The notes beneath the pieces are model-generated. The model did not search any database. It was not told where the DNA came from and was given only the letters and a program-made list of their open reading frames with translations. This document shows, piece by piece, positions 1 through 64,000 of a stretch of 64,000 nucleotides of DNA (position 1 is its first letter; each line of letters opens with the position of its first letter). A program made the translations under genes and the position numbers. The DNA comes from Parus major (lineage: Eukaryota; Chordata; Aves; Passeriformes; Paridae), in assembly GCF_001522545.3 (NCBI RefSeq), contig NC_031770.1, positions 20,606,105-20,670,104 on the forward strand. The letters are read 5' to 3'.

Positions 1-726
1 TTGCATTTACAAGACAACAGATTTTTTTATATTCACCAAGCAGGTTGTGATAGCACTGCTCCCTTTGCAGTCCTTGACTTGCTGCCAGCTGTAACTTTTC
101 TTCAAGTTCAGCAACTTGGTTGGTGAGCTGGAATATTTTACAGGACATATTTTCTATCTCTTTACAGTACTTTTTATCAGAACATTCTGCTTTCTGCTTA
201 AGTTCATCAAAAGCTTTTTTTTGTTCTTCTAATTCTGTACTTTTACATTCCAGCATATATTTAAGTTCTCTAATCTCTGTGGATTTCCTGTCACTTTCGG
301 TTTGCATCATCCTAAGTTTCTCACTATGCTCATGATTTTTGCTTTGCTGACTTTGAAGGGAACTCTCCAAGTCATGGATATGAGACAGCATACCTTCCTT
401 TTCAGACTGAAGTTTATTTATGAGATGATCAGTTTCATTTTTCCATTGAGAAAGAACCGTAGACTCTTTTTGCAATTCTTCACATTCTCTCTGCTTTAAT
501 CCAAGGAGTCTCTGCAAAGCTTCTGATTCTCCCTCCATTGTACTTATTTTACAGTCTTGTTCTTTAATATGATTATCTTTTTCCTTGAGGAGACCTCGGG
601 CAGACTCTTGTTGCTTTTCCATGTCATCTAAAGCTCTTTTCAGGTTCTCCAGTGAAAGAGAGCTCTCTTGCCTTTTCAGTTTCTCTTCCAGTAACTTCAG
701 CTCCACTTCCTGAACAGCATTTTTAT
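1..726 (-). CDS. CENPF: CENPF exon 12, partial (residues 518-759, open at window edge)
   Basis: The acceptor is TTCTTCTACAG | ATAAAAATG at 728-727. The frame set by exon 11 stays open for all 726 bases to the window edge; I stepped through the triplets and saw no stop. It encodes QEVELKLLEEKLKRQESS, ..., LENLKRALDDMEKQQESARG, ..., STELEEQKKAFDELKQKAEC and KEIENMSCKIFQLTNQVAEL. These follow the human order (LEKLKLAVADLEKQRDCSQD, KEIENMCLKTSQLTGQVEDL). It is pure coiled coil. It probably continues past the window, since the first large CENPF exon in mammals is long. Confidence 0.95.
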
Positions 727-3700
727 CTGTAGAAGAAAATACCATCAAATCTTTGCCAGTCAATACTGGCAAATCTACTGATAACTTTCTAGATGGGGTG
801 TTACTATTTACTTTTACTATTTTCAATTCTCATTCTACTGCAAAGTATTACTCTTAAGTAATATCATTGGATGAAAGATATTTATATTACTTTAGGCTAG
901 CAGGCACTACATGCAGTCAGCTTTCCCTAAAGAACTGTAAAACAGAAGTTTTCTGTTTAAAATAGATTCTATGAAAACAAATTTGCTGATAAGTTCAGTA
1001 CACTTCGATTATTTTCAAAACAGCATACCTTCAGGAACTGTACATGTTCATAGACCAAAAACTCCTTTTCATTGACAACAAACTCAATGTTCTTAAAAAA
1101 TAGTAATCCTAATCCCCAGCAGAAACTTTTTACTTAATTCACAATGAAATTTACAGCATTGCAGGAAACATACAAGAAAGAGTTCTATAAATTTAAAATC
1201 ATAACTCACTTTTCATCTCTTCTGCAAAATTCTGGCTTTGCTTTAGATATTGCTTGATCATGTTTAGTTCTTCTTCAAGCTGGTGGATATCTTGCAATTT
1301 CTTTTCAAGTTGACAGTTCAAAAGATTTTTCTCCTTCTTCACTTCCTAAACCAAAACCAAATTAGGCCATATTTTATGTAAATTGTAATGAAAAGATCAG
1401 TGGACTCAGTTCATTTGAATCAGAGATATTCCATTAAATCCTGTTAAGACTTTGGGCATCTATGCCTGGATTCTTAAGCACTGTTCAGAAACATAAGCTG
1501 AATTTTTTATTCTTAACAAATTGACAGCATCTGAGAGATGCTGCCAGTTGATGTAGTCAGCATGTTCCTTGTTAGCCTAGAACAAACAGCTCCACATGAC
1601 CTAACACAGAAAGAAAGAGATGGGACAGGACAGATTATACAAAATCTGAGCTGATGAAGTCAAGCTACTTTCCCAAAGAAGCTCGGTAAACAAATCCCTG
1701 CAATGGCATCAAAATTAGCATGAAATGTGTAGAAAAGTAGATTTCACCTGTCATCTCATATAGAGACAAGTTCTTTCCACTGAATATCAACAACATGGCA
1801 ACACTGGTCAAATTTTATTTAGAAGTGCTTACACTTTCAGATAGTTGCTTTGCAATTAACAGCACTTTCTTTCAAATAAATTGATTTTACAAAATTCCAA
1901 ACAAGCTAACAAAACACTATTACCACCACCAAAAAATACTATGTAGTAACTACATTGCACCCCAGAAACTAAATAAAATTCTTTTAAAGAGATTCATCCA
2001 TATTCTCCAAAATCCTGTGCTCTGGACAACAGATGGTATGGAACAGGCATGACCCAAATGGAAACATACCATCAATTATACATCCATTTACTACTAGCAG
2101 ATAGGCATTGATTCACAAAAGCCAAGCTCAAGAAAGAGAAAGGTCTGAACGACAAAAATTAAAAGCTTGCTAGTGTGGCAGGGGTTGTTTTTGCAACAGC
2201 CCTCAAATTACTCTGAGAACATGATTGAAATTGTCACTGTTGCTGACAGTTGCTTTCCCTTCTACTCACAGCCTTCCCTACCCAGTTAAAAAAAAACCAC
2301 ACACATATAAATTTCAATGAATAAGTTTTCTAGCAATCTTAATAAATTTTCAAAGAAGTCCATGCATCCAAACCCCTTGCATTCAAAGCTGCACGCACAG
2401 ATGCAATATAAGTACACAAATTAAACTAAGCCATTCATTAGAAAACCTAGGGTGATCTATGGAAAGAAAAAAACAAACACATTTAAGGAATTAAAATGGC
2501 TGAAAGGTCCAATTACGTCAATCTGGGGCAAACATCCCCAAGATCCATAGAATCACACACTGGGTTGGAAGAGACTTTAAAGGTCATCTAGTTCCAACCT
2601 CCCTGCTATGGGCAGGGACCTCCCTTGCTAGACTGGGTGTAGATTTTTTTCCTAGTGTCTAATCTAAACCTACCCACTGTCAGTGTGAAACCATTTCCCC
2701 TTGTACTGTAATTCTCCATCTTTCTTGTAGGTTCCGTTCAGGAGCTGGAAGGCCACAGTTAAGTCACTCCAAAGCCTTTTCTTCTCCAGACTGAACAAAC
2801 CAAATTCTCTCAGCCTTTCCTTGTAGGAGAGGTGCTCCATCCCTCTGATCATCTCCTTGGTGGCCTCCTCTGGACTTGCTCAACAAGTCAAAGTATGAGA
2901 GACAGCCAGTCAGCTGGGCCAAAACCATGCAAAGTGCAATTCAAACAACAGTCACATTCCAATGACTGGGAATGTTGTCAGACATTGCAATCTACCAGCA
3001 AGAATGTACCTAAATTTTCACAATATACTAAACCCATACAAATGTTTGTGATGATCTGAACAAAACTCACTATTTTACTTCAGACTTTTGCAGAGAATTT
3101 TAATGGTAATTTTTTGGCAGAGATTACACCAGGTTATTTTATATCTGCTGATGACAGTTGGTAACAAGCAAAATGAGAATGTTTAACAAAACCAAACTCT
3201 GACACGGATTACATAGGAATCCATCTGTTTTTCCGACTTAGTGCTGATTCTCCAAACAAAGGATGAAATTTGCATTGATAGGTCTCTACTGGCAAAACTG
3301 TAACAATTTCAAGAGTAGCTGGTCTGGTTGCTACCAAAGCAAAACAACATTACTGAGAAGACAGACAAGACTTCAAAGTGAAAAAGATTCCTGAGTGTGT
3401 GAGTAAGGTAGTTAGGCAGCATACAGAAACTTCTCTAAATTTACCTTTATTTGGGAAAAAGTTTTTCCAGCACTGTATATTTATTGGACTGTCTTATTCT
3501 AAGAGATGTATTTTTTTTTAAGAGAATATAGTATTTGTACAAAATCACTGAGTTTTTAAGAGTATGAATCAAAGCAGCAATGATTCTAGAATTTACTTTC
3601 AAAATCAAACACACATTTTATTACTATTTGAATTTTATTTCAGAACCAAAAGCAACAATCTTTTGAAACACAATTTAATTTTTTCAAAGTAAGTCCAACA

Positions 3701-6700
3701 TGAACTAGAACCATATCATCAGCATTACAGCAATGAATCCCCACACAGCTAACTCCAGAAACTGCACTAATTTGCACGATGTTAGGCAAGGCCTCATTAT
3801 GACTAGGATGAACACAAAAGTGTTTGAAGACTGCTTATGGGGAAAAACACAATTGTGAGCAATTGTTCTAGAGTATTAAGTGTTTACAAATTGCTAATTT
3901 ATAGCATTAATTCTGCCAAATACTCCTCAGCATTGCTCACCTGAAAGCTTCTTATGAGGTCAGCTTCCTTAGTTTGGGCTGCTGACAGAGCCTGCTCTGC
4001 TCTGCACAGCTTCTGGGTGAGATCACTGGTGTCATGTTCCAAGCGTTGTTTTGCTGCCATTACCTGGAAAACCAACATTGTAATCACAGGCACAACTTCT
4101 TTCTTTAAATTCCTATTCTTGAACTCAACATTCTGTTACAAAATGAAACTATTTTATCCCACCATGAACCCAAGGGTTGCTTTACTGTAGTTTAGAGAAA
4201 AAGTTGCTTATTGCCTTTCCACTCCTTTTCTTTTGACAAAAAAGATGGGAAATCTCTAAAATACACACATTTCTAGACTGTCTGAAATAATCTTAATTCA
4301 TCCAACTTGCAGCTACATTACCACAATTATATCTGCAGGATAGAAATGAGATTGGAATATAATTGCCTTTTTGCTAAGCTATGTAAATCAGAAAGTTAGG
4401 ATCATAACTGCAATTACTGCTCTGGTGACACTGATTTTATAAAAAATGAACAGGTTTTAACTCTTTTGAAAGAGTCCTAAAACGCTCCAGATTAAAAAGG
4501 AAGGAAATTACACTAGAGGATTTAAAAAAAAAGTCTATTCTAAGGTCATCAAGTAATAGATTACCTTTATTTGAGAAGGAAGTAAAAGGCACTTAATGTC
4601 CTCTCAATTAAATCAATTTTTCAGTAAGCATATACAAAAGAATATGCATATTATAAAGAAGCCTCCAATAAAAACTTTTGACTGAATGTAGTTCCACAGC
4701 TATATTTCTAAAATAAAACAAGCCTGCAAGAAAGCTGTTGGCAGTTTTAGAAATGATGTTTCAGTGCAGGCTGCCTGCAAATGCAGCTTCTCAATGTAAC
4801 TTTCAAGAACTTGTGGCCCTTTTTAGAAAATCAGTTAGCTCTGCTGCTTGAGAAATGCTCTCGAGGGTTTTTGGAGGCTTTTAAACATTCCTCTTTTCTG
4901 ATAACCCACTCCTGAGGCTTGTGCTGCTTTCTAACCTACTTAAAGTTGGGAGTTTGTGACAACTAATGTGTTTTCAAAGCTAGCTGCTGCCAAAGCTGTG
5001 GAAGAGCTCCTTCATACTGGATCTTCTTCCTTACACAAGCCATGAAACTCATCTGATTTTGTGGAGAACCAGTTGAGGGAGTTAAAGTGATAGCAAACAC
5101 TTGTTTCTGTACACAGATATACTAATTTAAATACAATATTTTCTTGGCTCTTTTATCTCTTCTCAGCTGTCTTCAGAGTCACGTGATGAGTGTATGGCCA
5201 GGATATATGAAAATAGGACTGTTTTTCCAAAGGGAGGCAACCTGTTGGTCAGTAGATCTACCATCAAGCTATACCTCTGCATGGGTTTGGTTTTGGCTTT
5301 TTTTTTTTTTATGAAGTGTCTTGTGATCACCCTAGCTCCTTCTTTCTCAGATTTATTTTACCTGCACTGTCTGCATTTACATCTCCTTCCCCATGAGAAG
5401 TGGACTAGCCATAAACTTTTAAAAGCCTAGAATTCACATATAAATACACTGTATTAGATGTTTTGTATTTACCATTTCTTACGAAAAAACTTATTGTAAA
5501 AACATTAACACAGGATGCCATATTAATAATTTCTTTGCTTTATATATAATTAAATTAAGGCAGTGCTGTTGAGACAACTAAATACCACTCTAGTATTTAG
5601 TGGTTTTTAATGCTAAAAAACACCTACTTTGTCAAATTCTGCCTGCAGAACATTGAAGTCATTCTTGGCTTGCTGCAGCTCCTGATTCAGTTTGCTTCTT
5701 AGCTGGTTGTACTGCTGATCCAGTGTTTGCAAGGAATGCTGCTGACAAGAGAGTTCCTAGAAAACAGTGGCAGGGAAGCAAAAAAATAAACACATGACCA
5801 CAAGAAGTCTCTATTTTGATTACTGCAGAAATAACAACAGATTTTTATCAGCAGGTGCTGCCTGCTCAGGGACACTTGTCTTAAACAGCAAACAACAGTT
5901 TAAAACCAGCTTTAATTTATGAGGCAAAATCAATATATGGGGAAGAATGACATTAAGCCAATTTATGTCATCTGCTTAAGAACTTAATTACTGTAACACA
6001 ATTCCTGCCACAGAAAGAGAAAAAAATGGAACTAAAGCTAATGAAAATAAGTGTAAAAATTTTTCATACTAAAGGTCAATTTCACATAAGAATTACATTT
6101 CAGTACAAGTAGACAAGTTCATCTCTGCTATTACTTACTTACCATACTACAAGGTTGTTTTTTTCCACAATATTGCATAAAATTTGTGGCAAAAAGACAT
6201 AATACAGAGCCTTTAAATAGAACTTGACAAACTAATATTATAAATAAATGAACATTAAAACATTATAGTAACCTGTAACAGCTCACAGATCCTAACCACT
6301 GCAGAAAAAAAAAGAGCTTCTCAATTAATGGCCTTGCTGAACAACTTAAGAGTGGCAGCATGTGGGCTTACATATTAATCTTACGAAGGCCTTTTTTCAG
6401 CTAACTAAAAAAAGGAAAAATCAGGACAGAAGGTTCATAGGCCTTCAACCTGTCTTTTGATTAACACAATGATGCTACAACTATTCAAATCCAAAAATCA
6501 GTTGCTCCAATTTACCACTTTAGGCAAGGTTCAGTATCAATTTTAGATCTTGAGATAGCATCTAGACTAACAGACTTCGTAAAATCACTTTTTCACTCAA
6601 GAGTCCTGGTAGGAGCAATGTTTATTGGCTACTCCACCAAAACTCCTCTGCCAATTATTTTATCTATTTGAACATACCTTAGAGAAAAGATTTCAGATTA

Positions 6701-9700
6701 AACATTTGACACAACAAACAGTCTTCCTCAGGGCAATACCCTTATATTCAATCCCCAAAGCAAACTTAAAATGCCCATCTGGAATAGCAATATCACTTCT
6801 GAATCTGTGTCTTAGATTTCCTAACACTGATTACATTATTAAGCTTAAAAAGAAAAATACAAAGAGTTTAGCCCTAATCCAAATCAGTATTAATGCTGTT
6901 GATTCTAAATAAAACTTCATTCCATAAAAATTCCTCGGATAGTGCTACACTTTTTCTCTCTGCAAGAGCTAGCATGAAGGAAATGAAAGACACTTAATGC
7001 TAATTGACTATATTAACATCTTCTGAGCATGAACCAAAATTAGAATAGAGATATAATCCTAAAGAAACTCTTTTCCTTCTGTGTGAAATGCATACAAAAT
7101 TAACTCAAATTCCACAGAAATAATTTAGTTGGTTACTAAGTTTGAGCTCACATATACATAATTTTATGAAAAATGGAGCCTAGTTTCTTATGGATTTGCA
7201 TCTCATTCCATCTTTGACATGTTCTCTATTGTCCACTGAATACCAAAATAATCCTGCACCTCTCCAACAGCCCCTCCCCACTATTGCAATGCTTGTTTTC
7301 CATTTTTTCAACTACCTTTGCAACTTTTACCTCACTGTCAAATGTGATTGCAACTAACAGAAAATCAGATGCACATCATGTGTATTCTAAGCCAAGTGAT
7401 TTCATCTCCTCAGGAAGTTAAAAAGTTCTCCTTGCCTTACCTGTTGGTATTCCTTTTCCTTGGCCTTTATTTTCTGCTCTAAAGACTGACGAGTGCTCTC
7501 AGCATTTTGTCTTTGGCAATTCAGTTCTTCTGACAATCGCTTCACCTTTTGCTCCAACATTTGGACCTATAATAATTTAGTTATCAATCACAAGTGTTAA
7601 AGGTACAGGTGATGTTTCATTTAAATATACAAGCCCTCACATAAAAAAAAAAAAATAACTGCTGTCAGCTTCTGCAATTGTTCTAGCATTCATCTAACCA
7701 TAGTAACTTTAGCTGGTACCATATAAATTCCTAGCAGTCTGAAGTACAAAACTCACTAATTCTTCCTTATGTTAGTGAGAAAATGTGTGTATATATACAA
7801 AGAGTATATGTACTTTCATATATATGTATTAGAGATGCACATGTATACATGAGGGTATACAGATACAATAACAAAAAGATCTTTAGATGACAAGATAACA
7901 AATATATCCTTATATATATATTTAAATAGTAAGAAAATAGAAGATATATATCTTTACATACTTAGTAAAATAAAAAAAAACATAAAAGATAGATACCTTT
8001 ATATATATTTAGATAATATAATAAGAAAATCAATGGTTTTGACAGTCTGCAGAAAGATGCTACATCTGGCACTAATACTGATTGTATTTTCAGTACATCA
8101 GGTTGCTACCAACAAAAGAATGACTGCTAACTGCTAAGCAACTACATGTTTAGACTCAAAATAAATGGATATTCCACCAAATTTCAGTGATTCAGCAAGT
8201 TGATTTGGACAGAAAAAAGAAGCAACTATCTTAGCTTATTATAAGAGTGTTTTTTACAATTTAAAATTTAATTTAAAAAAATCAGCAGGCTATGTCTAAG
8301 TTCATCTCCATGTTAACTTATATTTAACTCAGTTGATTATGTCAATATTATGTCACCCAAGAGGGTGAAGCATTGTTCACTTAACTTCCTGAATAAAAAA
8401 TATAATTTTTAATTTTTATTCCAGATCAATTCTGTTAATGCTAAATATGTACATTTTTTTCCTCAGAGTAAGAAAAAGGTGGCAAAGGTTGAATGGGACA
8501 CTCTTTCTTCAGCAACAAGAGCTGTTTATTTAGTTAATGAAACAGTAGAAATAAGAAAATAAGAAGCAGGTAGTTGTATTGGGATGTGAGGTTATTAGGC
8601 AGAGACTGCAGGGATTGTGAACTCCTATAAGATCATATAGAAATGTGATGGCAGAAAGGCTGCAGATCTCACAAGGAGTGAAAATACTCGATAACACAGA
8701 GGTGCTGTGCTTGAGGTCAGTGACTAGTACCAGTGACAGAGAAGTGCACAAGGGGGGTTGCCAGCATTAAATCCAGGTTACATGGCATGAAATAAAATGT
8801 AAAATCTCAATGCAGTTCTACTTTCAAAGTCCAGAGTGGGCAGGCAGAGATCCAATTCCAGTGCAAGAAAGAAGAAACAGAACAGAAAGGAGTCACCTTC
8901 AGATGGCAGGACCAAAGGAACCTTCTGGGGCAAGATGCACTGTGCCTCATGGATGTGCCATCCCTCAATTCCAATGGTATTGGAACATTTGCAAGGAGAA
9001 GCAGCAAGTCCCACTTCTCCTTGTCCTTCCCCAGGTATCTTTCTAGATACACAACCTTGCCCTTTCCCTTGGGCTGCTTTTAATTCCCTTTGATTCCGTA
9101 GTGAAAAAATTCTGCTCTCTTAAACCCATAGAAAATTAACAAGAGAAAATAAAATACATAATACCCTAATATTTCAGGAAGTTGAATCAAGTCATTTGTG
9201 AAATCAAATAAATTAAAATCAAGCCCTTTTCAGAGAAATTGAGCTGTCAGACTGGGTCAGCTGTGTCTTCCCACAAACCCACATTGATGACACTGCCTTT
9301 ATGAAGTCAAGGGACGATGTCAGGTGTTTGAATTTCCCTTACCCAGCCAAGACTTCCCCTAAACTAATTCCTTACAGAATTATAAATAGGCACATGTTGC
9401 TGTCTCTCTGAGAAGGCAGAGTGATCAAGGTTTACATGCAAAGGTTTATATTTTAAGGGCCAATACAGGAGTTGTGGCAAACATCAGCTCACCAATATAC
9501 TTAAGTAGCATGCAGAAACTTGCTGACAAACATGGGCAATTATTCTACTCAGAGAAGATATACACAGAAACATCTTTTCCCCATGCTGTAAATTAATCAA
9601 ACTAGTAAAGGAAAAAAGTTAAAAGACAAATGAAAATATGATGATTCAAGGAATAATGACATCTGTGCACTAATTTCAGATTTGTTAAGTGTTGTGAAAA

Positions 9701-12700
9701 GGGCCTTCAGGGAGGTAAGGCAACTTGATTAATCAAAGTAAAGACTTACTTGTTACCTTCTGCAGTTTAAATTACTTTAAGCACTGGCATTCTCTTTTTG
9801 TGCATGATTATCAGCAAAAATCTGAAACATTTCAGATTTTTATGTGTATTTACATACACTTTGTAAATTCCTGACTAAGCAAGTTGTACTATTCTATTGA
9901 TTTTTACTAAGAAAACTCCTTAGGATTAGGGTCTTTAATTTTTAATTACAATTAGAAACTGCATATATTCTTAATTTTGCACTGCATTTTTACTTAGACA
10001 TTATTTAAAACAAGAAATTTACAATACAAGGACTAGACCCCCACAACATCCTGTAGTAGAAGCAACAAATTCTGATTTTCAGCCAAAGATGCAACAGTCT
10101 TTTCCAGGTCAGAACTTGCCACCAGATGTCATTGTTGCTCCATGCAACTTGATCAGTAAATATTTTTCAGAATTTGAATCAATCTTACCTGAGTAGGAAA
10201 ATCATTTATTTAAGTGGTATAAGAACCTTCCAGAAAATGGGCAACTGCTTACATATATTAATGGTTTTACATATAAATACATATCAAACTAGTATATACT
10301 TCTTGTAGCATAAACTTGATCGTCAGTAACCTCTCAAGAAATTTAGTCTGAGAACCTTGGGTCTCATTAAACAGCTGAAAACTGACACATAGGAATATTG
10401 GCAATGAATTGTAAGGACAGTCAGAAAATGTGTGAGGCAACATTTTACCTGTGTGGTAGTTTGATCAAGTTGTGTACTCGTTTGAGTCAGTTTATCTCTG
10501 GTTTTGTTCAGAATTTTATCCTTCTCAGCTAATTCCAGCTTCAATCTGTCCAGCTCCAGTTCGGTTTCTTGCTGCTTATTCATTTGGGACCTCTTCAATT
10601 TTTCTTGAGCTTGCAATTGGTGTTCTAGGTCTTTGATAATGGAATTTAGTTCTGAATTTAAAAAACAATAAAGATTAAGGATACTTTCTGCTTTGGAAGG
10701 TACCTCTTCCAACACACTTCCAAGTATTTAAAATGTTTGCTAACAACCCAATTTCCTGACACAGACCCTGTGAAATTTTCAACAAGTTAAAACAAGTTTT
10801 AACTCTCTTCTACTATGAGACCAATGACAAAAAACTATCAGGACTGAAAGACAGTTGACTCTAAATCAATAATTCCTACCTCATGAGAAAGAGCACAGAA
10901 ACGTGATAGCTCAGGAGCAAGTGCTGCAAAGACAATTTGTTCCTCCACTGGTTTATTTTGTTTGGTTTTGTTACTGTTTTTAAACATGCAGAAACATGTC
11001 ACTTGAAATATCTTTTTATTTTTATAAGCATATCCACTACAAGCATTTGCTTAGGGCAACTGTGCTTCCAAAAGACTTTTCAACTATCTGGTAACTGTAA
11101 ATGTCCCATTTCATATTTTAATCTTTTTTTTTTTTTTGTCTCAAAGCTGCATACATATAATACTAAACCAAGTAATATTTTCACAGACTATATCAGTAAA
11201 AGTTTATCTTCCATAAACCACAACACAGTAGAAACACAATTCACAGTAGAAAGCCAAGTCATCTACAGGAAGCATTATCCAGAATTGCTACTATCTGGGG
11301 GATTTTGTGCTATTGTTTGTTTTTGTTTTGTTTAAAGAAGTCCTGTCTTCCTGATTCTGAATTTGTATGGCTTCCAAGTTCAAAAAGCCACCAAAATTGA
11401 AGCTGTATGTGAGGTATTTGAATGAAGAGTTTGGAGAGTACAGGGACTTTAAAAACAGTGGAAAATCTGTCCAAAGAGTACAAATAGCAGGCTCAAGTGA
11501 ATTCACAACAAATCCACAACAAACCAACTATTTCCTCTCTTACAACTATCAGGTATCAGGAATGTAACTTCATGTTACTATGTACAGTACAAGACCATAT
11601 CCTGTGTTTTGATTGCACTTTTTGTAGCATACTTCATTTTGTGCTTCCAGTAACATCCATCATGGACCAAGTCAGTTCTGCACTAAGCATGTTTAATCAT
11701 CAAACTTTTAAGACAGTTATTGCTCAGTCAAAAGTATCAATAGTATAGAAAAATAAGGAAACAATATAATTGAATTTAACAGTGAGATACAATGAAATCC
11801 TGAAGATTTTCTTTTTAGCTGTTTTAAGAAGATTGTTCCATGAGCAGCGGGATTAATGGAAAAAGGCATTTTTCCTTTTAGATGATGTCCCCTACTCAGC
11901 CCAAAAATGTTCCCTTCTAATTCTCATACCCCTTATGTAAAAGGTACCACAGCTTGTAGGTAATCACAGTGTGTGTCTGATCACTGAAAATACACTAGCT
12001 GCCAACAGGGCTAGCTACCAAAGGCATCAGCAAGTATCTTTCTCTTTTCCTTGCTAAAGCACTAATTTCAATAGCTTGCTTCTATCTGCACACCAGTTTC
12101 ATGAAACCATACAAGAGACTGCCTCTGTGTCTTAAAGAAATGCACCAGATACCCTGGTTCTGTGCTCTTCGCTGGATCATGAGGGAAGAATTCAAGTTCT
12201 CAGAAAAGCTGTTGTCAAACTCGTTCTTCTCTGATAGAATACTTGAAGTTGTTTCTTTATCCCATGGAAAGGAGGATGCTGCAGAACTTCCCCTTGCAGG
12301 TGTTTCTTGGTTTCTAGCTGGTGTCTTTTCCTGTTGCCATGAAAACACAGATGAGGAAGCCTGATGCCGAGCAATCTCTCTGTGACTCAAAGAGCTTTGA
12401 GGGTGAGGCTGATTTATTTTCTGTGTCCAAAAAAAAGGAAAAGGATGTACCTTTACAAGGTTTCTTATCCAACACATAACAAAATAACTAATTTAATATT
12501 AAGTAGCTAATGGGTCATCAGCATTTCACATTGTTATAATATCACAGCATCTACAGTGCAAAGTCCTGATACATGTCATTATTTTTTATGGTATATAAAT
12601 TAAATAACTTTAGCACAAGTATCCAAGCATAGCTGATACTTACAAATACAAACCAGGATATCAAAAAAAGTATTTTGATCTGTATATTTTTGTAAGAAAC

Positions 12701-15700
12701 ATACATAATTTTTTTGTCTTTCTCAAGAGAGATGCCATCATTTAACTCCTACATTTTTAAAAATCAAAGCCTACATTTTTGCAGGCAAGTGAATACAAAT
12801 AAGAAAAAAAAAAGTCTAGTCTAACATATCTGATATTTGACCAACATTTCGTTCTACTGGAGAAGCACAGGTAAATTCAAAACAGATTTAATTATTTAAA
12901 CAGAGTACTCCAAAATTGCCATAATAAACTCTTCCAGATACAAGCTTTCACTATTTTCCCATAGAAAAATAAAGCAGAAAGAAATCAGATTCTTTTCCTT
13001 CTTAAGTGGAAAAAAAACCACAAACAAAGCCTCAAACAGTAAACCCCCTATTGTATTTTTAACTGGATTTTGAAATGCAGCTCATTTGAATTACTTTTCT
13101 TAAACTAAAGCCCTAAACTATGTAAGTCAGTGTGACTTCTCAGTCAAACCAGAGAAAATGCTGTTATCTAGAAACAGCTCTGCCAAGACCAGAAATCTAT
13201 TGTCCAGAATGCTGTGTCCAATCCTGTAAAATAACTTGTTAACAGAGAAAGAGGAAAAGAAAACTAACCATGCTTTCAATGATCATTTCCCCTATATGCT
13301 GTTTAAATTTATAGGTTCTGAGCCAAAGTTTAAATCCAGAACTAGCCACAATGACAACTAAATGCTTCCTGGAATCATAGAGTCTGAATGTATCAGGTAT
13401 TTCTTCTTCAAGTTATGTTTTCCTGATGTACTACTTCACTATGTTTTTTAGGTTTAATTTCATTTACCATCTTAATTATTGCAAGTGTTACAAAACACTG
13501 TGTGGTCTTCAACTATATTATTCAACTCTTTCAGAACACTAATCAATATGCTGAATAGCACAGTTCTCTTTACCAAGCCTTTTCAGGCTCCTCTGCTGAC
13601 CATTCCCCAGTAAAAATGGACCATTTTTTGCCACTCTGCATTCAATCTTTCTCTTTAAATTTGCAAGAACTCCCCTTATCAAATTTTTTTTCCCTTTCAT
13701 CAGTGTAAATTCAACAACATTACACTGAGTCACAACTCACATATTTTCAGATTTGTTCTTTAAAAGAACACCAAAAGGTCTGAAAATATATGAGGCATGA
13801 TTTTCCTTTATCAGTAAATGGTTGACCTTTTCTCCATATACTTGAATGAATGTATCATGTCATGTTTCTAACAATTTGCCCAGGACAGAAAGTTGGCCTG
13901 ATTAAACTGTATCTCCAGGAAGCAGCACTTTGTTTTTTTTCTAATAAAGATCCTTGTACTCTTCCAGTATCAAGAGAAGAATAAGGCAACATTGCACATC
14001 ACAGTGATTCAGCAGTCCCACACTGCAATGCCCTGTCAATTAATGGGCAAATATTGTCTGTATCTGGTGATATTTTCTTTTTATTTCTATTCATTTTATC
14101 AATCTAATTTAAGACTACTTCTGACTTTGCAATTTGAGGCTGTGCCACAGATTCAACCCCAATGAAAAAAGGCTCTGATATACAAAAGTTTTTAAACCAT
14201 TACATAGTAAGCACCAAAGATAAAATTATTTCACATTTTCTGCAATGGCTTTTTCCTTGAGGGCTTTCACATCTTATTCATCTTGTTCTCAGAGATCAGC
14301 TAATACTGTTCCTCTTTCATATAAGTTTGAATGTCCTATTTTCTAGGTGTGAATTATTTCTCACAAACTTTTTCAAGGCTATTTCACTATCCTATCATAT
14401 TTAACTTGGCATAATTGACACTGTTTTATCTTGTTCTTGCTTGCAGGAGACTTCCAGTTTCTGAAGGATGTGTTTCATTTTTAATGTCCTTCTTTCCTTT
14501 GCTATTCAAAGAGGATGGCTTTTCTGAATTCTCCAAGATTACTTCTGAATGGCAACACACACAGATTAATTATCTTTCTTTTAATAATATAAATGTAACA
14601 TATTATAAATTTAATATATTAATATAGAATTATATTTTATGTGATGTAGAATATTTTTCACTAGTTTTCCATGTTCACTCAGTGGTTACTTTCTTAGATA
14701 TCACACAAACCACTCCCAAGAAATACTTACCTTAAGCTGGATGGTTCTCAGTTGTAATTCGAGCTCTTTATTTTCTTGTACTTTTTTCTTGTATTTTTCT
14801 TCTAGTTCTTCAAACTTAGCATCTACAAAGACATGATGAATAATTCTTCACAATCTGCCTTAGTCCAACCGGTTTTTCACCCAATCCAGCCAGGTTTCTT
14901 ACCTCTATGGGCCTATGGGACCCTTCTAGCTTGAAACATTCTAGGATTCAATGATCTTAATGAATTTAAGACTCCATCTTTCAAAGGAAAATATCTCCCC
15001 AGGAATACAATTTTAAATACACTTAGGTAAATCATTTTAATCTTATCCCTATTTTAGGAGTGCTGTGCTTAGTGGAATGCAGTGGAACTGCTCCCCTTTT
15101 CAGATATGCATAAAGAAAATAAAGGAACAAGAATATAAGATATTATATCAGATTTCCCACTGGAGTAAGATTGAGATGCCACACTCAGAATATTTGTTCA
15201 TAGCACTGAAAGAGGTAAATAACACGTATAACATTGAACGCATCAAAGATTTTCAGCATAAAGAGCATAAGGGTGTCTGGCTACACTTAAGGAAACTTCC
15301 TGTTGTTTTTCCAGTTCATTCAAATATTTTAAATCTTTTCGATGTTACTAATCTGAAGATAGAAGTGATGCTTTGAAATGGATACAGACCATTAATTGCA
15401 TAGATTATAACGCACAGTAACAATCTAAGCAAAAAATAAATTTCCAAAGAAATAACACATTTAACTGTTGACTGCATTTTAGTTAAGGTAACTGTGGTAC
15501 AGGGAGAAAGAAATTTGTTTCCCAGGACATGAAGAGAAAAGCTGACACCAGGAACAGGCATTCAAAAGATTGCCACAGTCTATCAAAGGATACTTTATTA
15601 CTATTCCATGTCCATCAATGCAGCATTGAAAAGATGTAATATTTGTGATGTGTTCAATCTGCACTAAATTTTTAGAATTGAAACCTAGGGTGCTACAAAT

Positions 15701-18700
15701 TAGATACTCTCATAATAGCTTATGTAAGAGAGGATAGGCAACTCAGTAAAAGTGTAATGTTTGAAATACTCAACCTTCCAAGAAAACTGACAGTCAACTA
15801 TCCGTTCTGGCTGAAGAAAAGCATCATTTACCATTACTACTTTGAACTGGTGTTAAAGGAGCAGTAAAACTTTTCTGTGGAGTGCCACTGAATGATACAT
15901 CTCCTACAGTCAATGTGTGCTGACTTCTCTCAAGCTCACACTTGCATCTGTTTAGGAAAGAAGAAGCATAAATTAATAATGGAAACTAAAAATTAATTAG
16001 TTATTTTAAGAGCCTAACATACATTAATAAATTATATGATTCTAAGAACTTAAAGATCAAGTCAAGACACATCCATTGAAAAATTCTAGGTGATATAACA
16101 CAAAAACATGAAAATATTTTATTTAAAGTTCCAGTGTGCTTAATCAAGTACATAGGAGGCAAAGCTAAAACACAAAAATCAAGTTCTAAGCAGATGAAAA
16201 TCAGTTAGAACTGTTTGAGGTCTGACTGTATGAAGCTGTAGTTCAGCTAAACATGTAAAATGACTGTAAGTACTGAGAATATCCAACTCTTACTCTTCAG
16301 TGAATATCTTTATGGCAGGAAACACAACTTTCAGTTGTTATGTTCTGATACTGCACACTTTCAGAAAACTATGCATACCTCATAATCATGCAAGGGAGTA
16401 CTCTCCACTCAACAGGCCATTTTTCATGTGTCCCATTCACATCACTACTCAAAACACCACAGCATTTGAGAGTCTTTTGTGAGCTTGAAGAGTTACCAGG
16501 GCATCCAAGGAAACCCTATAACTACTTCAGAGACCATAGGACCAACTTCAGGACTACTTCTGTCCTGCTCAGTGAGCACAGGTTGATAAGATGATAGTCC
16601 CAGTGCCAGTCCCACTGCATCAGTGACTCCACGTTTGCCTTTCCATTCCCCACCTCTTTTACAGCTCAATGCTAAGAGCTCCTCTCCCAGAGGACTGTCA
16701 GTTGGGATGAAGTGGCAAATGACCACACACCAAACAAAATGCAGACAAATACAAAATCACAAACGATTGCCAAGAATGAGGTGCAATGCAGTTAACTGCT
16801 ATTTTGCAATGAACAGTTATGTAAAATAATATAATGGGAAAGTAGAACACAGCAAACAAGACTTAATTTTGGGAACAGATAAATGGAACACATATTCTCA
16901 GTTTGCAACCTCTTTGTCCCAACATTTGACAGCAGATACAGAGAACATTAGTGAGGTTCAACCAACCCTGTTGAACCTCACTAGATTCTTTAGTGATGGA
17001 TCTCAGCAACTCCTTGAACAAAGCTGGTGTTTCTACATGCCAAAAATAGTGTTGCATTATTTCTCACAGCTGTCAAATAACTCTCTTTAGTTTTCACAAA
17101 AAACAAAGAGAAAAAAAAAAACAAAGGAGTAACACAGCTTCTTTATTTGCTTCTATTAGGACCTGTATGAGGCATTAGCAAAAATATGACAAAATAACCA
17201 TTGTAAATACGTTAGAGACATACAGCAAGTCCTCACCTTTTCAGTTCTTGTTCTAGCCTTTCAATGTCCTTCTTGCAGGAATTCAGCTGACCTGACTGAA
17301 TGTTGACTTGAGATTCTTTTATTTGAAGATCATGTGAAATTTTCTGCTTTGCTTTCTCAAGATTATCACACAACTCCATCAAGCTCTGGTTCTCTCTTTT
17401 CAGTATTGCAGATTCATTTTTTTCATTTTCAACCTAGTTGAAACAGAGACATTTTTGAAATTATCAACACCTCTCTATACTTCAGTGCATTTATTATTTT
17501 AGTAACAAAATTTTACATGCTTTTATTTTCTTCCTAATACTTTAAAATCCTGACAGCTTTAAAAACCTCAGATGTACACATTGTTTAAATATTCTTGGGT
17601 GTGAACAAAACCCACATTTCATAAAATTCAACTCAGTGACATTAACAGTTTCTATTTATTGACAAGATATGAACTCTTCAAAAAATTCATCAATCCCTAA
17701 ATACTAATAATCATCATTAGTCCACATTCTTCACTGATCATATCACTTCCCTTTCCAGCCTATCTTAAGCAGCCAGAAGATATTGGCTCACTCCACAAAG
17801 TGTGCACAATAATTATCAAAGGTCACAGCATTGAAGACAGTGTCTGGCAGGAAAGATGTCCTTCTCTACCCTGGAGGAGCATCCAAGGCACATCATCTTT
17901 GGCACAATGTTGTTCTTTTGACGAAAAATTGTATTTCCTCCTGCTTCTGAGAGTCTTAAAGCACCCCTTCTTTTTTGGGGGGAGCACAGCAATTCCTTGG
18001 AATGGTTGAAACACTTTCCTGGAAACTCACAGGAAGAAACTGCTAGGCCTAAGATTTTCTAGAAAGTTGTAGCAATCTAAAGGGACTAACACACAACCTT
18101 TGTGAATTGTCTCTGAGCTGAGCTGTAGTCAAATATTCAAAAAAAAAAAAAAATTGAACCAAATGGATCACTGCTGACCTGAAACATGGCAAGACCCTGA
18201 CCAATTACGTCTTTAGTCCCCTGGCTAGAGGGCTGATGGTTAGATGAAATGTAAAATTACAGCTGTAAAAATTAAAAGGAGCACCAAATCCTAAAATTCA
18301 GTCTCTACAAGGAAAGAAACCTAAGGAATAACATAAACTAAGATTTTAGGTAGGCAATTACCTATTGTAAGCAAGGTGAAATAAGAAGAGGCTACCAACT
18401 GAGCAACTCTGGTATATGAAACAGGCCCAGTCACTATCATGGATTTTAACAGGTATAACAATAAAATGTTTACTCTCCTAATCATAAACAGCTGTAGAAA
18501 ACCTTCAAAGTACACATAAATATCTAGAGATAGAAAATCATACCAAACAGATAGGAAGCAGGAATTATATTAACAACCAAAAAGAAATAAACAGAGAGAA
18601 GAATATGATCAGTATTAAGTAAGATAAAGACAAACAAATTCTGTGCTACCTTGCCTTTCAGTCAGGGAGAAGAAGCAAAGCACTAATCCATTCCATAACA

Positions 18701-18925
18701 ACAACCAGCAGAAAATAAACTGTTGTAACAGTGTTTGGCATGGAAAGTGGCATTTTGCATTACCTTCTGCTTCTGTTTCTGCAAAGCTGCCTCCAAAGTC
18801 TCTAGCTGGTATTGCCTTTGCTGACGCTCCTTTTTAAGCTTATCCACTTGACTTTCCAGCTCATGGATCTTCTGCAGGACTCTGGGGGAGAGGCCCTCTT
18901 TCCATTCCTCCACAGCCCAGCTCAT
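1..18925 (-). CDS. CENPF: CENPF, 5' part of coding region (exons 2-12, runs off left edge)
   Basis: Centromere protein F (mitosin) is a very large coiled-coil protein that accumulates in G2, sits at the nuclear envelope and outer kinetochore in mitosis, and binds microtubules through its ends. The spliced CDS is join of the complements of 18764-18925, 17237-17433, 15832-15947, 14731-14822, 12153-12420, 10449-10651, 7441-7566, 5628-5756, 3941-4063, 1210-1345 and <1-726. This gives 2278 nt, about 759 residues of a protein usually near 3000 residues. Every junction has GT and AG and the phases join without a shift. The product opens MSWAVEEWKEGL, like human CENPF, and stays similar throughout (for example IARHQASSSVFSWQQEKTP in exon 6). 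Nearly all of it is heptad-rich coiled coil, with a Ser/Thr/Pro-rich linker in exons 4-6. No in-frame stop was found in any exon. The symbol is firm; exact splice sites are from inspection only. Confidence 0.96.
1210..1345 (-). CDS. CENPF: CENPF exon 11 (residues 473-518)
   Basis: The acceptor is TTTGGTTTAG | GAAGTG and the donor ATGAAAA | GTGAGTTATG. It encodes EVKKEKNLLNCQLEKKLQ and ends LKQSQNFAEEMK, matching human LNQSQNFAEEMK. The 136 nt leave phase 1. Confidence 0.94.
2545..2892 (-). mobile_element. CR1 LINE, 3' end fragment
   Basis: The plus strand starts CCATAGAATCACACACTGGG, the reverse complement of the standard CR1 3' terminus. It continues through the hallmark segments (GTTGGAAGAGACTTTAAAGG; CAGCCTTTCCTTGTAGGAGA; GGTGCTCCATCCCTCTGATC). 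It is 5'-truncated, as is usual for CR1. It appears to lack an internal piece near 2640-2660, where the segment between the tail and the upstream part is shorter than in full copies. It lies in CENPF intron 10 in the same orientation as the gene. Confidence 0.93.
3941..4063 (-). CDS. CENPF: CENPF exon 10 (residues 432-472)
   Basis: The acceptor is GGTTTTCCAG | GTAATGG and the donor CTTTCAG | GTGAGC. Its 41 codons include QKLCRAEQALSAAQTKEADL, close to human QKLCRAEQAFQASQIKENEL. Phase 0 at both ends. Coiled coil. Confidence 0.95.
5628..5756 (-). CDS. CENPF: CENPF exon 9 (residues 389-431)
   Basis: The acceptor is GTTTTCTAG | GAACTC and the donor GACAAA | GTAGGTG. Its 43 codons read ELSCQQHSLQTLDQQYNQLR, then SKLNQELQQAKNDFNVLQAE. 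The human counterpart has LTQELQQAKNMHNVLQAELDK. Phase 0 at both ends, so exons 8 to 10 are each symmetrical units whose skipping would keep the frame. Confidence 0.94.
7441..7566 (-). CDS. CENPF: CENPF exon 8 (residues 347-388)
   Basis: The acceptor is ATTATTATAG | GTCCAAATG and the donor ACCAACAG | GTAAGG. Its 42 codons read VQMLEQKVKRLSEELNCQRQ, then NAESTRQSLEQKIKAKEKEY. Human CENPF has LSCQRQNAESARCSLEQKIKEKEKEF here. Phase 0 at both ends. Coiled coil. Confidence 0.94.
7784..8030. repeat. AT-rich low-complexity region
   Basis: Clustered TATATA, TATATGTA and AAGATA-type motifs over about 250 bases in CENPF intron 7. No unit is strictly tandem. No coding or RNA-gene character. Confidence 0.8.
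10449..10651 (-). CDS. CENPF: CENPF exon 7 (residues 279-346)
   Basis: The acceptor follows a T-rich tract (TTTTTTAAATTCAG | AACTAAA) and the donor is CACACAG | GTAAAATG. It encodes ELNSIIKDLEHQLQAQEK through KDKILNKTRDKLTQTSTQ, aligning with human ELRNKINELELRLQ through EKVLNKCRDEL. Long uninterrupted coiled coil. The 203 nt return to phase 0. Confidence 0.94.
12153..12420 (-). CDS. CENPF: CENPF exon 6 (residues 190-279), conserved linker with TPAR repeats
   Basis: The acceptor is TTGGACACAG | AAAATAAATC and the donor AACCAGG | GTATCTGG. The encoded block HREIARHQASSSVFSWQQEK is almost identical to human CENPF and is among the best-conserved stretches of the window. It is followed by EKTPARNQETPARGSS, which carries two TPAR tetrapeptides, each a full Cdk consensus. 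The exon closes with RRAQNQ, matching human LKAQNQ, in phase 1. Confidence 0.94.
14731..14822 (-). CDS. CENPF: CENPF exon 5 (residues 159-189)
   Basis: The acceptor is GTCTTTGTAG | ATGCTAAG and the donor CTTAAG | GTAAGT. It encodes DAKFEELEEKYKKKVQENKE and a following leucine-rich helix, matching the human SKYEDLKEKYNKEVEERK region. The 92 nt restore phase 0. A coiled-coil segment between two Pro-rich linkers. Confidence 0.92.
14915..14963 (+). mobile_element. Possible CR1 tail fragment
   Basis: GACCCTTCTAGCTTGAAACA and the following TTCTAGGATTCAATGATC resemble the last 50 bases of diverged CR1 copies (pyrimidine-rich segment, then ATTCTATGATTCTATGA). Too short for certainty. Confidence 0.4.
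15832..15947 (-). CDS. CENPF: CENPF exon 4 (residues 120-159), linker with Cdk-type sites
   Basis: The acceptor is CTAAACAG | ATGCAAG and the donor AGTAATG | GTAAAT. The product includes RCKCELERSQ, then a Ser/Thr/Pro-rich stretch GTPQKSFTAPLTPVQSSN. The TPQK tetrapeptide is a full Cdk consensus (S/T-P-x-K/R) and is also present in human CENPF as I remember it. The exon breaks the coiled coil and is the least conserved of the early exons. It ends in phase 1. Confidence 0.92.
16949..16983. repeat. Perfect 14-bp inverted repeat with 7-base loop
   Basis: TAGTGAGGTTCAAC, loop CAACCCT, then GTTGAACCTCACTA. All 14 positions pair and the sequence is mixed rather than simple. It lies in CENPF intron 3, about 250 bases downstream of exon 3 in the direction of transcription. 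No matching transposon was recognised. Confidence 0.95.
17237..17433 (-). CDS. CENPF: CENPF exon 3 (residues 55-120)
   Basis: The minus strand reads TTTCAACTAG | GTTGAAAATG at the acceptor and CTGAAAAG | GTGAGG at the donor. It encodes VENEKNESAILKRENQSLM and ends EQELK plus two bases of an Arg codon. This matches the human segment starting VENEKTEG, which is continuous with exon 2. Coiled coil throughout. The 197 nt leave phase 2, completed by the first base of exon 4. Confidence 0.95.
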
Positions 18926-18967
18926 ACTGGCCGGATTCTTGCTTCACATAAATGGATAGTGTTATGC
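18764..18967 (-). CDS. CENPF: CENPF exon 2 (start codon; residues 1-54)
   Basis: The acceptor is at 18968-18969 and the donor GTAATG at 18763-18758. The first 42 nt are untranslated and the ATG lies at 18925-18923. The 54 codons end in phase 0 with a QKQKQK stretch. The start is chosen because the peptide MSWAVEEWKEGLSPRVLQKI aligns from its first residue with human CENPF. The segment begins the N-terminal coiled coil, in the part of the protein reported to bind microtubules. Confidence 0.95.
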
Positions 18968-19461
18968 CTGAAACACAAAGACAACTACAGTGAGACCTTC
19001 CAAGAGGTTAAGTAAGCGTCGCTTTTCAAGAAATTGCCTTTTTAAAGCTTACTAGCGATTAGAATGCAATATTCCATAACCTTACTGACTAGGCTTCCTG
19101 ATCTAAACAACAAGCAGCACCTTAAAATATTAGGTCCTATTAGGTCCTATTTTCACACACTTCTACGCACTTAAGAGAAGATTATAAAATCTCGCTCTAA
19201 AGAATCTCCGGGCAACAACACGGTTTATACTCTTATGGCTGCGTTCGACAGCTATATACCTCAGGTGGCGTCTCCTTGCAAAAACACACAGCTCCGTACG
19301 AGGCGTCAGCGACGCTTCTTTATTTACTTTTCAAAACAACGCAGCTGAGCTGGTGACATCTCAGAGTAACTAAAACCAGAGACCAACGACTGACAGAGAG
19401 AGCCCTAACGGGACGGGGGGCTGCCTGTCACCGTCAGCCCCGCACCCAACCACTCACTCAC

Positions 19462-19617
19462 CGTTAAGCGCCGACCGGAGCCCGGCGACAGCGACTCGAA
19501 CCCGGCGACCGCTGCCGGCACACTCGATGTCCCCAGCCCCTCACGGCCGGCCGCGCTCCCGCCGCGACTCAAACCCAGCGCCACCGCCCCACGGCCGTTT
19601 GCGCCCGCCCCCGCCAT
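19462..19617 (-). other. CENPF: CENPF exon 1, untranslated (5' end uncertain)
   Basis: A GC-rich stretch ends at a strong donor: on the minus strand the exon reads ...GCGCTTAACG and is followed by GTGAGTGAGTGG. The next exon downstream begins at 18967 after a good acceptor (TTTGTGTTTCAG). The transcription start cannot be seen; 19617 is only the position of the first upstream ATG and the real start may lie either side of it. Human CENPF also has a non-coding first exon, which fits. Confidence 0.6.
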
Positions 19618-19860
19618 GCCGCAGCCCTGCACGGTGATTGGTCCGACCGCCACGCTACTAGCCAGCCTGCCGCCAATGGGAGCGCAGCGCGGCGGCGCCC
19701 GCCCTCCTGAGTGGCTGGTTCGGAAGCGTTCAAACTCCATTGGAGGCAGCGGCGCAGGCGCACGGAGGTGCTGAGGCCGTTGCCCTCAGCTGGGTGGGGC
19801 GGTGCCCGCAGTTGGGCGGGGCGAGAGGTGGGGAGGGACGGGGATGAGGCTGGGGAAAGG
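19462..19860 (-). promoter_or_regulatory. CENPF: CENPF CpG-island promoter with CCAAT boxes and a CHR-like hexamer
   Basis: The region is strongly CpG-rich against AT-rich flanks. CCAAT boxes lie at 19637-19641 (minus), 19673-19677 (plus) and 19739-19743 (minus). The first two are 36 bases apart, near the roughly three-turn spacing typical of NF-Y sites in G2/M promoters. A TTTGAA hexamer, the usual CHR core bound by DREAM/B-MYB-MuvB, reads on the minus strand at 19734-19729. Its position upstream of two of the CCAAT boxes is not the usual order. No TATA box is visible. CENPF is a known G2/M-induced gene; use of these sites is inferred. Confidence 0.65.
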
Positions 19861-20082
19861 GATGAGGATGGAGGCAGCACTTGTGGGGTGTAACGGTGAT
19901 GTCACATCTTTGTCCAAACCCACTTTCCCGAACCCAAAGAGAACCTGAGAAAAAAACCTTTTTGAGAAAAGGAGCGACAACGCGCTGTCTCGGTCCTCAT
20001 CCATTCACTGGGAAAGATCAACGGAAGGATCCTGAAGTTCTTTCTCCTCAGTTCTGCTCCTGGGGCTTGTTTTCGCTTTAGT

Positions 20083-20137
20083 TTGGTTTTTGTTTGTTTT
20101 TTTCTTTTTTGCTTTTTTGTTTGTTTGTTTGTTTTTT
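20083..20137. repeat. T/G-rich low-complexity tract (TTTG units)
   Basis: A near-continuous run of T with interspersed G, including several consecutive TTTG units near 20118-20133. Read on the other strand it is an A/C-rich tract. Simple repeat; no transposon body is visible beside it. Confidence 0.85.
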
Positions 20138-22842
20138 GAGGAGATGGGAGGCAATTTAGCCAAATATTTTCTACCCATAAATACAAAGACAATGAAAACG
20201 CCCCAAATAGTTTGTAAGTATGGTCTAACACAGAGCATAGAATGGACATGGCAACAATGAAGGCTGAAGGATTCTAAAGTTCCTGTGAAGCTCCATGGGT
20301 ATCTGTGACTGGTTTTTCAAATCCTCTGGTATTCCCCCACTACCCCACAACCATCTCTCTAGAGGGAGTTTTGGATTGTTCCTTTCCATCAGAATCCGTG
20401 ACTTGTGATTCTACAATCTGATTATCATTTTACCTATTTAAATGTACTGCCTCCTGTAACCGTTCTGAGAATATTTACTCAAGCACTGTTCTTTTAATCA
20501 TGTTTAGGAAACTGAGTTAAACAAATCTTCCCTGAAAAGTTAAACAGCTCACCAGTCAGCTGGTCAGAGTTCTGACTGTAAATAAATATGACACAACAAA
20601 CTCACCAGCACGTTGTTAAAAAAATCTCCAAACCATCTCCTGAATAAAACAAGCCATTGCAGTGATGGAACTGATCCATCATAAATGCTTCTTCACAAAT
20701 TACAAATAAAAAAAAAAAACAAAACAAAACAACCAAACAGGCTAGAAATTTCCATGGTGAACTTTATGCAGGTGTTCCTGAGGGAACAGCACAGAACAGC
20801 AATGAAGCAGGAACTACTTTAGAAAAGTGGAAAACCCTCACACAGTACTTCCAAATAATTAATGAGAGCTGAGAACCAGTCTGAACTGAAGGGGATCCTC
20901 TGCATGGTGGACAAGGGGCAAATGTTCTGTAAGAATAAAATACCCATTATATGCTACTTTCAGTAAGTGTTTCTCATTGGACAGTAACAAATGCTACTTA
21001 ATCAATTGTAGAAGCTGAAGAGTTTTCAATTTCTACAGATAATATTACAATGGGACTACAGATGGACATGGAGCTCTACCATTTAAACCAGTTCATCATG
21101 ATTAATCCCTCAGGGAACACTTCAGTGAAACAGCTTCAACTTCCAAGACTGGTGGCATATTTTTCAGAAGGGAATGAATGAGTAGAGGGAGCCTCCAACA
21201 TTCTTACAAGGCATGAAAAATGAAAATCAGCTGGTGTGTGCAGAGCTTTTAAGACACAGTCTGATTAACATCTGGATAACTGAAAGGGAACCTGACCATT
21301 GTTGTCAACTTAAATATAAGAAAACACTTCTGAAGCTGATTTCTAAGAATGGTCAGGTTTTCACTGGATTAATGATTTACAAATTGATTCTTTCATATTT
21401 GACAACCTTTATGTAACCATTGCAGGAATTAACTAATTATCATGAAAGATAAAAAGACTCATAAGGAGTACAGAAACCTGCTTTTTCTTTTGCCACATCA
21501 ACTTATTCTGCACAACACCTTTTTAAGTGTCAAGACATTAATTAACAAAAGTAAATATAAGAATAAAAATATTAGTAAATGTAAGATTGAATTATGAGAT
21601 ACAAGAAAAAGATCAAATTCTCTGAAAAAATAATAAGAAGTTATGAGGAATATTAATAGCAACCATCAGTTTGTCTAACACTTGTAATTATTTTCATTAT
21701 TCTCTACTGGCTAGAATTCTTAAGATCTTTCTAAAAGGCTCTCAAAGTCCCCTATTTCAGAGTTCCCCATGATTTTGAGCAAAGACTACCTCAAGTCTCG
21801 TGAACTGGCTTTTCTCTGTCCTTGAAATTCCATTCAGTTTTTGCCAAATGCCAAGCATCACCATTTAAGCTTTCTCACCTGCATTCTTTACTGCAATTTC
21901 TAATTAGGGGCTAAAACAGTAGGTAGAATAGAAAAGCCACTAAAGGTTAAACCTGTATTGCTACAGCTTATGTTAGTGTATATGATGGAACAAAACCAGA
22001 AGGGAAAGAAAGGAAAAGAGCGTCTGATGAGAAAATCTTCCCCTGCTTGGATACTGCAAGAGGCAAAAATCAGATGGAGCTTTTCCTTCATATTCTTTCT
22101 TGCCAAACTCAGAATCCATCAGGAAAAGCCAAATTCATGTAAGTGTATATATAAATATATATGCACATCAAAGGGAACTTGGGGAGCTGAAGCAATCCCC
22201 TTCACCCAGGGAAAGATAAATGGGCTGGGTACTTTGTGTCTGATGGTGTTCCACCTTCCCAACTTCCCTGTGGAGGCACCAGAGGCAAACACTTTGGCAG
22301 GCTGGGTGTGAAAGAGAAGACAGATCATTTTCCTTAGCCTCACCCAAACCCCACCCTGTACTAAATGATGCCTCTTGCATCTGGAAAACAGAATTCCCCA
22401 TCTCTGCCAATGCAAGAATGTAACTGAGAATGTGGTAGCAGTTTAGGTGCCAGTACTGCAGCTGCAGAGTTAAGTCTGCACTACTAGAACCCAGCGAGCT
22501 ACTGCTGTAAATATGATGTTTCGTTGTTTGTACACCCTTAGATTTCCTATTCTTCACATGGTTTTTCACAGAACACACAGCTTGTTTGGTGAACAGAATA
22601 AATGTTAAGGTGGATGCCATTGGGATGCATAGAGAACCTTACACCTTAAATTACTCAACAGCCTCTTGCTCTTAGAAAAGGTTGAAGTGACCTGCACAAT
22701 CTGTTTTCATAGTTTATTAACAAAATCAAGGACCACAGCATTTCACAAATTATAGCTCTATTCCCAACAGAAATGGGGGTGTTTCTCTAGTAAGTATTAC
22801 TGTATTTTTCATGTACCAATTGGAACTGTTACTGAAATGCTA

Positions 22843-23330
22843 ATGCTGACACCTGTGCTAGGGTCTACCTGTAGCTGAGAGATGGGGATATTCAAGGCTA
22901 GATCAGAAGCCTATTTTATTGAGTATACAAGGTATTTATATAGGGTTTTACTTGTATAGCACTTATATAGGGTTCTATTTTTGGTAACAATTTCCCATTG
23001 GTTATACATTCTTCATGACCTCAGTTACCTGGTAATAATTTCAAAGTTTCACAACATATTTCTTTGTCACTTCTACCCCAGGGAGCAGTTATCTGTGTCT
23101 GTCTCTCCCATGGTTTTGGTTTGAGCAGGCCTAAGAAACTAGGCTCCTTTATCAGTTCTATTGTACTCTCTGTTTTATTCCCCATAAGGGTGAATTGGAT
23201 GAATGCATTAGTCGATCAAATACCTACAGTTGCTCTATTGTTTGGGATCACATTGACTAGTACAGCTTATAAAACACCAGTGAGGAGGTTTCCTAGCACT
23301 GAGAAGGTGACTGAGGTTACCTAGCTTGTC
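22843..23330 (-). mobile_element. Possible solo-LTR remnant (tentative)
   Basis: The stretch has the composition of an avian endogenous retrovirus LTR read in antisense. TATTTTATTGAGTATACAAG near 22911 would be AATAAAATA on the other strand, a plausible polyadenylation signal. It is followed by TATATAGGG repeats and a CCCATTGG (CCAAT) box near 22996. Terminal TG...CA ends and target duplications could not be fixed. The call rests on general resemblance only. Confidence 0.3.
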
Positions 23331-24254
23331 TAAGGTGACACAGTCAATCACATGCAGGTGCTGTATAGGGACCTACAGGTTCAGCTCCTGGCAATTTAAA
23401 ACACTTCCAGGCAATGTTGCCATACTGCCACACTCCCTTCTGTCCCCCACTTACCACTGCTCCTTTGTGACAGCTTTGGTGCTCATCTGAACTGCCAGGT
23501 GAGAAGGTTAAACAGGTAAGAGGTATTATGCCAAGCAAAGACCTTTCTGGTAGCATCAGCACGTACACAAATACATTGGGCTGAAAACTGCCACATTATC
23601 TGGTTAGATAAATGCCTGTCCCAGCTCAGCAGGTAGAACAGGGATATGCAGGAGAGAATGAAGAGGTCTGTGGGGACACCAGCTCATATGAGCTAAAACA
23701 TCGTGTAACAAGACCCTAAGTCCCTGTGCTCTAATCCCTAACACCTATCTGTCACAAATGATAATAAGAAACCATTACACAAAAAATGAATTCTTGTGTT
23801 TTATAACCAGTGTGTTTTAAAGGGATAAAACTATCTTACAGCTTCTGCTTTCAATTCAGTCTCTGATATATTAAGGGCAATTACTCTGAATAATTTTTAT
23901 CACAGGAAAGTATTCTCTGACCTTTACATGCAGTGTAGTATTATTGTGATTTTTAAATAATATACAAACTTCTGCAAGAAGTGTTAACCCCTGGATTTAA
24001 AGCTGATGAGCAGTAAGAAAGATGGACCCACTACAACAAACAATAGTAAATTATTTAAACATATAAAGGATTGAAAACCAGGGTGCTTGTTAGTTGATAT
24101 TAGTAAATGTTTGTTTTGAATGTAAATGTTACTTGTTTAGCACTTGTTAGTATATTGGAAGGGTGGAAGAGGAAAGCAAATATCTAAAATGAAGTGTTTT
24201 TTATGCAAATTAACACATACCATCCTACCTGAATATGGGTTTGCAATAGCAAAT

Positions 24255-24274
24255 AGTATATGTGTGTATATATA

Positions 24275-24307
<33 letters not shown>

Positions 24308-24360
24308 ACGTATATATGTATATATATGTATATATGTATATATGTATATATATATGTATA
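24255..24360. repeat. Compound TG/TATG/TA microsatellite
   Basis: About 105 bases of alternating purine-pyrimidine repeat: TG units, then TATG units, then TATATG/TATA units. Likely polymorphic. It produces spurious open frames rich in Tyr/Ile or Val/Cys on both strands. Confidence 0.95.
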
Positions 24361-25424
24361 GCAATAGTTATAGTAATTAAAAGGTATTTACATCTTTCTT
24401 TCCTGCTCTAAAAACATTATTTTCAAACACTATGAATACAGTCATTAGCATAATGTTTAAAGGGCTAGTGTACAGTTAAGAGAATAATAAATAATTACAG
24501 CAATTACATTATGATCTGACATATGAAATCCATATTGTCCAGGGCTTCAAATTACCAGTTACTAAACTGTAAATAAGATTGGAAAACATTTGTTTCTTTA
24601 ATGGTGATTTTCCCCTCTCTTTGTAGTTCTGTTGCCAACTAGAAATGACAATACCAAGCAAATATTTCATGCTGCATATGTTAACACAAAAAATTACATT
24701 CATTATGCTATCAAAACCTGTTGTATCTTATGGGCAATGAGTTATGAGATTTCAAAGGGCACTTGGTAAGTTAGGAACATGAATCCTTCGTGGTCCATTC
24801 TTTCCTAACTTGCACAGATCTATAGCCTGCATCTCCTTTGGCCACAATTTTTGTTAGAACTGTATGCTTAACCACACACAAGTACATCTACTTTGAATAA
24901 CATTCTCTTCTAACCAGAGAGAAAAGCAGTTAAGAGAAAAGTGTGCTACATATAAACTAAAAGGCATGTACTTTTTTATAGCTGTCTCTGACTCTTGCCA
25001 TGTTTACCACCACCTTCTTAAAATGGGGAATTTAGAAAATGCCAGCTGGTAAATTAGGTTACCTCTATTTCTTGTCAGACCTCTCAAAGGTTTGTTTTTC
25101 CTTTGGCTTACATTCAATAATTTTCTCCCTCTATCATCTTTATCTATGTTATTAACTTTTCTTTATCACTATTTTTTAATTTCCCTTTTCCTCAAAGGCC
25201 ACTCTTCCAGCGGTACCCAGCCATGATATTATTAATATGCATAATAATTAATATGCATGATTGCCTTCTCAAGTCTGAGTTCTGCTTCTTTGTTGGCTTC
25301 TCTATTCTAGGTTCTTGATCATTTATCATGGCTGCTCTTGCTATGCTTAATCTTCAGTTTGAACATCCCCTTCCTATAAAGTATTCAAATGAAAGTCTTG
25401 AGCTCAAACTTTGTTTCTCCCTTG

Positions 25425-25788
25425 TTATGATCTGGGATGCACATAAGAATTCAAGTTTTGTTTCTTTCTAATCACTGCCCCCAGTTTCAGCTTTTTGTCA
25501 TGGAAGTTGATTTGAGTTTCTATTATTTTTTGAACATCCACACGGTCCAGGAAAGATACAAATCCATACCCTTTGGAAACACCAGTTCTGTCAGTAACTA
25601 CTTTTACATCACAACACACAGTATTGTATAATTTAAAGAAACTCCAGATTTCTGCTTCATTCACCCTTAAATATATTCCACCAACCAAGACTGTGTTTGG
25701 CATGATTTTTCCTTCTGGCAAAACATGACCTTGACTGACTGTTGACAAATGAAGTGGTTGCACAGTGGGTCTCTGCATTTGCAAACAT
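25425..25788 (-). pseudogene. DAZL: DAZL processed copy, 3'-truncated and frameshifted
   Basis: DAZL is a germ-cell RNA-binding translation regulator with one RRM and one DAZ motif. The copy is intronless across several DAZL exon junctions. A DAZL-like start is at 25788-25786 (ATG, then codons for FANAETHC). A net one-base frame change follows in the N-terminal tail. Then the RRM region reads open: LPEGKIMPNTVLVGGI (RNP2), TDRTGVSKGYGFVSF (RNP1), DVQKIIETQINFHDKKLKLG and VIRKKQNL, ending at a stop by 25425. One residue is gained in the loop before DVKVVTD. The DAZ motif and 3' UTR are absent and no poly(A) is seen. The RRM part is still open from in-frame ATGs upstream (25820), so an RRM-only peptide cannot be excluded. 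BOLL and DAZ are less similar. Confidence 0.85.
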
Positions 25789-25861
25789 GAATCACAGAAG
25801 CTAAGGTTGTGCCCACACACTTAAAAATAAATTAGGCTTCTAAACAAAAACAATATAAAAT

Positions 25862-25965
25862 TCTCTGGAAAAAAACAAAACAAACTTGCAGACAAAGTTT
25901 GTTCTATTTTTGGTTTGTTTTCAGGGTTTTTTAGGTTTTTTGGTATTGTTTTTTTTCCCCCAGAA
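25862..25965. repeat. T-rich / A-rich low-complexity linker
   Basis: The plus strand carries an A-rich run (GGAAAAAAACAAAACAAAC) near 25868, then T-rich runs ending in eight T's and CCCCC near 25950-25961. It separates the gag-like fragment from the DAZL copy. Read on the minus strand the right part is A-rich, but it lies 5' and not 3' of the DAZL copy, so it is not that copy's poly(A) tail. Confidence 0.75.
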
Positions 25966-26180
25966 TCAGGTAAAGGCAGCTCTGTACAAACTTCTGTCTC
26001 ATGGATTGTGTACAGTGGATCTCATCTGGATTTACATGGGACTGCTCTCTATTTGAATCCCTATAGATTACCTTGAGCACAGGTAATTCTCTCAGGTACT
26101 GGATACTCTTCTCCATGGTGTTCTGCCTGCTTGGGCACACTACTGGATCATCCTGGAAAGAACACCTCTCCCTCATGCTT
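25931..26180 (-). mobile_element. Gag-like fragment of an avian endogenous retrovirus (tentative)
   Basis: A short minus-strand frame contains NTMEKSIQYLREL and, further on, DEIHCTQSM. These recall a gag-type segment repeated in avian endogenous retroviruses. The recognition is from memory and is weak. The flanking minus-strand sequence up to about 26.4 kb is broken by stops. No LTR, protease or polymerase segment was recognised next to it. It lies about 150 bases 5' of the DAZL copy on the same strand, separated by an A-rich stretch. Confidence 0.4.
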
Positions 26181-26523
26181 GACAGGAGTCATCAGAACAC
26201 TAAAAGACATGTTCAGCATGCTGAATTCTTTCATACATCCGATGGCTTATCTGCCAGTATCTTCTGTTCAGCTTCCAATTTCTTGCTCAGTGCAAGACTT
26301 AGAGAAGCCTTTCCACTCATCATTATTGCTGTTAAAAGATTAAGTCTTTACCTCATTTTGGCCCTGCTGACTGCTTGCCATCTGACTTAACCTGGCCACT
26401 GACACAGGACTTTAGGTCTGCAGCCTGACACCCAAGATTTAAGCTGAAATATGGGGCTTCCAACAATCAAGAATTCATTGGGAGGAAATTCCACTGTTAT
26501 TTAGTATACACATATATTTGTTT

Positions 26524-26611
26524 TAGATATAGATATAGATATAGATGATAAAGATATAGATATAGATATAGATATATGTATGTATAAAATTTTATATATA
26601 TTTATATATAA
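26524..26611. repeat. GATATA-type microsatellite
   Basis: Tandem AGATAT units, interrupted once by GATGATAAAG and passing into TATATATTTATATATA. Simple repeat. Confidence 0.93.
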
Positions 26612-27670
26612 CTTTTACGCATGTACTTATCTGAGAATCTATACTTGCTTTGTGTTGTGTTCACTTACTGGTCAAACCGTTTGTTAGGCAGTGAGATAAT
26701 TAAGAACATCTCTTACACCATTCATGACAAACTAATCAAATCACTTGTTAGCCTCTACCTATCTTAATGCTGACTCTAAAATTTTCCAGTGTTTCTCTGT
26801 GCAAAGTCTGATTATTTAAGACAAAAGTACACTTCCTTATCCTATACTCTCCATAACCACCCCAACATTACTTCTGCCATCTTTACAGGCAAGCTCTACA
26901 GTGAGTTTTCAGTCGCCCTAGTAATTGTAGTAGGAAACCCATCTCAATCAGCCATAGTTTATGAGACACTAACTGAAATGATCCAACAGACAAAGTATGG
27001 AAGGAGAAAACAACTGCTCCCTACATCTCAATGACTTTGGTTATCATTTTATCTCCTCACCTCTTCCAAGTCTAAATGCCAACAGTTTTATTTATATTTC
27101 CTATACTATTTTTGTATTAATCCTTTCCAGGAAAATGTTTTTATGTACTTCAAGTCTTTGCAAAGTATGTAGCTTATCATACAAATGACAATCAGCATAG
27201 AAAATAATATTTATATATACACCTCTCAGCATCCCAAATTGCTCTAATTCAGAGAAAGTTTCCTGTTTGTTTTGACCAAAAGTGAGAATAAAAATCAGAG
27301 CTCTTTTAGAAACAATACACTGATTCCAAAAAGCTGAGACACATCCAGCTGAGGTTTTATTCTTTTACAATGCACAGCAGAAAATCATTTCAGAAAACTT
27401 TAAAATATGGAGTGCTCTTGTATCTAAGCATGGATCCCATTTCTCAGAGATAAGCAAACATTAATGTCTCAATTCAAGTTACACAGGTTTGTGACAGTCC
27501 CAAACCCACATTTTAGATTATGACTTTAGCGCTTTGCTTTCTCAAGAAACCATTTATCTCTCAGTAGTGACAAATTTTCAATGAGGTGCCCACAGTCAGA
27601 CAGATAAATCCATGCTGAGATGCATGAAGATTATCAGAAGTGGGCAGGCACTAAAGCATCTATAAATCAG

Positions 27671-27722
27671 TGGTGTATATTGATATATATGATATATATA
27701 TGATGTGTATATGATTTATAGA
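27671..27722. repeat. AT-rich imperfect (GATATAT) repeat
   Basis: About 50 bases of imperfect GATATAT/GATGTGTATAT units. Short and degenerate. Confidence 0.75.
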
Positions 27723-30700
27723 TACTTCAAGGCACACTGAAAAGCTAAGTTCTGATAAAAGCTAGTAAATTTTTTCGGGTTTGGTTGGTGTTTGGTATTT
27801 TCTTCAAGCGGACACTGTCTTCAGAAATTTGATTACCTAATACCATGCTAAATGGTACATTCAAAGATATCCAAATAGGTAATCTTTGGAAACTGTAAAA
27901 ATGTTATTCATTCCATCACTGGACAGGAGTAATAGTTGCATAGTAAGCTACATTCATGGTCCCAAACCCCTTTGGCATACTGGCAACCATGGAATCAAAA
28001 GTTCATTACTGTATTCACAAATACTAAAAAGTTTTTTGTTTTACTGCCATCACTGGAGAGCTGAAAAGACACACAGGTATTAAACAAGTCCTCAGGCAGA
28101 ATATAACTCTAAGCAAACTAGAATATCCAACACAGTCTAGTTTATTTGCACAGATAATCAACCAAGACTTTTTCTGGACTACAAAACTGGGTGCTGGCTT
28201 ACTTGTGATAAGCCATAGAATACTATAACATGTTAGTTCATGCTTGGTGGCAACAGGTTTGTTTTCCTAGGTTGTGTAATCCAAATTCCTTTTCTAAGAG
28301 ATTATTTTGAGAAGCACTATTAAATGGAATAATTAATGATAGCACTGAATACTAGAGAAGTACTTTTTTTTTCTTTGTAAGCTTCAAGCATTACAAGTAT
28401 CAATTTATAAAGAACTAATATGATTTTAGGAATGGGAATTTCTGTTAGTGCACTAAATTTCTGCTTACATTACAATCAGGTCAGTGTACCCAGCAGTAGC
28501 ACATGACACAGATTTTAGGAACACAGTTAAGGTCACATTTACAATACAAATTGGGAACGTGTTGCAACTGCATTCTTTGATTTGATTGTAATGTAGATGA
28601 CTGTAAAACTAATTAAACATCATCTACTGTTCACAGGAGAAACCACCAGCTGTTGCTTAAGCAGACTTTAAAGACAGTTTTGTATGAAACAGGTTATGAC
28701 ACGGTTTTACCGACCAACAAGGACTGAGATTTTTTTCCGTGTTATAACAAGATTCTTTAACACACTCAAAATATGTTTAATACAGGTTTTACTATCAAGG
28801 TACTAAGCCACACATTCCTTGCACAGTTTCATAATAAATGTCTCCTATATTTGACACAAAATCAATTTTCCTCTGCTGATATTTAACCATTTGGTTAAGC
28901 TGAATGATGTTGGACTTTTTTTTCACAAGGGTTTGAGAAAATTCAGGAGTACCAATTCCAAAATTTGAGTAAAAAAATTAATGTCTCTCTCCTATGCATT
29001 GCTTTCATCTGGAAATCAAAAAGCACTTTCTTAAGATCACTATCATTATCTCAAATTTCAGACAAGAAAACAGACAAAGGGGTGTGCTGCTACATGCCCA
29101 ACATCAGCCAAAAAACTGGTAGCTAAAGCAACTGAGGTACAGTCTTATGTCAGTGAGTTATCTCTCATTTGTTGAGATGTTTCTATTTGTATGTTATTTA
29201 GATATTTATTCTATTTTGTAGGGCACTTAATACAATAATCCTGGTGCTGTATTCTGTACCAGGATTCAGTATAAAAAATTAATTATACCAGAGCAGAGGA
29301 AATATTTTTGAAATAGACTCCATAAGTCATTACAGCAAGTCAATAAAATCTCTAAATATAATTTAGAGGTGTCGTATTTTCAGGTGAAAGAAATTGCTGT
29401 AAAATTCCCTAGCAGCATAGAAATACACAGTACATAATCCAGTCCACATATGACTGATAAAAGATTAACCATCAGAGTTTTCTGGACAAATTTGAACCAT
29501 TACAGGCATTTGGAACCAAATCAATAATTTGTATAATTTTTACCTCCAATTCTTGAAACAGTTTGAGTAATACCTAAGCTAGTTTTAGTCTTTTATTAAA
29601 TGACTCCCCAACTAGCAGATAAGAATGGTTAGTTTTAATCCCAAATTAATATACTCCTGACTGTTCTTGAGGAACAAAGATATATGTAAAGATTATAGAT
29701 TTTAATGGTCCTAGAAAGCTATAGTAGCACCAACACAGCAGATTTACATATGGAAACTTCTTTGCAGGCTGTAATGTCTGGGAAGTTTGGTGTTTTAAAG
29801 CACCTACTGCTACAGTCTCTGAAAGTCTACTACTGCATTAAGTAATCTCAGGACAAGCAATGATCATCACCATTCCCAGTTTCAGGAGCTTCTCTTGGCT
29901 GGGTAAATTTGCAATGCATTTTATTTTGAAGAGTTTGTTGAGCTGACCTTGCTCTTGCTGAGAAGCAGTATGATTTTATTTATTCTAGTTAATTTTATTT
30001 CTTCTAGGGGACCAGATCCAGCAGGTAACCAATACATCAAATCTCCCCCACAAAATCTGCCCATCTTTCAGCGTGTCAGTGATTCTTGCAACATGGTGTC
30101 CTTTGCAGCTAAGCTCCCTAAACAAGTTTACTTCAAATGCAGAGAGACCTGAGAAAGTGAAAGTGACCAGCTGCAAACCAGGAATCCGACTAAAACGCTT
30201 TAGGGAGCCAGTACACCACGCTGAGGCACAGATGCAAAAGTCAGTATTTACTGTGTTAAAAACAGCATCCTTACACTTGGCTCATCATAGGGAGGACAGG
30301 ACAGCAACCAAACAAATGAAACCCTAGTTTTGATGTGTACTACCCTCTTTTGCAACTTTCTTCTCAGTAAGGTAATCTCCTTTCTGTATCAGTTCAGAGC
30401 ACAGCGGCTCCATTTTATCATCTGACACCTGATATTTCTTCCAGATAGTTACACTAAGCTCTCGTATCTACACATGGTCAAGTACAATTCAAGTTTAAAT
30501 CCTAAATGGTGTCACTTCTTAGTGCCTCATATGTAAAATGGGGATAATTACTTACTTCATTAAGGTGTGGTGCTTGTAAAATGCTTGAGAGTCTCAGATG
30601 AAAAGGAGTGCTTGCAAAATGTAATTATAATATTATTATGCCAGAGGTAAGGCATAGGCTTATGATTCCATGTACAGTGTTTAAATACAATTACTTATCT

Positions 30701-31984
30701 ATCAAAATCAAGAATCTGTGCTATTTCTCCCTCTCTCAGCTCCTGATCCTCTTACCATTAATAATCTGAGTAATTCTGACTCCAGTGAATCTGCTCACTT
30801 ACTCCTTCAGTAAAAGGTACAAGAAACAAACAGTAACAACAATTCCAAAATAGCGTCAAATCTCATTTATCACTATTTCAATAATTTCCCTTGGTTGCAA
30901 GAGTCCTTAAGTCCCTCAAAGTGTCACAGTTGTTTTAAAGGGATACCTGCCTTTGACATTTCTGTAGATGCCCATTGGTACCAGAGGTATTTGTATATGC
31001 TTTCTAGAATGTGGATTATTTTTGGAATGTGGATAATTTCAAATAAGTACAGTTTTTTCAGTCAAAAATAATTTTGCAAATTGCACATTAGCTATGATGC
31101 ACAAGAGGATCTACACATAATATCTATTATTCACATTGCTCTTATTCGTGCTTGATTTGGTGATTCAACACCGTTGTTAGCCTCAATCTTCCTGACAGTA
31201 TTCCTACAGTGTGATGTGTTCCCTGCTCCTTTTGTCATTTACACCAGGCATCAGATGGGCTTTCCCACATCTGCCAAGTCCTCGGCATTTCGTGTAATTA
31301 CAAACCACCATGTTCTAGGCCAACTTCAGGTTTTCTCCTGCTTGCTTTCCAGCAAGGCACAGAGGCATGACAGCAGCATCATGAGAGTTTTTCCATCACG
31401 GGTATTACCCTCTGTGGAGCTGGAAGAGGAGGGATAACCACACTTTTATAGAAGCGAGAGTCACACAGTAAGCAGGAGACTGAAAGGGCTGAGATGGGAA
31501 GAGCAGAAGCAGTCACAGGGAGGAATGGAGAGAAAACTATCCTGTCGCGCAAGGCTGCAGGAGATGGACAGGGAGTTAAGGAAGGGCAGAAGAGTGGTTA
31601 CAGAAAAGCAGGGCGGCACCGCGCCTCCGTACGGGAGGGCTGGAAGGAGGATCTCAGGAACTTCCAGGCCCACGCGTGCAGAGCCTGTCTCAGCTCCCCG
31701 CCTGCCCCTTCCCAAAGTCTGTCTGGGGGTGCTCCCCCAGCTCCCCCGGTGCTCCCGGGCGGCCCGGGACGACACGTGCCCGGAGCCCCGGAGCGGGAGG
31801 GGCGGGAAGGGGCCGGGAAGGGGCCGGCACCCGCACCTGGCAGCTCTGCCCTCCTCGGGAGAGCCGCCGCCGGCACCCGCCCGGATTGGCAGGAGCCTGC
31901 GCCCTCCTCTTCCTCCCTCCTTTTCCCTCCTCCGCGGGGTGGGTTTCAACCCTCCTCCTCCTTCCTTGGGGAGGGGGTAAGAGT

Positions 31985-32044
31985 TAAATAAAAAAAAAAA
32001 AAGAAAAATAAAAAGAAAGAAAGAAGGAGAAAGAGAAAAGAAAT
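31985..32044. repeat. Purine-rich (A/G) tract beside the CpG island
   Basis: About 60 bases, almost all A or G: a 13-base A run, then AAAG/AGAA units. A homopurine strand of this length next to a promoter can adopt triplex DNA; that is a general property, not something shown here. Confidence 0.9.
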
Positions 32045-32176
32045 CCCAAGTCACGTCCCCGACGTCTCCGGGCCCCGCGGCCGCAGCGGCCGCCCCACAT
32101 TCCTGGCATTCCTGGGCCGTGACTCCCCGCGCCGCCCCGGCCCCAGCCCGGCCCCGGCCCCGCCGCCTCCGGCTCG

Positions 32177-32396
32177 NNNNNNNNNNNNNNNNNNNNNNNN
32201 NNNNNNNNNNNNNNNNNNNNNNNNNNNNNNNNNNNNNNNNNNNNNNNNNNNNNNNNNNNNNNNNNNNNNNNNNNNNNNNNNNNNNNNNNNNNNNNNNNNN
32301 NNNNNNNNNNNNNNNNNNNNNNNNNNNNNNNNNNNNNNNNNNNNNNNNNNNNNNNNNNNNNNNNNNNNNNNNNNNNNNNNNNNNNNNNNNNNNNNN
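32177..32396. other. Assembly gap, 220 unresolved bases
   Basis: A run of N inside the CpG island. The sequence on both sides is extremely GC-rich, which is a common cause of missing bases. It probably hides the transcription start and much of the first exon. Long open frames that cross it are artefacts, because N codons are read as open. Confidence 0.99.
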
Positions 32397-32474
32397 GGCA
32401 GCCGCTGCCCGCGGGCCGGGACCGCCGCCTCCCGCGGGCGTGCACAAAGCCGGAGCCGCCGCGCTGCCCAGCAG
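32397..32474 (+). other. PTPN14: Presumed PTPN14 exon 1 (5' untranslated), 5' end lost in gap
   Basis: The sequence after the gap ends GCTGCCCAGCAG | GTAAGGAGCC, a near-perfect splice donor, and no ATG lies between the gap and the donor. PTPN14 is a FERM-domain tyrosine phosphatase that restrains YAP in the Hippo pathway. In mammals its first exon is untranslated and is followed by a very long intron. The start of the exon is in or left of the N run. An alternative donor, CCTGCG | GTAAGC, lies at 32696/32697. The gene identity is inferred from neighbours, not from protein sequence. Confidence 0.5.
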
Positions 32475-35400
32475 GTAAGGAGCCGCCGCCGAGTTCGCTC
32501 GAGTTCGGGCGCGTCCCCGCGCAGACTTTGAAAAGCCCGAGCAGCGCCTCGCACTCGGAGTGTGCGGTCGGCAGCGTTTGCGCGGGGCTCGCTGTGCGCG
32601 GCAGCGGGCTAGCACAGCTCCGCCGGGTCTGCATCGCTGCCTGTGAACCACCAAAATAGCCACGCTTGGGTTACGAATGCCAGTCGGTGACCTGCGGTAA
32701 GCGAGCCTTGGACCGTCTGTCCAGCCCGTGAATTTCATCTGTTAGACACACAGATAACACGGCATTTGTCTAGTCAAGAGGTATTTGTAAATAGCGAGGA
32801 ACGGGCAGGGCTCCGTGCTGGGCTGCCCCTATTTACATCGCGGCATGCCCGTGTTTGCCTTCCTCCCCGCCCGGGGCTTTACCTTGCTCTTTGTTAGTTA
32901 CAGTCAAGCCTAAACTGGCCGTCTTCAGCAAGTCTGTAACTCTGCCGAGTGCCGCAGCAAAGATCGCGGCGAGGCAGAGAAGAGTGACATCTGCTCTCGT
33001 TTCTGATGTGGCAAAGTCGATGAATTGTTAAGATCTCAAACCAGCTCACTTTATTGGGGTGTATTTGGGACAAGCGTTACATAATGTATGTGTGGTATGT
33101 GGATATGATGTGTGCTTGCTGGAGCTTTCCTATCGAGTATGTTTTATCTCTCTGATTTGCATAAAATAATCATATGTTTCCATTATAAGCAACTTTTTGG
33201 TTGGTTGTAACTTTAACAAGGTGGGAACAGTGACTCGTAAAAGGCTCAGATTCATTATGGTATTGCCCAAGAAGTTTTCTGGGATTTTTGGCATGTAGCC
33301 TGAAACCATAGAAGAAATGCTTTTACCAGAAGCCAGTTCTTTTTTCTTTAAACTCGTGCAGATAGTTGCTACAGGGTTTAGTTATTCCAAAAGCACTGTT
33401 ACATGCTGCAGTTCCTCAAAGTTTGAAAAACTATTCATATAAAATGGCTCCCCCCCTTACCAAATCACAAGTCACCACCTGCCAACTTCCATATTATGAG
33501 AGGACATAGCTCTTTTTGAGGAGAGATGTGAAGGGAGGCAGTCCCAGCAGGGACTGTGTTCTCGTTATCCAGCTGAAAATGTCCCATCAAATATGAGTGA
33601 CAAAATACAGATGAAGCAGCTTTTGCTCTTGGCCTCTGGGGGTTTTGTTGCTGACATCTAGTACTTGTTACATGGTATAAAATAGAGGGTGTGTTGATAT
33701 TATAGTAATGCAAATAAGCTTTAGGACCTGTTCAGTTATTGGCAGTAGTTGAACTCTTTCTGGTATCTTTAGAAGGCTGTGCCAGAGTTGCTTACAGACA
33801 GAGGGCACTTGTGGATATCTCATGGGTCATGATACAAAACTTGGGAGCTTTGCAAACTTAGGGGCTGAACCACAGTCCATCAGCAAAAAAAAAAAAAAAG
33901 ATAGTCCCTAAAATCTGTGGCAGAATTTGTGGGCCATCAGTTCTGCCAGTGCATTTGTGTGTGGGAAGCTGTAAAGCATGTCTGTCTTGATGCATCCTCA
34001 AGGAATCCAGTGGTGCAGACCAAGGCCAGAGCAAGGGCTGCTAGGTTGATCTCTGTACTGAGCAATGTGAGCTTTTGTATCTACCTTATATTTAGAGTTT
34101 TACACGTGCCTTTTAAATGTTTCTGTAATAGTAGCAGAAGTAGCTTTGGCGCAGCTTGTTCATGAGAGTTAATTAGCAACCAGTGTTAGTACTAATGACT
34201 GACTTTTCTCTTGCTCATTCTTGTCCAGCAGAAGCCCATGAGTCAGTTACTATAACTTAGGTATGGAATGGGTTTCTATGAAATGCATCCACTCTTGTGC
34301 ACTTAGCAAATTGCTTTGGCCAACAGTGGCTCCTCCAATCAGGGAGAAAGTATTTTACATATATAGACACAGAGTTGTGTGCAGAGTTCTGGTAACTCTA
34401 TGGCTTCCTTTTTCTGTTTATTTGGTACTGCTGAGCCAATCTGCTGCTCTTCCTTCTGTTTCTCTTCATATGCTGTGAAGCTGTGTTTGATTAATTGTTA
34501 CTTAAGTAGCTCATTTTAGTACGGATTTACATTTAGCATAGGTATATGCTGTATGAAACTGAAGAACTCCATCTCTTCAGCTGGAAGCGAATTCTCTGTT
34601 TCAAGAGTTTGTCAGCTGAGGGAGGAATGTATAAACTGCTGGTACTATACAACAGGTACAAAGTTTTCAGCAGGCTGTGCTGCTGCAGCATATATGTCCT
34701 AGTCCTGCAAAGACCCACCCATGTGCTTCAATTCATGTTCACGAATAGTGTGTTTGAAATCATGTGATTTCTTTTATATATGTAATAATAAACATGTATA
34801 CGAGTCCTTGTAGGAATCAGGCTATAATACTTAGTATGCAGTGTATCCAGCTCAGCTGTAAGAAGATTTCAATAAAGGCCTAATTTTTATGCTGAGCAAA
34901 TGCCATAAAAGTATTTTTTATTTCTAAGTCCACTGTGAAGTGCAACATACCTTCACCTATTATGCTTTGTCGAGTGCCATTTGAACAGATCCTGATCTTT
35001 GAAAATAAAGCAGGATGGTGTAAATTTTCCTCCTGTGAGGAGGGAGTATGGTACAAGATTGTGCACAAGATTCTCTGAAGTGAAAAAAGTTCCTTTTTAT
35101 AAATCTACTGATTTTCTATTCAAACTTCACGGATGTTGCTGCCTCCACCTATGAAATTGTTAAAAACCAAGAATTAAAGAGTAGTTCCTAAAGGAATGGA
35201 GGTAGAGCTGAGTTGAAGTCTATGTTGTGGTAAAAATAGGATTTTGGCTTCATTGTCTAACCCCTATTCTCCTGTCCCTGGTGCAGGGGACCTTAAAACT
35301 CAGTGAACAGGTGCAGCTTCCTCTGGTGGTGTTGGAATCAGTTCATGTCCAGATCAAGTGTAGCCTGTCCCATGGGGTGCCCTTGTTAAAGCCTTTTGGT

Positions 35401-36094
35401 TTGCTGTGCATGTGGAGCTGAGCAGGTGATTGGTGAGGAGACACTTCACACCCTCTGAAAGAATAGGGCTCCTCACCTATGTGGAGATAGCCAGAGGAGC
35501 AACAACTCTTCCCCTTTCCTTTGGGCTGTCAGAGGAAATGAGGAGAAATCAGGAATGTGAAAGGAATTAAGGACACAAGATCATGGTGCAATGCAAAGTG
35601 TGTAAAAAGAAGTGCATATTTGTTCTAAAATGTGTTTCCTACCTTATCATGCCTGTCCTAATAAGCAGCTGCAAATGTTATTGTCAGCTATATGTGAATA
35701 CCTAAGTGGCTGTAAATTTGGCTAACTTTAAGAAGGTTTTCTGACCAAAGGACTTTTGTGGAGGATGTTAGGTGTATGAAATAATGGATGCATGCTGGCT
35801 GGGGAAGAAGAGAATGTTGACTGCTCTGGTGTCCTGTAGCCATTGTTTCAGTCTTATTTTCTGCTTGTGTAGAGTTTAGGTACCGAGCTTCACTCAACAC
35901 CAAGCACGTCTTCTGGACTCTGCAACTCTCTAATTCTCAATCAGTCTACCTGTCCTTATGACTAAGAATACTTTTTTATTTTGTCAGTAGCAATGTAAAC
36001 CTAAAATTACACTATGCGATGTATAAACACCTCTGAAAAGAGGGTGGTGAATGTGCATTTTGGTGATCTAATAAACTAGATGAATGATGGTGTG

Positions 36095-36235
36095 CCAAAA
36101 CTTGCTAATGATGCAAAAGTATTTGGATTAGGCAAGATTGAAGAAGACTGAGAAATTGTAAAGGGAATACAAGAAAGCTGGGTGAAAGGGAAGCATAGCA
36201 GATGAAGTTGATAAATTCAAGAATATGCATGTTAG
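36095..36235 (+). mobile_element. Old CR1 fragment (reverse-transcriptase 3' region)
   Basis: Motifs such as AAACTTGCTAATGATGCAAA, CTGGGTGAAAGGGAAGCATA, GCAGATGAAGTTGATAAATT and AATATGCATGTT follow, in order, the end of the CR1 reverse-transcriptase region. It is highly diverged, with stops in every frame. Confidence 0.6.
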
Positions 36236-39200
36236 ACAGAATAATCAAATTACTCCTTCATGTTACTGGATTGTAAATTAACTGTATTTATTAAGGTGGA
36301 GAGGAAAAATTCAACAATGTTTCATTTGAACTTGTGTGCCTTCTTAATGCTCAGTGTTGGGCAGAGGAAAAATGCCACAGTTGTTTTGTAATATTGTGTT
36401 AATGACACAAAGGTTGTTATTAAACTGGTGCTTGAATTCACCAGGAGTAATCAGTTTGTGGTCTCCTATCAATGAAGAGTGATTGAAAAATAATCAAATG
36501 AAGTTGAGCAGGAAATATTCATGTAGCACTGTGTCAAGGGGGTCAGTTAGAGGAGGTAGGATGTATATGTGCAAAATAGTGCTTGACCATTACTCTTTGA
36601 TACAATGGCTTGTTATAAGGAGTAACTTGAAAGCCAAAGTGTATAATTACTTCTACTAAATCAGCATTTTTGTCATATTCTGCCAAAGGAGATCATATAA
36701 ACCAAAAGCCTGTTAGGACAGACAAGATAAGTGAACTGTTCTAGGGACAGGAAGAGCAGTCATGGCTACAGTGAAGGGATGTTAACTGTATTGCTGTAGG
36801 GCACAAATCAACGTTATCTGACAGGGATTGAGAAATTTCTCTTAGGACAGATGATGCCATATGTGCCTGTTGTGATATTTTGTGTTTTCTTACAGGGGAA
36901 GATGCTCTTAGAAGCAGGCTGATGATTAGACACACTATAGTAATTTAGTTTCTCTATTGTATTGTGAATGATGCAGATTTTAATTACATATTCATGCAGG
37001 GGGAATTGAAAGATTAATTTTTTGGTATATGTTCAGGTTTCATGGAAAGCATGACTTGGACTTCAAGTCTTTAGCACATTGAAGTTTGATGTTTTAACTT
37101 AGTGAGATGTGCTGTGCTGGGGCCTGGGCTGGCATAGAGGACAGTGACAGCGAGGCTTCATTTAAAGGCAGATAGCACTGATATCTGTTATTACTCAATT
37201 TGGTTATGATTTCTACTATGTTTTCTGATGGACAAAGGGTACTTTTAAATTCAGGTAGTTCATATAAATAGTTTTGATTTCTGTAACAATGATAGTTCTG
37301 TGGCTGTGAGGAGCACAAGGACTGGTTTATGGAGGTAGCTACATCTCTTGCAGCTTAATGGGTGTATCAGAGAAAATATTGCCAACACCGTGGAATTCTT
37401 GCATATCTACCTGCTGGGAGAAAGATTGATTTAGTAGCAGGCATTGTGATTGATCTAACAATCAGCACTTCATGTTAACAAATTAGTGTATGTAGTACAT
37501 GTAGTATGTAGTACAACATAGTTAAGAGTTGTCGGTAGAAGTTTCAAGAAACTATGCTATACCCTAAAGAATAAAAAGCCAGGGCTTGTGCAACTTTTAG
37601 GTGGTCTAACCAGCCAGAATGAGTTGTCTTACAGGCTGCCTGCCTTGCAGCTATCTGCAAAATAAATTATGGACTGACTCTGCCTTCACTGTTGAGAAGG
37701 CTGAAGCTGTTGAGAAGGGAGCCTTGCACTGCTCTCTGAACTTAGAAAATAAAGTTTATTGGAAGGCTGTCATTTGTGAACGTGCATGAAAGTGATGTCC
37801 TCTCCTGGGACATCCTTTGGCTATGGGCTGGATTCAATGCATAGCTCTCTGAAGGAAAAAGGGAGGGCTTTAGCCCAGGAGAAGTTGGCCGTGTAGGGGA
37901 GGTTACCAGTAGTTGTTTTAACTTGTGTTTGTGAAATTCTTTCTTGTTTTTACAACTGAGAAAATAGTTTGCATTCCTAAGGTTTTTGAGATTAGCTCTT
38001 ATCATGGAACTCCCTCTTTTGAGAGGAGGCATTCACTACCTTGTAGATAAAATGCCTTTAGGTTTTTATTGGTGATGGTAATTAAGCCAGGTTTTTTGAC
38101 AAGCCTGGGCAAAATCAGGGGACTTTGCCAATCAGAGATTCAACAGATAGAAGCCAGATCCTATTTTTGATGTCTGGTGCCGTTTTGATTTTGACCTCTT
38201 CACACAGGACTTTCATTTGTCCTTCTAGTGCAAACTGTATCCTGTTGGTGGTGGAAACCCTGCATTTTCTGGGTATGTGATATGCAGTGCTTATCTCAGG
38301 TGCTTTGAAAGGGAAACAGTGTGTAAAGGAATTTCTACAGAAAACATTGTGACTGTTGTTTACCAGGACAGAGGGAGAAGAGAGGGGAAAGCAATATATT
38401 CAGTGGCTTAATTTGCCCTGTGCTGAGGTGGAATGAAACTTCTGATGCCTTCAGAAGGAGCAGGCCCTGAAACAGGCGACCTCAAACAGAGAAAAGAGGT
38501 ATTTCAGAGGAAATATGACTTCTCCGTTAAGAGCTTTGCAAAATGCCCCGTGAACAGACCTGCCTCAGGAAGAAAAACCACGATGAGCTTAGGGGGTGGA
38601 AACTAATTTCAAAGGTCCTTGAAAACAGGCATCTGAAATGATAATAATTTTTCTTTTATTTTTCTTGGTTTTCCTTCTTTGGCAAACATTTAAGAGCTAC
38701 TGAGTGTAATCGATGTCTATTTGCATTCTTTATAGTGTTGAGAAGGTTCAGCCTGTTTAGGAAGATGCTTTGGGTCAGCTTACCAGATAAAGAAATCAGC
38801 TGCTAATTGAAGGGGATGGTTGGTGCAGTATGCTGCTGGTAGACAGAAATATTGACAGAGCTTCAGAGCTCTGGCAGTTTCAGAATTGAGGGTGGACAGG
38901 AAAAGTTTCTGCTTGTGGATTAAACAACTCATATAGATGTATTTGAGTAAAGTTCCTGTGATTCCTTCCACTTCTGCCAACACTGTGCTGTGGGAATCTG
39001 TGACAGCAGAGGAAGCTAAATCACAGTATCGATGTGCTGCTGCTCCCCACTTTGTTGTGGTTCTTTCTGGAAGCAGAGAAAGACAATGACAGAGTTGTTT
39101 TTTTTGCAAGTTCTCTTCCATGTGTCCATGTTCCCTTTCTTAGCTTGGTGCCTCAAAATGCATCTGTGCGTATATAGAAATCTTGTTTCTAAAATAGAAC

Positions 39201-42200
39201 TGAAATCTTGCAGGAGAGCATTATTGAGGTGGGATAGCATTTAGCATCCAAATGGGAAGTATGTTAGTTGCTAACAATTTCATTTCCTTTTTTTAAAATT
39301 GTTTGTCTTTCTGACAAGGGGGAAATAAAAGATGCCATTTGAAAGTGAATGTTATTTTTAGTTTTTGCATACCTTAGGGCTTTTGCTATGCAGTTCGCTG
39401 TTGCATGCTGCTTAACATTGTCTACAAAGAGGTGTTTAAATACAATGATGTATATGGAGAGATAGATCTCAATTCATAAATAATGTTTTTGCATTCCTTT
39501 CTGTATTGTAGAATGTATTGAGAAGTTTACAGATAGGAAAAGACAAAATACACATCTTGAATTACAGTCTAAGGAAGAGGAGACGAAATGGTTTGGTGCA
39601 ATAGGCAAATGGTGTGTTGGGGAGTACTGGCATGTATCATAAGGATTTTGGTTTCTTTGGTCACAGCCTGCCCTCAGATGCTGGTTCACCTCTTGAAAGT
39701 TTTTCTGGTTTCTGCATTTGATTGGGAAATTGCTGTGTGCATATGAAAATGCAAATTCAGAAATGCAGATGTATGGTTCAGTAGTTGAGACGGTTTTGGA
39801 AGAAAATACCACCTCAAGTCCTGCTTGACTTGTAATGAGCATTTCTCTGGAGCTGGAATGGAAGAAAGCAGCTATAAGGAGAGTGCAGTAGCTTGGTCTT
39901 CTCTGCTAGCTGTGTGTTAGTTTTGCTCTAGCTGGTCTTGTTCTTTGCTGCTGATGTAGTAACCTAAAACTGCTGGTCACAGAACAGCTCTGAGTTCTTG
40001 CAGTGTACATTTGCATATAACTTTTCACTGCTGAAAGGGTAAATTATCACTGTGGATAGGCTGAGCTTTCAAAACCTTGTCTAAGGATGGCCCAGTTGTC
40101 TCTTTTGATGTACAGATGGTTTTATCTGGAGAGGCTAATGCAGTCTTGCAGTTTTTCCTTGAACCTGACTTAGGTATGAAGACTGCCACCCATGCACTAA
40201 TTAATCTGTCAAAACATCTGACAAGGGGTGGGTGCGCATTGGAGACAATTAGTCATTTTGTCTATTAGTCAATAATGTCAGCTTTGGTTGATGTTATATA
40301 AAGTTTCTTACCTGCTTTTGTGTTTTCAGCTTGTGTTATGGTAGAAGCTTGTTAGCATGTGGTTTAACTCCCATGTTAGCTTTGTGTAGTCAGTGTCCTC
40401 TGCAAGTATCACATTGCATACAGTTGTGAAATTCTGCATTTCCTACCCCCCTATACATTCAGCAGTGTAAATTCAAAAATTCACTTCAATGGTCACGGCT
40501 GGCTGGACTATGAGCTGGTGATAATGAAGTCCTCCACATGGAAATATGTTAAATAAGAGGAGCATTCAGCTAACTTCAGGTAACATTGTCCACTGTTTAA
40601 TGCCACTTAATTTTGCCTTCTCTCCTCTCTTTAATAGTGTAGATTTATAAAGTAATTAATTTTTTTACTTGGGATGGAATCGGAGCAAATGCATTTGTCA
40701 TCTCTTCATGTTTCATGTTGCAATGAAAGAGAGCAGCAGAGGATAGAACAATGACAGTGAAGGATGTCCTCCATTATTCCAATATTTTCTTTTGATGAAG
40801 GAAACAAGTTTGTGCATGTTTATCTTAAGAAGGCTTTTTGCCACAACCTGAGCACCCTGTGACAGTGGTTTTGAAAGCAGAACATGTTAGTTTTGTTGAG
40901 TACCTTTTGCAAAGGTTAAGATATGTGAATAAAAATAACATTTAAAACTTCCATGTTGAAAAAGACCCTTTGGTAATATAGTTAATAAAACAATTTTATA
41001 AGTTCAAGGCAGAATCTAGATTGTTTATTAGGAAAACTTCCTAATAATAAACTCTATGATTCATAGTATTAATTTCTTAGGAACAGCTCTGTTTTGGAAA
41101 CTGTGTTAAAAGAAGACTCACCAGTCCAATGAAGCATTCAGTGAAGAGTCAAAGCCTTTGTCAGAAAAATGGACAAGGTTCTGGCTTTGTAATCAAAGAT
41201 GTCACTTTCTTCATAGTTTGAAATAATAAAGCATTTTTTAATTTAAAAACCTGTGATATTAGCTCCAGTAACTGTTATTTTTCACCATTCTTTTAAGGAT
41301 AAAGATGAGTTTGGTTACTGACCTTGGGAAAAGATCAAGGGGTTTTTGGTTGTTTTGTGGGGTTTCTTTTTTTGATTAATTATTTGAACCCGTTTTTTAG
41401 TAAAGGATCTGGTAAAATGGTAGTAGAAAACCAGTCCAGATATCTTTAAGTAAGTACTTTTGGCAGTGCAGTGTTTTGGGGCCTTTGTGAATAAAGTGAC
41501 CTCCTTTGCAGTATTTCATACCTTTGTACCTGTACTTTGATAGACACTTCGTTTGCTTTATCCTGAGGCATTTAACAGGCCATTCATTTATCCACCCATG
41601 CGTGTTTCTGCCCCACCTGTGGCTGTCTTGAGCTGTGATACCCAGGAATGTTTCATGCTGGCCACGCTGGGTGCTTTCTACACCACATTCTGTCAGACAT
41701 CATTTGACCTGCTCTCTGCAACGTGCTCCAAGCAAGGTCCTAAATGCCCGTCACCAAGAGCCAGTGTGGAACTGTTTGGGTGATGACTTAAATGTAGATT
41801 TCCTTCACTCTTATCTCAGTGGAGTTATTTTACTGGTATGTGTGGCGATTTTGTGTACAATGGTCAAACCTAAAAGAATTTAATCAGGGTAACAAACTGA
41901 TAGGGCTGGGTATCAAGTGCTAACTGCACAGGAAGGGGCTCTGCACCCAACAGTGCCAAATCTGTTCTGGATGATGTTGTCAGTGATGGGTGTTTCATTA
42001 AGTCTTTATGCAGTGATTCCTCTACCCATTAGGAAAAGAGACTGAGGAGAGCTTGAATGTTCATGGGGTTTTTGTAGTTTGTTTTGTTTTAAAACATATC
42101 CCCGTAACGGTAGAGATCTATAGGAAAGGTAATGAATTTTATAAAATAAAAAAGATGTGTGGCTTTTAAGAGTGTTTCTGTCAACAGATGATTACCATTT

Positions 42201-42807
42201 ATCTGTAATCTCCCAGATGTGATGCTCTTTATTATGGATTGTGAATGATTGTGCTGCAAGCTGCCTATCACCACTACTGTTGTGGCATTGTGCACTGGAT
42301 AAGTGGTGTCTAGACATGATCATCAGCTTTACCTCTGCAGTTTATATCTCTCAGAAGTTAGAAATATCAGACAATGAAATGTTCGCATTGTTTTTAGGAC
42401 ACTTTGAAATACTGGAATCAATTCTGGTATTTCATTGTAGCATTTGTCTGTATATGCCTTTAAAGACCCTGTGTCAAATCTTTCATATTTTCCATGATTT
42501 CTATACTTTCATATCTTCTTGACCTAAGGAATATGGCAATGAATGGTGGCTCTGAAGATCTGGTGTAATGTTGAGCAGAAGACATTATCGAGTGTGTGCA
42601 AGCAGTTTGTGTACTAACTTTGTTCAAACATAGATGCCTTAGCTCATAAACAGTGAGAACTCTACAAGGACAAACTGCAAGGTCAGAGGAAATTAAAAAC
42701 AAAAGAATGCCTGATTGCCATATCTGCTGAGACTGAACACTGATTACATTATCCTTGTCCTGCCAGGATCATGATGATGACAACTGTGTTTTATGTCCTT
42801 TGACCAG

Positions 42808-42950
42808 AATCATAGAATATCCTGAGTTGGAAGGGACCCACAAGGATCATGGTGTGCAACTCCTGTCCCTGCACAGGATGAGCTCCAGAATTACACCATG
42901 TGTCCGAGAATGTTGTCCAAACACTTCTTAAATTGTCAGTCTCAGTAGAT
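42808..42950 (-). mobile_element. CR1 LINE, 3' end fragment
   Basis: Starts AATCATAGAATATCCTGAGT, then TTGGAAGGGACCCACAAGGA, and continues to TTGTCCAAACACTTCTTAAA. This is the reverse-complemented 3' end of a CR1 subfamily common in birds. 5'-truncated after about 140 bases. Confidence 0.92.
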
Positions 42951-43254
42951 TACAAGGCAGAGGTAACTGAGACTTTGTTAGGTTAAATTCGGCCCTCTTT
43001 TGATGGAGGGACAGCATAATTAGACAAAAGGGGCTCAGAGTCTTGTGCAAGAGGAGGCAGCGCAATACACGTGGGTTCTAAGAGACAGAAGGTTAAGTGT
43101 TGCAGTTGGGTACATCCTGGAATTGTAAGACACCTCACATTGTTGCATTACGTGCCAGGAGAGCGGAAAATTACAACTCGGTTATTCAAGACTGTAGTAA
43201 ATCTAGTTAATACCTCATACCTCTGACACATCTGTCAGTGTGGTATCGTAATTA

Positions 43255-43450
43255 TTTACCTTGGCACTGTAAGCTCCAGGCAGGAAGTCCAGTTGGTGAA
43301 CACTGCATCCCCAAGTCTCTGCGTGTGCTTGCCGGCCCCCCTGCCACCGGCACAGCTGGCAGCCCTGCTTACCAAAGCGGGGAGTTGGTGTGAGCAGAGG
43401 TTTGCGGGATCAGGACACCAGTTTGCCACAGGAAATTGCACTTCCAAAGG
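43255..43450 (+). other. Candidate alternative first exon (weak)
   Basis: A locally GC-richer block within AT-rich DNA that ends CTTCCAAAG | GTGAGTGTTTG, a strong donor sequence, on the plus strand. It has no TATA box at a clear distance and no long open frame. It could be an untranslated alternative first exon of the gene starting at 32.4 kb, or a chance donor in a repeat-flanked segment. Confidence 0.2.
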
Positions 43451-46400
43451 TGAGTGTTTGTAACTCCTGACAGCTCCTACCAAAGTAAATTCTGCTGGAG
43501 GTTATTACATGCTAAGTTGGGTGCTTTGATTTTATTTTAAAGCAAGAGGATGTAGCATTAAGTCTGGCGTGCTTATTACTCCGAGCTCCTTTCGCACGCT
43601 TTTTAGCTTCGTCTGGGAATAAGTAAACACCTAAAATAATCTCTGGTTTTGTCGTCTCTTTGGTAGTCTGCTTGCTTCCTGTATTATGAAAGTTATCATT
43701 AGATTAGCTGTGTTTAAGCTTCCTGTCTCACCAGGGTTTTTCCATTATTTTTACAATCTCTTTCAGGAGGTACCAGTATCATGTTTCTGTAATGAAGGTT
43801 TCACTTAAATTATGCGTTCGGGGTTTTTTTCTGTTGTGTTTTTTAATTTTTTCCTCTGTCCACTTTCTTTACTTTGTCTGAAATATTTTTTCAACTCTGA
43901 TACTTAACCAGGTTTGGGGTTTTTTTTACTTGTTTGAAGATGCTATTGTAATAACACGCAGGCTAAGAAAGCATAATACGACTTCTGTCTGCAATTGGTG
44001 CGCTAATATAAATGGTAGAAAAAGCTCAACAATTTGTTTAGCTGTATCGCTACTTAGTCTTGTTCTTGTGGGGAAAGTGCTGTTGTTTAATAGGTGACCC
44101 TGCAGTTGTGAACTCAGGCTGAGAAAATAAATAGCCGAGATGCACAGTGTCATGTTTGGCTCATCTAGGGTAGAAATTGAATATATAAGTCTGGAAATAC
44201 ATCATCTTTAGTATATTCTCTTACCATTAAGAGAACTGAAAATAATGGACTTCTGGGATTTTACATGGGCTCATTTACTTATCAAACCAAAAGGTAAACC
44301 TAGACCTGAGGTTTTAGAGCAAAAAGTGGAGCTGAATTTTCAGAAGGGTGAGGTAGAACTTCCTCAGGTCAGCCCAGTCTTATTAGATCATGGGCAAACA
44401 TTTTGCCATTGCTGTGTACCCTGATTGACCTTCTGTGTGTCCCTTATGGTTAAATCTCATTTTCCACTAATAGATGTCATTTGCTTGCTAGTGTGTATGT
44501 TTGCCTGTAGTGTTGGAGACTGCACTTTTTAGTGTGAACACTGGATGTGAAGTTCTTTAGGCTTATCTTTAGGTTTTACCCTTTTCATTAACGTTTTTAT
44601 GGATTTGGACAGCTCTGCTGTCTTGCCAATTGATGTTTCTTTGTGGATTTCATATAAATTCTTGTGTTACTGCTGTAGAACATACACTAGATCCTTTTGT
44701 GGTCTTTTATTTTCAGTTGTATTACTGATTTTAGGAATTACCAGAATAATATTTAGATTTCTTTGTCATATTTTATTTTTGGGGGTGCCAACTACTTTCT
44801 TGATTCATTGCAAGCTAATTGATACCTAAAATGTTCCATGACAGTTTCTTTCGTTGTTCATTGATTCATTTATTGTATCATCTAGGCTGTTGCTAAATAT
44901 GCACCTGTGGTGCATTCGGGAGAGTTTTGCCCAACTGATGCTTCTCCCTTATGGTAACTATCTGTCATTTAATTTATTTGCTTCTAAAAGCTATATATTA
45001 TTTTAGTAAATGACATGTTTATATTTTGAATTTCTAGCCTATGACCACAGTAATGAGTAGCCTTTTCCTTTCTCTTGAAGATAGTTTCAGGCTCATCCTA
45101 ATTGATTGCTTTCACTCATTTGCTGGTGTTGTGCTCTTCATTTGAGTGTCATTGTCTTGGTGGTAATTAAACAAAAGCCCAATTAAGTCTCCTGCTATAC
45201 TGGGAAGCAGCTTGCCAGACTTTGACAGTACAACAAAGAACATTTCATTGAACATTTTCTTCAGAAGGAAATGTCTCAGTGGAGGTTTGTAAAGCAGCAC
45301 ATATGATATTAGACACTTTCCAGCTATCATTTTAAAATTATTTTATATCTGTGACTGAGCCTTCTGCTCTGTTCCAAAGACATGACTCAGAACACTACTT
45401 GTGTTGGAGAGCTAATTTCCATCCACTGACAATGTGAAAGCCCTCTTGAAACATCAGATTTCCAAAGCAGGCAAAGTGAGATTTAGTAACCTCTTAGCTT
45501 CTTGGAGTATTTTTCAACAGAGGGTTTATGATAAAAAGAGCAGATTAAAAATTTTCTTTGTTTATCCAAAATGTAAGCCTGTAAATCCCACTTAACTGAA
45601 ACCATCGTAGTTATTGCTCTTCATATTTTTGTTTCAGAAGCTGTAAATTGGAAGAGCCACTTTAGAACTGGAAAAAGAAGAATGAATTAGAATAATATTT
45701 TTTCCAAACTGAGCTGTGCATGGCTGTTGGCATTCATTCTGCTGAGTTAAGTGGCTCGAGAAAGTGGAGGGAACACACAAGATGAAGAGAAAAAATGACC
45801 CAGAAGAGCCTGCTTTGACAGGACTCTAAGATAGTCACAGGACCACTGCCTTACTGCCTGAAAACTTGTAAAATGTGTGAAAAGATAATTTCAATTAGGT
45901 CCCCATCTCTCTCTCTCTTTTACCGTTAACTTTTTTTTATTTGAATGCCACAGCTCTGTGTCACTGTATATCAAGACCAAGACAATAATTGCCAACAGTT
46001 CCAAGTACGTGTGTACATTATTATATTTGATTTCCACTGAGCCATAAACACTCTTTGTCCTTTGCCTTTTACTAGCTATTGGCTTGGCTATTCCTTGTGG
46101 ACAGGAAAGCTGTGTTTAATGCTTTGTAAAGTGGCCATCAGTTCCTTGCTTTTATCTCTATTCAGCATAAATTATTTTCAGCAAGGTCACAGAAATATTC
46201 TGGCCAAGATTTGCAGGTGCCCCTTGTGGAGAGCTATTTCAGGATAAAGGATTAATCTTGCTGTGTCTTTCCTCCCCTTCTCTCATTTCTTCTATCCTTG
46301 AAGAATACTAATCCTGAATGATAGGAGCCCATGGCTGGTCTCCTCCCTCCTCCATGGCTCACTTCTGTGTTTTGTTTTGGTTTGTTTTTTTTTGTCATTT

Positions 46401-48852
46401 TCAGAATTAACCCTCAACTGGATAGGCTAAAGCATATTCTTTTACCCTTAAGCTTGAAAACTTTGTGTGTGCTGCCATTGCAATATTTCTAAGGGGGAAT
46501 TCAGCCCCTAATTATCAAATTAGATGCACATTCTGGTTCTTTGGCATGACTTTGCTTCTGCCCATCTGTCAGGTTGGCACTCTGCCCTCTCAGAAAGTAG
46601 CCGACCAGTTTCAGCTGAGCAGAGGAGCCAACCAAAGATGGGTTAAGAGAGGCAGCCTGCAGATCACTTTATGTTCGATTCCTCTTGCCAAAAGCTCTTC
46701 CTGTTTGCAAACAATGTCAGCTTAAGCCCATATGCTCCATTACATGGGATGACATCTGTGGAGACAGATGCAGGGATGGCAATACAAATGACATTTGATA
46801 AGGAAGGGCATATGTTATGAAACCAGACACCACTATGAGTTTAAGACCTTGTCTGTACTGCACGTGCATACAGAAAAATAGATTGCTCTGTATTTTGGTG
46901 TGTGAGCGCATTCATCAGCCACAGTGTTGGGCTTTTGAGCACATCATTGTTCGAGGTTTGTGGTAGGTGTACCTGCAGTTTTGTGATTTGGTTGTTGCAC
47001 ATTATTAGCTGAGGTCAATATTTTGCTCCAGTACTCTTTGAATGCATTAAGGGTCCAGTAGTTTGCATGATGTAAAGAAACTGGACAATGCCAGTGTAAG
47101 AGCAGCCTGTTGTAGCAGAAGGTTTTGCTGTGAAATGTTTTTCTGAAGGATTTCTGAAGGATTTCCAAAAATACATTTCAGCATTTAGAAATAAATAATT
47201 TGTGTGTGGGTTATATGTGTCTGGGTAGAAGAGATGTAAAAACCTCTTCCTTTGGCATAGCCTCTTTGCCAGATTTTGCTTTTTCACCAGAGGTCAGCTT
47301 TGTATCTAAAGCTACTCTTCCTCAAGCACCTCTGCTTTTAGCACCCTTTTCTTGTTCCTCATATTGCTAAGGCTGATGGAAAAAGCATCAAGTTTTCATT
47401 GCACATAATCCATTTTAACAATTGAAGAAAATATTTACATTCATTAGGAAATACATGCTATTGGTTTAGAGCACAAGCAAAAATAAAAAAGTGCAGTATT
47501 TGAAATATATGCCTTATCAGCCATATTTGAAGACTATATTTTTAGTATTGGGCTGAATGGAAAACACACTTTTCAAAGAAGATGAATGAGTACTGACAAA
47601 GGCAACTCTTCCATTAAAAATAAAAGTAACTTGGACATGAGTATGTTTTTCATATCCTTTTAATGGAGTTAATATTTGTTGTTTACAAACCTGAGAATGT
47701 TTTTTGGTTCTTTGTCTGGCTTTTTGTTGAAAAACATTTATCCAAGTGACATAATGTACTTGTTTATTCAGATAATGTAGGACTGTAATAAATAGTTGTA
47801 GGTGATGTCTAAGTTTTCATTCTTTGAGATTTATTTTTTGAGCATTTCCTTGAATGGTGGCACTCTTTCCTTGGTGTAACTTAAGGGCAATGTTATATTT
47901 GCTGGCTCAAAGAGTTCCTAAAATGTATATATCTGTTAAAGACTTGGACCAAACATGGCTTGTTGAATTTGTAGTGTCATAGTGGGGAAACCCATCTGGA
48001 GGAAGAGGATTTCCTTAAGCATAGTGATACAGTCACTTTCTCTGCACAGATTTTTTTTTTTTTCTTCACTTCCAAAAGGATAATTTCACTTCCAAACTGG
48101 GAAAAACAAAGGAGTTCTCCAAAGCACTGAGGAGTGTTGGTTTCTTTAGTTGGGCTTATTAAGAAACTTTAAGCACCTCATTTTCTTTTACCTCTTGTTT
48201 GTTTTATCTATAATGAAGGCTTAATAGTAATGATGATAATGTCTGGTTTTTATTCTCCCTGTCTCCTGAATTCTGCAAAGTAGTTTTTACTGTATACTTC
48301 AAGGTATTACTCAAGTTACAATCATTAACTCTTTCCTTGAAGTGTCACCCCCACAAAAGGTGAAAATAATTGCTTCCCTTTTTCCTTTCTAAATTAGTTT
48401 ACTAGCTACAAAATGTGATTCCTGATAACTGTACACAGTAGATGATGATTCAGTGCAAGTAAAAAGGATTAAATTGTAGAGACTGAGGTGTGTAGTGGCA
48501 TTTCTTTTCTCACTGTATTAAAATGCTAAAAATGCAGCTTTTTTTTAAAAAAAAAGGAGCATTTTTATATTAAATTTCCTGGATTTTGCAGAAACACAGT
48601 GCTTCTGCTGCATTCAATGTCAATGTTTTTTATACAATTTGCAGAAAAACTGGTGTTATTTTGCAAGAAGTCGAGAATACCCTTATAATTCCCTTGTAAA
48701 AATTTTTGGTACAAAAAGCCTGGCTTTAATCTGCTGTGCTTTGTTATCAATGAACTTCTCTACATGTACATTTTCCTACTGAAGGATTGAAAAACTGTTT
48801 TATTTATTTGGTTACATGATTAATTGCATTAACTTATTGCCTATGCTAAGTA

Positions 48853-49098
48853 GCTGGTGGAAATGGCCTCAAGCTGGACATGGGGAGGTTCAGGTTGAAC
48901 ATCAGGAAAAATTTCTTCACTGAAAGAAATTGGGTAAGCATTGGGATTGGGTGAGCCAGGGAAGTGGTGGAGTCACGCTCCCTGGAAGTGGAAAACATTT
49001 TGACATGGCACTTACTTAGTTGACATGATAGTGTTCAGTCAAAGATTGTATTTGATGATGATCTTGGAGGTCTTTTTCAACTTTAATGATTCTGTGGT
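48853..49098 (+). mobile_element. CR1 LINE, 3' end fragment
   Basis: Contains AAATGGCCTCAAGCTGGACA, GGGAGGTTCAGGTTGAACAT, CAGGAAAAATTTCTTCACTG, GGGAAGTGGTGGAGTCACGC and a final AATGATTCTGTGGTTC. These are the standard CR1 3' segments in order. Moderately diverged, 5'-truncated and inserted in the plus direction. Confidence 0.93.
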
Positions 49099-52000
49099 TC
49101 TCAGAGGTCTGCTGGGCACATGAGCCAGTGCACAAGCTGCTTTAGTAATCAGAATCTCCTCTGCTAATGGGAATCGCTCTTCTTGTCTCCTTGTGTTGCT
49201 GACAAGTGTTTTAAGTGTTCTGTTTTTTTCATGCTAGCTCTGACATTTTGCTAGGTGTAGGATCAGGCTCTCTGGTCCAGGCCAACTCTGAAGCCTGTTT
49301 GTTGCAGTTTTAGGATCAGCACTCTGAGTTCTAAGGAAATCTGTCACCTGTACCAGCCCAGCACCTGCATGAAACTTCAAAGCTCTAGCCTGACACACCG
49401 GAGAAATAGTTTTGATTTACAGAAACTCTGCTGTCAGTGCTTATCAGAGAATTTAGATGTTGTGAACTTCCTTAGACAGACCATCTCCAGTAGTGATGGC
49501 TTGCTTTGAAAAGCCTGTTTGCTTGGCTCTCTGGAACAATAGAGGCAGCTGTCTTGAAAGGAGGAGTTGGACAATTCTGAGATACCATCTGGACCAGTTT
49601 GGGGATCAAAACAATTCTCTTTTAGAGAAACACTGAAAGGAATTCCAGAACTTGAAGGCTGCCACATCTTGCTAACCAGATGCTCTATGAGTGTTGAATA
49701 CACTGACGCCTGCCAGTAAGGGAAAAACAATGAGGTATATGACTTGGAATGGTTTCAAAATGTGCCAAATTAAAGTGCCAGGTTTACTCCAAATAGGTAG
49801 CACCATTGAATTTATATTTCTTAAAAGAAATAAAATAATGATGGTGCCTGCATTGTAGTGACTGAATAATTGAAAAGTAGAACGCTATCAGAAAAAAGCA
49901 ATTTCCAGAGAATCTTGGAAATTCCATTCCTTTAATTACTTTCTTTACAGAGACACCTTGCAGTTCATCCCATGATTCAGAGTGGTTATGGCATTGCATA
50001 TCTCACCTAATGATATTAATCCTAACCATGATAACTAATGATATTAAGCCTCTGATGCAAGTTCCCACTAGTGTGCTCATTTGTGCACAGTGCTTTGGAG
50101 GCAGGCGAGAAAGAAATGTCAGCAGCTAGATATTACTTGGGGAACATGCAAGTTAAACACCTGACATCTGGTGAGTCACCCTCTAAGTATGTGTGATTGA
50201 ATGATGGTTAACTGAGTGCCATGGTTAACTAAGACCAAATGTGTCTGAAATGTGCAACACTTTATTTTTGAAAGTAGTAAGAAGTGCACTGTAAACACCC
50301 ATAGTTTACAAACCTTACTATAATATAACTGTCTGCAACCCACTCCCCAGTTGTCCTCAGGAACAGGTTTGTGCACTGTTTCTTGTTGCTAATCAAGTAT
50401 TTCTAACATTTTTAATGCCCTTTGTAAACGTTGTTGTTAATTGTTAATTGTAAACAATTGTTAATTGTTTTCTAAGGCTTGAGGGGAATTGCTACACCTG
50501 GTTGTTTTCTGGTTGATTCTTTTCTAATGAAGTGACCTGCCTGTTTAGAAGTTTCTGTGCTATCTTGACATAAAACTCTGTCTGGGAGCAAAATGCAAAT
50601 GTTGAACCAAAACTTTTTTACAGTCTGCATGTTCACCATGACTAAGAAAGATTCAGTCATTCTGGTGCAGACAGTGCACAGGTACAAATTATGATGAGAT
50701 ATGTTCTGTAAAATACAGCTGTTGGGAGCACACAGGGTAGGGACTGAAGAAGCTTTGACCATCCGATACAATAGCTAAAGGCACAGGTTGTTGTTCAACA
50801 CAAAGATTCACTTAGCTCTGTTGGGTTCTCAGGGAGAACAGAATATCATCTAGTGAGCATCAAATGACATTGTAACTAATGAATCGTTTAAAAATGTGAT
50901 TATGGTTGTAATGCTGCAGGATGCAGGCTGGGCCTAAGCACTGGCAAACAGGCTCCTTGGAGAGGCAGAGTGCCACCTCGCCTTCTGCAGCTGTGTGGTC
51001 ACTGGCCATTAGTTGTACAAGTAGCTGGTTATTCAAATGCTTAAATATAGATGGAGGAGCTTAATAGTAAATAGCTATTTGAATGATAGGTGTTCTTAGT
51101 TCAATAGTTAAGCCACAATTCACTGTTGCAAAAGTTGTCTGAGCAAACAGTAATGATAATATGGCTTTAAAAAAAAGAATCAGTGAAAATACATGTAGTG
51201 AATTTTTGTGTTGGACTGACTGGCAGTAACTCATTGCTGGAATGCAAAACAGTAGTCCAAAATTAGTTAAATGTTTATAGATGGATTATTGAAATGATGA
51301 AGCTGTTTGGAATGTCAGGTTTTGAAACAACTAATCCAGGGCAGTGCTTATGTTTTGATAGTTTTGTAGATGCTTTTGTATCTTTGGAAGGAGTTATGAC
51401 CATTGTTTCTGGTATTGTACATACTTAGTGCACAAGCTTTTAGTAAATTACCATTGTTAGACTTGCGTCTTGTTAAACAAACATAGATTGAAACAGATTC
51501 CGTGCTGTAAAAACAACCTCTTGCAAGCCAACTTCTTTGTGCATGTGGGTTGTGTATCATTTCCCCTCAGGATTTAACAACATACCTTGAACTTCACATT
51601 TTAAATTGATTGAAAGAGAGAGCCTTGCATAGAGAGGAGTAAAAACTCTTGGACTCTAATCTCTTAATCACCATAAAATGCTTGAGTGTTTAGCTTTGAT
51701 AATATATGAAACAAATCTGGTGGTCTGTAACATTTCTGATGTGCATTTCTTTTTTCGCAGAAAAAAAAGGAAATCAAAGCATACACAAAACAATGTATGA
51801 CAGATGGGTTAGTAGCGTTGGCAAGAGTTTGCCCTCAAGTATGAAGTATTTCTATACCTCTGACTCTCCCTTCTAATATGCTAGTGGAAGTTCATTTTGG
51901 TGGCCTGGTAATTCCTTTGCCAATGTTAGTTTTCTTGCCATTGGGATCACCACGCACTCTGTGGACTTGTGTATTAGACTTTTTGGTGCTAGAGAAGAGA

Positions 52001-55000
52001 CTATTGAGGAGTAAATCAAGGAATGGAACTTTTTGGCTCTCAACTTTTTGTGCTTGGAGGCTGCTGAAAAAAATGAGCCTCCCTCATGCTTGGGATCAGG
52101 AGCTGGTTGAAATTCAAAATCGGATAACTGAGATGAGAAGGTGCACATAGCATGCCCAGCTCTAGTGCAGCTTTTCCAGCCAAAGGAACAGCTTTACAGA
52201 ATTAGTGTATGCAAGGGAGAGGAAGTTTTTTCAATCTGTTTTCTTATACTTACACTTGTTTTCAAGGGGAGATAGTTCTTGGGGTCCTGCAGTATCCAAA
52301 CTGAAACTTGCTTTCTTTCCACCTTCCTCCAGGGGAGCAGGAGAGAACTGAGCCCTGGTTTTGGAACATATTCACAGGTGGTGATCTCCAAACATGTTGT
52401 AACAATTCTGCTATAATTGGTCCTAATGCAAGAGGTCCATCCTCAGGTTTTTGAGTCTCTAGGGCTGGAAGAATGTTTTTTTGTTATTGTTGTTATTGAT
52501 GATTGGGGTTTTTTTAGTAGGTGCAGTGGTTTCATCTTTCCATTGTATCTCATACAACTAGCACATTGTGGTTGTCTAAACATAGGCAAAATATACATAC
52601 TTTAGAGGTGCTTTTAGCTCTTAAAGTAGATAGCTGCCATTTGTATTGAACCACCTGGCCCTTAAGTTTTTCCCACCTTTGGGATCTTACACTGGGATTT
52701 AAAAAAAAACAAAACAATTGCTTCAGAGGAGGATTGTCTGTCTGAAAAGCTCCAGAAATGCTTGCAGGACCTAATCAGAGTAAGAAATAAAGAAAATACT
52801 GGCGCTACATGATGTGTGGATTAGATTGGCGGGAAACTGGACCATAGTTAACTTCACTCATGTACTGAAAACACATTGAACCCCACACCCACGTTTTTGG
52901 TCTTAGTCTTTCAAGTTTTGTTGGCAAAGCTCTTCCTTTTATGAGTGGGAAAACAAGTCATACCCACAGCAGACACAGTTATGCTGGCAAAAAGCTCAGT
53001 ATATTCTCTGCCAGTTGAATGAAATCCTCTGACATATGTATTTTATTCCATTTGAGGAAGAGCCTTTGCAACCTCTTCCCTGCTCCCTCATTTATTTTTT
53101 TCCCAGCCCAGCAGAAGGTGCTTTTCCTCTAGTGGGAACTGCAGAGATAACAATGCCTGGTGCAGTCCCTTTTAAGTGTTGGTAAGCCATTAAAAGCAGC
53201 TGCTGTCCTCTTCGACCTCAATTTCAGTAGGTAAAGAGAAAAATGCTATCAGAGGAGACAGAGAGATCACTTGGAGGCAGAAATTGCATGAGAAAAGTAC
53301 TGTCAGGAGTGCCAAAGCATCTGACAAGGTTCCTTGGGACTGGCCAACCTTAGTGCACCATCTTCACTTTCTCAGTGACCTGGTTTTGCCTGGAGGCAGC
53401 AGTAAACCATCATTATCCTGGTGTGACAGGAAAAGTTCTTTGGCATCTAGGTCTCATCCCAAGGTTGTCAACTGACTGATGCAAGCTATCACCAAGTGGA
53501 AGCTATGGTTTTGGAGTGATTTTTAATTGTTTGTTTGTTTGTGTTGTTTTTCTAAGAAGGAAAAGTTGCAATTTTTTTTTTATTTTTATTTTTTTTTCAC
53601 CACCAGCTGCTCATGGACGATAAGAAATTTCAGCAGCCAAAGCTTTAGATTTATTGCTGTGGCCAATTTCCTGTTATTTTTAATAGGATACGGCCCCTCC
53701 ACTTCTAAACTCATGAGCTGTATCAAAGGGACTGTATCATGTTTCAAACCACTCTGTCAGGTCCCAAACACACCAACAAGGTTCTGGCTTCCCATGCCAC
53801 CCTAGAGCTGGTTTAGGTATTTTTTGTCCATGTGTGCACCCTTGGATAAATTTCAACTCCATGTTATGGGGATTTTTAGGAACCTTTGTTGAAACTAGGA
53901 CTTGAAAACAAGTCATATTGTTTGAAAAGAGGAATTTGTGTTGAGGTTTGCTCAGCACAGGGAGTGGGGAGCGAGGACTACCTGGTTGTCAGGGCACCTC
54001 TGGCTCAGCATGGGTCACTGCTTGGGTCGGAAATTAGAGAATTCCTGGCTGGCTGCTGTGAGAGAGATTCAGCCTCTTCACAGTGCCTGAGTGGCTGGAG
54101 CAGGGGGAGGAAGTCTGGCTGGTAAACTTTAGGCAGATAAAATTTGGGGTAAAAAACAAGTTTTCAAAAGAGGGAAATATGTTGTATATCACTGTTTTCT
54201 CTTGATTAATTTTATTTGGATTATTTTGGCTATTTTAATTCAAAAATATTTTGAATGTTGTAAGTAGTCTAAATATCCCAGTGTTCTCCTGTGTGATAAA
54301 AATAAGGGAAGAGAAAATTGAGTCAGGTACTAACAAAGAACCACAGAGGGAGTTAAAGGAGGAAGGTGAGTTGGTCTGTGTTTTAAAAGGACTTAGTAGG
54401 ACTTTGAGAAGGGGGTGCTAGTGCAGCACAACTTGCTGGTTTTCTGCAATGCAATGGTAACTTGGAAAGCTAAATTTGTAACTGTAATTGTTCAGTGGCT
54501 ATTTCTAGACTTTATAGTAAATTTCAAAACTGCCCTTTAAAAAATACATTGTTATTTTTTTTCCTGGCCTTTTGTTTTTTTTTGTTGGCCTTGGGTGGTT
54601 ACTTTGTCCTTAGACCATCTACACAAAGTTTAGTATTAATGAACAATGAGGTTAATTTTAGTTATGTGTATTTTAATGTTTGTTTTTTTAACCAAGATAA
54701 TTGAATTGCAAATTGGATTAAACAGGAGATGCATTTCTGGACAATATTTTATTGAATTTAAGGCCAGGGAGATGTATTTCTTAGGATTTAGCATTATCAA
54801 TGCCTCAGTTTGAACAATGACTTTTTTGTTTTCATCTTTAGAAAGTCACAAGCCCTGTCATACTTTTGACATCATGATAATTCAATTATTTTTTCTTTCT
54901 CTGTCCTTCTGGATAATATTCTTTTACCTTCTGTTAATGATGTCATTAACAAACAAAACCAAGCATTTAAGATCAGTCCAAGACTGCAAATTTGATTTCT

Positions 55001-55889
55001 GATTAGTACAATCATGTGGGGAGTTTCTGTGAGCAAGAGCTGGGGAAAGAAAACAAATGTAATTTTTAAGCTCAGGTGACTTGGAAAGTTTAAATAGGAT
55101 TCAGTATGCCTTGAGGACTGGTAAGCTTTTGTCCACTAGTTCTGGACCAAAAAATCTGAAATTCAAGGCAGGCTTCAATTCTGAAGGTGAGATAGCAATA
55201 CTTGTTTTCATGGATCCTAGTTAACAGTATATTTAAAGAATGAAAGTGTTCTATAAATTGCATAATACAACCTGAAGGTATATCTTAATTAAAGTGCTTG
55301 CTCATAATTGAAACTAGCTAGCTAACTCAGTTGCTAATTAGACAGTTTATAATTCTGAGGAACACATTTTTCTGGAAACTAGTGAGTTTTACCTCAGAGA
55401 TGGCTGTTACCTTTAGCAGATACCTAAGGTAAATACAGGGACTTTGCCATATCTTGGTTTTAACATGAATTTTACAGAAATGGCACTCCATTTGTAAGGA
55501 GACTCTGGCCTTTTGCTACAGAACCCATAACATCCAGGGGTTTTATCTGTTTTCTCTTTTTAAATGCTTTCCTTTGTTGTTTTGCCTCTTCATTAAAGCA
55601 CACTGCTTCTCTTTGAGCATAAATATTTTTCTTAACATTTCTCTACATTTCACATACTGGCTTTTACTGTTTTGTAGTAGCAAGAACTATAGTATGTGAT
55701 GAATATGTGCTTGCATGCAATAAAACTGTCTATCTCTCTATCTCTATCTACTTCAGATTATACGAAGAAGAATTGCCCAGTTGAATTTCTGAAGGATTCT
55801 GGCCAAATTCTGTAAGCCAAAACTACAACAACTTTGGAAAATAAAGTGTATAAGTTGCAAGCAGACATTAAAGTTGCTTTTATGGAGCC

Positions 55890-55944
55890 ATCATAATGCC
55901 AGTCTCTGTGCTTGCTAACATGACACAGGGCTTGACAATGGCTG
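55890..55944 (+). repeat. 55-base direct repeat, copy A
   Basis: Runs from ATCATAATGCCAGTCTCTGT through CAGGGCTTGACAATGGCTG. It matches copy B at 59925-59979 at 53 of 55 positions; the differences are TG versus CA in the AACATGACAC / AACACAACAC part. The flanks do not match. No transposon family was recognised. Confidence 0.95.
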
Positions 55945-56402
55945 CAAAGGCTCTGAAAACATCAACCTTCCCAAAGTTTTTCCACTGGAGAATAAGTAAT
56001 GTGTCAAACTGTCAGTAAGGTGTGATGGCTTTAACTGTAGTCTGTCCATTTCAGATGCAGAGCCCACAAAAGCTTTGTTTTCCTCATCGGCACTTGCCCA
56101 ACCCAGTCCTTATACGTTTTCTGCATGTCTCATACTGTCATAGCTCCTTTCCGTAAGACTTGCAACAACTATTTCTTTCTTACCATTTTTCCCCTCTGGT
56201 GCTGGAGCAGGAGAATTGTTTGTCTTTCTAAAATTAGATATCCATGGATACATACAATATTTTTCTCCATTTAAACCTGGCAGTTTAAATTGAACATGGA
56301 AAAGTGTGTCCCACTACAGGAAGTCTGCATGTTGTATTCTTCGTTTGCAGGAGAATAAAATGTCATATGGGGTATTTCACTCTTAGTTCTGTAGAAGGAA
56401 CA

Positions 56403-56460
56403 CAATACTTATAAAATATTTATAATACTTATATAAAATACATTATAATACTTATAAAAA
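56403..56460. repeat. AT-rich imperfect tandem repeat (AATACTTATAAAA units)
   Basis: Three imperfect copies of AATACTTATA(T)AAAATA in about 58 bases. Simple AT-rich expansion. Confidence 0.8.
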
Positions 56461-59400
56461 CACATTTATACTGATACACTGGTCCATAGCCAGAGTCTTC
56501 CTCTGCTTTCATTGTGTGGTATACAGGGTACCACCCTGTGAAGGGAAGCCCTATACCCTATGTATGGCATACAGCTAAGGCACATTATTTTTATACCACT
56601 TGAGAGCTTTTATATAATTCCTGTCTTCTTTCTCCAGCTGAAAGAAATTGTTGTAACCTCCTCAGCTGTGTGGACCATTATTCAATTTAGGTGTTCTTGC
56701 TTCAACATCTCCCTTCTTTTCTCAAGATCACAGATAAACTTGTCTCATTCGCATCTTAAGATTCCACAGGTAGCTGTAGGAGTGGGAGAAAATGATGTAG
56801 TACATTATTATTTCTCTTGTCTGTGAAAGTAGTTAATTTTGTTTTCTAGAACCCCTTAAGATGCACAAAGAAAAGCAAGGTGAAAAACTGGGAGGCTATT
56901 TGATGTCTAGAGTTACAGGCAGGCTTGATTCCAGAATGCGATCATTCATCTTTCTGGCTTTCTGAAACTGCTGTAAAATTTGTGTACAGATGAGAAAAAT
57001 GTGTAGTTCTCACATCTGTTAGGTACAAGATGATAGCAATATGAAAATGTCAACTTATTTTCATGGAATGGTATAGTAGCTCTCATCTGTTGTCTTCAGT
57101 AAATAATGCATGTTAAAGGATGAGCCTGACTCTTGAGAATGGATGGTGAGTAGTTATGTTGGACCTCTCTACTGAAGGAGATAAAACATAAATTAGGATT
57201 GGGGTGGTTCCTAGATTTCTTTTTGATCAGTAATATAAGACCCAGATTTTTGTGCATTTTTTATGTTTAAAACACAAGTTAGATGAGTTAGAGTTGCTTT
57301 TTACTGGCTCTCTGCAAAAAAATATAAATTATGAACTTTGATTGCAGTGGGAAATAATGCAGTCTGAATAGGCAAAGGAATTTAGAAGAATGGTCTTCTG
57401 AATTATGTATATTATATGAAATATAATGCCACTCACTGTTTTACTTCTTCAGAACACTTTTAAAACTTACATAAATTGGCCAACAACTGGAAAGTTTTTT
57501 TCCCTTTTCTATCTGCACTGAAAAAAAATGTTTTCTCTATGTTCTTTGCTTATCTTTGCCAATCTTTTATTTTTTTCTCCTTACTCTCTCTCCGCTTTAT
57601 AACAAAGTGATGTTTTTCCCCCACATCTGCAAATTCAATTCTCACTCTAACTTAAACTAACTAAATAAAATTTGTGTCTGTTTTTTTTCCTAGTGTCAGG
57701 CTGAGTACTTTCATAAGTCATAGTAGTGAGGGGGTGCTATTTGAGTCTTTCTTATATAGTCCAGTGACCTGAAGAAGCTTCCAGAAATATGAACTTGGTC
57801 TTTTGGCTCTACTAGTTTATTTTTTGAATTTCTCTTGTGAAAACATCATAGTAGATTTGGTGCTGTCCTTGTCACTGTCAGAAGACATATATCTGACAGT
57901 ACTTCCTACTGCCAGTTAAAATGTTTGGTTTACTGGAGTGTGTAGAAATTATACAAAGGATTTTGAAATTTGCTCATCATGAGTAGCAGGTTAACTTTTA
58001 TTCAAAACTGCACTTTTTTTGCTTACTGTTTCCTGAAATCATAATGCTTATTCTTGGATATTTTGCAGCATTCATTTTCTAATTGAATTCTAGGCTTTAT
58101 GATTCTAATAGCTTCATATTATTTTTGGCATGAACTGTAATATTAAGGGTCTGCTATCTTTTACTTTAACAAGTTTATATATCAAAGCTTAGGAAAAAGA
58201 CTGAAAAAATCCAGCAGCTTCATTTGGGTTATATAATCAATGGTTGCCAATGAAAACTGATGTTATGAAATTCCATAAGGATATGTTCATATTCCATCAA
58301 ATCTTCTTGGCTTGTGACTTAAGAGAAACATGAAGGTGTGCGAGTATTAATTAAGCACAGTTAATGTTTCTTGTTTCCAGGAATTTCATAAAAATAGCCA
58401 CGTATAATAACAAATTAATTTTTCTTAGGAGGACAGCCAGAATTTGACATGCCAGTATATGACTTTGAACTTTAGCCCTACTGAAAAATAGAGGTTGTTT
58501 TGAAAACAGCCCTTCAGAGGGATTCTCCTATTTATGCTATGTGAATGCCTGTGTTATATTTAGGCACTGAAAATGCTTCTGGACTGAGTGTCCTGTATTC
58601 TGCAGTGGGGAGTGGCTGGAGAAGATATGAGCTGTTCTGTCTTTCGTAAGGATTCTTAAAACTCTTTTCCAGCTATCCTGTTCTCTCTTAGAGAGTCGTG
58701 GCCGAACTGTGCTGGCTCCAGTCATCCTCCCACAGGAGTAGGTTGTAAACCTCCTTATGCTCAAGTGCAGGCCAGTGGTTTGTACTGCAACCACAGCTTT
58801 TATTTAGCTGAAATGGAACACTTCATTTCTGTCACAATTGGGCTGGTTACCTTCCAAACCAGAGCAAGGCAACATCACCTCTTCACCATGTCTATCTACT
58901 GTGTGGCGGGCTTGATTTCATCTTTTTTTTATCTTCTTTAATAGATCCAGTATGAAGTTGGAAATGGAGAATTTAAGGTCTTGAGTCATTATAGTCTATC
59001 AATATAAAGAGGAAAGAGCAGAGCTGGTGCTATCTCTGAATCACACTTCACAGTGACAGACAATAAATTGCAGGAATGTCTCATTCTTACTCTGCATGAT
59101 CAGTGTAATGGCTTTATCTGTCACTTCATCCTTGGCATCCATTCTGTAAATAATTACCTTGTGACCCTTTGGTCCTTAGTAACTCTTTCAAAAGCACAGC
59201 TAATCATTTTATGGAAAAGGCAGGCCAGCTAATTCTTGGCAGGCTTGACCCAGAACTTTGCTGCAAATGCAGAACAATCTGCAAATGGGAATGCTGAACT
59301 TTAGCAGCAATAAATAAATAGCTTGGGTGGAATTGCAGTGCTGTGGCCACTTGGTGGGGAGCATTTCCCTTTCCCTTCCCACTGACTCAGGTGTCTCATA

Positions 59401-59924
59401 TGCAGTAGATGTTGCTGTGAGATAACATGGTTTGGTCCGCTCTTTTTCATCACACACAGCAACTTGCTAGTCCATGATTATAGGAATTTGTGTTAGAATG
59501 GACTTGTCTTTGTGGTAAATTGTTAAATTAAATGCACACTGGTGTCACATCTTTGCTGTTTCATTTCTGTTCAGCCTGTTGCCACTCTGCACAGGCTTTA
59601 GAAAGGATGAAGCTGGAGACTTGTCTCACTCCCACACTGTGTTGGTACAGTGTGTTTGATTTCCCAGATGTGGTGGCCACACTTAACAGCACTTCATAAG
59701 GCTTGAGTGTCTTCATAACTGCCAAGGACAGATTTTATTTACTTTTGGTAAAGACAATCACTACATCCACACAGCATTGCCTACTTTACAGCAGGACTAG
59801 GAATTAAGAAATTTAATTTCTTTTTTCTTCCAAGTGGATGGGAATATAAGGTTTCTTGCTATCCCTCTTGCAGTTTGTGGGCTTGCTGTGCTAAATCATT
59901 TAGCTCCTTTAAGATATGAGTGAA

Positions 59925-59979
59925 ATCATAATGCCAGTCTCTGTGCTTGCTAACACAACACAGGGCTTGACAATGGCTG
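59925..59979 (+). repeat. 55-base direct repeat, copy B
   Basis: Second copy of the sequence at 55890-55944, in the same orientation and 4035 bases away. Neither copy sits in an open frame of note. The sharp edges suggest a small duplication or insertion rather than chance. Confidence 0.95.
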
Positions 59980-62900
59980 TGTGTAGTCCATGTCTACATT
60001 AAGCCACAGAGGAATGTGAATATCAGGCTTCAAGTCAGAGAAATTAAATGCTTCCAACTTGCTAACCAGAGACAGGATTACAGGGAGGGCTGGACCATAT
60101 GGGCTTTCTCCACTTTTTATTTTTGTTTGTTGTTTCTTCTCTTGATTCTCTTTGTGTTAAACTGAGTTTAAGTCTTAAGGGATGCCTTCTCACCTTAGAC
60201 TTCTGTGAGTCCAGTTGTGTGATAACAAATAAGATAACCTGATGCATACAGAGAAACTGTTTAATTGTTATTTATTTTACTCCACCTTCTTCTCTTTTGG
60301 TGTTTAGGTTTTGTACTTAGAAGAAAATAAACTTACACAACCTATATATAGTATTTTTCTTTGCCTGCAGAACTTCAATGGCCACTGCAGTGGATCCAGT
60401 GGATCAAAGGCCTATTTGTGCCACTTTGATATGAACACGCAGCAAATACACCTACCTGTGGTTGTATAGAAGGTGTTTTGATTTAGTGCAGGCTGTGCTT
60501 AGATCTAGGCTATTTTAATAAATTGTGCAATTTAAATTTAGACTAACCTTGCTGCTTGTCACTTGAAAACTAAAAGTCAGGCTAACTCCTGTGTTTCAAA
60601 GTGAAGTTGCTTGTAAAGAATTGCAAAACAAGAAAATGTTTATGTTCTGTTTTGATGGTTTTTGTCTCTCTCCATTCTAATAAACGAAGTCTTAATTTTA
60701 ATATACAAAGTCTACTACAAGAGTTACAGAGGTCATGAGCTCACAAGTCAATTTTGACCTTTATTGCTCCAATTGTATGCTAAAATGTTAGCATAAAAAT
60801 GGATTAATCTGAGAAAGAATAGAGATGATTTATTTTAAAGAGGAATTTCTTTTCAGCTCATGACAAAGTAAAACTTTCTGCAATGCGGTTTTTCACTCTG
60901 AAGTGTTTCAAAGCAACTACTTTCTCTAACAGGGGTGGTTAACAAGGATCAGGCTATAATCTCATTAAAAGCTGATAACCTCAGATATGATTCCAAATAA
61001 AGCTATCACCATATGTTAAAGGGTGAGTGTTTTATGCAGACTTATGGTGAAAGGTTGTAAAGTGATTGTCAAAGTACTGTTTGGAAAGGTGAAGAAAGAA
61101 TGGCATGCCACAGCTTTTAGAATTTATCATGGTGGGTTTGTCTATAAAGCTGAAGCACGTATTTTGCACTCCAAAACTAATACAGATATACTAGCCTTCA
61201 GTGCAAAGCTGTTCTCTTGAGTAGAATTAATGACAAATAATATGTTAGAGAAAATAAGCAGCCAGTCTAAACAAATCTATTCTAGCACTGCTGCAGCTAA
61301 AAAAGGAAAATTTTACTTTTGTGCAATGAAAGAATATGGGGTTCCAGTTGGTACAATTTCTTCCTGTATCAATTTAATTAGCAACACTTTTTGGAATACT
61401 ATGAAAGTAAACTCCTGATTTTTCTTTCAAGCTCATTTGAAACCTTTTGAAAAACAGTAGTGCTGAAGGATTAACGTTGATGTCTGATGGATAGTGTTTG
61501 AGGTGTTATAAACTATTAGAAAATAAAAAGACATTTGTTGTTCATAGTATCTCAGTTACTGTGTTCTGTCCAGCACTGTGATTCCCAGGTAATTGTTTTC
61601 AAATTGTGTTTATCAATATGATCTGCCAGAGAGATGAAGGAAGAATGTAGGGGGCTGCTCACAGAGAGGGGGTCTTTTGTAGCCTTGTAATTCTGAGACA
61701 CTGGTCAAAGAAGTCAGCCACTTCAAAGAAGGTTCCCCCCTAGCCTCCCCCTCTTTAGCCATAAATCTTACTTCTAAGTATTTTGACTGTTTCAGTCTAG
61801 TGTTTAAGCCCACACAGTGGGCACTGGAAAATAATCCTTTAATACAGAAAGAAAAGTACCATTAGCTCATTTCCGGCAGCTATTCTGTATTTCAGATGAG
61901 GTGTTTTGCTGTCGAAACAAATGCAGTTATTCACAGGCTATGGCAGTGTGATTTACATCAAGGCCTATATTCAGTAAAGAATAGATTGGTTTTCTTCATG
62001 CATGTGCCCACAATATAATCCTCCTTTGATACAACTTGAAGGAATTTTTTCAGCATTTCGTAGCATTGATGTTTTAATGCATTAAGTAGTGGAGATGCTT
62101 TTTTCCTTGCAAATTTAAAAGTTCATGTTACAGTCTTGTGTGAAGTATCTACTTATGTAACTAAATATGCCTGGTTGTGGTTTGGGATTGACAGTGTGTA
62201 TGCTTTTTAAACTTCATTTTTCTTTCTTTCTCCCTCTTCTCTTTTTTCTTCACCCTATCACGCTTGGCTCTCATTGCTTACCTTAGGCCACTTCTCCTCC
62301 GTTGCATTATCTCTGTTCATTACCTAATATGTGAATGCGACTAATTGAGCCTCTCCAGGAGAGTAGACCATTGTTTTAAACTTGAAGAAACTGAATAAAG
62401 TTTTGTTATTACTGCAAGTCTGCAGGCACAGGTCTTGCTTCACTTGGTACCAGTCCTGTTACTAACATCAGTGGGAGCATGACTAGATTTTGTTCCTGTA
62501 AGGAGAAGGGCAGGTTGGCAGTTCAGAATGGCCACCACATTGTTAACATTTGAGTTGTTGCAAATTCAGTGCTTCTTGTTGATCTTTCCCCTCTCTCCCA
62601 GTTGTACATATTAAGAAAATATTTTCTTTCCTGGTGGCAAAGGAATCAATATGTTGCAGCCTCCATATTTGATAAATAAATACCTTTCTGACTTTTGCAA
62701 GTGTTGGAGGTAATGTGATATATTTTGGAAATCTGCAGGACCAGGATTTCCCAGTTTCTGTTTATTTAAAATACTATACAATCTTCCATACATAGATAGA
62801 TATATATATATTTAAAAAAATGAAGAAGAATTGAAGGTTCTACACTACTACCACACTAAGCAGAAATCATAAAAATACACTTGTATAAGCCATTTTAACA

Positions 62901-64000
62901 TCAGAAGAAAGGCAGGAGCAGAAATATCACACCCTACTTAAATGCATAAAACCATATTTTACTGCAGTGGCACACCTTCCCAGCAGGATCTCAGTTAAGA
63001 GCAGCATCGTGTGAGTCCAGGTAGGCAGCTTCCAGTCTCCGACACCAGAGACATGTAATGAGCTGCAGACAGATCTTTCAGTCTCATGAGCTGTGTGGCT
63101 ATTTGCTTCCTAATCTCCAAGTGCTCTCTTGTAACTGCTCCCCCAAAATCCCAGTACAGACGTGAAGCTACAGCCACCTCTTGAGGATAGATATCTTCTC
63201 ATTAAAGCAGGACAGGTGATGTTTGAACTTTTGTGTCTTTTTTTAAAAAAATAAGTTTTTATTGCATTATTTAAAATTATACACCAACTGGCAGCAGTTT
63301 GTGCTAGGGGATGTTTAACTAGGGAGAATGCTCTGGGGCATATAACTTTACTCCCTATCTGATACTTGGATCTCTTGGAGCTATTGATTCTGCTCTTCAC
63401 ATTATCCTGTGTTCAGAGCTTGTTAGTTTTACTCATGTCTTCCTTTGTAACATGAGAGAATAATGAAACATGCTGTAAGAAGTTTTTCTGTGGTTTTTAC
63501 TAAGAGTATCATTCATTGTTTTTATAATGTTTTTGCATGCCCATCAGTCACATTTGGCAGGAAATGTAACCCTTTAAAACTCACTGTAGCTCCAGAAAGT
63601 CGGAAGGAGTTGCAAACCTTTAGAAAGCTAGCTAACTGGGAGGGAAAGAAAGTAAATGGCACCAATACTATGTTGCTACTGATTGTAGCTAGTAGGGGTA
63701 AAATAAGGACAAAAGGTGAAGAATCCTGCCAAATATTCTCAGGCATTTTTAAGTCACTTGATTATAATGGATTTTAAATAGTTGACCCTTACAATAATGG
63801 TTAGGCTTTCCTGATCTTTGATTGCTAGGAAGAGTTCAGTTAAAATTTAGGCTGCAGGACCTTGTGCCTTTTCTGAAGGGGGTGGCACTTAGAGACCAGT
63901 TTTTGTACCAGGTCTAAAAGAAAGATATGCCAAGATACCAGAATGCTGGTCTTGGTCTTGCTTCTCCTCTTCTGAATGGCTTGTCCCATGTACAAAACAT

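What the first reader, a model, noticed from the sequence alone, without database searches (positions are those of the whole stretch)
25425..25788. Intronless DAZL copy in an avian-type genome, RRM still open
The segment joins several DAZL exons without introns from the start codon through the end of the RRM, so it came from an mRNA. Bird genomes are poor in processed gene copies because CR1 rarely copies cellular mRNAs. The copy is 3'-truncated and has no poly(A). The RRM keeps RNP1 (GYGFVSF) and RNP2-like VLVGGI in one open frame, although the N-terminal tail is frameshifted. The source gene acts in the germ line, which favours heritable insertions. The copy may be an inert pseudogene or a source of an RRM-only peptide or antisense-type regulator.
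Basis: partly seen in the sequence, partly recalled or inferred. Interest (0 to 1): 0.75.

Follow-up and report, generated by a model that had tools for sequence, protein, structure and literature searches.

The report
Ancient songbird DAZL retrocopy, now decaying
This is an old, truncated, intron-free copy of the germ-cell gene DAZL that several songbirds share at one spot in their genomes, and it looks like a slowly decaying pseudogene: a rare sort of element in birds, but otherwise ordinary.

Summary
On the minus strand, window 25788-25431 carries the start codon, N-terminal tail and whole RRM of DAZL without introns. The copy stops in the VHPR codons with no poly(A) after it. The tail is out of frame (about 14 nt missing); the RRM frame is open to a TAA at 25425.

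What is new is depth. The same copy occurs in Junco hyemalis, Cyanistes caeruleus and Serinus canaria and in three unnamed contigs. Ends of four of these six proteins also match flanking window sequence, so it is one orthologous insertion, upstream of CENPF. The seven copies form one clade (100/99), sister to the sampled passerine DAZL. The insertion probably predates the suboscine-oscine split, though AU tests do not reject a younger origin.

No constraint is visible. The window's 19 changes in 105 residues hit conserved DAZL sites as often as neutral mutation would. The RNP2 aromatic residue is lost in 6 of 7 copies. The tit-type and canary copies carry different frameshifts. A stop-free RRM stretch is expected by chance in about 3 of 10 neutral runs.

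Verdict: a decaying retropseudogene. Expression and true dN/dS could not be tested.

The parts
25431..25788 (-). DAZL retrocopy: from the initiator ATG (25788-25786) through the RRM to the VHPR codons (end 25431)
   Evidence: RRM_1 E 3.2e-10; mouse DAZL 2xs2 E 7.6e-37; tblastn of the named avian DAZL proteins P0004-P0014 ending at 25431, 68-77% identity
25738..25788 (-). Out-of-frame N-terminal tail (MFANAETHCATTS...), net loss of about 14 nt against the unbroken copies (hand count)
   Evidence: tblastn of residues 1-17 of P0001 and P0002 to 25788-25738 (E 0.067 and 0.026) and of P0027 1-51 to 25788-25666; first 30 residues of Cyanistes P0027 identical to the window's out-of-frame reading
25425..25778 (-). 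Longest ATG-started frame over the RRM, 117 aa with stop TAA at 25427-25425; the start is an internal ATG, not DAZL's own
   Evidence: the ORF listing, sequence
25443..25703 (-). RRM part, with RNP2 VLVGGI (aromatic F changed to L) and RNP1 GYGFVSF; one extra codon against DAZL (VCCDV)
25908..25994 (-). 5' flank matched by the first 27 residues of the Serinus canaria model P0031
   Evidence: tblastn E 1.6e-4
23774..23809 (-). Downstream flank to which unnamed P0001 joins its copy directly (10 of 12 residues)
   Evidence: tblastn E 0.011
21906..22016 (-). Downstream flank matched by residues 141-177 of the Junco hyemalis model P0003
   Evidence: tblastn E 3.6e-16
21436..21486 (-). Downstream flank matched by the last 17 residues of the Cyanistes caeruleus model P0027 (15 of 17)
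   Evidence: tblastn E 3.2e-5
18686..18943 (-). CENPF N-terminal exon, the neighbouring gene on the same strand
   Evidence: PF10481 CENP-F_N E 6e-30

Best explanation
A spliced DAZL mRNA, probably in a germ cell of a stem-lineage passerine, was reverse transcribed and inserted about 6.5 kb upstream of the first CENPF exon found. The copy holds the start codon to the end of the RRM and lacks the rest of the mRNA, either because template or primer position was internal or because the 3' part was deleted later. It has since decayed in a neutral pattern: about 14 nt lost from the tail in the window and the blue tit, a frameshift in RNP1 in the canary line, a net four residues added after RNP1 in one unnamed bird. 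Shown: DAZL identity, no introns, 3' truncation, shared flanks, single clade, neutral pattern of replacements. Inferred: germ-cell origin, passerine-stem date, lack of function. Open: which reverse transcriptase made it.
For: DAZL identity and continuity. Orthologues in Junco, Cyanistes and Serinus and in three unnamed contigs share, where readable, residues seen in no parental row of the alignment: YLR for DIR/DLR, EIW for EIR, FK for FE, HDKK for HGKK. Junco also has an ordinary DAZL (P0080), so P0003 is a second locus. Ends of four of the six related proteins match window flanks, on both sides of the copy. Tree: 7 copies one clade 100/99; Eupasseres parents without them 98/92; copies plus passerines 89/87. 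Neutral pattern: 12 of 19 window changes at sites at least 97% conserved in 116 DAZL rows, expected 10.5 +/- 2.0; pooled over six copies 28 of 49 distinct changes, expected 26.8 +/- 3.5. Share of neutral runs without a stop 0.31.
Against: The RRM frame is open in the window, P0001 and P0002 and, as far as the gene model shows, in Junco. For 49 missense changes about 2.5 stops would be expected and none is seen, though protein databases hide copies with stops. P0001 and P0002 keep the original start and an unbroken frame. The date rests on 123 columns; AU tests do not reject the copies grouping with oscines (dlnL 13.6, p 0.17), with suboscines (dlnL 10.9, p 0.21), with Eupasseres without Acanthisitta (dlnL 1.9, p 0.42) or with Acanthisitta alone (dlnL 0.9, p 0.46). 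No target-site duplication exceeds shuffled controls. A weak likeness of the 5' flank to the DAZL C-terminal part hints at a less simple origin.
Confidence: 0.86

Rival explanations
1. A retained retrogene: in some songbirds the copy encodes a short RRM-only protein (124-146 aa) that binds DAZL target RNAs without the rest of DAZL, and so competes with DAZL in germ cells.
For: P0001 (146 aa) and P0002 (124 aa) have unbroken frames from the DAZL start codon; P0002 has the fewest changes per readable residue (13 of 105) and keeps the RNP2 aromatic; the window has an internal-ATG frame of 117 aa over the whole RRM.
Against: Changes fall on conserved sites at the neutral rate; the RNP2 aromatic, F in all 114 DAZL rows filled there, is L in 6 of 7 copies; canary frame broken inside RNP1 and window and blue tit tail out of frame. 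Expression could not be sought.
Confidence: 0.06
2. A copy made from a rearranged or circular DAZL RNA: a piece of the DAZL C-terminal coding part lies just 5' of the N-terminal part, which would also explain the missing poly(A).
For: Window 26021-25914 (-) resembles the C-terminal part of oscine DAZL (Cyanocitta P0058, 37% with a 7-residue gap, E 0.043); local score 58 against 29.6 +/- 3.7 for shuffled DNA.
Against: Against real window sequence the chunk ranks second of 82 (58; another chunk scores 59; mean 40.7, sd 4.9; best of 35 queries). The likeness is best to young oscine sequences; Columba, Alca and Acanthisitta score no better than reversed queries there. The stretch is A-rich. The ATG before exon 2 sequence fits a linear mRNA.
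Confidence: 0.03
3. A non-coding regulator: the copy is transcribed in gonads, sense or antisense, and acts on DAZL mRNA by pairing or as a source of small RNAs.
For: The copy keeps long stretches of DAZL-like sequence; such use needs no open frame. Not tested here.
Against: No Rfam match at the gathering thresholds in the window. About 10% of sites have changed by the estimate, so pairing would be imperfect. CENPF transcription runs away from the copy.
Confidence: 0.03
4. Several independent DAZL retrocopies in songbirds rather than one old insertion.
For: AU tests on the short alignment do not exclude younger placements; P0002 lacks the extra codon found in the others, and P0002 and P0024 carry no flank that could be matched.
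Against: One clade at 100/99 with shared private residues including P0002, and shared flanks for four of six.
Confidence: 0.02

Closest known systems
Processed retropseudogenes (retrocopies) of birds
   Same: Intronless copy of a spliced mRNA at a new place, frame decaying, shared by related species; about half of bird retrocopies are reported as not species-specific (passages of PMC13320880).
   Different: 3'-truncated while keeping the start codon; parent is a germ-line RNA-binding gene; probably old enough to span much of the passerines.
Tailless retropseudogenes of therian mammals
   Same: 5' part of the RNA kept, 3' part and oligo(A) tail missing (passages of PMC5322556).
   Different: Those are tied to LINE1 and flanked by target-site duplications; that study failed to find any in chicken, and no duplication is detectable here.
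Parental DAZL of birds
   Same: 68-77% identical over the RRM and its lead-in (P0004-P0014).
   Different: The copy lacks everything after VHPR and all introns tested; RNP2 aromatic lost in 6 of 7 copies.

Membership tests
Processed retropseudogene | Homologous to the mRNA of an intron-bearing gene, introns absent | tested here: met
   Continuous from exon 2 to exon 5 sequence and across the points where P0136 and P0025 appear to read into introns
Processed retropseudogene | Poly(A) tail at the 3' end | tested here: not met
   Copy stops in coding sequence at 25431 with no A-run after it; a 3'-truncated copy would lack it, so this weakens rather than refutes
Processed retropseudogene | Target-site duplication | tested here: inconclusive
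   No match above shuffled 5' flank at either of two tested 3' boundaries; the 5' boundary is unknown and the insertion old
Processed retropseudogene | New locus, separate from the parent gene | tested here: met
   CENPF neighbour; Junco has P0003 and an ordinary DAZL P0080 as separate proteins
Processed retropseudogene | Disabled frame or neutral evolution | tested here: met
   Tail frameshift in window and Cyanistes, RNP1 frameshift in Serinus and P0024, neutral distribution of changes; true dN/dS not computed
Tailless retropseudogene (LINE1 type) | 3' truncation with target-site duplications of 8-35 nt | tested here: inconclusive
   3' truncation met; no duplication found; RNA structure at the break not tested
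LTR-mediated retrocopy | Copy lies between or beside LTRs | tested here: not met
   Comparison of 23700-26000 with the whole window at E 1e-3 gave only the self match; eroded or lone LTRs not excluded
Functional retrogene | dN/dS clearly below 1 and expression | not testable with these tools
   No DNA of parent or orthologues and no reads; protein-level proxy shows no constraint

The most novel reading that the evidence does not exclude
In an early-branching passerine group (the source of P0002), the copy survives as an RRM-only DAZL competitor made in germ cells, kept for tens of millions of years, while it was lost piecemeal in tits and finches.
Probability: 0.05. Interest if true: 0.75.

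Novelty: new member of a known kind. Interest (0 to 1): 0.3.

Why it matters
It is a clean, roughly datable retrocopy in a group that makes few of them. Presence or absence upstream of CENPF can be scored across passerines as a rare genomic marker and as a clock for neutral decay, and it asks which reverse transcriptase copies mRNAs in birds. Sequence databases hold it as gene models called RRM proteins in three songbirds, which should be corrected if it is a pseudogene.

Tried and rejected
Better match to another RRM gene: rejected, DAZL leads by 23 orders of magnitude in E-value. LTR copies beside it: none found. CR1 tail repeats beside it: five short patterns tried, hits only at 974 and 42810-42818. 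Target-site duplication: not above shuffles. A spliced intron explaining P0001's jump of 1.62 kb: the window ends of that stretch are TC...AC, not GT...AG, so a deletion or insertion is likelier; unresolved. A DAZL C-terminal piece in the 5' flank: weak, kept only as a rival. PTPN14 as the gene of the second GC-rich island: no significant match of a recalled stretch (best E 0.14), so unproven. AlphaFold2 on the 15-row alignment gave mean pLDDT 41.8, too poor to use. A scan of viral contigs found no relative. An earlier count said about 20 nt are missing from the tail; recounting gives about 14. On checking, the absence of further DAZL in the window had been tested only with partial proteins, so searches were added; because of their weak flank match a rival was added at 0.03 and the other odds were trimmed to make room.

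Full report
What is there. On the minus strand the window has a stop-to-stop frame of 131 codons at 25820-25425. It matches Pfam RRM_1 (E 3.2e-10) and, among PDB sequences, mouse DAZL best by far (E 7.6e-37; best other protein E 1.7e-13). The DAZL start codon lies at 25788-25786 in a different frame; reading that frame gives MFANAETHCATTS, which aligns with the unbroken tails of P0001, P0002 and P0024. Counting codons by hand, the window lacks about 14 nt there. After that the frame is open through both RNP motifs to VHPR (25431), a TCA codon and TAA (25427-25425). An internal ATG at 25778 would give 117 residues.

Why it is a retrocopy. In human DAZL, Pro6, Asn10 and Ile37 are in exon 2 and Arg115 in exon 5 (passages of PMC1557510); the window runs through the matching positions without an intron. 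Two bird-type records appear to read into introns: unnamed P0136 after GGIDIK and Bambusicola P0025 after DVQKIVE; bat-like P0137 does so after GGIDVR. The window passes straight through these points. DAZL homology ends at 25431. No record that I read shows an exon boundary exactly there; one unverified Colinus model joins KIVE to PRPLSF, two codons from the end (P0128). There is no A-run after the end, no target-site duplication above shuffles and no repeat pair flanking the copy. Of 90 DAZL-type proteins of at least 240 aa (of 99 fetched after P0038), all 90 hit the copy and none extends below 25428; other places in the window match with E 0.043 or worse.

Where it lies. The CENPF N-terminal exon is on the same strand at 18943-18686 (PF10481, E 6e-30), so the copy ends about 6.5 kb upstream of it. 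A second GC-rich island at 31.4-32.7 kb may be the promoter of the next gene; PTPN14 is recalled as CENPF's neighbour but was not confirmed.

The same copy in other birds. Three protein searches (38, 315 and 33 proteins at E 1e-3 or better, of 42, 7996 and 39 candidates scored; the second listed only its best 120) returned, besides ordinary DAZL, six proteins with residues (YLR, EIW, FK, HDKK, where readable) that no parental row of the alignment has: P0003 Junco hyemalis, P0027 Cyanistes caeruleus, P0031 Serinus canaria and the unnamed P0001, P0002 and P0024. Junco also has an ordinary DAZL (P0080). In tblastn against the window ends of four of the six match flanking, non-DAZL window sequence on the same strand and in order: P0031 to 25994-25908 (E 1.6e-4), P0001 to 23809-23774 (E 0.011, 10 of 12 residues), P0003 to 22016-21906 (E 3.6e-16), P0027 to 21486-21436 (E 3.2e-5). 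P0002 and P0024 have no such extra sequence. This shows one orthologous insertion, at least for those four and the window. The first 30 residues of the Cyanistes model equal the window's out-of-frame tail, so the window is probably a tit or a near relative.

Age. A tree of 52 rows (7 copies and 45 DAZL rows chosen by me from those found; 123 columns) puts the copies in one clade (100/99), next to the sampled passerine DAZL (Acanthisitta, 8 suboscines, 18 oscines). The Eupasseres rows form a branch without the copies (98/92); copies plus passerines have 89/87. By eye, the second residue of the stretch after EI(R/W) + one (S-F-F and the like) is F in 6 of 7 copies (S in P0002) and in Acanthisitta, but V or I in the suboscine and oscine rows. 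So the insertion probably predates the suboscine-oscine split. Against this, AU tests do not reject grouping the copies with oscines (dlnL 13.6, p 0.17), with suboscines (dlnL 10.9, p 0.21) or with Eupasseres (dlnL 1.9, p 0.42), and no parrot or falcon DAZL was in the tree. Within the clade P0002 branches first, then P0001, then Junco, the window with Cyanistes, and Serinus with P0024.

Function. With no DNA of parent or orthologues, dN/dS could not be computed. As a proxy I compared the window with an ancestral passerine DAZL stretch inferred by eye. Of 105 residues 19 differ; 12 of the 19 are at sites conserved in at least 97% of 116 DAZL rows (rows with KGYGFVSF; the six copies and P0129, P0135-P0137 left out), where neutral simulation expects 10.5 +/- 2.0; the mean BLOSUM62 of the changes is also in the neutral range (P 0.30), and 31% of 2000 neutral runs have no stop. 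Pooled over six copies (Serinus left out as identical to P0024 there), 28 of 49 distinct changes are at such sites against 26.8 +/- 3.5 expected; about 2.5 stops would be expected with 49 missense changes and none is seen, but databases of predicted proteins select for open frames. The aromatic RNP2 residue, F in all 114 DAZL rows filled there, is L in 6 of 7 copies; that it contacts RNA is general knowledge of RRMs. Serinus and P0024 share a frameshift at GYGF. P0001 has a net four residues added before DVQKI. These are independent lesions, as in a decaying pseudogene. Open frames from the original start in P0001 and P0002 keep a small chance that some lineage used it.

A loose end. The 5' flank at 26021-25914 resembles the C-terminal part of oscine DAZL (Cyanocitta, 37%, E 0.043). 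The score (58) is far above shuffled DNA (29.6 +/- 3.7), but among 82 real 1.5-kb chunks of the window it ranks second (another reaches 59; mean 40.7, sd 4.9), and slower-evolving DAZL rows such as Columba, Alca and Acanthisitta score no better than reversed queries. I take it as chance in A-rich sequence, but a copy from a rearranged or circular RNA is not excluded.

Mechanism of origin. Germ-line expression of DAZL makes a heritable copy plausible (general knowledge). [quoted passage not shown] A 2026 preprint reports that about half of bird retrocopies are species-specific, so about half are shared (PMC13320880, passages). Which machinery made this one is open.

In print. Searches for DAZL with retrocopy and bird (0 papers), with pseudogene and passerine (0), 'DAZL processed pseudogene' (0) and DAZL with retrogene (8 listed, judged by titles and abstract starts, none on a bird DAZL copy) found no description. 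Only open-licence papers were searched.

Noticed in passing
25430-23810 (minus strand): Unnamed P0001 joins the last DAZL codon directly to sequence that in the window lies 1.62 kb further on; not a GT-AG intron, so a deletion in that bird or an insertion in the window's line, at the end of DAZL homology.
   Followed up: partly
26021-25914 (minus strand): Weak likeness of the 5' flank to the C-terminal part of oscine DAZL (E 0.043); ranks second of 82 window chunks, so probably chance.
   Followed up: partly
24256-24360 and 26524-26610: TA-rich microsatellites lie about 1 kb on either side of the copy.
   Followed up: no
829-2, 10727-10326 (minus strand): Long coiled-coil frames that look like CENPF exons by position and make-up (recalled likeness; no Pfam match above its cut-off).
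   Followed up: partly
31400-32740: Second GC-rich island; the window's N run (220 N in all) lies in it. Probably the promoter of the next gene; identity not established.
   Followed up: partly
P0003, P0027, P0031 (UniRef entries): Gene models in Junco, blue tit and canary include the copy, with extra residues that match flanking window sequence, as automated models around a pseudogene would.
   Followed up: partly
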